Assembly (NCBI GenBank): GCA_030834125.1
Contig: JAURFW010000016.1
Coordinates: 1-41,478 of the forward strand
Direction of reading: 5' to 3'
Length of the DNA: 41,478 bases
DNA from: Bacteroidota bacterium
GTDB taxonomy: Bacteria > Bacteroidota > Bacteroidia > NS11-12g > UBA955
The translations under genes and the position numbers were made by a program. Shown here piece after piece: positions 1 to 41,478 of this stretch (its first letter is position 1; every line of letters begins with the position of its first letter). The notes below the pieces were generated by a model. It searched no databases. It worked only from the letters and a program-made list of their open reading frames with translations, and was not told where the DNA came from.

Positions 1-427
1 TTAAATCATCGAATTCCATTCTTGGGGTCTTAGAATCTTCAATAGGGCTTTGACGTCTTAAAATTGCTCTAATTCTACTCAATAACACTCTAGAACGAAT
101 AGGTTTTGCAATGTAGTCATCAGCTCCAGCTTCAAAACCTGCCAGTTCAGCAAATTCTTCACTTCTCGCGGTTAAAAAAATTATTGAGATATTCTTAGTT
201 TCTGAATCCTCCTTTAATTGACGACATGCTTCCATACCATCCATTATTGGCATCATGACATCCATCAAAATTAAATCAGGTAAGATTTTTCTAGCTTTCT
301 CTACCGCCTGCTGCCCATTAACGGCAATATGAACCTCATATCCTTCTTTGTTAAGCGTATGTCTTACCAATTCAAGAATATCTTGCTCGTCGTCAACTAC
401 TAAAATCTTTGATGAGTTTTTTATCAT
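1..427 (-). CDS. Response regulator, OmpR/PhoB type, C-terminus off the left edge
   Basis: My translation from the ATG at 425-427 gives 142 residues before the window ends. The receiver domain (about residues 7-123) is complete: acidic pair D12-D13, phospho-acceptor D56 in LILMDVMMP, T86 and K108 in the ADDYIAKP loop. The linker after residue 125 is where an OmpR/PhoB winged-helix DNA-binding domain would begin, but that part lies outside the window, so the output domain is inferred from the receiver and linker style. It would act as a cytoplasmic transcription factor phosphorylated by a sensor kinase; no kinase gene is visible here. The gene is preceded by a 79-bp gap after the TlpA-like gene on the same strand, so it may be transcribed with it or from its own promoter. 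Confidence 0.9.
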   Translation of the reverse strand, partial: MIKNSSKILVVDDEQDILELVRHTLNKEGYEVHIAVNGQQAVEKARKILPDLILMDVMMPIMDGMEACRQLKEDSETKNISIIFLTARSEEFAELAGFEAGADDYIAKPIRSRVLLSRIRAILRRQSPIEDSKTPRMEFDDL

Positions 428-506
428 GACGTTACAAATTAATGCGGTACGAGTCAAGTTAGTGTTAATCCTATGTTAAGGTATTGTTGTTTGTTTAATC
501 TAGAGT

Positions 507-1715
507 TTAATTATTTCCTAATAGACGCTTGAGTTCATTCTCTAAAACCTCGCCACGAAGACCTTTGGCAATGATTTTCCCTTCTTTATCTAATAGAATC
601 GTTTGAGGTATTGAATGTACTTGATACAACTTAGCTGCTTCTGATTGCCAACCTTTGAGATCGCTTACATGATGCCATTCTAATCCATCAGCCTTTATCG
701 CTCCTAACCATCTATCCTTATCATTATCTAAAGAAACACCAAAAATTTCAAAACCTTTATCTTTATATTCTGCATAAACTCTCTTTACATTTGGATTTTC
801 TCTTCTACATGGCCCACACCAAGAAGCCCAAAAATCAATTAGAACATATTTACCTCTTAAATCTTTAAGTGATTCAATTTGATTTGCTGCATTTTCTAAA
901 TTAATTTCAGGTGCCTCGGCTCCAATCATTAATGCGGATTCAGTTTCGAAGCGTTTAGATATCGTTTGGCTGTATTTTGAATTTGGGAATGATTTAGTTG
1001 CGCAATCAACGGCGTGTTTCATTAATTCAAATCCTGGATTTTCAATTCCAGTAAATGTTAGGATAAAATAAGGGATTAATCCATCATTTTGCTTCATTGC
1101 TAAACTTTTTAGGTATGTTTCACGCTCTACGGAGATTCTACCGTATTCTTGCCTTAACATTGACAATTCCTGCGCTGAAGTTTCAGCTTTTGTTAATTGC
1201 TGTGCTTTCGATTCTAGTAATCTTACTTCTTTGGTAAAGGAATTATTCATTAACAAAAGTTTTTGCAATATTTCATTCGTTTTGTTGGATGATTTGACCG
1301 TGTAATCAACGAAACTACCAACGACTGCAAGATTTAAATCAATTTTAGAATCTTTTTCTATTTCCAAATAAATACTTGCCTCTGGCCCCATTTGCAATTG
1401 GCATAATAAAACGTCTTTTGTATTGCCTTTTATCTGAAATTCACCCTTCTCATTAGTTCTTACACTATCAATGAATATCAATTTATCGGCGGTTAATTCC
1501 CATAATAATAACAAATGGTATTTTGTATTTTCTAACTTACCAGTAATTTCATAACCAGATTCAACTTTTTCTAATGTGGTTTTACTCGGTGTTAAAATAT
1601 CATCAACCCAATTTTTTATTGTACTGGTACCATCGTTTGCTTGTAATTGATTACAGCTTTGAAATGTAAACGCGAAAAGAGCGATGTAAATAAATCGTTT
1701 TACTGATTGAATCAT
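507..1715 (-). CDS. TlpA/ResA-like thiol-disulfide oxidoreductase lipoprotein
   Basis: This is a 402-residue exported thioredoxin-fold protein. The N-terminus is a signal peptide ending in FQSC, so C21 is the probable lipidated cysteine, although the lipobox is not ideal. Residues about 50-130 look like the DUF4369-type beta domain common in Bacteroidota TlpA proteins, followed by a helical charged linker (about 150-250). The C-terminal AhpC/TSA-thioredoxin domain has the active site WCGPC at 299-303 and the cis-proline in SIPQT at about 370. Such proteins reduce or isomerise disulfides in the envelope, for example in cytochrome c maturation. The partner here is unknown, but the DsbD encoded at 18333-20477 is a plausible electron donor (inference). 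A perfect -7 promoter element lies 7 nt before the ATG. Confidence 0.92.
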   Translation of the reverse strand: MIQSVKRFIYIALFAFTFQSCNQLQANDGTSTIKNWVDDILTPSKTTLEKVESGYEITGKLENTKYHLLLLWELTADKLIFIDSVRTNEKGEFQIKGNTKDVLLCQLQMGPEASIYLEIEKDSKIDLNLAVVGSFVDYTVKSSNKTNEILQKLLLMNNSFTKEVRLLESKAQQLTKAETSAQELSMLRQEYGRISVERETYLKSLAMKQNDGLIPYFILTFTGIENPGFELMKHAVDCATKSFPNSKYSQTISKRFETESALMIGAEAPEINLENAANQIESLKDLRGKYVLIDFWASWCGPCRRENPNVKRVYAEYKDKGFEIFGVSLDNDKDRWLGAIKADGLEWHHVSDLKGWQSEAAKLYQVHSIPQTILLDKEGKIIAKGLRGEVLENELKRLLGNN

Positions 1716-1722
1716 ATATCCT

Positions 1723-1730
1723 CAAAGATA
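1723..1730 (-). promoter_or_regulatory. Promoter -7 element for the TlpA-like gene
   Basis: Read on the minus strand this is TATCTTTG, a perfect match to the Bacteroidota -7 consensus TAnnTTTG. Only 7 nt separate it from the ATG, so the transcript would have almost no leader. I see no clear -33 TTG at the usual distance. Confidence 0.55.
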
Positions 1731-1772
1731 CAAAAACAAAGTAATGGGTTGCCTAAAACGGATAATAGTTAC

Positions 1773-2444
1773 TTATTGTCCGATAATTGATTCAACCTCG
1801 GCTTTCGGGTGAAATGCATCTTCTACCGAATAGTTGCCAATTTTTGTTCTGCGAAGATTAGTTAAATAGGCACCTGAATTTAACTTTTTACCAAAATCTC
1901 TTGCCAAACTTCTTATATATGTTCCTTTACTGCATATTACTCTAAATGAGATTTTATTACTATCAATACGTTTAATTTCAAATTCACTGATATTAATAAT
2001 TTTGCTTTTCAATTCAGCTGTTCCACCACTGCGTGCTATATCGTAAGCCCTTTTACCGTTCACTTTAACGGCAGAAAATAGAGGAGGTGTCTGTTGTTGT
2101 TCGCCAATAAAAGAATTAACCGTTTCGTCTAATAATTCATCGGTAATATGATTAATGGGGTAGGCTCGATCAACTGCTGTTTCTAAATCAAAACTTGGAG
2201 TTGTTTCACCTAATATAAAAATGCCGGTATATTCTTTAGGCATTGATTGAATGGATTCAATTTCTTTGGTTTTTTTACCTTGGCAGATAATTAGTAAACC
2301 AGTTGCTAGGGGGTCAAGAGTTCCTGCATGACCAATTTTTCTCGCCTTTAGAGCATATTTTAATCTTTTTACTGCTTGAAATGATGTCCAACCCTCAGGT
2401 TTGTCTATCAATAAAATACGTGCTGGTTCAGGTGCTTGATTCAA
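1773..2444 (-). CDS. truB: tRNA pseudouridine(55) synthase TruB
   Basis: TruB converts U55 in the T-loop of tRNAs to pseudouridine. The 223-residue product has the family N-terminus LLIDKPEGWTS, the catalytic motif GHAGTLDPLATG with catalytic aspartate D44, and the later RxxxxKGTYIRSLARD-type segment. It is shorter than the E. coli enzyme (about 314 aa) because the C-terminal PUA domain is missing, which is usual in Bacteroidota. No ATG is available between the upstream in-frame stop and the conserved N-terminus. The start is therefore TTG at 2442-2444, whose last bases form a TTGA overlap with the stop codon of the preceding T9SS gene and suggest translational coupling. Confidence 0.95.
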   Translation of the reverse strand: MNQAPEPARILLIDKPEGWTSFQAVKRLKYALKARKIGHAGTLDPLATGLLIICQGKKTKEIESIQSMPKEYTGIFILGETTPSFDLETAVDRAYPINHITDELLDETVNSFIGEQQQTPPLFSAVKVNGKRAYDIARSGGTAELKSKIINISEFEIKRIDSNKISFRVICSKGTYIRSLARDFGKKLNSGAYLTNLRRTKIGNYSVEDAFHPKAEVESIIGQ

Positions 2445-4402
2445 TGAATAATAATTTTACGCTGTTCAACTAGGTTTTGTCCGTTGTAGTCAAAGCCGGA
2501 AGTTTGAGTATTGGCATAGGGAATGATGTTTCGATATACTTTCAAAATATATACACCAGTGGGTAAATTGTGAGTGTGTACTCGATAAATATGGGTACCT
2601 AATTCAGTTGGGAAATATATTTGTTCTCCGTGACCAATATTTTGAGTAGCACCATCAATTCTATTCAAAACAATACCGATATATTCTTTATTTTCTGTTG
2701 TGAATTCAATATTTAGTACTCCGTCGTTTGATGGAATAGGGAACATTCGAATGGACTCAACAGGTTGTTCCACAACGCTATCATTAATGTTTACACGAGC
2801 TACAAATGAGTACATTTGTCTGTTCTTTCCGTATGAACCGACGCAGTAAAAAACACCTGGCTCATTGTATTTCCATTGTATACCTTCATAATCTCCCCAT
2901 CTTTGCTCATCGGGGGCAATGGCGCCATAATTAATTATACTTTCTCCCTCTTTTATTTTTACAAAATCGGAGTATTCACCATATCGATTGCGATAAAACA
3001 CTCCCATTCCTGGAAAATCATTCAAACCTGAAAAAACTGCTGTAGTTAGTGTACTTGGTTCTCCATCTTTTGTTGATGCAAGAGCAAGAGCTGGGTATCC
3101 AAATTCAAGATTTTCATGAGTAAATAGAGATGCAGTTATTTCTGGATCTCGGTCAATACGATAAATATCACCGTGCATAATGTGTGATTGCATCGTTGAA
3201 AAATTGTGCGAGTTTTGCATGTATTGGATGTGGTCACCAGTTCGAACTGCTGTTAGAACTCTCGCATCATTCGTCCGCAACCTATACCTAAAACCGGTGT
3301 CAGGCTGTAATGCACTCGGTGGAAATCCATATGGAATGTTTGACTTGAGTACTTTTAGTTCATAGTCTGCTAAACCGCTGCTTTGTGTATTGGTTATTCT
3401 GTGTAAAAACACAGTATCGTTAGACTCTGCATACGGTCTTACACTTAAAAAATAATTATCTATTCCGTTGGGCATTGGACCGTTTTGTACAGGGCAAATA
3501 CTCCAAATTGAAACTCCGTCATATTTGATATTATGAAAGAAGTTTTTGTGCAGTGAGTCGCCGTTATATCCATCTGATTTTCTAATCTGCCAAATAACAG
3601 CTTCTCTAAAACCTTCTTCCCAACTGCTTCCGTTGGCTAATAGGTTTACTGTAAAAAATAGGTCTTCTTTTGTTTGTGATACAATTGGGTAATCACTCCA
3701 AACCGTATCATTTATTGGTTTTCCAGGAATCATGTAAACATTCCATGGCGCTAATGGATCACCCTTTTCTGAAAATCCAACAACAATGAAACTCGTTTGA
3801 TCTGTAGTCCCATGCATATACAATACAATAAACCTATCTTCAAAAGGATCATAAATAACGCGAGGATCATAAATTCTTGTAAGTGTAGGGAGATTGTCTA
3901 CTTTGTTTTGTGTCGCAGGAAACCACTCTAAAGACCATGCTTTTAATAATTTTCCTGTGTCATTATGTACTCTTATCGTAGTATTCATGACAGCAATAAA
4001 AGTTCCGTCATTGGCTACGGCAACATGATTGTCGTTAGGAGTACCCGAACCTGCAAAGCCGTCTACAGGCATTTCAATAACGGGAGTTATAGAAGAAGAT
4101 AGAGTTTTATTATCGTTTATTATTCCCCTTTTACCGGCTATTTTGGATTTGAATAATTCGGTTTTTTTCTGATCTAACTTTTTTCTTAAATCCTCATTGA
4201 TTCCACCAGGTAGAGGCATTTCCATCTGGTTTTCTATTTGATCAGAAGTCTCTAACCAAATGGTAGGAACCGTTTGGGGGTCAAACTTCCCCCAAATTGG
4301 ACTACTTAAATTGCGTTCAATTTTTACCTGAGCATTCAAGGAATATTTGATCCCTAGACTCATACTCAAGGTCAACAATAGAAGTTTCCCGATTTTATTC
4401 AT
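2441..4402 (-). CDS. Large secreted protein with T9SS type A sorting domain, function unknown
   Basis: The 653-residue product has a clear signal peptide (cleavage about LNA|Q, residues 24-25) and a C-terminal sorting domain from about residue 550: an MFPIPSNDG motif, a PTGVYILKV motif and a basic end, as in T9SS type A domains. It should be exported by type IX secretion and attached to or released from the cell surface. The central 450 residues are rich in W, D, N and G with repeated short beta-type segments (for example FVAVMN-like and YDPFEDRFIVLY), which suggests a beta-propeller or other all-beta fold, but I recognise no catalytic motif. It lies between murB (12-bp gap) and truB (4-bp overlap), two housekeeping genes, so it is probably expressed with them. 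Confidence 0.85.
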   Translation of the reverse strand: MNKIGKLLLLTLSMSLGIKYSLNAQVKIERNLSSPIWGKFDPQTVPTIWLETSDQIENQMEMPLPGGINEDLRKKLDQKKTELFKSKIAGKRGIINDNKTLSSSITPVIEMPVDGFAGSGTPNDNHVAVANDGTFIAVMNTTIRVHNDTGKLLKAWSLEWFPATQNKVDNLPTLTRIYDPRVIYDPFEDRFIVLYMHGTTDQTSFIVVGFSEKGDPLAPWNVYMIPGKPINDTVWSDYPIVSQTKEDLFFTVNLLANGSSWEEGFREAVIWQIRKSDGYNGDSLHKNFFHNIKYDGVSIWSICPVQNGPMPNGIDNYFLSVRPYAESNDTVFLHRITNTQSSGLADYELKVLKSNIPYGFPPSALQPDTGFRYRLRTNDARVLTAVRTGDHIQYMQNSHNFSTMQSHIMHGDIYRIDRDPEITASLFTHENLEFGYPALALASTKDGEPSTLTTAVFSGLNDFPGMGVFYRNRYGEYSDFVKIKEGESIINYGAIAPDEQRWGDYEGIQWKYNEPGVFYCVGSYGKNRQMYSFVARVNINDSVVEQPVESIRMFPIPSNDGVLNIEFTTENKEYIGIVLNRIDGATQNIGHGEQIYFPTELGTHIYRVHTHNLPTGVYILKVYRNIIPYANTQTSGFDYNGQNLVEQRKIIIH

Positions 4403-4414
4403 AAGTTTTACAAA

Positions 4415-5443
4415 TTACCAAATATTTACTTCGAAATCCAATTTGATTCCAAATTTTACATTAACAGAATCTTGAATTTTTCTTGCTAGATGAAGTATAT
4501 CCTTGCCACTTCCGTTGCCTTTATTAATTAACACAAGAGCTTGTTTTTCATGTACTCCAACGTCGTTCTCCGTGTGACCTTTCCAACCCAATGAATCAAT
4601 TAGCCATGCCGCAGCTACTTTAACTTCCTGCTCATTTATAGGAAACAGCTTTAAGGCTGGATATTCTTGGAGAAGTTTATCAGCAAGGGTTTTGCTAATT
4701 ATTGGATTTTTAAAAAATGAACCTGAGTTCCCAATTTCTACGGGATCGGGTAATTTAGATTTTCTAATCTCTGTAACCGCGTCACTTACATCCTTTATTG
4801 TAGGGCTTGAAATACCTTGTTTTGCCAATTGTTGGTTTATATCTCCATAAGATGTTTTTGGGGTCCAATTTTTATGAAGTTTAAATTCAACATCAGTAAT
4901 TATGTATTCATCTTTACGCTGAGATTTAAAAATACTATCGCGGTATTCAAATTTACATTCATGATTTTGAAATGTTTCAAATTCATTTGTGGCGCGGTTA
5001 AATACTTCAACGCTAGTAATTGTATCTTTAACTTCAGTTCCGTAAGCACCAATATTTTGAATAGGGCAAGCCCCAACGCAACCGGGAATAAGACTAAGAT
5101 TTTCTATACCACCCCAATTTCGTTCAACACAGTGAATCACAAAATCATGCCAGTTTTCTCCAGCACCAACCTTTAAGAATACATGGTCATTTGTTTCTTG
5201 AGTAATTATTATTCCTTTATTGCGAATTAGAATTACAGGAATTTCGATGTCTTGAGTTAAAAGTAAATTAGAGCCTCCCGATATCACCCTAATAGGATTA
5301 TTAAATAATCCCATGCTGTACAGTTTATGCATATCCGATACTTCTTGTACTTCAAATATTTGAGCTGCGTTTACATCAAATCCAAATGTATTTAGTGATT
5401 TAAGGGATTGATTCTCTAATTTATTCACAGTTCGAAATAGCAA
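4415..5443 (-). CDS. murB: UDP-N-acetylenolpyruvoylglucosamine reductase MurB
   Basis: MurB reduces UDP-GlcNAc-enolpyruvate to UDP-MurNAc with FAD and NADPH in peptidoglycan precursor synthesis. The FAD-binding PCMH-type domain contains SGGSNLL (56-61) and IPGCVGACPIQNIGAYG, close to the type I (E. coli-like) enzyme. The tyrosine-arginine pair of that type appears in EYRDSIF (R168), the catalytic serine in GSFFKNP (S242), and the terminal glutamate near the C-end (E338). No ATG fits: the open frame can start at TTG 5441-5443 (342 aa) or at GTG 5426-5428. The second gives VNKLENQSLKSLNTFG, which resembles known MurB N-termini better. The stop is 12 bp before the T9SS gene. Confidence 0.95.
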   Translation of the reverse strand: MLFRTVNKLENQSLKSLNTFGFDVNAAQIFEVQEVSDMHKLYSMGLFNNPIRVISGGSNLLLTQDIEIPVILIRNKGIIITQETNDHVFLKVGAGENWHDFVIHCVERNWGGIENLSLIPGCVGACPIQNIGAYGTEVKDTITSVEVFNRATNEFETFQNHECKFEYRDSIFKSQRKDEYIITDVEFKLHKNWTPKTSYGDINQQLAKQGISSPTIKDVSDAVTEIRKSKLPDPVEIGNSGSFFKNPIISKTLADKLLQEYPALKLFPINEQEVKVAAAWLIDSLGWKGHTENDVGVHEKQALVLINKGNGSGKDILHLARKIQDSVNVKFGIKLDFEVNIW

Positions 5444-5559
5444 TGGTTTTCAGACATTTGGTAAAAAAGAAATGCACGATTTGTGGAAGTTCATTTTAAT
5501 CACAGATTAAGTTTAAAAAAAATCTTGAAAATTTGGTGTAATTCAAAACCTATTCTTTT

Positions 5560-5567
5560 TACTTTTG
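5560..5567 (+). promoter_or_regulatory. Promoter -7 element for the crtZ-crtI-crtB operon
   Basis: TACTTTTG matches TAnnTTTG perfectly and ends 13 nt before the crtZ ATG. A TTTG at 5532-5535 could be the -33 element, but the 24-nt spacer is slightly long, so the -33 assignment is weak. No other promoter candidate is visible between murB and crtZ. Confidence 0.55.
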
Positions 5568-5580
5568 TTTAACTATTAAT

Positions 5581-6039
5581 ATGAACACTTTAACAAATGT
5601 GGGAGTATTACTAGCGTTTTTTTTTCTTATGGAAGGTATCGCTTGGTTTACTCATAAATTCATTATGCATGGTTTTCTATGGATATGGCATAAAAGCCAT
5701 CACGAACCGAGAAAAGGAGTTTGGGAATTGAATGATTTGTTTGGTTTTATGTTTGCTATTCCATCGGTTGTATTGATAATATTAGGTGCAGAATCATTTG
5801 ATTGGAAGTTTTATGCAGGATTAGGAATAGCGCTATATGGATTAGCCTATTTTTTAGTTCATGATGTATTTGTTCACCAACGCGTGAAATGGTTAACGAA
5901 AACTCAATTGCCTTATTTTAGAGCAATGCGTCAAACTCATCATTTGCATCATGCTGTGCATACAAAGGAAGGTGCTCAAGCATTTGGATTTTTGTTTGTT
6001 CTACCACGATTTTATAAAAGATTTAATGGGAAAAAATAA
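5581..6039 (+). CDS. crtZ: Beta-carotene 3-hydroxylase CrtZ
   Basis: CrtZ is a membrane di-iron hydroxylase that adds the 3-hydroxyl to the beta-ionone ring. The 152-residue protein has the full set of histidine clusters of the fatty-acid-hydroxylase-like family: HxxxxH (H25, H30), HxxHH (H37, H40, H41), HDVFVH (H94, H99) and HHLHHAVH (H120, H121, H123, H124, H127). These sit between hydrophobic membrane segments. Its length is normal for bacterial CrtZ. It is the first gene of an operon in which each gene overlaps the next (14 bp into crtI), so the three products are probably made together. Confidence 0.96.
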   Translation: MNTLTNVGVLLAFFFLMEGIAWFTHKFIMHGFLWIWHKSHHEPRKGVWELNDLFGFMFAIPSVVLIILGAESFDWKFYAGLGIALYGLAYFLVHDVFVHQRVKWLTKTQLPYFRAMRQTHHLHHAVHTKEGAQAFGFLFVLPRFYKRFNGKK

Positions 6040-7513
6040 GGAAGTATTAATCGTGGGTGCAGGTTTAGGCTCTCTTGCTTCTGCATTGCGTTTGAGTTAC
6101 AGCGGTTATAAGGTAAAAATAATCGAAAAGCAGAGTATAGCAGGAGGAAGACTCAACGTAATAAAACAAGACGGATTTACATTTGATGTAGGGCCTTCAT
6201 TTTTTTCAATGAGTTACGAATTTGTTGAACTTTTTAAGAGCATAGGCGAGCCAATTCCATTTGAATTGAATGAATTAAATCCGTTATATACGGTAAATAT
6301 TGCCGGCAGTAATAGAGTTTTTCAAATTTATAAGGATTTAGATAGGCTTGCCGAGGAATTCAAAGGGATAGAAAATGACTTAGAGTCTAAGATTAGAAAG
6401 TATCTCAAAGGGGCGAAGGAAATATTTCATGATACCGAATATAAAGTAGTAAAGAAGAATTTTGATTCAATACTAGGTTTTATTTTAAGTATGGCCACTG
6501 TGCCAATGAAACACCTACCGAAGTTATTCAGAACATTTTGGCAAGAACTAGAAAGACATTTCGAGTCTGAAGAAGTGAAAATTATTTTCTCCTTAGTTGC
6601 TTTCTTCCTTGGAGCTACTCCGTTTAATACACCTTCGGTATACAATTTATTAAATTACACCGAACTCGAGCATGACGGATATTGGAATGTCAAAGGGGGG
6701 ATGTACAAGATTGTTGAGGGTATTTTAGGGTTATTAGACAAAAAAGGTGTAGAAATTATTTACAACACAGAAATAACCAGCGTATCTCACAGAAACGGAG
6801 AATTAACATCTCTTCAGGATTCAAATGGATATGAATACAAAGCAGACGTTTATATTGTAAATGCGGATGCCGCCTGGTTCAGAGGTAAATTCTTAAAGCG
6901 TGCTAAATATACTGAAGAGAAACTCGATAAAATGGAGTGGACTCTTGCGCCTTTCACAATTTATCTTGGGGTAAATGGAAAAATTCCAGGAATTCACCAC
7001 CACAACTATTTCCTAGGTGATAATTTTAGAGATTATGCAGATACTATTTTTAGAAGTACAGTAGCTCCTAAAAAGCCCTATTACTATGTTAACGTAGCAA
7101 GTAAAAGTAATCCTGAATGCGCACCCGAAGGTTGTGAGAACTTATTTATACTTTGCCCGGTTCCAGATTTAAGAATTAAACCCAACTGGAACGATGGGGA
7201 AGAGTTGGTGAACGAGATATTGGATGACTTATCGGAAAGAGTTAAGTTCGATATCAAAAACAATATTCTAACAAAAGTTGTTTATACACCTGAGAAATGG
7301 AGAGATATGTTTAATCTTTACAAAGGAAGTGGACTAGGATTGGCACACGGTTTAAACCAAATAGGAGCCTTTAGACCATCAAATAAAGATGAAGAATTAA
7401 ACAATCTTTACTACGTTGGTGCAAGTACTACCCCAGGAACGGGATTGCCAATCGTTGTTATAGGATCAAAATTAATTCACGAAAGAATAATACATGAGCA
7501 TCCAACTATTTGA
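6026..7513 (+). CDS. crtI: Phytoene desaturase CrtI
   Basis: CrtI is a FAD-dependent desaturase that converts phytoene to lycopene-type polyenes. I start it at the ATG 6026-6028 (495 aa), because residues after it form the expected Rossmann strand KEVLIVGAGLGSLASALRL; the open frame extends upstream into crtZ, but those residues look like frame-shifted crtZ. The amino-terminal dinucleotide motif reads GAGLGS, with serine where the third glycine of GxGxxG is usual. The GRLNVIKQDGFTFDVGPS segment and the C-terminal YVGASTTPGTGLPIVVIGS motif are characteristic of CrtI-like desaturases. It overlaps crtZ by 14 bp and crtB by 20 bp. Confidence 0.94.
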   Translation: MGKNKEVLIVGAGLGSLASALRLSYSGYKVKIIEKQSIAGGRLNVIKQDGFTFDVGPSFFSMSYEFVELFKSIGEPIPFELNELNPLYTVNIAGSNRVFQIYKDLDRLAEEFKGIENDLESKIRKYLKGAKEIFHDTEYKVVKKNFDSILGFILSMATVPMKHLPKLFRTFWQELERHFESEEVKIIFSLVAFFLGATPFNTPSVYNLLNYTELEHDGYWNVKGGMYKIVEGILGLLDKKGVEIIYNTEITSVSHRNGELTSLQDSNGYEYKADVYIVNADAAWFRGKFLKRAKYTEEKLDKMEWTLAPFTIYLGVNGKIPGIHHHNYFLGDNFRDYADTIFRSTVAPKKPYYYVNVASKSNPECAPEGCENLFILCPVPDLRIKPNWNDGEELVNEILDDLSERVKFDIKNNILTKVVYTPEKWRDMFNLYKGSGLGLAHGLNQIGAFRPSNKDEELNNLYYVGASTTPGTGLPIVVIGSKLIHERIIHEHPTI

Positions 7514-8333
7514 TAAAACTTCAAAAGAAATAAGTCGTAGAGTGTCTTTGAATTATTCTACAAGCTTTTCTCTAGGCATAAGATTGCTTGGTAAAGAATA
7601 TCAATGGGCAGTTTTTGCCACTTATGGTTTTGTTCGTTTCGCAGATGAAATTGTTGATACATTCCATAATTATGATAAAGCCAAATTGTTGAGGGAGTTC
7701 AAAATTCAGACTTACCAAGCAATTGAGCAAGGAATTAGTACAAATCCAGTGTTGCATAGTTTTCAATTAGCTGCTAATCAGTTTGGTATTTCAAATGATT
7801 TAATTGAGCCATTTTTTGAAAGTATGGAACAAGATCTTCATAAAAATGAATACGACGTACAGGAATATAATGAATATATTTATGGGTCAGCTGAGGTAGT
7901 TGGATTGATGTGTTTGAAGATTTTCTGTAAAGGTGATGAAAAGCAGTACAATGAATTGTTACCCTATGCTAGAAGTTTAGGCGCAGCTTTCCAAAAAGTT
8001 AACTTCCTGCGAGATATTAAGAGTGACATTGAAGAAAGAGGTCGTGTATATTTTCCTGATGTCGATTTTACTTCTTTTAATGAAAATGATAAATTATCGA
8101 TAATTGAAGATGTTAAAAAGGATTTTGAAAACGCCTACAAAGGAATTATTAAGCTACCAATGGGCTGTAGATTAGGCGTATATACAGCTTATATATACTA
8201 TTTAAAGCTTCTTGAAAAAATTGAACGTACTACAGCTGCTGAAATTATGAATAGACGTATACGTATACCAAATTCGCAAAAAATTGCATTGTTAGCTGAA
8301 AGTTATGTTCGAGAAAAGTGGATGCCTGCTTAA
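7494..8333 (+). CDS. crtB: Phytoene synthase CrtB
   Basis: CrtB condenses two geranylgeranyl diphosphates head to head into phytoene, the first committed carotenoid step. The 279-residue protein has both Asp-rich substrate-Mg motifs of the squalene/phytoene synthase family: DEIVD at 51-55 and NFLRDIKSD at 170-178, the latter followed by ERGRVYFP. Length is normal. The ATG at 7494 lies inside the end of crtI. Its TAA shares bases with the stop codon of the convergent radA (TTAA at 8330-8333). The substrate-producing synthase CrtE is not in the window. Confidence 0.96.
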   Translation: MSIQLFDKTSKEISRRVSLNYSTSFSLGIRLLGKEYQWAVFATYGFVRFADEIVDTFHNYDKAKLLREFKIQTYQAIEQGISTNPVLHSFQLAANQFGISNDLIEPFFESMEQDLHKNEYDVQEYNEYIYGSAEVVGLMCLKIFCKGDEKQYNELLPYARSLGAAFQKVNFLRDIKSDIEERGRVYFPDVDFTSFNENDKLSIIEDVKKDFENAYKGIIKLPMGCRLGVYTAYIYYLKLLEKIERTTAAEIMNRRIRIPNSQKIALLAESYVREKWMPA

Positions 8334-9685
8334 CCAAATAACCAAGAAAATACCTCATCTACCTTTCCAAAAGTATGTAGATTTATTCCAGTTATTGATT
8401 GGTTGTCAAACTTATTATACTTTGAAATAACCATATCAGTGAATCCAAGTTTTTTAGCTTCATTTATGCGTTGGTCTAATCGTTGAACCGCTCTTACTTC
8501 ACCAGACAGGCCTACTTCACCAGAGAATACTATTCCTTTTTGAATATTTAATCCTTGATAACTACTCATAATTGCTGCCATCATTGATAGATCTAAAGCA
8601 GGGTCTTCCAATCTCAGTCCTCCGGCTAGATTTACAAATACATCAGATTGCCCTAGTCCAAAACCGCAGCGTTTTTCTAGTACCGCAAGAAGCATATTTA
8701 ATCTTCTGAGATCAAATCCAGTAGCGGATCGTTGGGGAGTTCCATAAACAGCACTACTAACCAGAGACTGTACCTCAATCATTAGTGGTCTAATTCCTTC
8801 TAAAACACAACCAATGGATATTCCGGATAAAGCCTCATCACGCTGTGATATCCAAACTTCCGAAGGGTTATCAACCGGTATCAAACCACCCGAACGCATT
8901 TCATAAATGCCAAGTTCTTGAGTAGATCCAAAACGATTTTTTAGTGTTCTTAAAATACGGTAAACATGATGTCTATCTCCCTCGAATTGTAATACGGTAT
9001 CAACCATATGTTCGAGTAATTTAGGTCCCGCAATACTACCTTCTTTGGTTATGTGCCCCACTAAAAAAACAGGGACATTAAATTCTTTTGCGAAGTGCAA
9101 TAATTTGCCAGCGCATTCTCTGATTTGAGTAATGCTTCCCGCTGCGGCGTCAACATCTTCTGAGTATAATGTTTGAATAGAATCAACCACAATTACTTCT
9201 GGGGGATTTGCTTTTATATAATCTAAAATATTTTCAAGCAAAGTCTCTGTTAGAACTTCACAATTTTGATTTTTTATACCCACTCTATCTGCTCTCAGTT
9301 TTATTTGAGATTCACTTTCTTCACCACTTATATAAAGAACTGATTGGGTAGATTTCAACGCCATCTGTAAGAGCAATGTGCTCTTGCCAATGCCGGGTTC
9401 TCCACCTAAAAGTATAACAGAACCCGGAACTATCCCTCCTCCAAGTACCAAATCAAGTTCTCTGTCTGAACTACCAGATTTTTTAGCTTCGAGAGATTGA
9501 ATCTCATTAATGTTTGATGGGCTAACAATTTTTCGGCTACTCTTTGCCCAAGTGTTGGGTGTTTGAGAAACTCTTACTTCTTCGGCGAAGGTATTCCATT
9601 GTTCACATCCGGGACATTTCCCTATCCATTTGGGAGATTCAAAGCCACAAGATTTACAGAAGAATGTAGTTTTCTTTTTAGCCAT
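8330..9685 (-). CDS. radA: DNA repair protein RadA
   Basis: RadA (Sms) is a RecA-like ATPase with helicase-type activity that processes recombination intermediates. The 451-residue product has the N-terminal zinc finger C10-x2-C13 ... C24-x2-C27, a Walker A motif GGEPGIGKST at 94-103, the RadA-specific KNRFG at 249-253, and a C-terminal Lon-protease-like domain (about 290-451) with the usual SAVYGTPQR and FVNLAGGLRLEDPALDL segments. Length is standard. It is monocistronic on the minus strand, with a near-match to the -7 promoter (GACCTTTG, 9690-9697 on the minus strand, one mismatch) 4 nt before the ATG. Confidence 0.97.
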   Translation of the reverse strand: MAKKKTTFFCKSCGFESPKWIGKCPGCEQWNTFAEEVRVSQTPNTWAKSSRKIVSPSNINEIQSLEAKKSGSSDRELDLVLGGGIVPGSVILLGGEPGIGKSTLLLQMALKSTQSVLYISGEESESQIKLRADRVGIKNQNCEVLTETLLENILDYIKANPPEVIVVDSIQTLYSEDVDAAAGSITQIRECAGKLLHFAKEFNVPVFLVGHITKEGSIAGPKLLEHMVDTVLQFEGDRHHVYRILRTLKNRFGSTQELGIYEMRSGGLIPVDNPSEVWISQRDEALSGISIGCVLEGIRPLMIEVQSLVSSAVYGTPQRSATGFDLRRLNMLLAVLEKRCGFGLGQSDVFVNLAGGLRLEDPALDLSMMAAIMSSYQGLNIQKGIVFSGEVGLSGEVRAVQRLDQRINEAKKLGFTDMVISKYNKFDNQSITGINLHTFGKVDEVFSWLFG

Positions 9686-9784
9686 ATTTCAAAGGTCAAT
9701 ATCTTTTTTGTTATTTGATGCTTATGTTGAAAATTCAGTTTAGAAACCTTCTAAATAGTACTTCCAAAACAGAATTATTGGTGG

Positions 9785-9792
9785 TATCTTTG
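9785..9792 (+). promoter_or_regulatory. Promoter -7 element for the Nfu-type gene
   Basis: TATCTTTG is a perfect TAnnTTTG match ending 5 nt before the ATG at 9798. Transcription would start at or beside the start codon, giving a leaderless mRNA. No convincing -33 TTTG is seen at 17-23 nt upstream. Confidence 0.55.
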
Positions 9793-9797
9793 TACAG

Positions 9798-10367
9798 ATG
9801 GAAAAGAATATCAACGATATTGTTACAGTATACGCAGAGGCAACTCCAAATCCTGAAAGTATGAAGTTTGTTGCAAATAGGATGCTATTGCCAAATGATA
9901 GTGCAGATTTTCGGAATAAAGAACTTGCAGAAAATAGTTTACTAGCAAAAGCATTGTTTGAAATGAATTTTGTTCAGGGTGTTTTTATCATGAATAACTT
10001 TGTGAGTGTTACAAAAAATGCCGAATACGAGTGGTATGATTTAATTCCTGATTTAAGAAATTTCTTCACAGAATGGATAGAAGATGGAAAGGAAATAGTT
10101 AACCCTAAAACTGAGTTAACCGAGGAAGAAGAAACGGAAATTGAACGAAAAATAAAGCAATTACTTGAAGATCACGTTAGACCGGCTGTAGAAATGGATG
10201 GTGGAGCTATCGATTTTAAATCATTCAAAGATGGTATAGTAACTGTTCAATTGAAAGGGAGCTGCAGTGGTTGCCCTTCATCTACAATGACTTTAAAGTC
10301 AGGAATTGAGAATTTGTTAAAAAGAATGGTTCCTGAAGTTATTTCGGTTGAAGCAGAAAGTGTTTAA
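9798..10367 (+). CDS. Nfu-type Fe-S cluster scaffold/carrier protein
   Basis: The 189-residue protein has two parts: an Nfu N-terminal domain (about 10-95, with the EATPNPESMKF motif) and a NifU C-terminal domain (about 105-185) with the cluster-binding C156-x2-C159 in GSCSGCPSS. Proteins with this layout accept Fe-S clusters from the main assembly machine and deliver them to target enzymes in the cytoplasm. The internal segment DHVRPAVEMDGGAIDF is a family hallmark. It is followed after 103 bp by an acyl-CoA synthetase gene. HscA, a chaperone of the same pathway in other bacteria, is encoded at 31021. Confidence 0.94.
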   Translation: MEKNINDIVTVYAEATPNPESMKFVANRMLLPNDSADFRNKELAENSLLAKALFEMNFVQGVFIMNNFVSVTKNAEYEWYDLIPDLRNFFTEWIEDGKEIVNPKTELTEEEETEIERKIKQLLEDHVRPAVEMDGGAIDFKSFKDGIVTVQLKGSCSGCPSSTMTLKSGIENLLKRMVPEVISVEAESV

Positions 10368-10470
10368 CAATCTGGTTTAATTACTAAATACTTTTCCAAA
10401 AGGGAATAATAAATTTTTCATTTAACGCTAAAACATACATATTTGTCGATAGGTTAAAACCTAAAGTCAA

Positions 10471-12387
10471 ATGGAATCATTAGCAGCAAAAAGAATGGAG
10501 AACGACCCAGCGTTTCGTTCACTACACGATTTTTTACTAAATTCAGCCAACAAAATTCATAATCCTCAACACCATTTTTTACATCAAAAAATAGATGGTG
10601 AATGGAAGCCAATAACCTACCAAGAAGTCATTGATAAGGTAAATATCATTGCAGCTTTCTTGCTAAAATCGGCGATTAAAAAAGGAGATCGAGTTGCGGT
10701 TATACTGGAGAATTGTCCTGAATACTACATGCTTGATCAGGCCCTGCAGAAGTTGGGTAATGTAAATGTATCTATTTATCCAACCCTAACACCTGAAGAA
10801 ACTAAATTTATTATTAATGATTCCGGTTCCAGGATGGTTTTTGTAGGGAATCCATTTTTATTAAAAAAAGTTCAAAAGGTTGAAGCGGAATGTCCTACTT
10901 TAGAAAAAATCATTTTTATACCTTCAAACAAGGAAGAAGCTGGAAATGTAATTAATTTTTCGACTGTTATTGAATCCGGACAACAGGCTTTACCGGAGTT
11001 TTCAAATCAAATTGAAGAACAATTCAAAACAGTAACCAAAGATGATTTAGCAACACTAATTTATACTAGTGGAACCACAGGAGTGCCTAAAGGGGCAATG
11101 TTAACTCATTACAATTTTATGAGTAACTGTTATGATGCAAAAGAACTTTGTCCTGCTATAATGGAAACTGATTTATATCTTTCATTCTTGCCATTGAGTC
11201 ATGTATTTGAAAGAATGGCCACAATGTATCTTGGTATTTATGTAGGAGCTAGCATTGCGTTTTCAGAAGGAATTGAAAAGGTGGCTTCTAATATTATGGA
11301 GATACGACCTACAGTTATGGCCACTGTGCCTAGACTATTAGAGAGAATACACGATAAGGTGATAAAAAATGCTACTGCAGGTGGAGGAATTAAAGCGAAG
11401 ATCTTTTTGTGGGCAGTTAAAACTGGTGCTGCAGCAAGGGTGAAAAAGGAAAATGGCAATGGATTGGGTCCTATTTTAGGTTTGAAGTTGGGAATTGCTG
11501 AAAAGTTAGTATTCTCAAAAATCAAAACTAAAATGGGGGGCAGAATGAAAATGTTCGTAAGTGGGGGAGGTGCACTACCCAAACATGTAGGTGAGTTTTT
11601 TGCTAATCTTGGACTAAAAGTACAAGAAGGTTATGGACTAACAGAAACGTCGCCATTTGTTACTGTAAATGAATTTGAAAGACAGGTTTACGGTACTGTT
11701 GGGCGGGTAGCCCCAAGACAATATGTAGCAATTCAGAATATTGAAACTAAAGAGATAATTACAGTTCAAAATTATGATAACTTCAATGCAGAATTTGAAT
11801 CTGAAGAAGGTGAGATACTAACAAAAGGTCCAAATGTTATGAAAGGTTACTGGCAAAATGAGGCGGAAACACAGAATGTTTTTGACGAAGATGGTTGGTT
11901 CCATACTGGAGATATTGGAAAGTTTGAAAAAGGCTATTTGAAAATTACAGACAGACTAAAAAATATGCTCAAAACCTCACTTGGTAAAAATATTTATCCA
12001 ACTCAAATTGAAAATGTATATCTCCAAAGTGATAGAATAGAGCAGATATTCATTATAGGTGATAAGAGAGAATTTCTAACGGCAATTATTGTTCCAAATA
12101 AAGAAACCGCGGAAGAGCAAATTTCCAACAAGTTATATGTTTGGGAATCTGATGGTGAATTTATTTATGATGATGAGATAATGAAGTGGATTGCGGAAGA
12201 TGCAAAAAAAATCAGTCTTAACATGGCAAAATTTGAGCGAATTAGGAATTTTCGTTTAAAACGAGAGCCATTCAGCATAGAAAACGGTGATATGACCATT
12301 ACACTTAAGGTAAAACGTAAAGTAGTTTTGGAGAAATACGCTGACGAGATTGAAAAGATGTATGCTGAGAAAGATTGTCCATTATAA
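10471..12387 (+). CDS. Long-chain fatty acid-CoA ligase (AMP-binding)
   Basis: The 638-residue enzyme should activate long-chain fatty acids to acyl-CoA through an acyl-adenylate. The ATP phosphate-binding loop YTSGTTGVPKGAM is at about 198-210, the adenine-contact motif EGYGLTETSPF lies centrally, WFHTGDIGKF contains the ribose-binding Asp, and DRLKNMLKTSLGKNIYP is the hinge with the catalytic-lysine-containing C-terminal domain. The length and the FAA1-type motifs match the long-chain family (FadD/FAA1-like) rather than acetyl-CoA synthetase. It ends 6 bp before the convergent cruF-like gene. Substrate chain length cannot be told from sequence. Confidence 0.93.
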   Translation: MESLAAKRMENDPAFRSLHDFLLNSANKIHNPQHHFLHQKIDGEWKPITYQEVIDKVNIIAAFLLKSAIKKGDRVAVILENCPEYYMLDQALQKLGNVNVSIYPTLTPEETKFIINDSGSRMVFVGNPFLLKKVQKVEAECPTLEKIIFIPSNKEEAGNVINFSTVIESGQQALPEFSNQIEEQFKTVTKDDLATLIYTSGTTGVPKGAMLTHYNFMSNCYDAKELCPAIMETDLYLSFLPLSHVFERMATMYLGIYVGASIAFSEGIEKVASNIMEIRPTVMATVPRLLERIHDKVIKNATAGGGIKAKIFLWAVKTGAAARVKKENGNGLGPILGLKLGIAEKLVFSKIKTKMGGRMKMFVSGGGALPKHVGEFFANLGLKVQEGYGLTETSPFVTVNEFERQVYGTVGRVAPRQYVAIQNIETKEIITVQNYDNFNAEFESEEGEILTKGPNVMKGYWQNEAETQNVFDEDGWFHTGDIGKFEKGYLKITDRLKNMLKTSLGKNIYPTQIENVYLQSDRIEQIFIIGDKREFLTAIIVPNKETAEEQISNKLYVWESDGEFIYDDEIMKWIAEDAKKISLNMAKFERIRNFRLKREPFSIENGDMTITLKVKRKVVLEKYADEIEKMYAEKDCPL

Positions 12388-12393
12388 TCGAGG

Positions 12394-13032
12394 TTAAAAC
12401 AATCTTAAAAGAATATATAAAATAACAAAGAAGCCCATTTGAATCCAAAACATGGATGCTGCCATTCTATTGCGAATAGGCTTGCTTATTCCATTTAGTA
12501 ACATAAAGAAAAGAAATGAGCAAATAAACCATGCAATGTAATTTTGCAATGGTATTTGTGTTGAGTTCCAGTGCCAAAAATCAAATCTAACGGCTACGGG
12601 TTCAAGAAAGAAATCATAGGTGGTCATCATTGTGGCTCCAACCAATGATTTCACAAAAGAATTCTTTAATCTTCCTGCTAAAATTGAGGAAGAGTAAAAA
12701 ATCATACTTGCCCAATTTAATCCTATAAGAAAAGGTACTCCTTGCCATTTAGTGCCAAGCGTACTGCCATAATAGTAAGACCCAAAAATTACTCCTGTTT
12801 TTATACCAAGTAATTCAACAAAGAAGCCCAATATTCCAATTGCAATTATTCCTAAAACATGAGAAATTTCCCACTTCTTGTGAAACAACCAAGCAACACC
12901 GAAGGATAAAATTAGATTCCATGGAGTCAACTTTGTAAATAATGGACTCATTTCGGGCACCATGAAACCTATTATTCCCACGAGGTAGATTAAAGATACT
13001 GCAATTATGAATCTAGTTTCAACGATTTGCAT
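12394..13032 (-). CDS. cruF: Carotenoid 1',2'-hydratase, CruF family (DUF422)
   Basis: The 212-residue protein is almost wholly hydrophobic, with six to seven predicted membrane helices, and carries family motifs FFVELLGIKTGVIFG, ASMMFY-like segments and MTTYDFFLEPVAVRFDFWHW. CruF-type proteins hydrate the psi end of monocyclic carotenoids at C-1', giving a 1'-hydroxyl. The assignment comes from the family signature together with its partner, since it overlaps the crtD-like desaturase by 14 bp. No other role is suggested by the context. A different hydratase specificity cannot be excluded. Confidence 0.82.
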   Translation of the reverse strand: MQIVETRFIIAVSLIYLVGIIGFMVPEMSPLFTKLTPWNLILSFGVAWLFHKKWEISHVLGIIAIGILGFFVELLGIKTGVIFGSYYYGSTLGTKWQGVPFLIGLNWASMIFYSSSILAGRLKNSFVKSLVGATMMTTYDFFLEPVAVRFDFWHWNSTQIPLQNYIAWFICSFLFFMLLNGISKPIRNRMAASMFWIQMGFFVILYILLRLF

Positions 13033-14503
13033 TAGGTATTAATTTATCGACAATTGAAGCACTTAATAAACACAAAGGTATGCCTCCTCCCGGGTGTACG
13101 CTTCCTCCACAAAAATAAAGATTTTTAATATCATTTGAGAAGTTTGCCTGCCTAAAGAAAGCAGACATTCTATCATTTGAACTGGAGCCATATAAACTTC
13201 CTTTGTTGCTCCCAGTAATTTTTTCAATGAGAATAGGACTAAGAATATCTTCAAACTCAATTAATGGTTCTATGTCTTCCTTTAAAGAAATTGATATTTT
13301 ATCTAATATTTTTTTTCTCGCCTCTTTAATTAATTCATTCCAATTTTGCCCCCTATTGTATCCAGTATTTATCATTACAAACCAGTTTTGTTTGCCATCA
13401 GGTGCATCCTTTGGATTTATTGGTTGGGTTGTGTGTATGTATACTGTCGGGTCCTTTTGTAATTTTTTAGAATTGAAAATTGCATCAAATTCTTCTTGAT
13501 ATTCTTTTGAGAAAAATATGTTATGTATGTCTATTTCTGGGAAAATTTTACCTATACCCCAGTAAAATATCAAGGCTGAACTGGAATTCTCAGCATTTAA
13601 AATCTTCTTAGGAAGATTTCTTTTAAGGATGTTTTGATATGTAATTTTTGCGTCCACCGCAGAAATTAATACATCACATTTTAATTGGGCTCCAGATGAT
13701 GTTTCAACAGTTTGAATATTGTTATTTTTCAGAGTACTCCCAATAACTTGAGTATTGAATTGAAATTGAACACCTAAGGATTTGGCTTGTTTATACAAAA
13801 TATTAGCAATATCTCGGATCCCATTTTTTGGTAAATATGCCCCATATTTAAATTCTAAATGCGGAATAACATGAAGTGTGGCTGGAGCAACATAAGGGTT
13901 TGAGCCATTATAGGTGGCATATCGGTTAAACAGTTGTATTAATTTTTCATTATCAAAGCTGCTCTCTAATTTGTTGTTCATGGTTTTGAACATTTCAATT
14001 TGCCATAAATTTAAGATGCCCTTCAATCCGTCTTTAGAAAGATACGTTTTCAATTTATGCAAACTGTTTTGAAGAAATATAGGCGCAGTAATGTCGTATA
14101 TATTTTCCGACTTTTTTAGAAATGCTTCAATATCCTTTTTAGGGGTTTTGAAAAATATTGAAGCGTCTTCTAAAAAAGAGTTAATATTAGATTTGGCAAC
14201 AAATTTTGTTTGATCTGGGAAAAAATAAGTGCACAAATTTTCAAGTTGTGTATAATTAAATTCATTTTTGTGTGCTTCGTCTAATAATTCTGTAACATAG
14301 TTTGGCATGGTAAAAAGGCTGGGACCAGTGTCGAATCTGAAACCCTTTGAATTGATTTCGCCCATTTTACCACCGTAAGTATGGCTTTTTTCTATAACCT
14401 TTACTATTCGGCCTTTTCTAGCTTGTCTTATTGCACTGGCTAAGCCCGAGACACCACTGCCTACTATTAATGTTTCCACTACTTTTAAACAAAAAAATGA
14501 CAT
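13019..14503 (-). CDS. crtD: Carotenoid 3',4'-desaturase, CrtD-like
   Basis: This is a second CrtI-superfamily FAD enzyme (494 aa), distinct from the one at 6026. The dinucleotide fold begins LIVGSGVSGLASAIR with an intact GxGxxG, followed by GGKMGEINSKGFRFDTGPS, and the C-terminus has YFCGGSVHPGGGIPLCLLSAS. Pairing with a CruF-type hydratase points to CrtD, which introduces the 3',4' double bond into 1'-hydroxylated carotenoids. Sequence alone cannot separate CrtD from other desaturases or ketolases of the superfamily. The start is uncertain: ATG at 14501-14503 gives a seven-residue extension before the Rossmann strand, and GTG inside KVVETL is an alternative. No TAnnTTTG element was found upstream. 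Confidence 0.82.
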   Translation of the reverse strand: MSFFCLKVVETLIVGSGVSGLASAIRQARKGRIVKVIEKSHTYGGKMGEINSKGFRFDTGPSLFTMPNYVTELLDEAHKNEFNYTQLENLCTYFFPDQTKFVAKSNINSFLEDASIFFKTPKKDIEAFLKKSENIYDITAPIFLQNSLHKLKTYLSKDGLKGILNLWQIEMFKTMNNKLESSFDNEKLIQLFNRYATYNGSNPYVAPATLHVIPHLEFKYGAYLPKNGIRDIANILYKQAKSLGVQFQFNTQVIGSTLKNNNIQTVETSSGAQLKCDVLISAVDAKITYQNILKRNLPKKILNAENSSSALIFYWGIGKIFPEIDIHNIFFSKEYQEEFDAIFNSKKLQKDPTVYIHTTQPINPKDAPDGKQNWFVMINTGYNRGQNWNELIKEARKKILDKISISLKEDIEPLIEFEDILSPILIEKITGSNKGSLYGSSSNDRMSAFFRQANFSNDIKNLYFCGGSVHPGGGIPLCLLSASIVDKLIPNANR

Positions 14504-14550
14504 TATTGTTAAAATTTTCGGTGTTTTAGAAGTGCGTTATATTCCATTTT

Positions 14551-14602
14551 TAACTATCAAAAGATTCAAGTGATTGATCGGCAATCAGTTATTAAATAGT
14601 TA
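14551..14602. other. Nested inverted repeats upstream of the small lipoprotein gene
   Basis: An outer pair TAACTAT (14551-14557) / ATAGTTA (14596-14602) encloses an inner hairpin TGATTG (14571-14576) / CAATCA (14582-14587) with a 5-nt loop. A T-run follows, then an A-run, up to 14620. It lies between the divergent crtD-like gene and the small lipoprotein. It could be an operator or only AT-rich chance structure. Confidence 0.3.
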
Positions 14603-14630
14603 ATTTTTTTTAAAAAAAATATCGTATAGC

Positions 14631-14661
14631 TTTGCGTATTATAATTTTCATTATAAATTTG
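14631..14661 (+). promoter_or_regulatory. Complete Bacteroidota promoter for the repeat-rich lipoprotein
   Basis: TTTG at 14631-14634, a spacer of 19 nt and TAAATTTG at 14654-14661 form the full Bacteroidota promoter (-33 TTTG and -7 TAnnTTTG) at ideal spacing. Transcription would start about 14667, leaving a leader of about 25 nt before the ATG at 14693. It is the clearest promoter in the window. A second -7-like TAGCTTTG overlaps the -33 element (14627-14634). Confidence 0.7.
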
Positions 14662-14692
14662 CCAACACTCAATCAAATTAAACTGAAAGAAA

Positions 14693-14929
14693 ATGAAAAA
14701 AATCACTTTTGCTCTAGCAGCTGTTGCAGCTTTTACTTTTGCAGCCTGCGGAAACACTGAAACATCAACTGAAGGTGGCGACACTAATGCTACTGAAAAT
14801 GTAGAAGCTCCGGCTACTGAAGAGGCACCAGCTACTGAAGAAGCACCAGCTACTGAAGAAGCACCAGCTACTGAAGAGGCACCGGCTACTGAAGAAGCAC
14901 CAGCTACTGAAGAGGCACCAGCTGAGTAA
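14693..14929 (+). CDS. Small lipoprotein made largely of 6-residue EEAPAT repeats
   Basis: The 78-residue product has a lipoprotein signal peptide (basic start, Ala-rich core, FAAC with C19), a short T/E/G-rich stretch (20-36), then seven copies of a six-residue unit, mainly EEAPAT, from residue 37 to the end. The mature chain is about 60 residues, highly acidic, proline-rich and surely unstructured. I recognise no family. A strong promoter and a strong terminator isolate it as a single-gene unit, so it may be abundant. Similar low-complexity acidic tails act as surface spacers or charge layers in other bacteria (inference). Repeat number could vary by slippage without changing the frame. Confidence 0.82.
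   Translation: MKKITFALAAVAAFTFAACGNTETSTEGGDTNATENVEAPATEEAPATEEAPATEEAPATEEAPATEEAPATEEAPAE
14801..14926 (+). repeat. Seven tandem 18-bp coding repeats
   Basis: Seven head-to-tail 18-bp units (consensus GCTACTGAAGAAGCACCA, with A/G changes at a few third positions) encode the EEAPAT repeats. They fill the last 126 coding bases of the small lipoprotein gene. Each unit is a multiple of three, so gain or loss of units keeps the frame. Confidence 0.92.
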
Positions 14930-14949
14930 TCGGTTGATCTCGAACTATT

Positions 14950-14982
14950 AAAAAAGGCACTTGTTTAAGTGTCTTTTTTTTT
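14950..14982 (+). terminator. Intrinsic terminator after the small lipoprotein gene
   Basis: A 7-bp stem GGCACTT / AAGTGTC (one G-U pair) with a GTTT loop is preceded by A5 and followed by nine T. This is the typical shape of a Rho-independent terminator. It lies 21 bp after the stop codon and before the next gene's start. Confidence 0.85.
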
Positions 14983-15000
14983 ACATATTTGCGTATTGAA

Positions 15001-15378
15001 ATGATTCTACGGATTAAGTCATTATTAATATTACTTTGTTTTGCAGCCTCATCGGTCGTAAATGCCAGCAGTGTTTTGCCCTTTTATGACGATGAAATAA
15101 ATGGGAATGCACCGAATTTTTCGATAACTCCTAATCCTGTAAATGGATCCTATTTCAATGTAAACCTAAACTTTTCAGATACAGAATTTCCAGATGCAGG
15201 TATCATCATTTCTGATGTTTTAGGAAAAGTTGTATTTAAACACGGTATAAAACAGTCTGATTTTATGGAGGGGAAAGTAAGAATTTCTGTAATGGATGCA
15301 AACCTCGACAAAGGTGTTTATTTCCTTCAAATCAAGAGTGGAGATAATACGAAAACACTCAAATTAGCGATTCGTTAA
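15001..15378 (+). CDS. Minimal secreted protein consisting almost only of a T9SS type A sorting domain
   Basis: From the ATG at 15001 the product is 125 residues: a signal peptide (about 1-22, ending VNA|SS), about 15 linker residues, and a region from 39 to the end that matches a complete T9SS type A sorting domain (FSITPNPVNG, IIISDVLGKVV, LDKGVYFLQIKSGDNTKTLKLAIR). There is no separate passenger domain. In-frame TTG at 14989 is a possible earlier start, but the ATG is directly followed by the basic-hydrophobic signal. It could be a stand-alone cell-surface peptide, a decoy or competitor for the secretion machine, or the relic of a larger T9SS protein. The terminator just upstream makes independent transcription likely. 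Confidence 0.8.
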   Translation: MILRIKSLLILLCFAASSVVNASSVLPFYDDEINGNAPNFSITPNPVNGSYFNVNLNFSDTEFPDAGIIISDVLGKVVFKHGIKQSDFMEGKVRISVMDANLDKGVYFLQIKSGDNTKTLKLAIR

Positions 15379-15386
15379 TTGTTACA

Positions 15387-15833
15387 ATGGTAGTTCGTAA
15401 GGCGGGGTTAGAGGATATTCCTTCTATTCATAAGTTAATTTTTGAACTCGCACAATTTGAAAAAGCATCTAATGAGGTTGTAACAACCCCAGAAACGTTG
15501 CATCAAGCTTTGGAAGAAAGGCCTAATTGGGTTTTTGCTTGGGTTTGTGAGGATAAAAATGAAATTATAGGTACGGCAATTTGTTATTTGCGGTATTCTA
15601 CATGGAAAGGCATAACCCTTTACTTAGAAGATTTAGTTGTAACTCAAAGTAAACGACGAACTGGAGTTGGATCAAAATTATTGAATGAAGTGATTCGCTT
15701 TGCGAAACAAGAAAAATATAAAAGGATATCATGGCAAGTTTTGGATTGGAATGTTAATGCCATTGAATTCTACAATAGATATCCTATTATCAAGGATAAT
15801 GAATGGATAAATATACATCTGGATTTGATCTAA
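15387..15833 (+). CDS. GNAT acetyltransferase, SSAT-like
   Basis: The 148-residue cytoplasmic protein is a GNAT N-acetyltransferase using acetyl-CoA. The pyrophosphate-binding motif A is RRTGVGSKLL (90-99), preceded by the LYLEDLVVTQ strand and followed by VLDWNVNAIEFYNRY. This arrangement, with YLEDL and the WN...FY end, resembles the spermidine/spermine or thialysine acetyltransferase (SSAT) group more than ribosomal acetyltransferases. Substrate is therefore possibly a polyamine or an amino-acid analogue, but not proven. It starts 8 bp after the preceding stop and its end overlaps the rhomboid gene by 31 bp. Confidence 0.87.
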   Translation: MVVRKAGLEDIPSIHKLIFELAQFEKASNEVVTTPETLHQALEERPNWVFAWVCEDKNEIIGTAICYLRYSTWKGITLYLEDLVVTQSKRRTGVGSKLLNEVIRFAKQEKYKRISWQVLDWNVNAIEFYNRYPIIKDNEWINIHLDLI

Positions 15834-16474
15834 AACCTTGGGTTAGGAAAGTTATAAAGTTACTTTTATTGGTAAGTGTTTTATTCGTTATTTATTTTTG
15901 CTTTACTACCACTGAATCAAAAAGTATTTTTGCATGTCACACGCGTAATATACAAGAATACTGGACCGCATATACTGGTCCGTGGTTTCATGGATCTGTA
16001 GATCATTTAACTTCTAATATCATTTCGTTAACAGGTCTAGGAATGTTGTTCTTAGTTTATTTTTCCATGAATTCGTTTTGGAAATTTTGGGTTATACAAT
16101 TTTTAATTTCTTCAAATATTTTATTTTTTCTCGGAGATTCAGGAGAGCATCATTTGGGAGCCTCAACTTGGGTATATTCTTTTGCTGGTTATTTACTTTC
16201 AATTTCATTGATTTCAAAGAACCGACGGATAAAATCAATGGCATTAATTATTGCTCTTTGGTATGGAACCATGTGGTGGGGTCTATTGCCACTAATTCCA
16301 AATGTTTCTCATGAAGGGCATATTTCGGGGTTAATAACTGGAGTATTAATTGCGATTTGGAAAATGCCAGAATGGCAACAAGAATTGGCGCAAGAGCCTG
16401 CTTGGTTGGAGCCGAATGAACAAAGAAATGACAAAACGCCAAATCCTTATGATTCATTGACAGATGAAGAATGA
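15803..16474 (+). CDS. Rhomboid-family intramembrane serine protease
   Basis: Rhomboids cut substrate helices inside the membrane with a Ser-His dyad. The 223-residue protein has about six hydrophobic segments and, in order, HGSVDHLTSN (H63, H68, N72; the oxyanion-side motif of rhomboids), GASTWVYSFAGYLL with putative nucleophile S121, and SHEGHISGLITG with catalytic H173. The serine motif reads GAST where most rhomboids have GASG, which may change the active-site loop. The C-terminal 40 residues are hydrophilic and cytoplasmic or extracellular. The start is the ATG inside the acetyltransferase gene; the end overlaps the convergent transporter gene by 28 bp. Confidence 0.85.
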   Translation: MDKYTSGFDLKPWVRKVIKLLLLVSVLFVIYFCFTTTESKSIFACHTRNIQEYWTAYTGPWFHGSVDHLTSNIISLTGLGMLFLVYFSMNSFWKFWVIQFLISSNILFFLGDSGEHHLGASTWVYSFAGYLLSISLISKNRRIKSMALIIALWYGTMWWGLLPLIPNVSHEGHISGLITGVLIAIWKMPEWQQELAQEPAWLEPNEQRNDKTPNPYDSLTDEE

Positions 16475-17694
16475 TTCTCCTTAAAAAAGATTACAAATAA
16501 TATCCCTAAAATTAGAGAGTAAATAGCAAAACTCATCCAAATACCAGGCCAATTTTTTTGTTGAGTTGTCAAATCGAGAATATAATATTTTTGAATTGCA
16601 TATCCGCTAATAAGGCTTCCTAATACTGCCCCGATACCATTTACCATCATTGTAAACATTCCTTGTGCACTGGATCTAATGTTTTCGCTAACATGTTGTT
16701 CAATATATAATGATCCTGAAACATTAAAGAAGTCAAAAGCCATTCCATAAATAATACAACTCAATACTATCATCCAAAGTCCATCACCTGGATTCCCAAA
16801 AGAAAATAGTCCAAAGCGTAATACCCAAGCAATTATAGAGAAGAATATTACATTTTTTATTCCAAATCGTTTCATGAAAAATGGAATTGTAAGTATAAAA
16901 AGCGTTTCGCTTATTTGCGAGATACTAATAATCATTGCAGGATATCTTACAGTGAGTGAATCTTTGTAAAGATACATAGAATTAAAGTCTTTTAGGAAAG
17001 GGGTTCCGTACATATTAGTTAATTGTAATGCTGCGCCCATTCCCATAGCAAATAATAAAAATATCGCGAATCTTTTATCTCTTATTAGGGTTAGTGCTTG
17101 AGTAAAGAACTTCCTATTTTCTCTCTCAACAGTTGTTTTTCCAAGAGGTGGACAGTTTGGTAAGGTAAAAGAGAAAATAGCTAATATAATTGATGAAATT
17201 CCACCCACATAAAATTGATTAGGATGTTGTTCCCATCCTGATAGGCTTATAGTCCAAAGTGCAATAATAAAACCAATAGTACCCCAAACTCTAATCGGTG
17301 GGAAACTTTTAATAATGTCTAATTTCTCTCTCTTTAATAGAGTATATGCGACCGTATTAGATAATGAGATTGTAGGCATATAAAAGAACATTGTACCCAG
17401 TAAGATCCAAAACATCTCTGTTGGGGTTTCCGCAATGGGTAAAATGAACAATCCTATTCCGCCTATTATATGAAATATACCATATAGAACTTGAGCAGGT
17501 ACATATCTATCAGTTAAGATGCCAGCAATTGCAGGCATAAATAACGCGGCAAAACCCATTGTTGAAAATATTATTCCAAACTCATCAGGCTGCCATTGTT
17601 TATTTACAAAGCAGTACGATCCAATTGTTATAAGCCAACTTCCCCAAATAAAAAATTGAAGAAAACTAAGCCCAGTTAGTTTTAACTTGATCAT
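16447..17694 (-). CDS. MFS nucleoside:H+ symporter-type permease
   Basis: The 415-residue protein has 12 predicted membrane helices. Its N-terminus (FLQFFIWGSWLITIGSY) and later LLGTMFFYMPTISLSNTVAY match the NupG/XapB nucleoside permease branch of the major facilitator superfamily, with the FPPIRVWGTIGFI loop after helix 4-5. It should import nucleosides (or a related purine/pyrimidine compound) with protons across the inner membrane. It follows gmhA by 49 bp and is probably the last gene of the dsbD-gmhA unit. Confidence 0.9.
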   Translation of the reverse strand: MIKLKLTGLSFLQFFIWGSWLITIGSYCFVNKQWQPDEFGIIFSTMGFAALFMPAIAGILTDRYVPAQVLYGIFHIIGGIGLFILPIAETPTEMFWILLGTMFFYMPTISLSNTVAYTLLKREKLDIIKSFPPIRVWGTIGFIIALWTISLSGWEQHPNQFYVGGISSIILAIFSFTLPNCPPLGKTTVERENRKFFTQALTLIRDKRFAIFLLFAMGMGAALQLTNMYGTPFLKDFNSMYLYKDSLTVRYPAMIISISQISETLFILTIPFFMKRFGIKNVIFFSIIAWVLRFGLFSFGNPGDGLWMIVLSCIIYGMAFDFFNVSGSLYIEQHVSENIRSSAQGMFTMMVNGIGAVLGSLISGYAIQKYYILDLTTQQKNWPGIWMSFAIYSLILGILFVIFFKENHSSSVNES

Positions 17695-17743
17695 GTGGTA
17701 TTCTCTCCCAAATATAGGTTATAAAAGGAGATGAAATTTCAAT

Positions 17744-18328
17744 TTATTTTAAATTTAAGGAATGCTCAACCCCATCAATTAAAGTGTGAATCACTTTAAT
17801 ATGAATTTCTTGAGCTCGATCGGCAAATTCAGAATATGGAGCACGTATTTCTAAATCACACAAACTAGAAATTATTCCACCATTCTTACCTGTTAAACCA
17901 ATAGTTTTCAAGCCTAAAGACTTTGCTGTTTCCATAGCTAAGGCCACATTTTTACTATTCCCGCTAGTACTAATGCCAAGCAGAATATCGCCGGGTTTAC
18001 CATGTGCTTCTATGAATCTAGAAAAGATATAATCATAGCCATAATCATTGCCTACACAAGAAATATGGCTTGGATCACTAATTGCTATGGCGGGTAATGC
18101 TTTTCGATTATTTCGGTATCTTCCCGTTAATTCTTCTGCGAAGTGCATAGAATCACAATGACTACCTCCATTACCACAGGAAATAACCTTTCCTCCGTTA
18201 TTAAAACTGTCAGATAATAATTGAATAGCCTCATTTATTCGATTCATGTTTTCATGATTTTGAATAAATTCACTCAGAATATTCTGAGCTTCGGAAAAAT
18301 GGGATTGAGGGTTGAATTTTGTATTCAC
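17744..18328 (-). CDS. gmhA: Phosphoheptose isomerase GmhA
   Basis: GmhA converts sedoheptulose 7-phosphate to glycero-manno-heptose 7-phosphate, the entry step to ADP-heptose for lipopolysaccharide core. The 194-residue SIS-domain protein is very close to E. coli GmhA from memory: [42 protein letters not shown] and [11 protein letters not shown] (phosphosugar loop). The metal ligands are H62, E66, Q173 and H181, at positions equivalent to H61, E65, Q172 and H180. The start is GTG (18326-18328), 4 nt after the dsbD stop. None of the later heptose genes is in the window. Confidence 0.95.
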
Positions 18329-18332
18329 CAGG

Positions 18333-20477
18333 TTATTTATTTTGTCTTTTTTGAAATTCTGCTAAGCCATCTTTAAGAAACTGCAGAAAGGGTTCAACTT
18401 CAAATTTGAAGTAATCAGCGCCACGTGCTTCTTGAACTAGTTCTTCATTTCCATCTAACAGGCAATATAAAGGCTGGGTTAATTTACCGAAATATAATTC
18501 TTCTAAATCTGCATTTTTATCTCCTAACTTTAGGATTTTCTTACCCGATTTGCTTGTGTAAATCTCTTTTTCCGGCAGCAAGATTTTTTTGTCATCTACA
18601 TAAAGAGAAACAACTACATAGTCGTTTTTAAGCATTTTAAGAACCTGTGGGTCTGCCCATACTTTCTCTTCCATTTTACGGCAATTTACGCATCCATGTC
18701 CTGTGAAATCAATGAATAATGGTTTTCCTTGCTGTTTTGCGCATGCCATGGCTTCATCGTAATCGTAATAACTACGTATTCCATGTGGGCTATGTAATGA
18801 TTCTGAATATCTTGGGGTTGAGCAAATGCCCGCATCGGACTCTGCTTGCCTATCGAGTCTAAAGTCTTGTGTGCTCATTGGTGGTAAATATCCGGCTAAT
18901 GCTTTTAATGGAGCTCCAAACATTCCGGGAATCATATACACTACAAATGAAAACACTGTAATTATTAAACTCAATCGAAATATCCCAATTTTTTCGTCAC
19001 CAGAACTATCATGATCGAAATGTATTTTTCCCATTAAGTACAATCCGAGCAAACTAAATACTACAATCCAAATTGCAAGGTAAATTTCTCTATCTAAGAT
19101 TCCCCAATGATAGGTTTGATCTGGAATACTTAAGAACTTTAAAGCAAATGCTACCTCTATAAACCCTAGAACTACTTTAACACTGTTGAGCCAACCACCA
19201 CTCTTCGGTAAAGAGTTTAACCAAGATGGGAACAATGCAAGTAGGCCAAAGGGCAACGCAAAGGCTAAGGAAAATCCAAACATTGCAACAATTGGTCTGG
19301 CTGCGCCTCCACTAGCGGCTTCTACTAATACAGTTCCAACTATTGGCCCTGTACAAGAAAAAGAAACAAGGGCAATTGTAATCGCCATGAAAATTGGGCC
19401 CATTAAGCCACCTTTATCTGCTTGTTGATCAACTTTATTTACAATCCATGACGGAAGTGTAATTTCAAAAGCTCCAAAGAAACTTGCAGCAAATACTAAA
19501 AATATAATAGTAAAAAATAAGTTTGGAGCCCAATGCGTGGAAAGCCAATTTGCAAAATCTGGACCTACTAACATCGCAACAAAAGTTCCGATAATTGTAT
19601 AAAGAGCAATTATTGAAATAGAGAACACAAAACTATCTCTAAGTGCTATCGCACGAACTTTGTTCCTTATAAAGAAGGAAACCGTCATAGGTATCATTGG
19701 GAATACACATGGGGTTAACAATGCGGTAAATCCACTCAATAAAGCAAGTATAAATAAGCCCCATATGTCATCTTTAGATTCTTCGGGTGTATTTCCATTA
19801 AAGGTTTTTATACCATTTAATTTATCTGGATCTTTATAACCTAAATCGCTTGAATTAGTTGTGTTTGGTGAAGGTTCTTTTGTGGAATTTGAATCAATCT
19901 GCTCAATTTGCTCGGGTGAATCTTGAGTTTCAATTGGCTTGGGAATTGTTACAACGGGATCGGTAGTTGATGTTTGGAATTTCCCAGTAACATTGAGTGC
20001 TGAAGTGCTGATTTTGACATCTCTTATGTTTTCACAACCAGATTCGTTACATATTTGTCCATTAAATAACATCTCAATAGATGTTACGGATTTGAGTACC
20101 TTGATTTTTTGACGGAATTCGCCTTTATCAGTAAATTCACCAGTAGAGCAATTCCAAATCTCGGTTTCCTTAACCATGTGATCTCCGACACCATAGAATT
20201 TACCAATTAATTTATATTCGTTGGTTGGTGTAAAATCAATAGTGGCTCGAATAGGACCGTCAAATTCGCTACAATCACTTTTTTCACTGTATACATGAAA
20301 TCCTTTAGCAATATTGAAAGAAATGATTATTTCTATTTCATCACCTACCTTAACTCCATTAGTTTTGGAGAACGAAGTTTTAAATTTGGGTTTCGGAAAA
20401 CCTTGAGCTTGTGAAAAAGCAAAACTGCTAATACCAAGCAACAGAAATATCCAAGTTAATTGTAACGAATTTCGCAT
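18333..20477 (-). CDS. dsbD: Thiol:disulfide interchange protein DsbD
   Basis: DsbD carries electrons from cytoplasmic thioredoxin across the inner membrane to envelope thiol oxidoreductases. I start at the ATG at 20477 (714 aa) because a good signal peptide ([15 protein letters not shown]...) follows and a perfect -7 promoter lies 5 nt upstream; longer starts exist but lack this. The N-terminal DsbD-alpha domain contains cysteines in NCSTG and [10 protein letters not shown], then eight-helix transmembrane domain with TPCVFPMIP and [11 protein letters not shown], and a C-terminal thioredoxin-like domain with GHGCVNC (C596, C599). All three pairs of cysteines are present. The TlpA-like protein at 507 is a natural client (inference). 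Confidence 0.93.
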
Positions 20478-20482
20478 TTTTA

Positions 20483-20490
20483 CAAAATTA
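20483..20490 (-). promoter_or_regulatory. Promoter -7 element for dsbD
   Basis: Minus-strand TAATTTTG is a perfect TAnnTTTG ending 5 nt before the ATG at 20477. It supports that start over the longer frame and predicts a leaderless transcript. No clear -33 TTG at 17-23 nt was seen. Confidence 0.5.
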
Positions 20491-20585
20491 CCCATAATCA
20501 TTGGAATTGATGTAATCTTATACACATAATTGGAATTTTCCCCCGCATGTGAAAAACAAAAACGGATAATTAATTATTTCGGTAA

Positions 20586-20593
20586 TAGGTTTG
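20586..20593 (+). promoter_or_regulatory. Promoter -7 element for the LysM glucosaminidase gene
   Basis: TAGGTTTG matches TAnnTTTG and ends 11 nt before the ATG at 20605. It supports that ATG over the upstream in-frame start at 20530. The -33 element is not recognisable. Confidence 0.45.
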
Positions 20594-20604
20594 AGACTTC
20601 GTAT

Positions 20605-22104
20605 ATGAAAACTATTGTAAATGCGTTGAAATGTGTAATACTGGCATCTGTGTTTTTACTAATTGGCAATGTGAAATCACAATCTAATTCATTAACCACA
20701 CAAAAATATATAGATTCCTTTAAGGATGCGGCTATGCAGGAAATGCGTGTTTACGGCATACCTGCAAGTATAACCCTTGGTCAAGGAATTTTAGAAAGTG
20801 CTTCGGGAAATTCACGACTTTGCAAGGAGTGTAATAATCACTTTGGAATTAAATGTAGGAAAAACTGGGATGGCAAATTTTGTCTTGCTGATGACGATGC
20901 AAAAGACGAATGTTTCAGGGGATACGAAACTGCAAATGAGAGTTATCGCGACCACTCTTTGTTTTTGAAAAATAGCAAAAGATATGAATTCTTATTTGAG
21001 TTACCTCCTACAGATTATGAAAATTGGGCGCATGGCTTAAGAAAAGCGGGATATGCAACTAATCCATCCTATGGGAATATATTGATTAGAGTAATTGAAA
21101 AATATAGACTCAGCCTTTACGATAGCATTGTAGTCCTTGGTCAGGATTATTTAACAGAAGGGCCAGGTAAAGTGATGAATGTTAATGGTTTGCCGGCTGT
21201 TGCTGCTAGGACTGGCGACAATGTCCAAAATTTGGCAAAAGAAAATGATTTAGCCCAATGGCGTTTGTGTAAATACAATGATTTAGATGGTAAAAATCTT
21301 ATTAATCCCGGTGAAATTCTGTATCTTAAACCTAAGAGAGATAAAGGCATGGAAAAAACTCATATTGTAAAGCGAGGTGAAACTTTACATGATGTTTCTC
21401 AAATGCATGCCATTAAACTTAAATCATTAAGGAAATTAAATAGGTTAAAAGATGGGCAAGAACCAGCTGTTGGTGAGGAGATTAATCTTCAGGAAAAAAG
21501 AGAATTGCCTCCTAAGATTGTAAGTGGTGAAGTCCCAATGTCTAAGGTAACGAAGATTTTTCAACAGGAAAAAAAATTAGATCCAAATACGTATGAAGTA
21601 TTAAAGGATGAAACAATTGAGTCAATTGCAAATAAGTTTAACGTAAGTGTTTTGAACATAGTTCGTTGGAACGATATGGAGTTTGCAGAGGTTAAAATGG
21701 GACAAATTTTAATTTTAGCTCCTGGGGTTAAGTCATCTTCTGAAGTTAGGTCAGCGGTAAATGATGATAAGGAGTTAAAATCATTTATTCATACGGTAAT
21801 GAAAGGCGAAACAGTATTTTCTATTGCGCGTCATTATGGTATTTCTGCAAAAACTATAATTGAGGCTAATCCTAGTCTTCAAAATGGTGATCAATTGATA
21901 GTTGATCAAGTAATTTCTTTAGTGCCACAAGATGAAAAAAAGCCTGAAACCGCAGTTCAAACTCCAAATATTCATTATGTAAAACCAGGTGAAACTCTTT
22001 ACGCAATAAGCGTAAAGTATGGAATTTCTGTAGAGGATTTGAAGTCCTTAAATGAATTGAAAAATAACAGTATTTGGGTTGGACAGAAGTTGAAATTGAA
22101 CTAA
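20605..22104 (+). CDS. Peptidoglycan N-acetylglucosaminidase with five LysM repeats
   Basis: From the ATG at 20605 (499 aa) the protein has a signal peptide (about 1-25, cleaved near KSQS), a glucosaminidase domain of the FlgJ/AcmA type (about 30-175), and five LysM-type repeats at about 198-242, 252-296, 329-372, 395-440 and 457-499. The predicted acid catalyst is E64 in GQGILESASG. The domain has several cysteines (C75, C78, C84, C93, C103) as in Bacteroidota homologues. It would hydrolyse GlcNAc-MurNAc bonds in the periplasm, bound to the wall by LysM, for growth or daughter-cell separation. It is divergent from dsbD, and its stop is 3 bp from the convergent aspartate kinase stop. Confidence 0.93.
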   Translation: MKTIVNALKCVILASVFLLIGNVKSQSNSLTTQKYIDSFKDAAMQEMRVYGIPASITLGQGILESASGNSRLCKECNNHFGIKCRKNWDGKFCLADDDAKDECFRGYETANESYRDHSLFLKNSKRYEFLFELPPTDYENWAHGLRKAGYATNPSYGNILIRVIEKYRLSLYDSIVVLGQDYLTEGPGKVMNVNGLPAVAARTGDNVQNLAKENDLAQWRLCKYNDLDGKNLINPGEILYLKPKRDKGMEKTHIVKRGETLHDVSQMHAIKLKSLRKLNRLKDGQEPAVGEEINLQEKRELPPKIVSGEVPMSKVTKIFQQEKKLDPNTYEVLKDETIESIANKFNVSVLNIVRWNDMEFAEVKMGQILILAPGVKSSSEVRSAVNDDKELKSFIHTVMKGETVFSIARHYGISAKTIIEANPSLQNGDQLIVDQVISLVPQDEKKPETAVQTPNIHYVKPGETLYAISVKYGISVEDLKSLNELKNNSIWVGQKLKLN

Positions 22105-22107
22105 TAA

Positions 22108-23373
22108 TTATTTAATCACATAGTGAGTTACTTGGCCAATATTTTGCTCAAGTAATATTTCTCCCATCTTTGATATTTCGTTTTTATCTTTTTCATTCCC
22201 TTTGCCGTAAAGGGTTACTAATTGTAAACCAGATTTTACTGTTACATTAAAATGCTCTTTTAATTTGGAAATTAGCGTTTCATGCCTGTTTTCACGGTCA
22301 TCTATCACGCAGTTGAACTGGATAGCCGAATTTTGCATGATATTCATTCGTACTTTGTTATTCAATAATGTGCTGAGTATGAAACTTAAACTATCTTCCG
22401 CGATGAATGTATAATCTCTTGTAGAGATTTCTAATAAAATTTGACTATTCTTATGGATTTTTGATGTGATTTCAGATGAGTTGGTATCTTGAGATACGCA
22501 AGTACCAGTTGCATCTATGTTTAAGAAAGATCTAACGTATAATGGAATATTTGAAGCCTTAAGAGGTTGAATTGTTTTTGGGTGAATTACTGATGCCCCG
22601 TAGTAGGCGAGTTCAATTGCATCATTGTAGGATAAACTATTTAAAAGATGTGTATTTTGAAATTTCTTAGGATCTGCATTCATTACACCTGGCACGTCTT
22701 TCCATATTGTTACACTTTCTGCATTTAATAATTTACCAAATATAGCAGCAGAATAGTCGCTTCCCTCGCGACCAAGAGTAGTACTTTCGCCTTTTTCACC
22801 TTTACCAATAAAACCTTGGGCAATTATGAGATTTTTTTGCGACAAGGGTTCCAATCTATTTTTTACAATCCTTTCTGTATCTTCCCACTGCACACGGGCA
22901 TCTCTATATCTACTATCTGTTGAAATAAAGTTTCTTGAATCAACCCATTGATTTCTAATGCCTAACTTTAAAAGATAACCACTTACTATTCTTGTACTAA
23001 TTAACTCCCCGAAAACAACTATTTGATCGTAAATGAAATCGAAGTCTTCCTTTAGATTTTCGTTGTCAAGTAAACATTCTAATTCTAACATAAGATTATA
23101 AACCTCATTCATCCAAATTGGTGTGTCCTCTTGGAATAAATCTTTTATTATACTCTCATGAAAGGATTTGAACTTTTCAATAAGCTGGTTTAAATCACTG
23201 TTTTCGTGATAATATGCATTAATGATTTTCTCTAATGCATTGGTGGATTTTCCCATTGCACTGATTACAACTAGGATAGGTGATGTCTCGGCATCTTTAG
23301 AAATAATTTGAGCTACATTTTTTACACCGTTTGCATCTTTCACAGAAGCTCCACCAAACTTATATATTTTCAT
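22108..23373 (-). CDS. lysC: Aspartate kinase (monofunctional)
   Basis: Aspartate kinase phosphorylates aspartate, the first step to lysine, threonine and methionine. The 421-residue product begins MKIYKFGGASVKDANGVKN, the kinase phosphate-binding strand, and contains GFIGKGEKGESTTLGREGSDYSAA and the VPGVMNADPK region typical of the amino-acid kinase fold. The last 130 residues form the regulatory ACT region (two short ACT-like units with LLEISTRDYTF). It is not fused to homoserine dehydrogenase. It is a stand-alone gene divergent from fbp. The lysC name is one of several used for such proteins; allosteric specificity is unknown. Confidence 0.9.
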   Translation of the reverse strand: MKIYKFGGASVKDANGVKNVAQIISKDAETSPILVVISAMGKSTNALEKIINAYYHENSDLNQLIEKFKSFHESIIKDLFQEDTPIWMNEVYNLMLELECLLDNENLKEDFDFIYDQIVVFGELISTRIVSGYLLKLGIRNQWVDSRNFISTDSRYRDARVQWEDTERIVKNRLEPLSQKNLIIAQGFIGKGEKGESTTLGREGSDYSAAIFGKLLNAESVTIWKDVPGVMNADPKKFQNTHLLNSLSYNDAIELAYYGASVIHPKTIQPLKASNIPLYVRSFLNIDATGTCVSQDTNSSEITSKIHKNSQILLEISTRDYTFIAEDSLSFILSTLLNNKVRMNIMQNSAIQFNCVIDDRENRHETLISKLKEHFNVTVKSGLQLVTLYGKGNEKDKNEISKMGEILLEQNIGQVTHYVIK

Positions 23374-23394
23374 CGTATTATTGAATAGTAAGGA

Positions 23395-23419
23395 AAATCA
23401 AGGATTTTTTACTTGATTT
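23395..23419. other. 8-bp inverted repeat between aspartate kinase and fbp
   Basis: AAATCAAG (23395-23402) and CTTGATTT (23412-23419) form a perfect 8-bp inverted repeat with a 9-nt T-rich loop, in the 78-bp space between the two divergent genes. It could be an operator or a weak hairpin. Confidence 0.3.
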
Positions 23420-23451
23420 GCAAAATAAATACATTATTTAGAGATTATCTC

Positions 23452-24465
23452 ATGTCCTATTCACAAATCATCACTCTAGAACAGTTCATTGTCGATCAAC
23501 AGTCACTTTACAAGGATGCAGATGGCTCATTAAGTAGAATTTTTAGATCTATTGAATTAGCTGCAAAAGTGGTGAATCGCGATGTTCGTAAGGCAGGATT
23601 AGTAGATATTCTTGGTAATCAAGGTACTTCTAATACTCATGGGGAAGAACAAAAGAAGCTCGATGTAATTGCAAATAATATTTTTATAGCGGCATTAGCT
23701 AAGAGTGGTGAAGTGAGTATTATAATTTCTGAGGAAAATGAAGATCCTATATTCCTTGAAGGTGCAGAAGAGGAAAAATATATTGTGGCCATTGATCCAT
23801 TAGATGGTAGCAGCAATATTGATGTTAATGCGAGTATAGGAAGTATATTTTCTATTTATAGAAGACCAACTGCCTCCAAAACAGCTAAAATTGAGGATTG
23901 TCTTCAAAAAGGGAAACATCAAGTTGCCGCTGGTTACGTAATATATGGCAGTAGTACTATGTTAGTTTACACCACAGGATTAGGTGTAAATGGTTTTACT
24001 TTAGATGATAATATTCAGGAGTTCTGTCTTTCTCATCCTGATATTGCAATTCCAACAAAAGGTAAGATTTTCTCAATTAATGAAGGTAATTATTCGGATT
24101 TTCCTGCAGGTGTTAAGTCCTACATAGAATATTGTAAGGCAAAAGATAAAGATACAAATAGACCATATTCAGCTCGTTACATTGGAAGTTTGATTGCTGA
24201 TTTTCACCGTAATTTATTAAAGGGAGGAATTTTTATTTATCCCCCTACAGAAAAATCACCAAACGGTAAATTGCGTTTGATGTATGAGTGTAATCCAATG
24301 TCATTTTTAATTGAACAGGCTGGTGGAAAAGCATCAACGGGTGAAACTCGAGTACTTGATGTTCAGCCAAATGATTTACACCAAAGGGTCCCATTGTTTA
24401 TCGGATCAACTGATATGGTTGAGTTAGCGGTATCTATGCTGAACGAAGAAGCATTGGTATCTTAG
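23452..24465 (+). CDS. fbp: Class 1 fructose-1,6-bisphosphatase
   Basis: Fructose-1,6-bisphosphatase makes fructose 6-phosphate, the key irreversible step of gluconeogenesis. The ATG at 23452 gives 337 residues, starting at the natural FBPase N-terminus; the upstream extension from 23413 is not conserved-looking. Metal-site motifs are IISEENEDP (acidic residues 94-97) and [16 protein letters not shown] (115-130), with the substrate segment [18 protein letters not shown] and [18 protein letters not shown] near the end, all typical of class 1 enzymes. Its TAG shares bases with the stop of the convergent recO (CTTAGG at 24461-24466). Confidence 0.96.
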
Positions 24466-25100
24466 GTATTTCCATACATAGTGTCTATAACCTCTAGCGT
24501 TTTTATCCGCTTTCCTGGAAAAACTTGCGTTTCCAAATTAAATAATAAATAATTTAAAATTGCTCTTCGTTGTTTTGGATTGGTTTGAGGATATTCAGAC
24601 TGGGCTAACTTTCTTAATACTTCTTTTATCTCAATTTCATTATTGCTATTGTGTGTAAATTCTAATTCATATCCTAAAATTTGAGTTATCCCGAAGATAA
24701 AAGCTGCAGGTTTCCAAGCTAGTGGAATTTGAGATGATTCCTCTGTCCAATGAAATATCAAAAAGTCAAATAACTCTGGTTCAGAATAAGCATCAGTTAC
24801 GCAATTAGAGGTTATTTCAGAGAAAAATTGAATAAGTTGAATGAGGTGAAAATTACTCATTAAGTTAGCACCTTTCATTAGCCCAATCTCTTTAATACGT
24901 TGAAGGCCTGAGTCTTTCTTGTTAAGTGATATATCAACAAGATTACCTATCTGAAAGTAAGCTGCTTTCTTCTGAGTGAGACTTTTCCCCTGTACAAGAA
25001 ATGCTAATAAACCAAAGTCACGAGTATAAATATGTACAACCGAGGAATTATCGGTATGTGGAATTTTTTTGAGAATTATTCCATCGGTAGTGCAATCCAT
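24462..25100 (-). CDS. recO: DNA repair protein RecO
   Basis: RecO loads RecA in the RecFOR gap-repair pathway. The 212-residue product has the N-terminal OB fold (about 1-80) with the family pattern [34 protein letters not shown] and QRIKEIGL, followed by the helical C-terminal half. It lacks zinc-ligand cysteines and is somewhat shorter than the usual 230-250 residues. It is 6 bp after the PD40 protein gene and is the last gene of the heme operon, although its function is unrelated. The association may be a simple read-through arrangement. Confidence 0.88.
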
Positions 25101-25106
25101 ATTGGA

Positions 25107-26216
25107 TTATTTATCGGTTTCATCGCTCCAGTCAGCGATAAATAAGTTGGTATCGCGTGTTCCACCATTATTACGGTTTGAACTAAAAATAAGTTTTTTA
25201 CCATCTGGTGAGAACATAGGAAATGCGTTAAACATACTATTGAAGGTAATCTGTTCCAGATTGCTGCCATCTTCATCAATCATATATAACTGAAAATCGT
25301 ATCCACGATCGCTATGATGGTTGCTTGAGAAAATAATTTTTTTTCCAGATGGGTGGTAAAATGGTGCCCAATTGGCTTTACCTAAATGTGTTACTTGCTT
25401 TAAGTTTGATCCATCAACATTAACCGTATAGATCTCCATATTTGTAGGTGCCACAAGGTTTTTACTTAAATAATCTTTGTATTTCTTTATGTCTTCCTCT
25501 GATTTGGGTCGAGATGCTCTAAATACTAACTTTTTACCATCAGGAGAAAAGAAAGCGCCACCATCATAACCAAGACCATTAGTGATTTGTCTTGGGTTAG
25601 ATCCATCAATGTCCATAATCCAAAGTTCTAAATCGCCACTTCTTGTAGATGTGAATACAATTGATTTACCATCTGGAGAAACAGTTGCTTCGGCATCATA
25701 ACCAGTTTCATTAGTTAATTGGTTAACAATTTTACCACTTTTATCTGCAATAAATATGTCGAAATCTGCATAAATAGGCCATAAGTATGCTCCTGTGGTT
25801 TCAGGTACTGGAGGACATTCGTTCGCACCTAGGTGGGTGCTGGCATAAATCATTAAAGAGTCGCCGGGCATAAAGTATGAACAAGTAGTTCTTCCTAGGC
25901 CGGTACTTACTAAATCTGGCTTATAATCAGCACTTCCCATTTTATATAATGGAGTCCAAAATATTTGATCGCACTCTAAGCCCCAAGCTTTATTATTCGA
26001 TTGAAAAACTATGGCACTATTGTCAAAACTGAAATATGCTTCGGCATTATCCCCACCAAAAGTTAATTGTTTTAAATTTTGTAAATGTGGTTCAGAAATA
26101 TTCTCGTTTTTTTGAGGGTGTTGGCGAGCGTGCCCATGAGCGTGATCTTTCTTATCCTGCTGTGCAGATAGATTCAGCGCAAAAGATATAGTTAAGATTA
26201 AGACAATTTTTTTCAT
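25107..26216 (-). CDS. TolB-like PD40 beta-propeller protein with His-rich N-terminus, in heme operon
   Basis: From the ATG at 26216 (369 aa) the protein has a signal peptide (1-19, cleaved after SAQ), a His-rich stretch HAHGHARQH just after it, and several PD40/WD40-like repeats with SPDGKSIVFTSTR-, SPDGKKLVFRASR-, HPSGKKIIFSSN- and SPDGKKLIFSSNR-type blades, as in TolB and its relatives. Conserved-looking cysteines occur in LECDQ, TTCSYF and ANECPP. It starts 2 nt after the HmuY lipoprotein stop. A periplasmic or surface role in heme or metal transfer is possible from context and the His-rich start, but the family itself only says propeller. Confidence 0.8.
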   Translation of the reverse strand: MKKIVLILTISFALNLSAQQDKKDHAHGHARQHPQKNENISEPHLQNLKQLTFGGDNAEAYFSFDNSAIVFQSNNKAWGLECDQIFWTPLYKMGSADYKPDLVSTGLGRTTCSYFMPGDSLMIYASTHLGANECPPVPETTGAYLWPIYADFDIFIADKSGKIVNQLTNETGYDAEATVSPDGKSIVFTSTRSGDLELWIMDIDGSNPRQITNGLGYDGGAFFSPDGKKLVFRASRPKSEEDIKKYKDYLSKNLVAPTNMEIYTVNVDGSNLKQVTHLGKANWAPFYHPSGKKIIFSSNHHSDRGYDFQLYMIDEDGSNLEQITFNSMFNAFPMFSPDGKKLIFSSNRNNGGTRDTNLFIADWSDETDK

Positions 26217-26218
26217 AA

Positions 26219-27244
26219 TTATTTTATTAATTCCCAAGCCATTTTGGGATAACCTTTTCTTCCTTGATCGTCGTAAAAATCAACAAAACGTAGTTTAAAG
26301 TAATTATCGTTTTTTGTTTTTAAGACATAATATTGATTTGGGACAATTGTATACTTGCTTGCTGATTGGCTGTACTCCTTCCAGTCAAACCCTATTACAT
26401 CGAGATTGGCGCTGTAATTTAAACCAACGGCCTCGCTAATAGACATGTTATCAAAAGTAGTACCGTTATTTATTTGAGCTATTCTTATTTTATTTGGGTT
26501 TGATAAAACACCGCGTATAATGTATGGATATAATGTTCCATCGATGTCTGGAATCATTTCCTTGTAAGTGGTGAAAACAACATCCCATTTATCATTTTCA
26601 GCAGGTTCATTTGCAATTAATTGTTTACTAGTAAACGAATAGTAAGCATAATTATGAATGGGTTTTGTGAATATTCTACTTAAAAACATAGAACTGGAGT
26701 CGGCTAAATATCCCCAAAGAAACTCGTATACACCTCCAATAACTGAAATAGGTTTAATTTTTATGTATTGTTGAATCCCTAGGTCCTTGTCACCTAAGTT
26801 CAATATGTAACTTCTGTTTAGTAAACTAGAATACCCATTTGAAGTCTTAATAAAACAACCACGAAAAGCTAAAGAATCTTTATTCCCACTAGGATGATCA
26901 AAATTCCAGTCCAGAGATTTTAAATTCAAATTGTGTAAATTTTCGAAAGAGATACTATCAATCATAGCTGCCCCAAATTCAGAATTCTTACCGCTGCAAA
27001 TTACAAAGTGAGGCTCTCCTTGGCAGGCAACACCAATATCCCAAAGCCCGAAAGTTGATGTGTATGTTTGCTGAGATTCAAAATCAAAAAACAATTGATT
27101 TTCATAAGTTTCACCCATCTCAAAGGTTTGAGTTTGAATACCTGCCGCTACCGTAGGTTGTGAATACAACGGTTCGTCTTTTTCACAACTAGTAAGCACA
27201 GAAAGTCCAATCAATAATCCTCCAAAAAAATGTATTCTTCTCAA
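26219..27244 (-). CDS. hmuY: HmuY-family heme-binding lipoprotein
   Basis: HmuY proteins are surface lipoproteins that take heme from host or other hemoproteins and pass it to a TonB-dependent receptor. The 341-residue product has a signal peptide with lipobox LTSC (C20). Two regions match the HmuY pattern: an early EMGETYENQLFFDFES...WDIG block and a late NEPAENDKWDVVFTTYK...YYVLKTKNDNYFKLRFVDFY block. It shares these with the T9SS protein at 29517. The start must be TTG (27242-27244), since no ATG precedes the lipobox. It follows the receptor stop by 4 nt. The heme-ligating residues cannot be assigned from sequence, and a different ligand is possible. Confidence 0.78.
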   Translation of the reverse strand: MRRIHFFGGLLIGLSVLTSCEKDEPLYSQPTVAAGIQTQTFEMGETYENQLFFDFESQQTYTSTFGLWDIGVACQGEPHFVICSGKNSEFGAAMIDSISFENLHNLNLKSLDWNFDHPSGNKDSLAFRGCFIKTSNGYSSLLNRSYILNLGDKDLGIQQYIKIKPISVIGGVYEFLWGYLADSSSMFLSRIFTKPIHNYAYYSFTSKQLIANEPAENDKWDVVFTTYKEMIPDIDGTLYPYIIRGVLSNPNKIRIAQINNGTTFDNMSISEAVGLNYSANLDVIGFDWKEYSQSASKYTIVPNQYYVLKTKNDNYFKLRFVDFYDDQGRKGYPKMAWELIK

Positions 27245-27248
27245 TTTT

Positions 27249-29507
27249 CTACAAATTTAAATTACATTGAATAAAAAAAGTTCTTCCCATTCCAATATTT
27301 AATCCCCCATTAGAAGAACTATGAACCCCTCCGGTTTGTAATAGATTACCCACTTGGGTTACATTAAATAAATTTTTAGCTCCTACTTGAATTCGTATGC
27401 TTTTCCAATTCTTACTCATTGAAAGATCACTTAAAGTGAATCCAGGTAATTCATAAGGGATTGTAGAAGAGGTAAATCCAATAGTTTTTCCAGTAAAACG
27501 ACTGAAATAATGAATACCTAAATCAAACCGTTTAACTTCATAATTAAGATTTAGATTGGCCTGTTTTACTGTCCATTTTGTTATTTCTTCAACTTTACCT
27601 GAAAGTTGAGATTCATTTTGAATGATACTTCCGCCAAGAGTAATTTTAAGTTGATTAATAAATAAATCAGTGTTTAAAGATCCTCCTTGAGTATTCATTT
27701 CACCAATATTTATATATCTATACAAGTTGGTATTCATATCTACCAAACTCAACTGAATTTGATTTATTACTTCATTGTAGAAAAAGTTTACCTTAAATTT
27801 TGCTTGGATATTATTCGAAACCCTGTGTCGGTAATCAATGGAAGCTACCCAATTGTCCGATCTTTCAGGAACAAGATTTGAATTCCCTTGTATATTATGG
27901 TTTATATCAACAAATAAAAAATATAGCTCTTTTGCAGTTGGTGCTCTAAACCCTTTAGCATAAGATCCTCGTATAGCTAAATGCTTTGAAGCATCTAACT
28001 TTAACTGTAATGACGGAACCAAAGGTATGAATTTGAAATCATCGCCTAAAAAATTGGGGAGGAGGCTATTCCCAAATGCACTGTTGTATGCGAGTCTTAA
28101 TGAGGGTTTTATCTTAAATCGGGTTGTCGGATTGTACTCTATAGATGAAAAGATCGCAAGGTCATGAATTTTATTATCTCCGCTTATCCTTAAGGTAGAT
28201 AAGGTTTCACCCGTGTATTCATATCCTAAAAGGCTTTGAACTTTTTTATTTTTACTCCTATGTTCCCAAAGCCCACGAAGATTAATTTGAGTATTGATGG
28301 TTGTATCCTGATCAGAAGGTCGTGTAACAATTTCTTTACCTGTAACAAGGTTTCTTCGAACATTGGTTTTTCTGCGTAAATAGTAATTGAATGCATTCTG
28401 GAAACGCAAATCATCAAATTTTGTAGGGCTATATTGGGTAACTGAAGCAATGTCTGCCCTAAATGTTCTAAAGTAGTTATTATAACCTTTAACGCTTATT
28501 AAATTATACTCGGCATTACCACGATCAGTTAATTTCTCTTGGAAATATTGCAAACTTAAGTTTTGTCTGATTTTTGATCCATTGTAACTCAGTCCGCTTT
28601 TACCAAAATACTTAATTTTAGGCTTCCAATCCATACTTCTTGTATTGAGGTCGAAATCAAACCCCTCAAAAAATTGTCTGCCACCAGATAAATTTAAATT
28701 TATTTTGTGTTTTTGAGATTGATAAAGTGATTTGGTTGTGCCAAAATCAAAATTGTAGTTTGTTAAACCATCTACATATGAATTTACCGATATTCTATTA
28801 TTAACTGTAAATGGGGTTCTGGTTATGATGTTTATAACACCACCTATAGCGTCTGTTCCATATACTACACTCATTGGACCTTCAATAATCTCAATTTTTT
28901 CAATCTCATTGATAGGAATTTGAGATATGTCGATATTACCATTTATTCGGCCAATCATGGGAACGCCGTTAATTAAAATCTTTACGTTTTGACCACCCAT
29001 CCCTTGCAATTGCATGGAAGTACCTAGAGATGCATCGTTATTTAGAATAATTGAGGTTTGATTTTGAATAACATCAGCAACCGTTTGAGCTCCCATTTGT
29101 TTTATAGTTTTAGACGAAACTACTCTTAAAGAGTATGCTTCATCGGTAGCTAATCTTGGTCTCGCTGATGTTGTTATGGAAACGGGGTTTATTTCACTAA
29201 CATAGCCATTAACTTCAAAGAAAATAGAAGCAGTGTCTGCTTTGAATCTTGTTGTTCCAACAATTATCCCAATAGAAGAATCGATATTAAAATGTAAATC
29301 TTCTATCGAAGGAACACTTATTTGTCCTATTTCGTTAGTCAAATAAATTGAAGAGTTACAGCTAATCTCAATACCAGCTAAGGGTTGATTAATGTTAAAA
29401 TCGTATACCCTAACCGTCCTTTGTGCACTGATTAAATTTATTGAAAAAAGTGCACAAATTAGTATAGAATTTTGCTTGGTTATCAATTTGATAAATCTGG
29501 AAAGCAA
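27249..29507 (-). CDS. TonB-dependent outer-membrane receptor, heme-receptor type
   Basis: The 752-residue protein has a signal peptide (to about residue 29), a carboxypeptidase-regulatory-like domain (about 30-110), a plug (about 125-235) with ADVIQNQ and VVYGTDAIGGVINIITR, and a 22-strand-type barrel. In the barrel, FRAP (520-523), H537 and NSNL (542-545) match the FRAP-His-NPNL arrangement of heme receptors such as HmuR. It would import heme across the outer membrane using TonB energy. TTG at 29505-29507 is the only suitable start, 9 nt after the stop of the T9SS HmuY-like gene. No TonB/ExbB/ExbD genes are in the window. Confidence 0.86.
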   Translation of the reverse strand: MLSRFIKLITKQNSILICALFSINLISAQRTVRVYDFNINQPLAGIEISCNSSIYLTNEIGQISVPSIEDLHFNIDSSIGIIVGTTRFKADTASIFFEVNGYVSEINPVSITTSARPRLATDEAYSLRVVSSKTIKQMGAQTVADVIQNQTSIILNNDASLGTSMQLQGMGGQNVKILINGVPMIGRINGNIDISQIPINEIEKIEIIEGPMSVVYGTDAIGGVINIITRTPFTVNNRISVNSYVDGLTNYNFDFGTTKSLYQSQKHKINLNLSGGRQFFEGFDFDLNTRSMDWKPKIKYFGKSGLSYNGSKIRQNLSLQYFQEKLTDRGNAEYNLISVKGYNNYFRTFRADIASVTQYSPTKFDDLRFQNAFNYYLRRKTNVRRNLVTGKEIVTRPSDQDTTINTQINLRGLWEHRSKNKKVQSLLGYEYTGETLSTLRISGDNKIHDLAIFSSIEYNPTTRFKIKPSLRLAYNSAFGNSLLPNFLGDDFKFIPLVPSLQLKLDASKHLAIRGSYAKGFRAPTAKELYFLFVDINHNIQGNSNLVPERSDNWVASIDYRHRVSNNIQAKFKVNFFYNEVINQIQLSLVDMNTNLYRYINIGEMNTQGGSLNTDLFINQLKITLGGSIIQNESQLSGKVEEITKWTVKQANLNLNYEVKRFDLGIHYFSRFTGKTIGFTSSTIPYELPGFTLSDLSMSKNWKSIRIQVGAKNLFNVTQVGNLLQTGGVHSSSNGGLNIGMGRTFFIQCNLNL

Positions 29508-29516
29508 AATAGTTAA

Positions 29517-30824
29517 TTAATATTTTATGAATGTTGCGTTAGTAATATTCTCGTTTTGAATAATCTTAACCCAATATTGACCGGTTTTTAATAATTCCGT
29601 ATTGAAAACAAACTGAGAACTATTGTTCTTAGAAGTATAAACCAGTTTGCCCATTGCGTCAAATACATGAAATTCAGAAGACTCGTTTCCACTGAGTTCA
29701 ATATTTAATTGGTCCTTTGTTGGATTCGGGTAAAGTTTAAACGTAACCAACTCATTTATACGGGTATTGTTCTGAGCGCCAATTTTTGAGTACTGAAGTA
29801 TTGTATTTCCATTTGTCATGCCACCAAATTCAATCATACGCACAGCATAGTAGTCAGCTCCCGTAGAATTTGTAACTTCAATTAGGTAAACCTGACTATC
29901 CAAGCAAACAAATGATTGTCCGTTGAATGATTTCCAGTCAGATCCAATTCCAGTTAAATCATTCTGAAAACCCGCGCCAGAAGCAATTACATTACTATCC
30001 ATAGCGTCATTTATATAGTATTCCCCATTAGCGATTAAATCACTCCATGCAAGATCTGAATACTTAGCAGTACGAATACCTCTTTTTGATTCTATTCCCA
30101 TGGTTAAATAAGGTACGTATTGTCCCATATACATAGTTGGCGCGTAATAACGAGTAAATGACAACTGCCACTCAGCATTTGCTGGTTCAACTTGAACTTG
30201 TTTTCCAGTTACAAGGTTGAAATATTTATAGGTTGCTCCATTTGCAGCACTTTGAGCAATTGTAGACTCACTTGCTGTGTTTTCGCTTATTGGCTCATAT
30301 TTGAAAACTAAGTCGCCGTTGGACTCTTGAGAAATTGGCATGAACTTAAAGAAAGTTTGAGTGGCGCCGTTGTTAACAACGATTAAATATAATGAATCAC
30401 CTTCCACTTTATGTGAACTAGAATTGTATACCCCCCATGAAAAATCCCACATGTTACCTGCATCATATTGCTGGTTTAAAGCTCCTTTTTCATGAGTATG
30501 GATATCGTTGTACGGTTGAGTCCAAGATTCCCATCCTGTTGTATCAAAATTAGAGTAAGATGTATTGTCTCCATAAGGATATAAAAATACAAATACGCCA
30601 GCACCATGATTAAATCTAATGCAATTGTCACGAGTAACTGTTGTGTGAGCAATATGCCAACTATTAAGTGGTACTGAAGTTTCTTGCATAGCGTTAAGAT
30701 CGAAAAAGACCTGATTCGCATAACCTGGACCCATACTAACAGTATCCGTTGTTACCTGTCCACTTAAGGAATTAGAAATAAATGATAATAAAATGCTTAA
30801 AGTGAAGAATATTGATTTTTTCAT
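29517..30824 (-). CDS. HmuY-like protein with T9SS type A sorting domain
   Basis: The 435-residue product has a signal peptide (cleaved near SG|QV, about residue 22), a HmuY-like body (about 25-345) and a C-terminal type A sorting domain (about 363-435, with KLYPNPTKDQLNIEL, VFDAMGKLVYTS and LLKTGQYWVKII). The body is a paralogue of the lipoprotein at 26219: SMGPGYANQVFFDL compares with EMGETYENQLFFDF, VEPANAEWQLSFTRYY with NEPAENDKWDVVFTTY, and IGSDWKSF with IGFDWKEY. It should be secreted by T9SS as a soluble or surface-linked heme scavenger (inference). First gene of the operon, with its own promoter. Confidence 0.82.
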   Translation of the reverse strand: MKKSIFFTLSILLSFISNSLSGQVTTDTVSMGPGYANQVFFDLNAMQETSVPLNSWHIAHTTVTRDNCIRFNHGAGVFVFLYPYGDNTSYSNFDTTGWESWTQPYNDIHTHEKGALNQQYDAGNMWDFSWGVYNSSSHKVEGDSLYLIVVNNGATQTFFKFMPISQESNGDLVFKYEPISENTASESTIAQSAANGATYKYFNLVTGKQVQVEPANAEWQLSFTRYYAPTMYMGQYVPYLTMGIESKRGIRTAKYSDLAWSDLIANGEYYINDAMDSNVIASGAGFQNDLTGIGSDWKSFNGQSFVCLDSQVYLIEVTNSTGADYYAVRMIEFGGMTNGNTILQYSKIGAQNNTRINELVTFKLYPNPTKDQLNIELSGNESSEFHVFDAMGKLVYTSKNNSSQFVFNTELLKTGQYWVKIIQNENITNATFIKY

Positions 30825-30844
30825 TTGATGATTTATTTGATGTG

Positions 30845-30875
30845 CAAAAGTAGTTAAGCAATGTGCCTACCTCAA
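30845..30875 (-). promoter_or_regulatory. Promoter of the heme-uptake operon
   Basis: On the minus strand, TTG (30875-30873), a 20-nt spacer and TACTTTTG (30852-30845) form a Bacteroidota promoter 20 nt before the ATG at 30824. No Fur box was recognised around it, but the hairpin-like repeats at 30910-30950 lie just upstream. Confidence 0.6.
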
Positions 30876-30909
30876 TTTTACACTTGTAAAGAAAATGTCA
30901 TGTTAACAC

Positions 30910-30950
30910 ATAGAAAACTAGAAACGGCGATAGGTTTTAGTTTTCTATCG
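30910..30950. other. Overlapping inverted repeats in the heme-operon/hscA intergenic region
   Basis: ATAGAAAACTA (30910-30920) and TAGTTTTCTAT (30938-30948) form a perfect 11-bp inverted repeat with a 17-nt loop. A second repeat, CGATAG (30928-30933) / CTATCG (30945-30950), overlaps it and would compete for pairing. The site lies upstream of both divergent promoters, so it may bind a regulator such as a heme- or iron-sensing repressor (inference). Confidence 0.5.
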
Positions 30951-30979
30951 ATGAATTTTTTCCACGCCAAAGTACTTAC

Positions 30980-30987
30980 TATTTTTG
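30980..30987 (+). promoter_or_regulatory. Promoter -7 element for hscA
   Basis: TATTTTTG matches TAnnTTTG and would give a leader of about 28 nt before the ATG at 31021. At the -33 position only TTTT (30957-30960) is seen with a 19-nt spacer, one base from consensus. Confidence 0.45.
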
Positions 30988-31020
30988 CATTGAAATCTGT
31001 ACACTTCTAAAACTAATCAA

Positions 31021-32868
31021 ATGGGAAAAATTAACATAAACATAAAGTCTGGTTCCATAGAACGAAAGAAAGTGGCAGTTGGTATTGATCTGGGTACAAC
31101 CAATTCTTTAGTAGCCTATGTCGAAGATGGGGGCAATAATTCACAAATAATTCCAATTAGAGGTAGATATACCGTTCCTTCAATTATTCATTTTAATGAT
31201 GATAATTTACCAATTGTTGGGGAGTGGGCAAAAGAGCATTTATCAGATACTCCTGAGAGAACAGTATATAGTATAAAACGACTTTTAGGTAAGAGTTATA
31301 GTGACTTGGAGGGAGACTCTAAAAAAATCGGTTATAGAATTATCGATGAAGGAGAAGACCAATTGGTTAAAGTTGAAATTGCAGGTAAATTCTATAATCC
31401 AATCGAATTAAGCTCCTTAATTCTTAAAGAACTAAAACAGCAGGCCGAGGAGTATTTAAATGCGGATATAGAACAAGCTGTTATTACAGTTCCGGCATAC
31501 TTCAACGATTCACAAAGACAGGCCACAAGGGATGCAGGAAAACTAGCGGGTTTGAATATATTGAGAATAATAAATGAGCCTACAGCAGCTAGCTTGGCAT
31601 ACGGACTAGGTCAGGAAGATGGGAAAACAATTTTGGTTTATGATTTGGGTGGTGGAACATTCGATGTATCACTACTTATTATTGAAGATGGTGTGTTTGA
31701 AGTTCTTTCCACTGCCGGGGATACGAATTTAGGTGGAGATGATCTAGATAATAATATTATTGAACATTGGCGCCAGAATTGTTTAAAGAACGAAAACCTT
31801 TCCCTCAAACAAATTCAAAACTTGCGAATAAAAGCCGAAGAAGCTAAAAAATATTTATCTCAGAATAAAGAAGAATATTCTCTTTCCTGGGAAGGTGTAG
31901 AAATCAAACTAAGTTTTGAAAAATTTAAGGAATTAAGTAATGAGTGGATTCAGAAAACTTTAAAACTTGTAGATAGAGCAATAAAAGATGCCTCAATTAC
32001 TATAAATGAAATTGATGAAATTATTCTCGTTGGTGGATCGACACGTCATCCTGAAATTAAAAAAAATTTAGTAGAGAAGTTTCCTGGAATTCATGTTAAT
32101 TCAGAAGTTAACCCCGATGAAGTTGTAGCTTTGGGGGCTGCAATTGAAGCAGATGTTATAACAAGTAAAAGGACGGATGTATTATTGCTAGATGTTACTC
32201 CTTTATCTCTCGGTATTGAAACCGCCGGAGGATTAATGGATTTTTTAATACCCAGAAATTCCAAAGTTCCTACACGATTGGCAAGGGAATATACTACCTC
32301 TGTAGACGGACAAATAAATATGAAAATTGCGGTATATCAGGGCGAGCGCGAATTAATTGCTCAAAACAGAAAGCTTGGAGAATTTATCTTGTCAGATATT
32401 CCAGCCATGCCTGCAGGTTTACCCAAAATACAAATTCAGTTTGCATTGAATACAGATGGTCTGTTGAATGTGACGGCCCAAGAACTGAGGAGTGGGGTTA
32501 AACAAAGTATTGAGATACAACCTAGTTACGGCTTAACCGATCAAGAGGTTGAAAATATGCTAAGAGCGGGTCTTGAAAATGCCCAATCTGATGTTGAAGA
32601 AAGATTGTTATTAGAGGCAAAAAACGAGGCTGAACAACTAATATATGCTGCTCAAAGGTTCTTGGATAAAAATTCCAAATTCTTGAATTCAGAAGAAATT
32701 ATTGCTACCAATCAACGAATTGCAGATTTAAAGAGTCTAATTATAGTAACAGATCGTCATAAAATACATCAAGGGATTGAAGCGTTAAATGAATATACGC
32801 GTCCTTTTGCTGAACGAGTTATGGACGTAGCTGTTAAAAAGGCATTAAAAGGTTCGAATATAAATTGA
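31021..32868 (+). CDS. hscA: Hsp70-type Fe-S assembly chaperone HscA
   Basis: HscA uses ATP to help transfer Fe-S clusters from the IscU scaffold. The 615-residue Hsp70 has the phosphate loop GIDLGTTNS (21-29), the [13 protein letters not shown] and [13 protein letters not shown] segments, and [12 protein letters not shown]. In the substrate domain, [37 protein letters not shown] and the [13 protein letters not shown] helix match HscA, and the acidic flexible C-terminal tail of DnaK is missing. No iscU, hscB or fdx is adjacent, unlike in proteobacteria. It opens a plus-strand gene run that starts opposite the heme operon. Confidence 0.86.
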
Positions 32869-33551
32869 TGAAAAATACAAAAATATACTGCTTGATATTA
32901 TTTGTGATTGGTGCGATAAGTATGAACAATGCACAATCCCAAAGCGAATCCTCACTATTTGGATTAAAAATGGGTGCTGGAGTTTATTCGTTTACAGGCG
33001 GGGAACTTCAGAATCCAACACCGTTGTTGGGATATGTTGCGGGTATTTATGTGCATGATCCATTAGAAGATAACAGATTTCATGTGCAAGGTGGTGTTGA
33101 TGTTCGTTTTAGAGGGGGGAATTTTAATAATGCTAAATCAACCGATAGCGCTGCCAATCGTGCTTACACTCAAATATCACTAGTAACCGTAGATTTTCCA
33201 ATTTCTATGTTGGTATCATTGCAGCCTAAAAAAAGGGAGAAAGCATGGTTCTTAAATGTTGGGATTATTCCTAGTTATATTATTAGGTCGGTTGTATACG
33301 TAAGTGCGGAGAAGATTCCTTTAAATAGCGCGGTATATCTTCAGACTTGGGATAATTTACCTTTAAAGCCTATTGAGTATTTAGCGCATATTGGTGTCCA
33401 AATGAAAGATGAACAATTTGGTTATGATTTTGGAATTAATGTTGGAGTTTCTGACATGAATAATAATTTTAAAATCGATGGAATATACCCGGCAACTGGA
33501 ACAGGTAAGAGAATTAGCACGGTAGCGTTAGAGGCTAGTCTGTTATTTTAA
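32868..33551 (+). CDS. Outer-membrane beta-barrel protein, PorT-like family
   Basis: The ATG at 32868 overlaps the hscA stop as TGATG, giving 227 residues; the in-frame TTG just before it is less likely. A signal peptide (about 1-23, near AQS) is followed by alternating hydrophobic beta strands (GLKMGAGVYSF, GYVAGIYV, FHVQGGVDVRF, LNVGIIPSYIIR, GYDFGINVGVS) and an aromatic C-terminus ending LLF, as expected for an outer-membrane barrel of 8-10 strands. It resembles the OMP_b-brl_2/PorT family of Bacteroidota. PorT itself takes part in T9SS, but I cannot tell it from general barrels by sequence. Confidence 0.7.
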   Translation: MKNTKIYCLILFVIGAISMNNAQSQSESSLFGLKMGAGVYSFTGGELQNPTPLLGYVAGIYVHDPLEDNRFHVQGGVDVRFRGGNFNNAKSTDSAANRAYTQISLVTVDFPISMLVSLQPKKREKAWFLNVGIIPSYIIRSVVYVSAEKIPLNSAVYLQTWDNLPLKPIEYLAHIGVQMKDEQFGYDFGINVGVSDMNNNFKIDGIYPATGTGKRISTVALEASLLF

Positions 33552-33555
33552 TTAT

Positions 33556-33563
33556 TACATTTG
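33556..33563 (+). promoter_or_regulatory. Promoter -7 element for mtaB
   Basis: TACATTTG matches TAnnTTTG and ends 6 nt before the ATG at 33570, implying a leaderless transcript. The -33 element is unclear. It lies just after the barrel gene's stop, so mtaB may have both read-through and its own promoter. Confidence 0.45.
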
Positions 33564-33569
33564 TATTCA

Positions 33570-34880
33570 ATGTCTAAGTCTGTCGCTCTTTATACCTTAG
33601 GTTGTAAATTGAATTTTGCTGAGAGTAGTACTATCGCACAGCAATTGAAACAAAATGGATTTGAGCGTAAAGACTTTCAAGATGGCGCAGATTTATATGT
33701 GATTAATACCTGTAGTGTAACTGATCATGCCGACCGAAAATGTAAAAAAGTAGTTCGCGAGGCGTTAAAATATAATCCCAAAGCTTACATCGTTGTTGTT
33801 GGTTGCTATGCACAATTAAAACCACAGGAGATTGCTGAAATACCTGGAGTTGATTTGGTGTTAGGAGCTGCTGAAAAGTTTGAACTAATATCATATTTAC
33901 ATAGCTTGGAGAAAGAACCAAGAAGTAGATATTATAATAGACCAATTAAAGAAACCCAAGACTTTGTCCCTGGTTTTTCTGAGGGTGACAGAACAAGAAT
34001 GTTCCTCAAGGTTCAAGATGGGTGTGATTATTTTTGCAGTTTCTGTACTATTCCATTAGCAAGGGGTAAAAGTAGATCATCCAATATTGAAAAAACATTA
34101 ACCCAAGTAAAAAAAGCTACAAAAGAAGGGGTTAAAGAAGTTGTTCTTACGGGTGTAAACTTAGGTGACTTTGGAGTAAATCACAATGAAGATTTTTTAG
34201 GTTTAATCAAAGAATTAGACAAGTTAGATACTATAGAGCGTTACAGAATAAGCAGCATAGAACCCAATTTACTTACGGATAAAATAATTGATTTTGTAGC
34301 ATCAAGTAATCGATTTGTTCCACATTTTCATATTCCCTTACAAAGTGGTAGTGATGAATTGCTTACTCGGATGAGAAGAAAATATAAATCTGATTTATAC
34401 AGAAGTAGGATAGAGCGAATAAAAAAATTAATGCCTGACTGCGGTATTGGTGTGGATGTAATAGTTGGTTTCCCGGGAGAAACAGACGAACACTTTCTAG
34501 AAACCTACCAATTCCTTAATAGTTTACCGGTATCATACCTTCATGTTTTTCCATACAGTGAAAGACCAAATACTACCGCACGTAAAATGAAAGAAACTGT
34601 TCCCTTGGGAATCCGCGGTGAGCGCACTACTCAACTTAGAAGTTTAAGTGATAAGAAGAAACGCGCCTTTTATGAGTCTCAAATAAATACAGTTCGTGAG
34701 GTATTATTTGAAGAAGAAATCCGAGATGGGAAAATGATGGGTTACACTGATAATTACGTTAGGGTAATCGCAGATTATGATCCTTTATGGGTGAATTCTC
34801 GAACACCATTTCGTTTAGAACAAATTGATAAGGATTTCTTGATGCATGGAGTTTTTGAAACCTTGGGTATAACACCTTAA
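33570..34880 (+). CDS. mtaB: tRNA t6A37 C2-methylthiotransferase MtaB
   Basis: MtaB is a radical-SAM enzyme that adds a methylthio group to t6A37 of tRNAs reading ANN codons. The 436-residue product (ATG at 33570) has the UPF0004 domain with cluster cysteines C12, C48 and C79, and the radical-SAM site CDYFCSFC (C152, C156, C159), followed by a TRAM-like C-terminal domain. The TLGCKLNFAES start and SRSSNIEKTL segment are typical of the MtaB/YqeV subgroup rather than MiaB or RimO. It follows the outer-membrane barrel gene by 18 bp. Confidence 0.93.
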   Translation: MSKSVALYTLGCKLNFAESSTIAQQLKQNGFERKDFQDGADLYVINTCSVTDHADRKCKKVVREALKYNPKAYIVVVGCYAQLKPQEIAEIPGVDLVLGAAEKFELISYLHSLEKEPRSRYYNRPIKETQDFVPGFSEGDRTRMFLKVQDGCDYFCSFCTIPLARGKSRSSNIEKTLTQVKKATKEGVKEVVLTGVNLGDFGVNHNEDFLGLIKELDKLDTIERYRISSIEPNLLTDKIIDFVASSNRFVPHFHIPLQSGSDELLTRMRRKYKSDLYRSRIERIKKLMPDCGIGVDVIVGFPGETDEHFLETYQFLNSLPVSYLHVFPYSERPNTTARKMKETVPLGIRGERTTQLRSLSDKKKRAFYESQINTVREVLFEEEIRDGKMMGYTDNYVRVIADYDPLWVNSRTPFRLEQIDKDFLMHGVFETLGITP

Positions 34881-34888
34881 TTTGTATT

Positions 34889-36070
34889 GTGTTTCCCACA
34901 TTATATTATTTTCTAAAAGATCTCTTGGGTATTAAATTACCATTTTTACAAATTGTAAATACATTTGGATTATTTGTAGCTTTTGCAATTGGCGCAGCAT
35001 ATTGGTCAGTCTCTAAAGAATTTCAACGAAGAACAGATTTAGGTCAATTTAAAACAAACATAAAGCAAATAACTGTTGGTGATTCATTTCCAATGTCTGA
35101 TTATTTGTTCAATGCATTACTATTGTTTTTATTTGGTTTTAAGTTTATATATTTAGTGAAAAATAGTGGGGCTGATTTTGTCCCACAAGAGCATTTGCTT
35201 ACTTGGGAAGGGGAACTATCTTGGGGTTTAATAATTGCTGCTGTTGGAACTTTTTGGAGATATCAATCTGACAAAAAACAACGTTTGAATCCACCACAAA
35301 AAAAAGAAATTACACTTGGCTTGGCCGATGAGATGGGCAACATTACTGCAATAGCCTTAATTTCTGGATTTTTAGGTGCGAAAGTTTTTCATATAATAGA
35401 AACACCTGGGAATTTTAGTTTTCAAGCTATTGCAAGCCAATTCTTTACTTCTGGGGGATGGACTTTTTATGGAGGGTTAATTTGTGGCTTAGGAGGAGTG
35501 CTAATTTATGCTTATCGCAGAGGGTATTCAATAATTCACGTATTGGATTCAGCTGGACCACCAATGATGTTGGCCTATGGAGTAGGTAGATTTGGTTGTC
35601 ATTTCTCAGGAGATGGTGATTGGGGTATTGCAAATCCAAATCCAAATTCATGGCTACCTGATTGGGCCTGGGCGTATAAATATCCTCATAATGTTTTGGG
35701 AAAAGATTATGCATCGGCAGGAATGGAAAGAATTCCAGGTTGTGAAGGAAGTTACTGTTTTCAATTAATTGACCCCGTTTATCCAACCCCACTTTATGAG
35801 GCACTTATGGCTCTATTCTTATTTGCGATTTTATGGTTTTGGGTGCGTAACGTAAAACTCAACCCAGGTCAAGCATTGGGTGTTTACTTATTTTTTGCCG
35901 GTACGGAGCGTTTTGTTATTGAGTTAATCAGAGAACACGGTGATAGCCTCTATAAAGTCGGAGACTTGATTTTCTCACAAGCACAAATGATTTCTACTGT
36001 TTTAATCGTTCTTGGTGTAGGATTATGGTTTGCTGGATCAAGGAATTTACTTTCAAAAAGAAACAATTAA
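34889..36070 (+). CDS. lgt: Prolipoprotein diacylglyceryl transferase Lgt
   Basis: Lgt attaches diacylglycerol to the lipobox cysteine of prelipoproteins in the inner membrane; many such lipoproteins occur in this window. The 393-residue protein has about seven to eight membrane helices and the Lgt signature GVGRFGCHFSGDGDWG with the essential arginine. It is longer than the E. coli protein (291 aa), as is usual in Bacteroidota, mainly through insertion loops. The start is GTG (34889-34891), MFPTLYYFLKDLLG being a typical family N-terminus. It ends inside the DUF4294 gene, where a 7-bp hairpin spans the stop codon. Confidence 0.94.
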   Translation: MFPTLYYFLKDLLGIKLPFLQIVNTFGLFVAFAIGAAYWSVSKEFQRRTDLGQFKTNIKQITVGDSFPMSDYLFNALLLFLFGFKFIYLVKNSGADFVPQEHLLTWEGELSWGLIIAAVGTFWRYQSDKKQRLNPPQKKEITLGLADEMGNITAIALISGFLGAKVFHIIETPGNFSFQAIASQFFTSGGWTFYGGLICGLGGVLIYAYRRGYSIIHVLDSAGPPMMLAYGVGRFGCHFSGDGDWGIANPNPNSWLPDWAWAYKYPHNVLGKDYASAGMERIPGCEGSYCFQLIDPVYPTPLYEALMALFLFAILWFWVRNVKLNPGQALGVYLFFAGTERFVIELIREHGDSLYKVGDLIFSQAQMISTVLIVLGVGLWFAGSRNLLSKRNN

Positions 36071-36597
36071 CAGTTTTATTAACTGTTTTTGTGGCATATT
36101 CACATGGTTATGGCCAGTCAGATACTGTTTATCTCCTGGATAACGTAATTGATAGAATGGATTCTGTTTTAGTATCTGGAGATGCTAATTCAGAGCGTAT
36201 TCGTCAATATAGGTTACTTAAAAATCGTGTAATTAAAACAATGCCGTATGCTAAAATGGCGGCATTTAAAATCCAGGCAATGGAAGATAAGCTCTCAACC
36301 ATTAGAGGGCGCAGAGCTCGTAAAAAATATGTGAAGCAATGCGAAAAGAGTATAAAAGACTTGTATACCGAACAACTGAAGAAGTTGAGCATAAACGAGG
36401 GCAAGGTATTAATGAAGTTGCTTCATCGGGAAACTGGAAAAACTACATGGGAAATAATGAAGAACTACAGAGGCACACCAGAAGCCCTTTTTTGGCAAGC
36501 ATTTGGTAGTTTTTGGGGTCACGATATGAAAGGTCAATTTGACCCTGTTATTGATTATCAAATTGAAAATATTATCAAAGTAGAACGCCTAGAATAG
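36025..36597 (+). CDS. DUF4294 family protein
   Basis: The 190-residue product has a short hydrophobic signal-like N-terminus (TVLLTVFVAYSHGYG|QS) and a charged helical body with YRLLKNRVIKTMPYAKMAAFK, RGRRARKKYVKQCEKSIKDLYTEQLKKLSINEGKVLMKLLHRETG and ALFWQAFGSFWGHDMK, the pattern of the Bacteroidota DUF4294 family. Function of the family is not known to me. Only one ATG is usable, giving a 46-bp overlap with lgt. It is the last plus-strand gene of the hscA run and ends 6 bp before the convergent permease stop. Confidence 0.82.
   Translation: MVCWIKEFTFKKKQLTVLLTVFVAYSHGYGQSDTVYLLDNVIDRMDSVLVSGDANSERIRQYRLLKNRVIKTMPYAKMAAFKIQAMEDKLSTIRGRRARKKYVKQCEKSIKDLYTEQLKKLSINEGKVLMKLLHRETGKTTWEIMKNYRGTPEALFWQAFGSFWGHDMKGQFDPVIDYQIENIIKVERLE
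36069..36090 (+). other. Hairpin plus T-run across the lgt stop codon
   Basis: AACAGTT (36069-36075) and AACTGTT (36081-36087) pair with a 5-nt loop, followed by T-rich sequence. This resembles a weak terminator, but it lies inside the coding sequence of the DUF4294 gene. It might attenuate transcription of that gene, or be chance. Confidence 0.3.
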
Positions 36598-36603
36598 TAA
36601 TAG

Positions 36604-37539
36604 CTATTTCTGTTTTCTTATAAAACTTAAAATTAAAATGGGAGCACCAATAAGAGAACTAATTGGGTTGATGGGTAAGAGTATTCCAGGTATTGAGTAA
36701 TGAGCAATACAATCAGCTCCAACAGCGAGTATTCCTCCCCATAAGATTGTTGGTAGCAATATTTTGGAATGTTTTTCAGTTTTGTATAGACGTTTTGCAA
36801 TATGAGGACCCACCAATCCGATGAAGCCAATTGGACCTGCATACGCGGTTAACCAACCGGCAATAATTGCTCCAGTCCAAATCAATAAATTTTTTATTTT
36901 TACAGGGCTCACACCCGACGCTTGTGCATATTCATCTCCCAATAAATAACAATCCAATGAATTTCTAAAAGAGTAAATAAGTATAATTCCAAAAAATACT
37001 GGAGAACTCATACTGAAAAGATGAGTCATTTCAATTCTTTCAAAATTACCCATACCCCAGAAAGTGAACTCTCTTAGTTGCTCATTACTGCCGAAATACT
37101 GCATGAGTTCTGTCGCCGCTGAAAATAAAAAACCTAATACTAAACCTGTCAATAACAATCGGTGGGTATGTCCAAAGCCTCTATTTATTAAAAGTTGCAA
37201 GCCTAGGGCCGAAAAAGCACCTATGGTACTGCCCCAAATTGGTGAAATCTCAAATGATAAAGAGAATGTTCCTGATAAAAATATAAATAAAGCCATTCCA
37301 AATGTGGCTCCAGGTGAAATACCAATTAGATAGGGGCCAGCAAGTGGATTTCTAAATAATGTTTGCATTAATAATCCAGAAAAACTAAGGCCTATACCAG
37401 TTATCACAGCACCCATTACCCTTGGGAATCGGAATTCCCAAAATAGGAAATTGGAAACTTCATTATCCCAAATTTTTAGGTCAAATAAGAAAAGTATAAT
37501 TAATACTATAAATAGAAATATGTTACCTAAATACTTCAC
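36604..37539 (-). CDS. FecCD-type ABC transporter permease (iron, heme or cobalamin)
   Basis: The 311-residue membrane protein has about eight to nine helices with family motifs RFPRVMGAVITGIGLSFSGLLMQTLFRNPLAGPYLIGISPGA, MGNFERI and AGPIGFIGLVGPHIAKRLY. It would form the inner-membrane channel for iron-siderophore, heme or vitamin B12 import. Its GTG start overlaps the stop of the binding-protein gene by 4 bp (GTGA), so the two are co-translated. A companion ATPase is not next to it or anywhere in the window, which is unusual. It ends 6 bp from the convergent DUF4294 gene. Confidence 0.9.
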   Translation of the reverse strand: MKYLGNIFLFIVLIILFLFDLKIWDNEVSNFLFWEFRFPRVMGAVITGIGLSFSGLLMQTLFRNPLAGPYLIGISPGATFGMALFIFLSGTFSLSFEISPIWGSTIGAFSALGLQLLINRGFGHTHRLLLTGLVLGFLFSAATELMQYFGSNEQLREFTFWGMGNFERIEMTHLFSMSSPVFFGIILIYSFRNSLDCYLLGDEYAQASGVSPVKIKNLLIWTGAIIAGWLTAYAGPIGFIGLVGPHIAKRLYKTEKHSKILLPTILWGGILAVGADCIAHYSIPGILLPINPISSLIGAPILILSFIRKQK

Positions 37540-38666
37540 CTAAACTGTTGATAGAAATATAATGAATCGAATTTTCCTTGGCCAATATTTATTAAATCAT
37601 TCAATAAAATTTCTGGGTGGATAGATCCTAAATCCCAATAGGAATTAGCACCTGATTCTTCTTGTTGTTTATTATTTTGAAATATCTTGATCTTGTCATT
37701 AGAATTCAAAACACTTTCAATTCTTGGTTCATTTTTTAATAGTTTATCTAAGTCTGAATACGAACCTATATTTAGCCAAATATCAGCTTGAAGTAAGCAC
37801 TTAAAGGCGATTTCCAATGGTATGGTATATGTGAGTTGTTGCTCGTTTAGGTTTTCATCTTGCCATATACAGTTTAGATTAGCATCATTCAATAAATGAC
37901 TAAGGTAATTATTCCTGTTTGGTACCATCCAATTGCCACTGTACGGAGCATTAATCATTATTGTCTTTTTGTGTGGAGTGATTTTTTTTAAATGACTCAG
38001 ATAAACAGAATCAACTCTATTGAAAATTTGGGTAGCAATATTTAGTTTATTCGTGATTAGTCCGAAAACCTTAATCCATTCGGATCTTGCTAAGGGATGG
38101 TTTTCTTGATGATTTTGGATATATAAAACGGTTATATTCTGTTTATATAGTCTTGAAAATGCAGGAATGCCTTCTGCATTTAGAGTGTAAGCGCAGAATA
38201 TATTTGGCTCAGATTTAATTAATTCTTCAAGTTGAAGTTCACCAGAGGGTTGAATTTCAATTGGGTTGTTTAAATATCCCTTCAATGTAGAATGTACAAA
38301 GTTTAAATTATCGATTGCCACAATTGAATTTTCCGAATTGAGTTCAGTTAAAAAACGCAGGAAAATACTGCTGCTTACAGCAATTCTTCTATTGTTACTT
38401 TTGATTTTAATAGATGAGGGGAATAGGCCTGGATTTTTACCCATATGATATGTTGCTAATTCCTTGCCATCACTAAAAAATACTTTTAATAAGGTATCAG
38501 TTTCATTGTAGCCTATTTTGAAAAGTTCTGAGTATTTATTGTTCTTCCAATTTATATTCACTTTATCTCGTCCTTCTGATTTATATTGACAACCGTATAT
38601 GCCCAATATGAAAATTAGGTGATAAATTCTTCGATATTTTTTGAGGAGTAATGTCAGAGTGTTCAA
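37536..38666 (-). CDS. Substrate-binding lipoprotein of the FecCD-type transporter
   Basis: The 376-residue protein is a probable periplasmic-binding lipoprotein: lipobox GIYGC (C26) and a peripla_BP_2-like (FecB/BtuF) fold with AVSSSIFLRFLTELN, LVAI-like DNLNF, LEELIKSEPNIFCAY and the EIAFKCLLQADIWLNIG region. It should hand its ligand to the permease encoded just after it. The start must be non-ATG, most likely TTG 38664-38666, because no ATG precedes the signal. A 72-bp gap separates it from the divergent FtsB-like gene. The ligand (iron chelate, heme, cobalamin) is not identifiable from sequence. Confidence 0.82.
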   Translation of the reverse strand: MNTLTLLLKKYRRIYHLIFILGIYGCQYKSEGRDKVNINWKNNKYSELFKIGYNETDTLLKVFFSDGKELATYHMGKNPGLFPSSIKIKSNNRRIAVSSSIFLRFLTELNSENSIVAIDNLNFVHSTLKGYLNNPIEIQPSGELQLEELIKSEPNIFCAYTLNAEGIPAFSRLYKQNITVLYIQNHQENHPLARSEWIKVFGLITNKLNIATQIFNRVDSVYLSHLKKITPHKKTIMINAPYSGNWMVPNRNNYLSHLLNDANLNCIWQDENLNEQQLTYTIPLEIAFKCLLQADIWLNIGSYSDLDKLLKNEPRIESVLNSNDKIKIFQNNKQQEESGANSYWDLGSIHPEILLNDLINIGQGKFDSLYFYQQFR

Positions 38667-38738
38667 AATTAGAACAAAATAATTGACACGGGTAAAATAT
38701 GTGAATCAATAGGAATAAATAATTACCATCTTTGTTAA

Positions 38739-39029
38739 GTGAAAATTCCCGCGTATCAGCACCGATATAAAATTTTAATAGGATTGTTTATTGTTTGGAT
38801 GACCTTCTTCGATAATAACAGTTTTTTATACAGATACAGGTTGCATAGTGAAATAAAAGAATTAGAAGGGGGGATTGAAACACATAAATTAAAAATTGCC
38901 GAACTTAGACGTCAAAAAACGGAGTTATTTGGAAACCTTAAAAATTTAGAAAAATTTGCAAGAGAAAGATATCTTATGAAAAAAGATAATGAAGATATTA
39001 TTGTTATTGTAGATGCGGATGAAAAATAA
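38739..39029 (+). CDS. FtsB/DivIC-like septum formation protein
   Basis: The 96-residue protein has one membrane helix (about 12-29), a coiled coil (about 34-75, with RLHSEIKELEGGIETHKLKIAELRRQ) and FARERYLMKKDNEDII at the end, the layout of the FtsB/DivIC divisome component that works with FtsL and FtsQ at the septum. The start is GTG (38739-38741). A near -7 element CATCTTTG (one mismatch) lies 4 nt before it, so it is probably leaderless. Confidence 0.85.
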   Translation: MKIPAYQHRYKILIGLFIVWMTFFDNNSFLYRYRLHSEIKELEGGIETHKLKIAELRRQKTELFGNLKNLEKFARERYLMKKDNEDIIVIVDADEK

Positions 39030-39079
39030 AGTGTTTATAAGTAAGATTATATTGTGTATTTCTATTGCTTTCGGCTCAA

Positions 39080-39087
39080 TAGGTTTG
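39080..39087 (+). promoter_or_regulatory. Promoter -7 element for dnaN
   Basis: TAGGTTTG matches TAnnTTTG and predicts a leader of about 28 nt before the dnaN ATG at 39121. No good -33 at 17-23 nt spacing was found. Confidence 0.4.
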
Positions 39088-39120
39088 CACTAGTTATAAA
39101 GTATAAAAGAAGATTCACAT

Positions 39121-40242
39121 ATGAAATTTATAGCTTCATCAAGCGAATTGTTGCAACACTTACTAACGGTAAATGGTGCAATTATGTCAAAACCAATCAT
39201 TCCCATCTTGGAAAATTTCCTGTTTGATGTGAAAGATGGCGAAGTGACAATTTTTAGTACAGACTTGGAAACGAGTATGACTACTTCACTGCAGGTTGAT
39301 ACCAAAGATTCTATGAAGGTAGCGGTACCAAGTAAGATGGTCATTGATATTCTTCGTTCGCTACCTGAGCAGTCTGTTACATTTAACGTTGATTCTTCCA
39401 ATTTCTCTATTGAGGTGGTAAATGCCAATGGTAGATACAAAATGGCGGGACAAGATGGTGTGGATTTCCCAACCTTACCCGAAAAATCAGGTGAAGGAAG
39501 TTTTACTGTTCCATCAAATATCCTTTTGCGTGCTGTTAGTAAAACTTTGTTTGCAGCGGGAACGGATGAGTTGCGTTTAAATCTAACAGGTTTATTTGTT
39601 GAAATGATGCCAGATTACGTAAATTTTGTGGCAACGGATGCAAATAAGTTGGTTAGATATACAAGAAATGATATTGCTCCTCAAGTTAATAATAGCTTTA
39701 TTATTCCTAAAAAGCCTTTGAATTTATTGAAAACAGCATTGCCAAATGACGAAACTCCCGTAGTTGTGGATTACAATAAAACCAATGTATTCTTTTCTTT
39801 TGGGAATACTCAGCTTATTTGTAGATTGTTAGATGAAAAGTACCCTGATTATTCAGCGGTAATACCAACCAATAATTCCAATACCTTGAATATTAATCGT
39901 ATGGACTTTTTAAGTTCGATTAATCGAATCAGCATATTTGCGTCTAAAACAACGCACCAGGTAAGATTGAAAATTGCGGGTTCTGAATTGACAATTTCAG
40001 CTGAAGATTTAGAAATGGCTAATGAAGCGGTTGAACGCATTCCATGTGAATATTCTGGAGAAGATATGGAAATAGGTTTCAATGCACGTTTTTTGAAGGA
40101 AATGCTTTCAACTATGGACGGGGAAACAGTTCAACTACAACTATCGCAACCAAACAGAGCGGGTTTGATAGTTCCAACAGAAAACGAAACAAATGAGGAC
40201 ATGACAATGTTAATCATGCCAATGATGCTCAACAATTATTAA
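39121..40242 (+). CDS. dnaN: DNA polymerase III beta sliding clamp
   Basis: DnaN is the ring-shaped clamp that gives the replicase processivity. The 373-residue product has the three-domain repeat expected, beginning MKFIASSSELLQHLLTVNGAIM and ending with the conserved NEDMTMLIMPMML segment. Length is standard (366-380). In many bacteria dnaN follows dnaA near oriC; here it lies between an FtsB-like gene and a YggS-family gene with no dnaA or DnaA-box cluster visible, so this is not obviously an origin. A strong terminator follows. Confidence 0.97.
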   Translation: MKFIASSSELLQHLLTVNGAIMSKPIIPILENFLFDVKDGEVTIFSTDLETSMTTSLQVDTKDSMKVAVPSKMVIDILRSLPEQSVTFNVDSSNFSIEVVNANGRYKMAGQDGVDFPTLPEKSGEGSFTVPSNILLRAVSKTLFAAGTDELRLNLTGLFVEMMPDYVNFVATDANKLVRYTRNDIAPQVNNSFIIPKKPLNLLKTALPNDETPVVVDYNKTNVFFSFGNTQLICRLLDEKYPDYSAVIPTNNSNTLNINRMDFLSSINRISIFASKTTHQVRLKIAGSELTISAEDLEMANEAVERIPCEYSGEDMEIGFNARFLKEMLSTMDGETVQLQLSQPNRAGLIVPTENETNEDMTMLIMPMMLNNY

Positions 40243-40263
40243 AAGTATTAATATTTATATTTT

Positions 40264-40290
40264 AAAGGGTCGCCTATTGCGGCCCTTTTT
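40264..40290 (+). terminator. Terminator after dnaN, possibly bidirectional
   Basis: AAAGGGTCGC / GCGGCCCTTT pair through 10 bp (one G-T pair) with a CTATT loop and a T-run after it on the plus strand. It ends dnaN transcription and, as it overlaps the yggS stop by 2 bp, could also stop the convergent transcript, though the minus-strand T-run is weaker. Confidence 0.85.
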
Positions 40291-40948
40291 ATTTGAATAC
40301 TTTTGAACCTACCCTAACCATGGTGCTTCCACATGAAATAGCAATTTGATAATCGCCGCTCATCCCCATAGAAATTTCTTTAAATGCAGGGTCTTCAATG
40401 AAGTATAAGTCTTTGATTTTTTGGAATTCAGATTTAACGAGTTTGAATTCGTTTTCGACTTGATTAGTGTCTTCGGTGTTACTCGCCATAGCCATAATAC
40501 CCGCAAATTCGATGTGCGGAGTTTGCATAGTTTTAAGTTCTTCGAAAAACGAGGCTATGTCTTCTAATTTAATACCAAATTTGCTCTCTTCCTTAGCAAC
40601 ATGTAATTGAAGTAAAATAGGAATTTTTCTATTGTATTTTTCCCCTTGCTTTTCAATTTCTTTAATTAGTTTGATGCTATCAACAGATTGTATCATAGAA
40701 ATAAAAGGGGCAATATATTTAACCTTGTTTGTTTGTAGATGCCCGATAAGGTGCCACGAAATATCCTTTGGCAAATTTTCATATCGCTCTAAAAGAGCTT
40801 GAACTCGATTTTCAGCAAAAATCCTGTGCCCGAAATCGTAGGCTTGTTGTATTTCCCCTATCTCACGATACTTTGAAACTATAATTAATTGTGATTTTTG
40901 AGTGAGGTCATTATAAAGCTCTTTTATATTGTTGCCAATTCGCGTCAT
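40289..40948 (-). CDS. yggS: YggS/PROSC-family PLP homeostasis protein
   Basis: YggS proteins bind pyridoxal phosphate and buffer its free level without a known enzymatic reaction. The 219-residue alanine-racemase-like barrel has the PLP-lysine in IIVSKYRE (K26), FAENRVQALLERYENLP, WHLIGHLQTNKVKYI, and the phosphate-binding C-terminal GMSGDYQIAISCGSTMVRVGS. Length is normal. It is a stand-alone gene, divergent from the DUF4296 lipoprotein with 21 bp between the starts. Confidence 0.94.
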   Translation of the reverse strand: MTRIGNNIKELYNDLTQKSQLIIVSKYREIGEIQQAYDFGHRIFAENRVQALLERYENLPKDISWHLIGHLQTNKVKYIAPFISMIQSVDSIKLIKEIEKQGEKYNRKIPILLQLHVAKEESKFGIKLEDIASFFEELKTMQTPHIEFAGIMAMASNTEDTNQVENEFKLVKSEFQKIKDLYFIEDPAFKEISMGMSGDYQIAISCGSTMVRVGSKVFK

Positions 40949-40964
40949 TTTCTTTGTAATTTTG
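40932..40964 (+). promoter_or_regulatory. Promoter of the DUF4296 lipoprotein and mutS2
   Basis: TTG (40932-40934), a 22-nt spacer and TAATTTTG (40957-40964) form a Bacteroidota promoter. It ends 5 nt before the TTG at 40970, supporting this as start of translation and a leaderless transcript. Confidence 0.55.
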
Positions 40965-40969
40965 CTTTG

Positions 40970-41302
40970 TTGATTCGGTTAAGCAAAATAACAACCCTTC
41001 TGGCAATATTCATCATTGCATGTTCAGATACACCTCCAATTTCAAAGGAGAGAATGGTTCCAATCATGGCAGATGCCATGAGAATGGAGGCCGCTGAACA
41101 AATAGGTTATAACTATGTTACTGTTCCAGATTCTGTTTGGAAATTAAATTATGCATTCCTTATGGATAAATATAGTCTAGATAGTACATCTTTTAAGGAT
41201 GCAATGAGATATTATACTGAGCGTCCTGCCGAGTTTTCGAAAATTATGGAGCAGGTAATTGAAATCCTCCAAAAAGAAGAGCTTAAAGAATTTAAACGTT
41301 GA
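40970..41302 (+). CDS. DUF4296 lipoprotein
   Basis: Starting at TTG 40970 (110 aa) gives a lipoprotein signal with IIAC and lipidated cysteine C18. The longer open frame from 40898 is unlikely because it overlaps yggS and carries no signal. The mature part (MADAMRMEAAEQIGY, LMDKYSLDSTSFKDAMRYYTERPAEF) matches the DUF4296 pattern of small Bacteroidota lipoproteins. The family has no function known to me. Its stop overlaps the mutS2 start (TTGA), so the two are probably translated together. Confidence 0.8.
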   Translation: MIRLSKITTLLAIFIIACSDTPPISKERMVPIMADAMRMEAAEQIGYNYVTVPDSVWKLNYAFLMDKYSLDSTSFKDAMRYYTERPAEFSKIMEQVIEILQKEELKEFKR

Positions 41303-41478
41303 TTTTCCCTTCGAATTTTGAGAATATTATCGGTTTCGACACCATACGTCAACAAATAGTTGAACTCTGTAGGTTAGAGTCATCTAAAGATCTAGCTGAG
41401 ACTTTTGGGATGAGTAATAAAGCAAATCTGATTGAAAAAGATTTAGGTTTGATTTTCGAATGCGAGAAGATTGTTGAA
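41299..41478 (+). CDS. mutS2: Endonuclease MutS2, N-terminus only
   Basis: The reading frame from TTG 41299-41301 to the window edge encodes 60 residues: IFPSNFENIIGFDTIRQQIVELC, then ESSKDLAETFGM and LGLIFECEKIVE, which match the start of Bacteroidota MutS2 (a MutS-like ATPase-endonuclease of recombination or ribosome rescue). The ATPase and Smr domains lie outside. The TTG overlaps the preceding TGA as TTGA, exactly as at truB. An in-frame TAA just upstream excludes a longer start. Confidence 0.82.
   Translation, partial: MIFPSNFENIIGFDTIRQQIVELCRLESSKDLAETFGMSNKANLIEKDLGLIFECEKIVE

Follow-up and report, generated by a model that had tools for sequence, protein, structure and literature searches.

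Two HmuY-fold proteins with different predicted surface fates flank one heme-type TonB receptor in an operon conserved across Bacteroidota

Why would a single TonB-dependent receptor be encoded between two HmuY-like proteins, one carrying a sorting domain for the type IX secretion system (T9SS) and the other a lipid anchor? The question is raised by a locus of the window, the whole 41,478-nucleotide stretch of DNA analysed here, in which the original prediction had read the two proteins as partners in a heme relay. The three open reading frames were found in the order that it had given, with transcription on the minus strand running from T9-HmuY through the TonB receptor to LP-HmuY; the intergenic gaps of 9 and 4 bases make it very likely that the three genes form one transcription unit.

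29517-30824, minus strand: T9-HmuY, encoded first in the operon; 435 aa, HmuY fold and C-terminal T9SS sorting domain of type A
27249-29507, minus strand: TonB-dependent receptor of the heme type; 752 aa, TTG start uncertain
26219-27244, minus strand: LP-HmuY, an HmuY-fold lipoprotein; 341 aa, inferred TTG start
25107-26237, minus strand: PD40 beta-propeller protein; its gene and that of LP-HmuY share 19 bases

The PD40 gene is a conserved fourth operon-side gene in the window's family and is followed by recO; its product has a His-rich stretch (DHAHGHARQH) after the signal peptide, and PD40 genes lie downstream of LP-HmuY in several settings. At the other end, T9-HmuY is preceded by a divergently oriented gene for an Hsp70 of the HscA type, and the following elements were located upstream of the T9-HmuY start codon.

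30845-30875, minus strand: Bacteroidota-type promoter TTG-N20-TACTTTTG, 51 to 21 bases before the T9-HmuY start codon
30886-30900, minus strand: direct repeat TGAC-N7-TTAC, upstream of the promoter and belonging to a motif that relatives also keep
30910-30948: near-perfect inverted repeat, each arm 14 nt long, in the region that separates HscA from the divergent T9-HmuY gene

In the window's family, 15 of the 21 loci have repeats of the form TGAC-N6/7-T(G/T)AC at 53-153 bases before the T9-HmuY start; the expectation from shuffled sequence is 0.5, and 0.5% of random stretches contain the pattern. A count over the entire window by itself gives no excess above chance. These direct repeats, with a period of about 11 bases, are likely to be the binding site of a putative regulator. 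A LuxR-type response regulator gene adjoins T9-HmuY in several other families.

The relatedness of the two proteins was examined at the level of sequence, profile and modelled structure, with the following domains and signals assigned.

29769-30755, minus strand: two-domain HmuY-like body of T9-HmuY, residues 24-352 (AlphaFold model, pLDDT 91.5)
29520-29747, minus strand: T9SS type A sorting domain of T9-HmuY, residues 360-435 (TIGR04183, fold match)
27173-27187, minus strand: predicted lipidated Cys20 with CEKDE, a predicted surface-export signal that fits C-X-K-(D/E)2
26669-27136, minus strand: N-terminal HmuY-like domain of LP-HmuY (structure model, profile comparison)
26237-26653, minus strand: C-terminal HmuY domain of LP-HmuY (PF14064), residues 198-336

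HMM alignment to the HmuY family, proposed with the original prediction for both bodies, placed LP-HmuY there securely (PF14064, 5.3e-14, 53.1 bits against a cut-off of 27), as it did 51 of the 52 aligned members of its family. The window's T9-HmuY alone gave no match to this model and the idea that it is recognisable through Pfam HmuY was dropped, although 21 of the 38 members of its family match at E<=0.01; the T9-HmuY profile matches BfrB at 3e-5 and HmuY at 0.009. Structural models gave the HmuY fold for both proteins: the T9-HmuY body aligned with PinO 6r2h at Z 13.8 (133 aligned residues, 2.8 A) and with 4gbs at Z 13.4 (VIA-align, AlphaFold model), while the LP-HmuY model (AlphaFold, mean pLDDT 92.7) aligned with HmuY, PinO, Tfo and Bacteroides relatives at Z 11.3-13.8, the value for PinO being again 13.8 and that for HmuY 3h8t 13.6 (136 aligned, 2.9 A). 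All ten Foldseek matches of LP-HmuY at E<0.001 were HmuY-type structures. The folds are thus not unrelated, and the shared blocks named in the original prediction (MGxxYxNQxFFD, EPAxxxxWxxxFTxY and IGxDWK) proved real, with a BLASTP E value of 1e-9 between the two proteins (22% over 331 aa) and a profile-profile probability of 100 (E=5e-47, 277 columns).

Each body, at about 300 aa, is twice the length of HmuY, and by these comparisons both are two-domain HmuY proteins. The halves of LP-HmuY match each other by profile comparison (probability 91, E 1e-6) and the N-terminal portion of the LP profile is hit by HmuY from the PDB too, by which the N-terminal half is read as a second, diverged HmuY copy. 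Low-Z matches of this N-terminal part to HtaA and nitrobindin (Z 5 or less) were given no weight. For T9-HmuY the halves match over a shorter stretch (probability 84, E 8e-6), and its internal duplication appears the weaker case.

The sorting domain ascribed to the first protein was borne out by Por_Secre_tail (4.8e-13), by TIGR04183 (42.3 bits, cut-off 23) and by fold, the C-terminal 75 residues resembling the mirolase CTD 8qb1 (Z 11.3, rmsd 1.0 A over 70 residues). With a signal peptide-like N-terminus, and with SprA of the T9SS machinery present in the window's genome (2.2e-165), T9-HmuY is predicted to be a T9SS cargo that is held on the surface or released. The lipid anchor claimed for its paralogue is likewise predicted, the lipobox cysteine (residue 20) being invariant in all 52 aligned sequences. 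The N-termini of the LP-HmuY family carry C-X-(K/R)-(D/E)2 in 26 of 52 members and at least two acidic residues at positions +2 to +6 in all 52, and the surface-export signal C-X-K-(D/E)2 is that of Capnocytophaga (PMC5080379); LP-HmuY is accordingly a predicted surface lipoprotein. Apart from the Met of the MG motif, the LP-HmuY body, for which the loop alignment to HmuY is unsure, yielded no conserved His or Met that could be named as a ligand; because heme ligands vary within the HmuY family, with His/His in some members and Met/Met in others (PMC9331221, PMC11967795), this does not decide for or against heme binding. Histidines of T9-HmuY are conserved in part of its family only.

We then considered whether the arrangement is a fixed unit. 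Among the 57 genomes of the window's order, the T9-HmuY protein had matches in all 57 (a few to the sorting domain only) and LP-HmuY in 56, and the order T9-HmuY, receptor, LP-HmuY was found, wherever contigs allow, in nearly all fetched relatives of both families, with differing outer neighbours. Eighty further loci from public assemblies were gathered with the LP-HmuY alignment, the T9-HmuY alignments being short of conserved stretches, and most of them (labelled Flavobacteriales, Crocinitomicaceae, Bacteroidales, Saprospirales and other Bacteroidota) have the same order. In total, 127 of 155 loci (some genomes counted twice) have both genes on one strand and T9-HmuY comes first in 125 of the 127, so that the gene order sought in other genomes recurs in many other families. 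A lone LP-type HmuY was seen close to the genes for Lon protease and the beta subunit of ATP synthase in L153, L155, L161, L164 and L143 (at about 7000-8000); in these Chitinophagaceae-type loci neither a receptor nor a T9SS copy lies within 7 kb of it.

A tree of 51 T9-HmuY and 52 LP-HmuY bodies split cleanly into two clades (support 1.0), and pairwise distances within the one group followed those within the other (Mantel r 0.91, a value that 0 of 2000 permutations reached). The clean split and matched distances point to one old duplication that gave two specialised lines inherited together; matched trees would arise equally from plain vertical inheritance of a linked pair.

These patterns bear on the relay. 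The main rival reading, which we consider unlikely, holds that LP-HmuY serves the receptor as its lid or dedicated partner (SusC/SusD-like or HmuY-HmuR-like), and that T9-HmuY is an independent scavenger, taking another heme source such as heme proteins and giving the heme to the receptor or releasing it. It would account for the receptor and LP-HmuY genes always adjoining while T9-HmuY is separable from them, by a cassette or by a position downstream (L176, L181), and for the orphan LP-HmuY of Chitinophagaceae; known HmuY-HmuR pairs, moreover, work without a T9SS copy (PMC11967795). Against this, the close mirroring of the two trees and the leading position of T9-HmuY in 125 of 127 loci suggest joint work, although co-inheritance in one operon could give such a pattern without contact. 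Sequence does not fix the order of transfer, and the two proteins could also each serve the receptor independently. What stood of the claimed relay pair is the HmuY fold in both proteins, their differing predicted surface fates, the one receptor that they flank and a conserved unit linked to heme genes; hand-over from T9-HmuY to LP-HmuY is, in our judgement, evenly poised.

The middle gene encodes a TonB receptor as claimed, with matches to Plug and beta-barrel domains, and its sequence includes the following element.

27864-27953, minus strand: heme-receptor signature GFRAPTAKELYFLFVDINHNIQGNSNLVPE (FRAP / His / NxxL)

The FRxP-His-GNxxL signature, which marks receptors for heme and hemoglobin, is present in the window receptor and in 94 of 104 distinct partner receptors. 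The best NCBIfam match of the window receptor is TonB-hemin, at 119.7 bits and below the cut-off of 316.9, and it scores against BtuB models too. In the sister family, a second set consisting of a TonB receptor, an HmuY-like lipoprotein and PD40 (L105:4-6968, L103:37-5879, L102:398-5515) lies downstream of an ABC-3 metal transporter; in L105 one of the transporter's permeases is a fusion with an Fe_dep_repr_C domain. The receptors of this second set showed no FRAP-His-GNxxL by simple pattern search, and their HmuY relative may for that reason serve metal, not heme.

A further link to heme is given by the genes that enter the operon in relatives. In four loci (L147, L162, L179 and L206), HmuT-HmuU-HmuV-HemS, that is, a periplasmic binding protein, a FecCD permease, a heme-type ABC ATPase and HemS/ChuX, stands between T9-HmuY and the receptor. 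Across 296 genomes of the class, HemS was found in 32 and a strong T9-HmuY in only 114, yet 29 of the HemS carriers have both; in at least 13 genomes HemS is within 10 kb of T9-HmuY. HemS near the operon occurs mainly in ferrochelatase-bearing genomes with a strong T9-HmuY. The notion that ferrochelatase bearers keep HemS and auxotrophs lose it was rejected (11/37 versus 18/77 genomes with strong T9-HmuY). From its sequence context, heme is the likely ligand of the operon.

Other intervals were also observed. A CbiX-like chelatase, the start of which resembles a signal peptide, lies between T9-HmuY and the receptor in L200, L202, L204, L205, L208 and L209, often together with FMN_bind/Fer4_5 or PepSY proteins, a combination that fits removal of metal from a tetrapyrrole and is possibly an extracytoplasmic heme dechelatase module. 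DUF6607 occupies the same interval in L165, L201 and L203, suggesting a heme-linked role for it. In the window itself, a transporter pair is encoded about 6 kb upstream of the operon.

37536-38666, minus strand: periplasmic binding protein (Peripla_BP_2), adjoining the FecCD gene
36604-37539, minus strand: FecCD permease, the sole FecCD found in the genome and a candidate inner-membrane partner

As a FecCD permease is encoded 6-7 kb from the operon in more than 10 related genomes, it may be the operon's inner-membrane partner; B12 or iron could equally be the substrate of the window's only such pair.

The heme need of the lineage was assessed from its biosynthetic genes. Ferrochelatase and UroD were each found in only one of the 57 genomes of the order, the same one in both cases (G033), and both are missing from the window's genome (98% completeness), which encodes a heme-copper oxidase; their absence from 56 of 57 genomes predicts that the order depends on outside heme. 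HemS was absent from all 57, and imported heme may thus be used whole. In the class sample (n=296), a strong T9-HmuY was found in 77 of 113 genomes without ferrochelatase (68%) and in 37 of 183 with it (20%), an association (odds ratio 8.4, Fisher p 2e-16) whose test ignores shared ancestry; ferrochelatase is present in 37 of the 114 genomes with a strong T9-HmuY.

That the operon of the window's lineage imports other tetrapyrroles (B12, coproporphyrin or heme precursors), and heme only in HemS-bearing relatives, is improbable. The scores of the receptor against BtuB models, the absence of HemS in 57/57 relatives and a FecCD permease and binding protein that could be BtuCF-like would agree with it, but FRxP-His-GNxxL is kept in the window receptor and most relatives, and with ferrochelatase and UroD lost it is heme that the lineage needs. 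A dosage explanation, in which the genes are redundant copies of a single hemophore and their surface fates hardly matter, would agree with the shared fold and blocks, yet the two deep clades with fixed, differing export signals in the sampled pairs (the lipobox Cys in 52/52 LP-HmuY, the sorting domain in T9-HmuY copies) leave that explanation a very small probability.

The preferred reading remains heme import with a relay. Homology, fold, signals, gene order, co-inheritance and heme-gene association form its basis, and from them we infer heme binding, surface location, the direction of hand-over and the use of heme as cofactor. T9-HmuY would be exported by the T9SS, then be held on the surface or released, and would catch heme or heme-protein complexes; LP-HmuY, beside the TonB receptor, would take the heme, probably from T9-HmuY, and present it to the receptor, which would draw on TonB energy to import it. 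With neither heme synthesis genes nor HemS, the window's lineage would probably use the heme intact as cofactor; relatives that have HemS or other cassettes may take iron from it. That the operon is a surface heme-import system we regard as highly probable; the whole explanation, with hand-over from T9-HmuY to LP-HmuY and intact cofactor use added, is somewhat favoured. A fuller proposal is tentative and falls a little short of an even chance: a dedicated two-step relay, which arose by an ancient duplication of a double-domain HmuY and is found again across Bacteroidota, would be the chief source of heme for a whole uncultured and heme-auxotrophic order.

Two HmuY-fold proteins with differing, fixed surface fates that travel with one heme receptor across Bacteroidota make up a widely conserved and testable system, in which, if the reading is true, type IX secretion would feed a lipoprotein-receptor import complex. 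Heme auxotrophy is thought to be one cause of many bacteria resisting cultivation (PMC11139205); if the operon is the heme route, it would explain the dependence of the whole order and would suggest heme or heme proteins in isolation media.

Comparison with known systems qualifies the claim of novelty. A T9SS-secreted HmuY has been reported in Flavobacterium columnare (C6N29_01035; PMC9618737), with an HmuY domain and Por_Secre_tail as in T9-HmuY; it differs in that the report concerns one gene only, with no lipoprotein as partner, and the Delta-hmuY strain had no growth defect (PMC9618737), which counts against the heme-import explanation. An HmuY gene adjoining that of a T9SS-sorted protein is also on record, in Prevotella intermedia (PIOMA14_I_1196-1198), where the locus is co-induced about 100-fold by iron shortage (PMC10434189); to judge from its description, that locus has no receptor between the two genes, and no likeness to HmuY is described for its T9SS protein. 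The part of the claim that held is the combination: in a literature search of mostly non-subscription papers, no report was found of two HmuY paralogues of differing surface fate around one receptor, nor of a two-domain HmuY.

The HfpR-DoxX-HfpY operon of Flavobacterium psychrophilum (PMC9331221) likewise joins a TonB receptor, with FRAP/NxxL and His, to a heme-binding HmuY-family protein, and its DoxX gene recurs in one locus related to the present operon (L203); it has one HmuY-like protein only, with no T9SS partner described (PMC9331221). The Porphyromonas gingivalis Hmu system (hmuYRSTUV) shares with the present operon an HmuY-fold surface lipoprotein encoded next to a TonB heme receptor. 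Its HmuY is one single-domain protein, anchored and then shed by proteolysis (PMC11967795), whereas the present operon has two double-domain copies, one built for T9SS export, and neither the CobN-type HmuS nor HmuTUV of the P. gingivalis type was seen among its annotated neighbouring genes. We class the operon as a variant of the Hmu kind.
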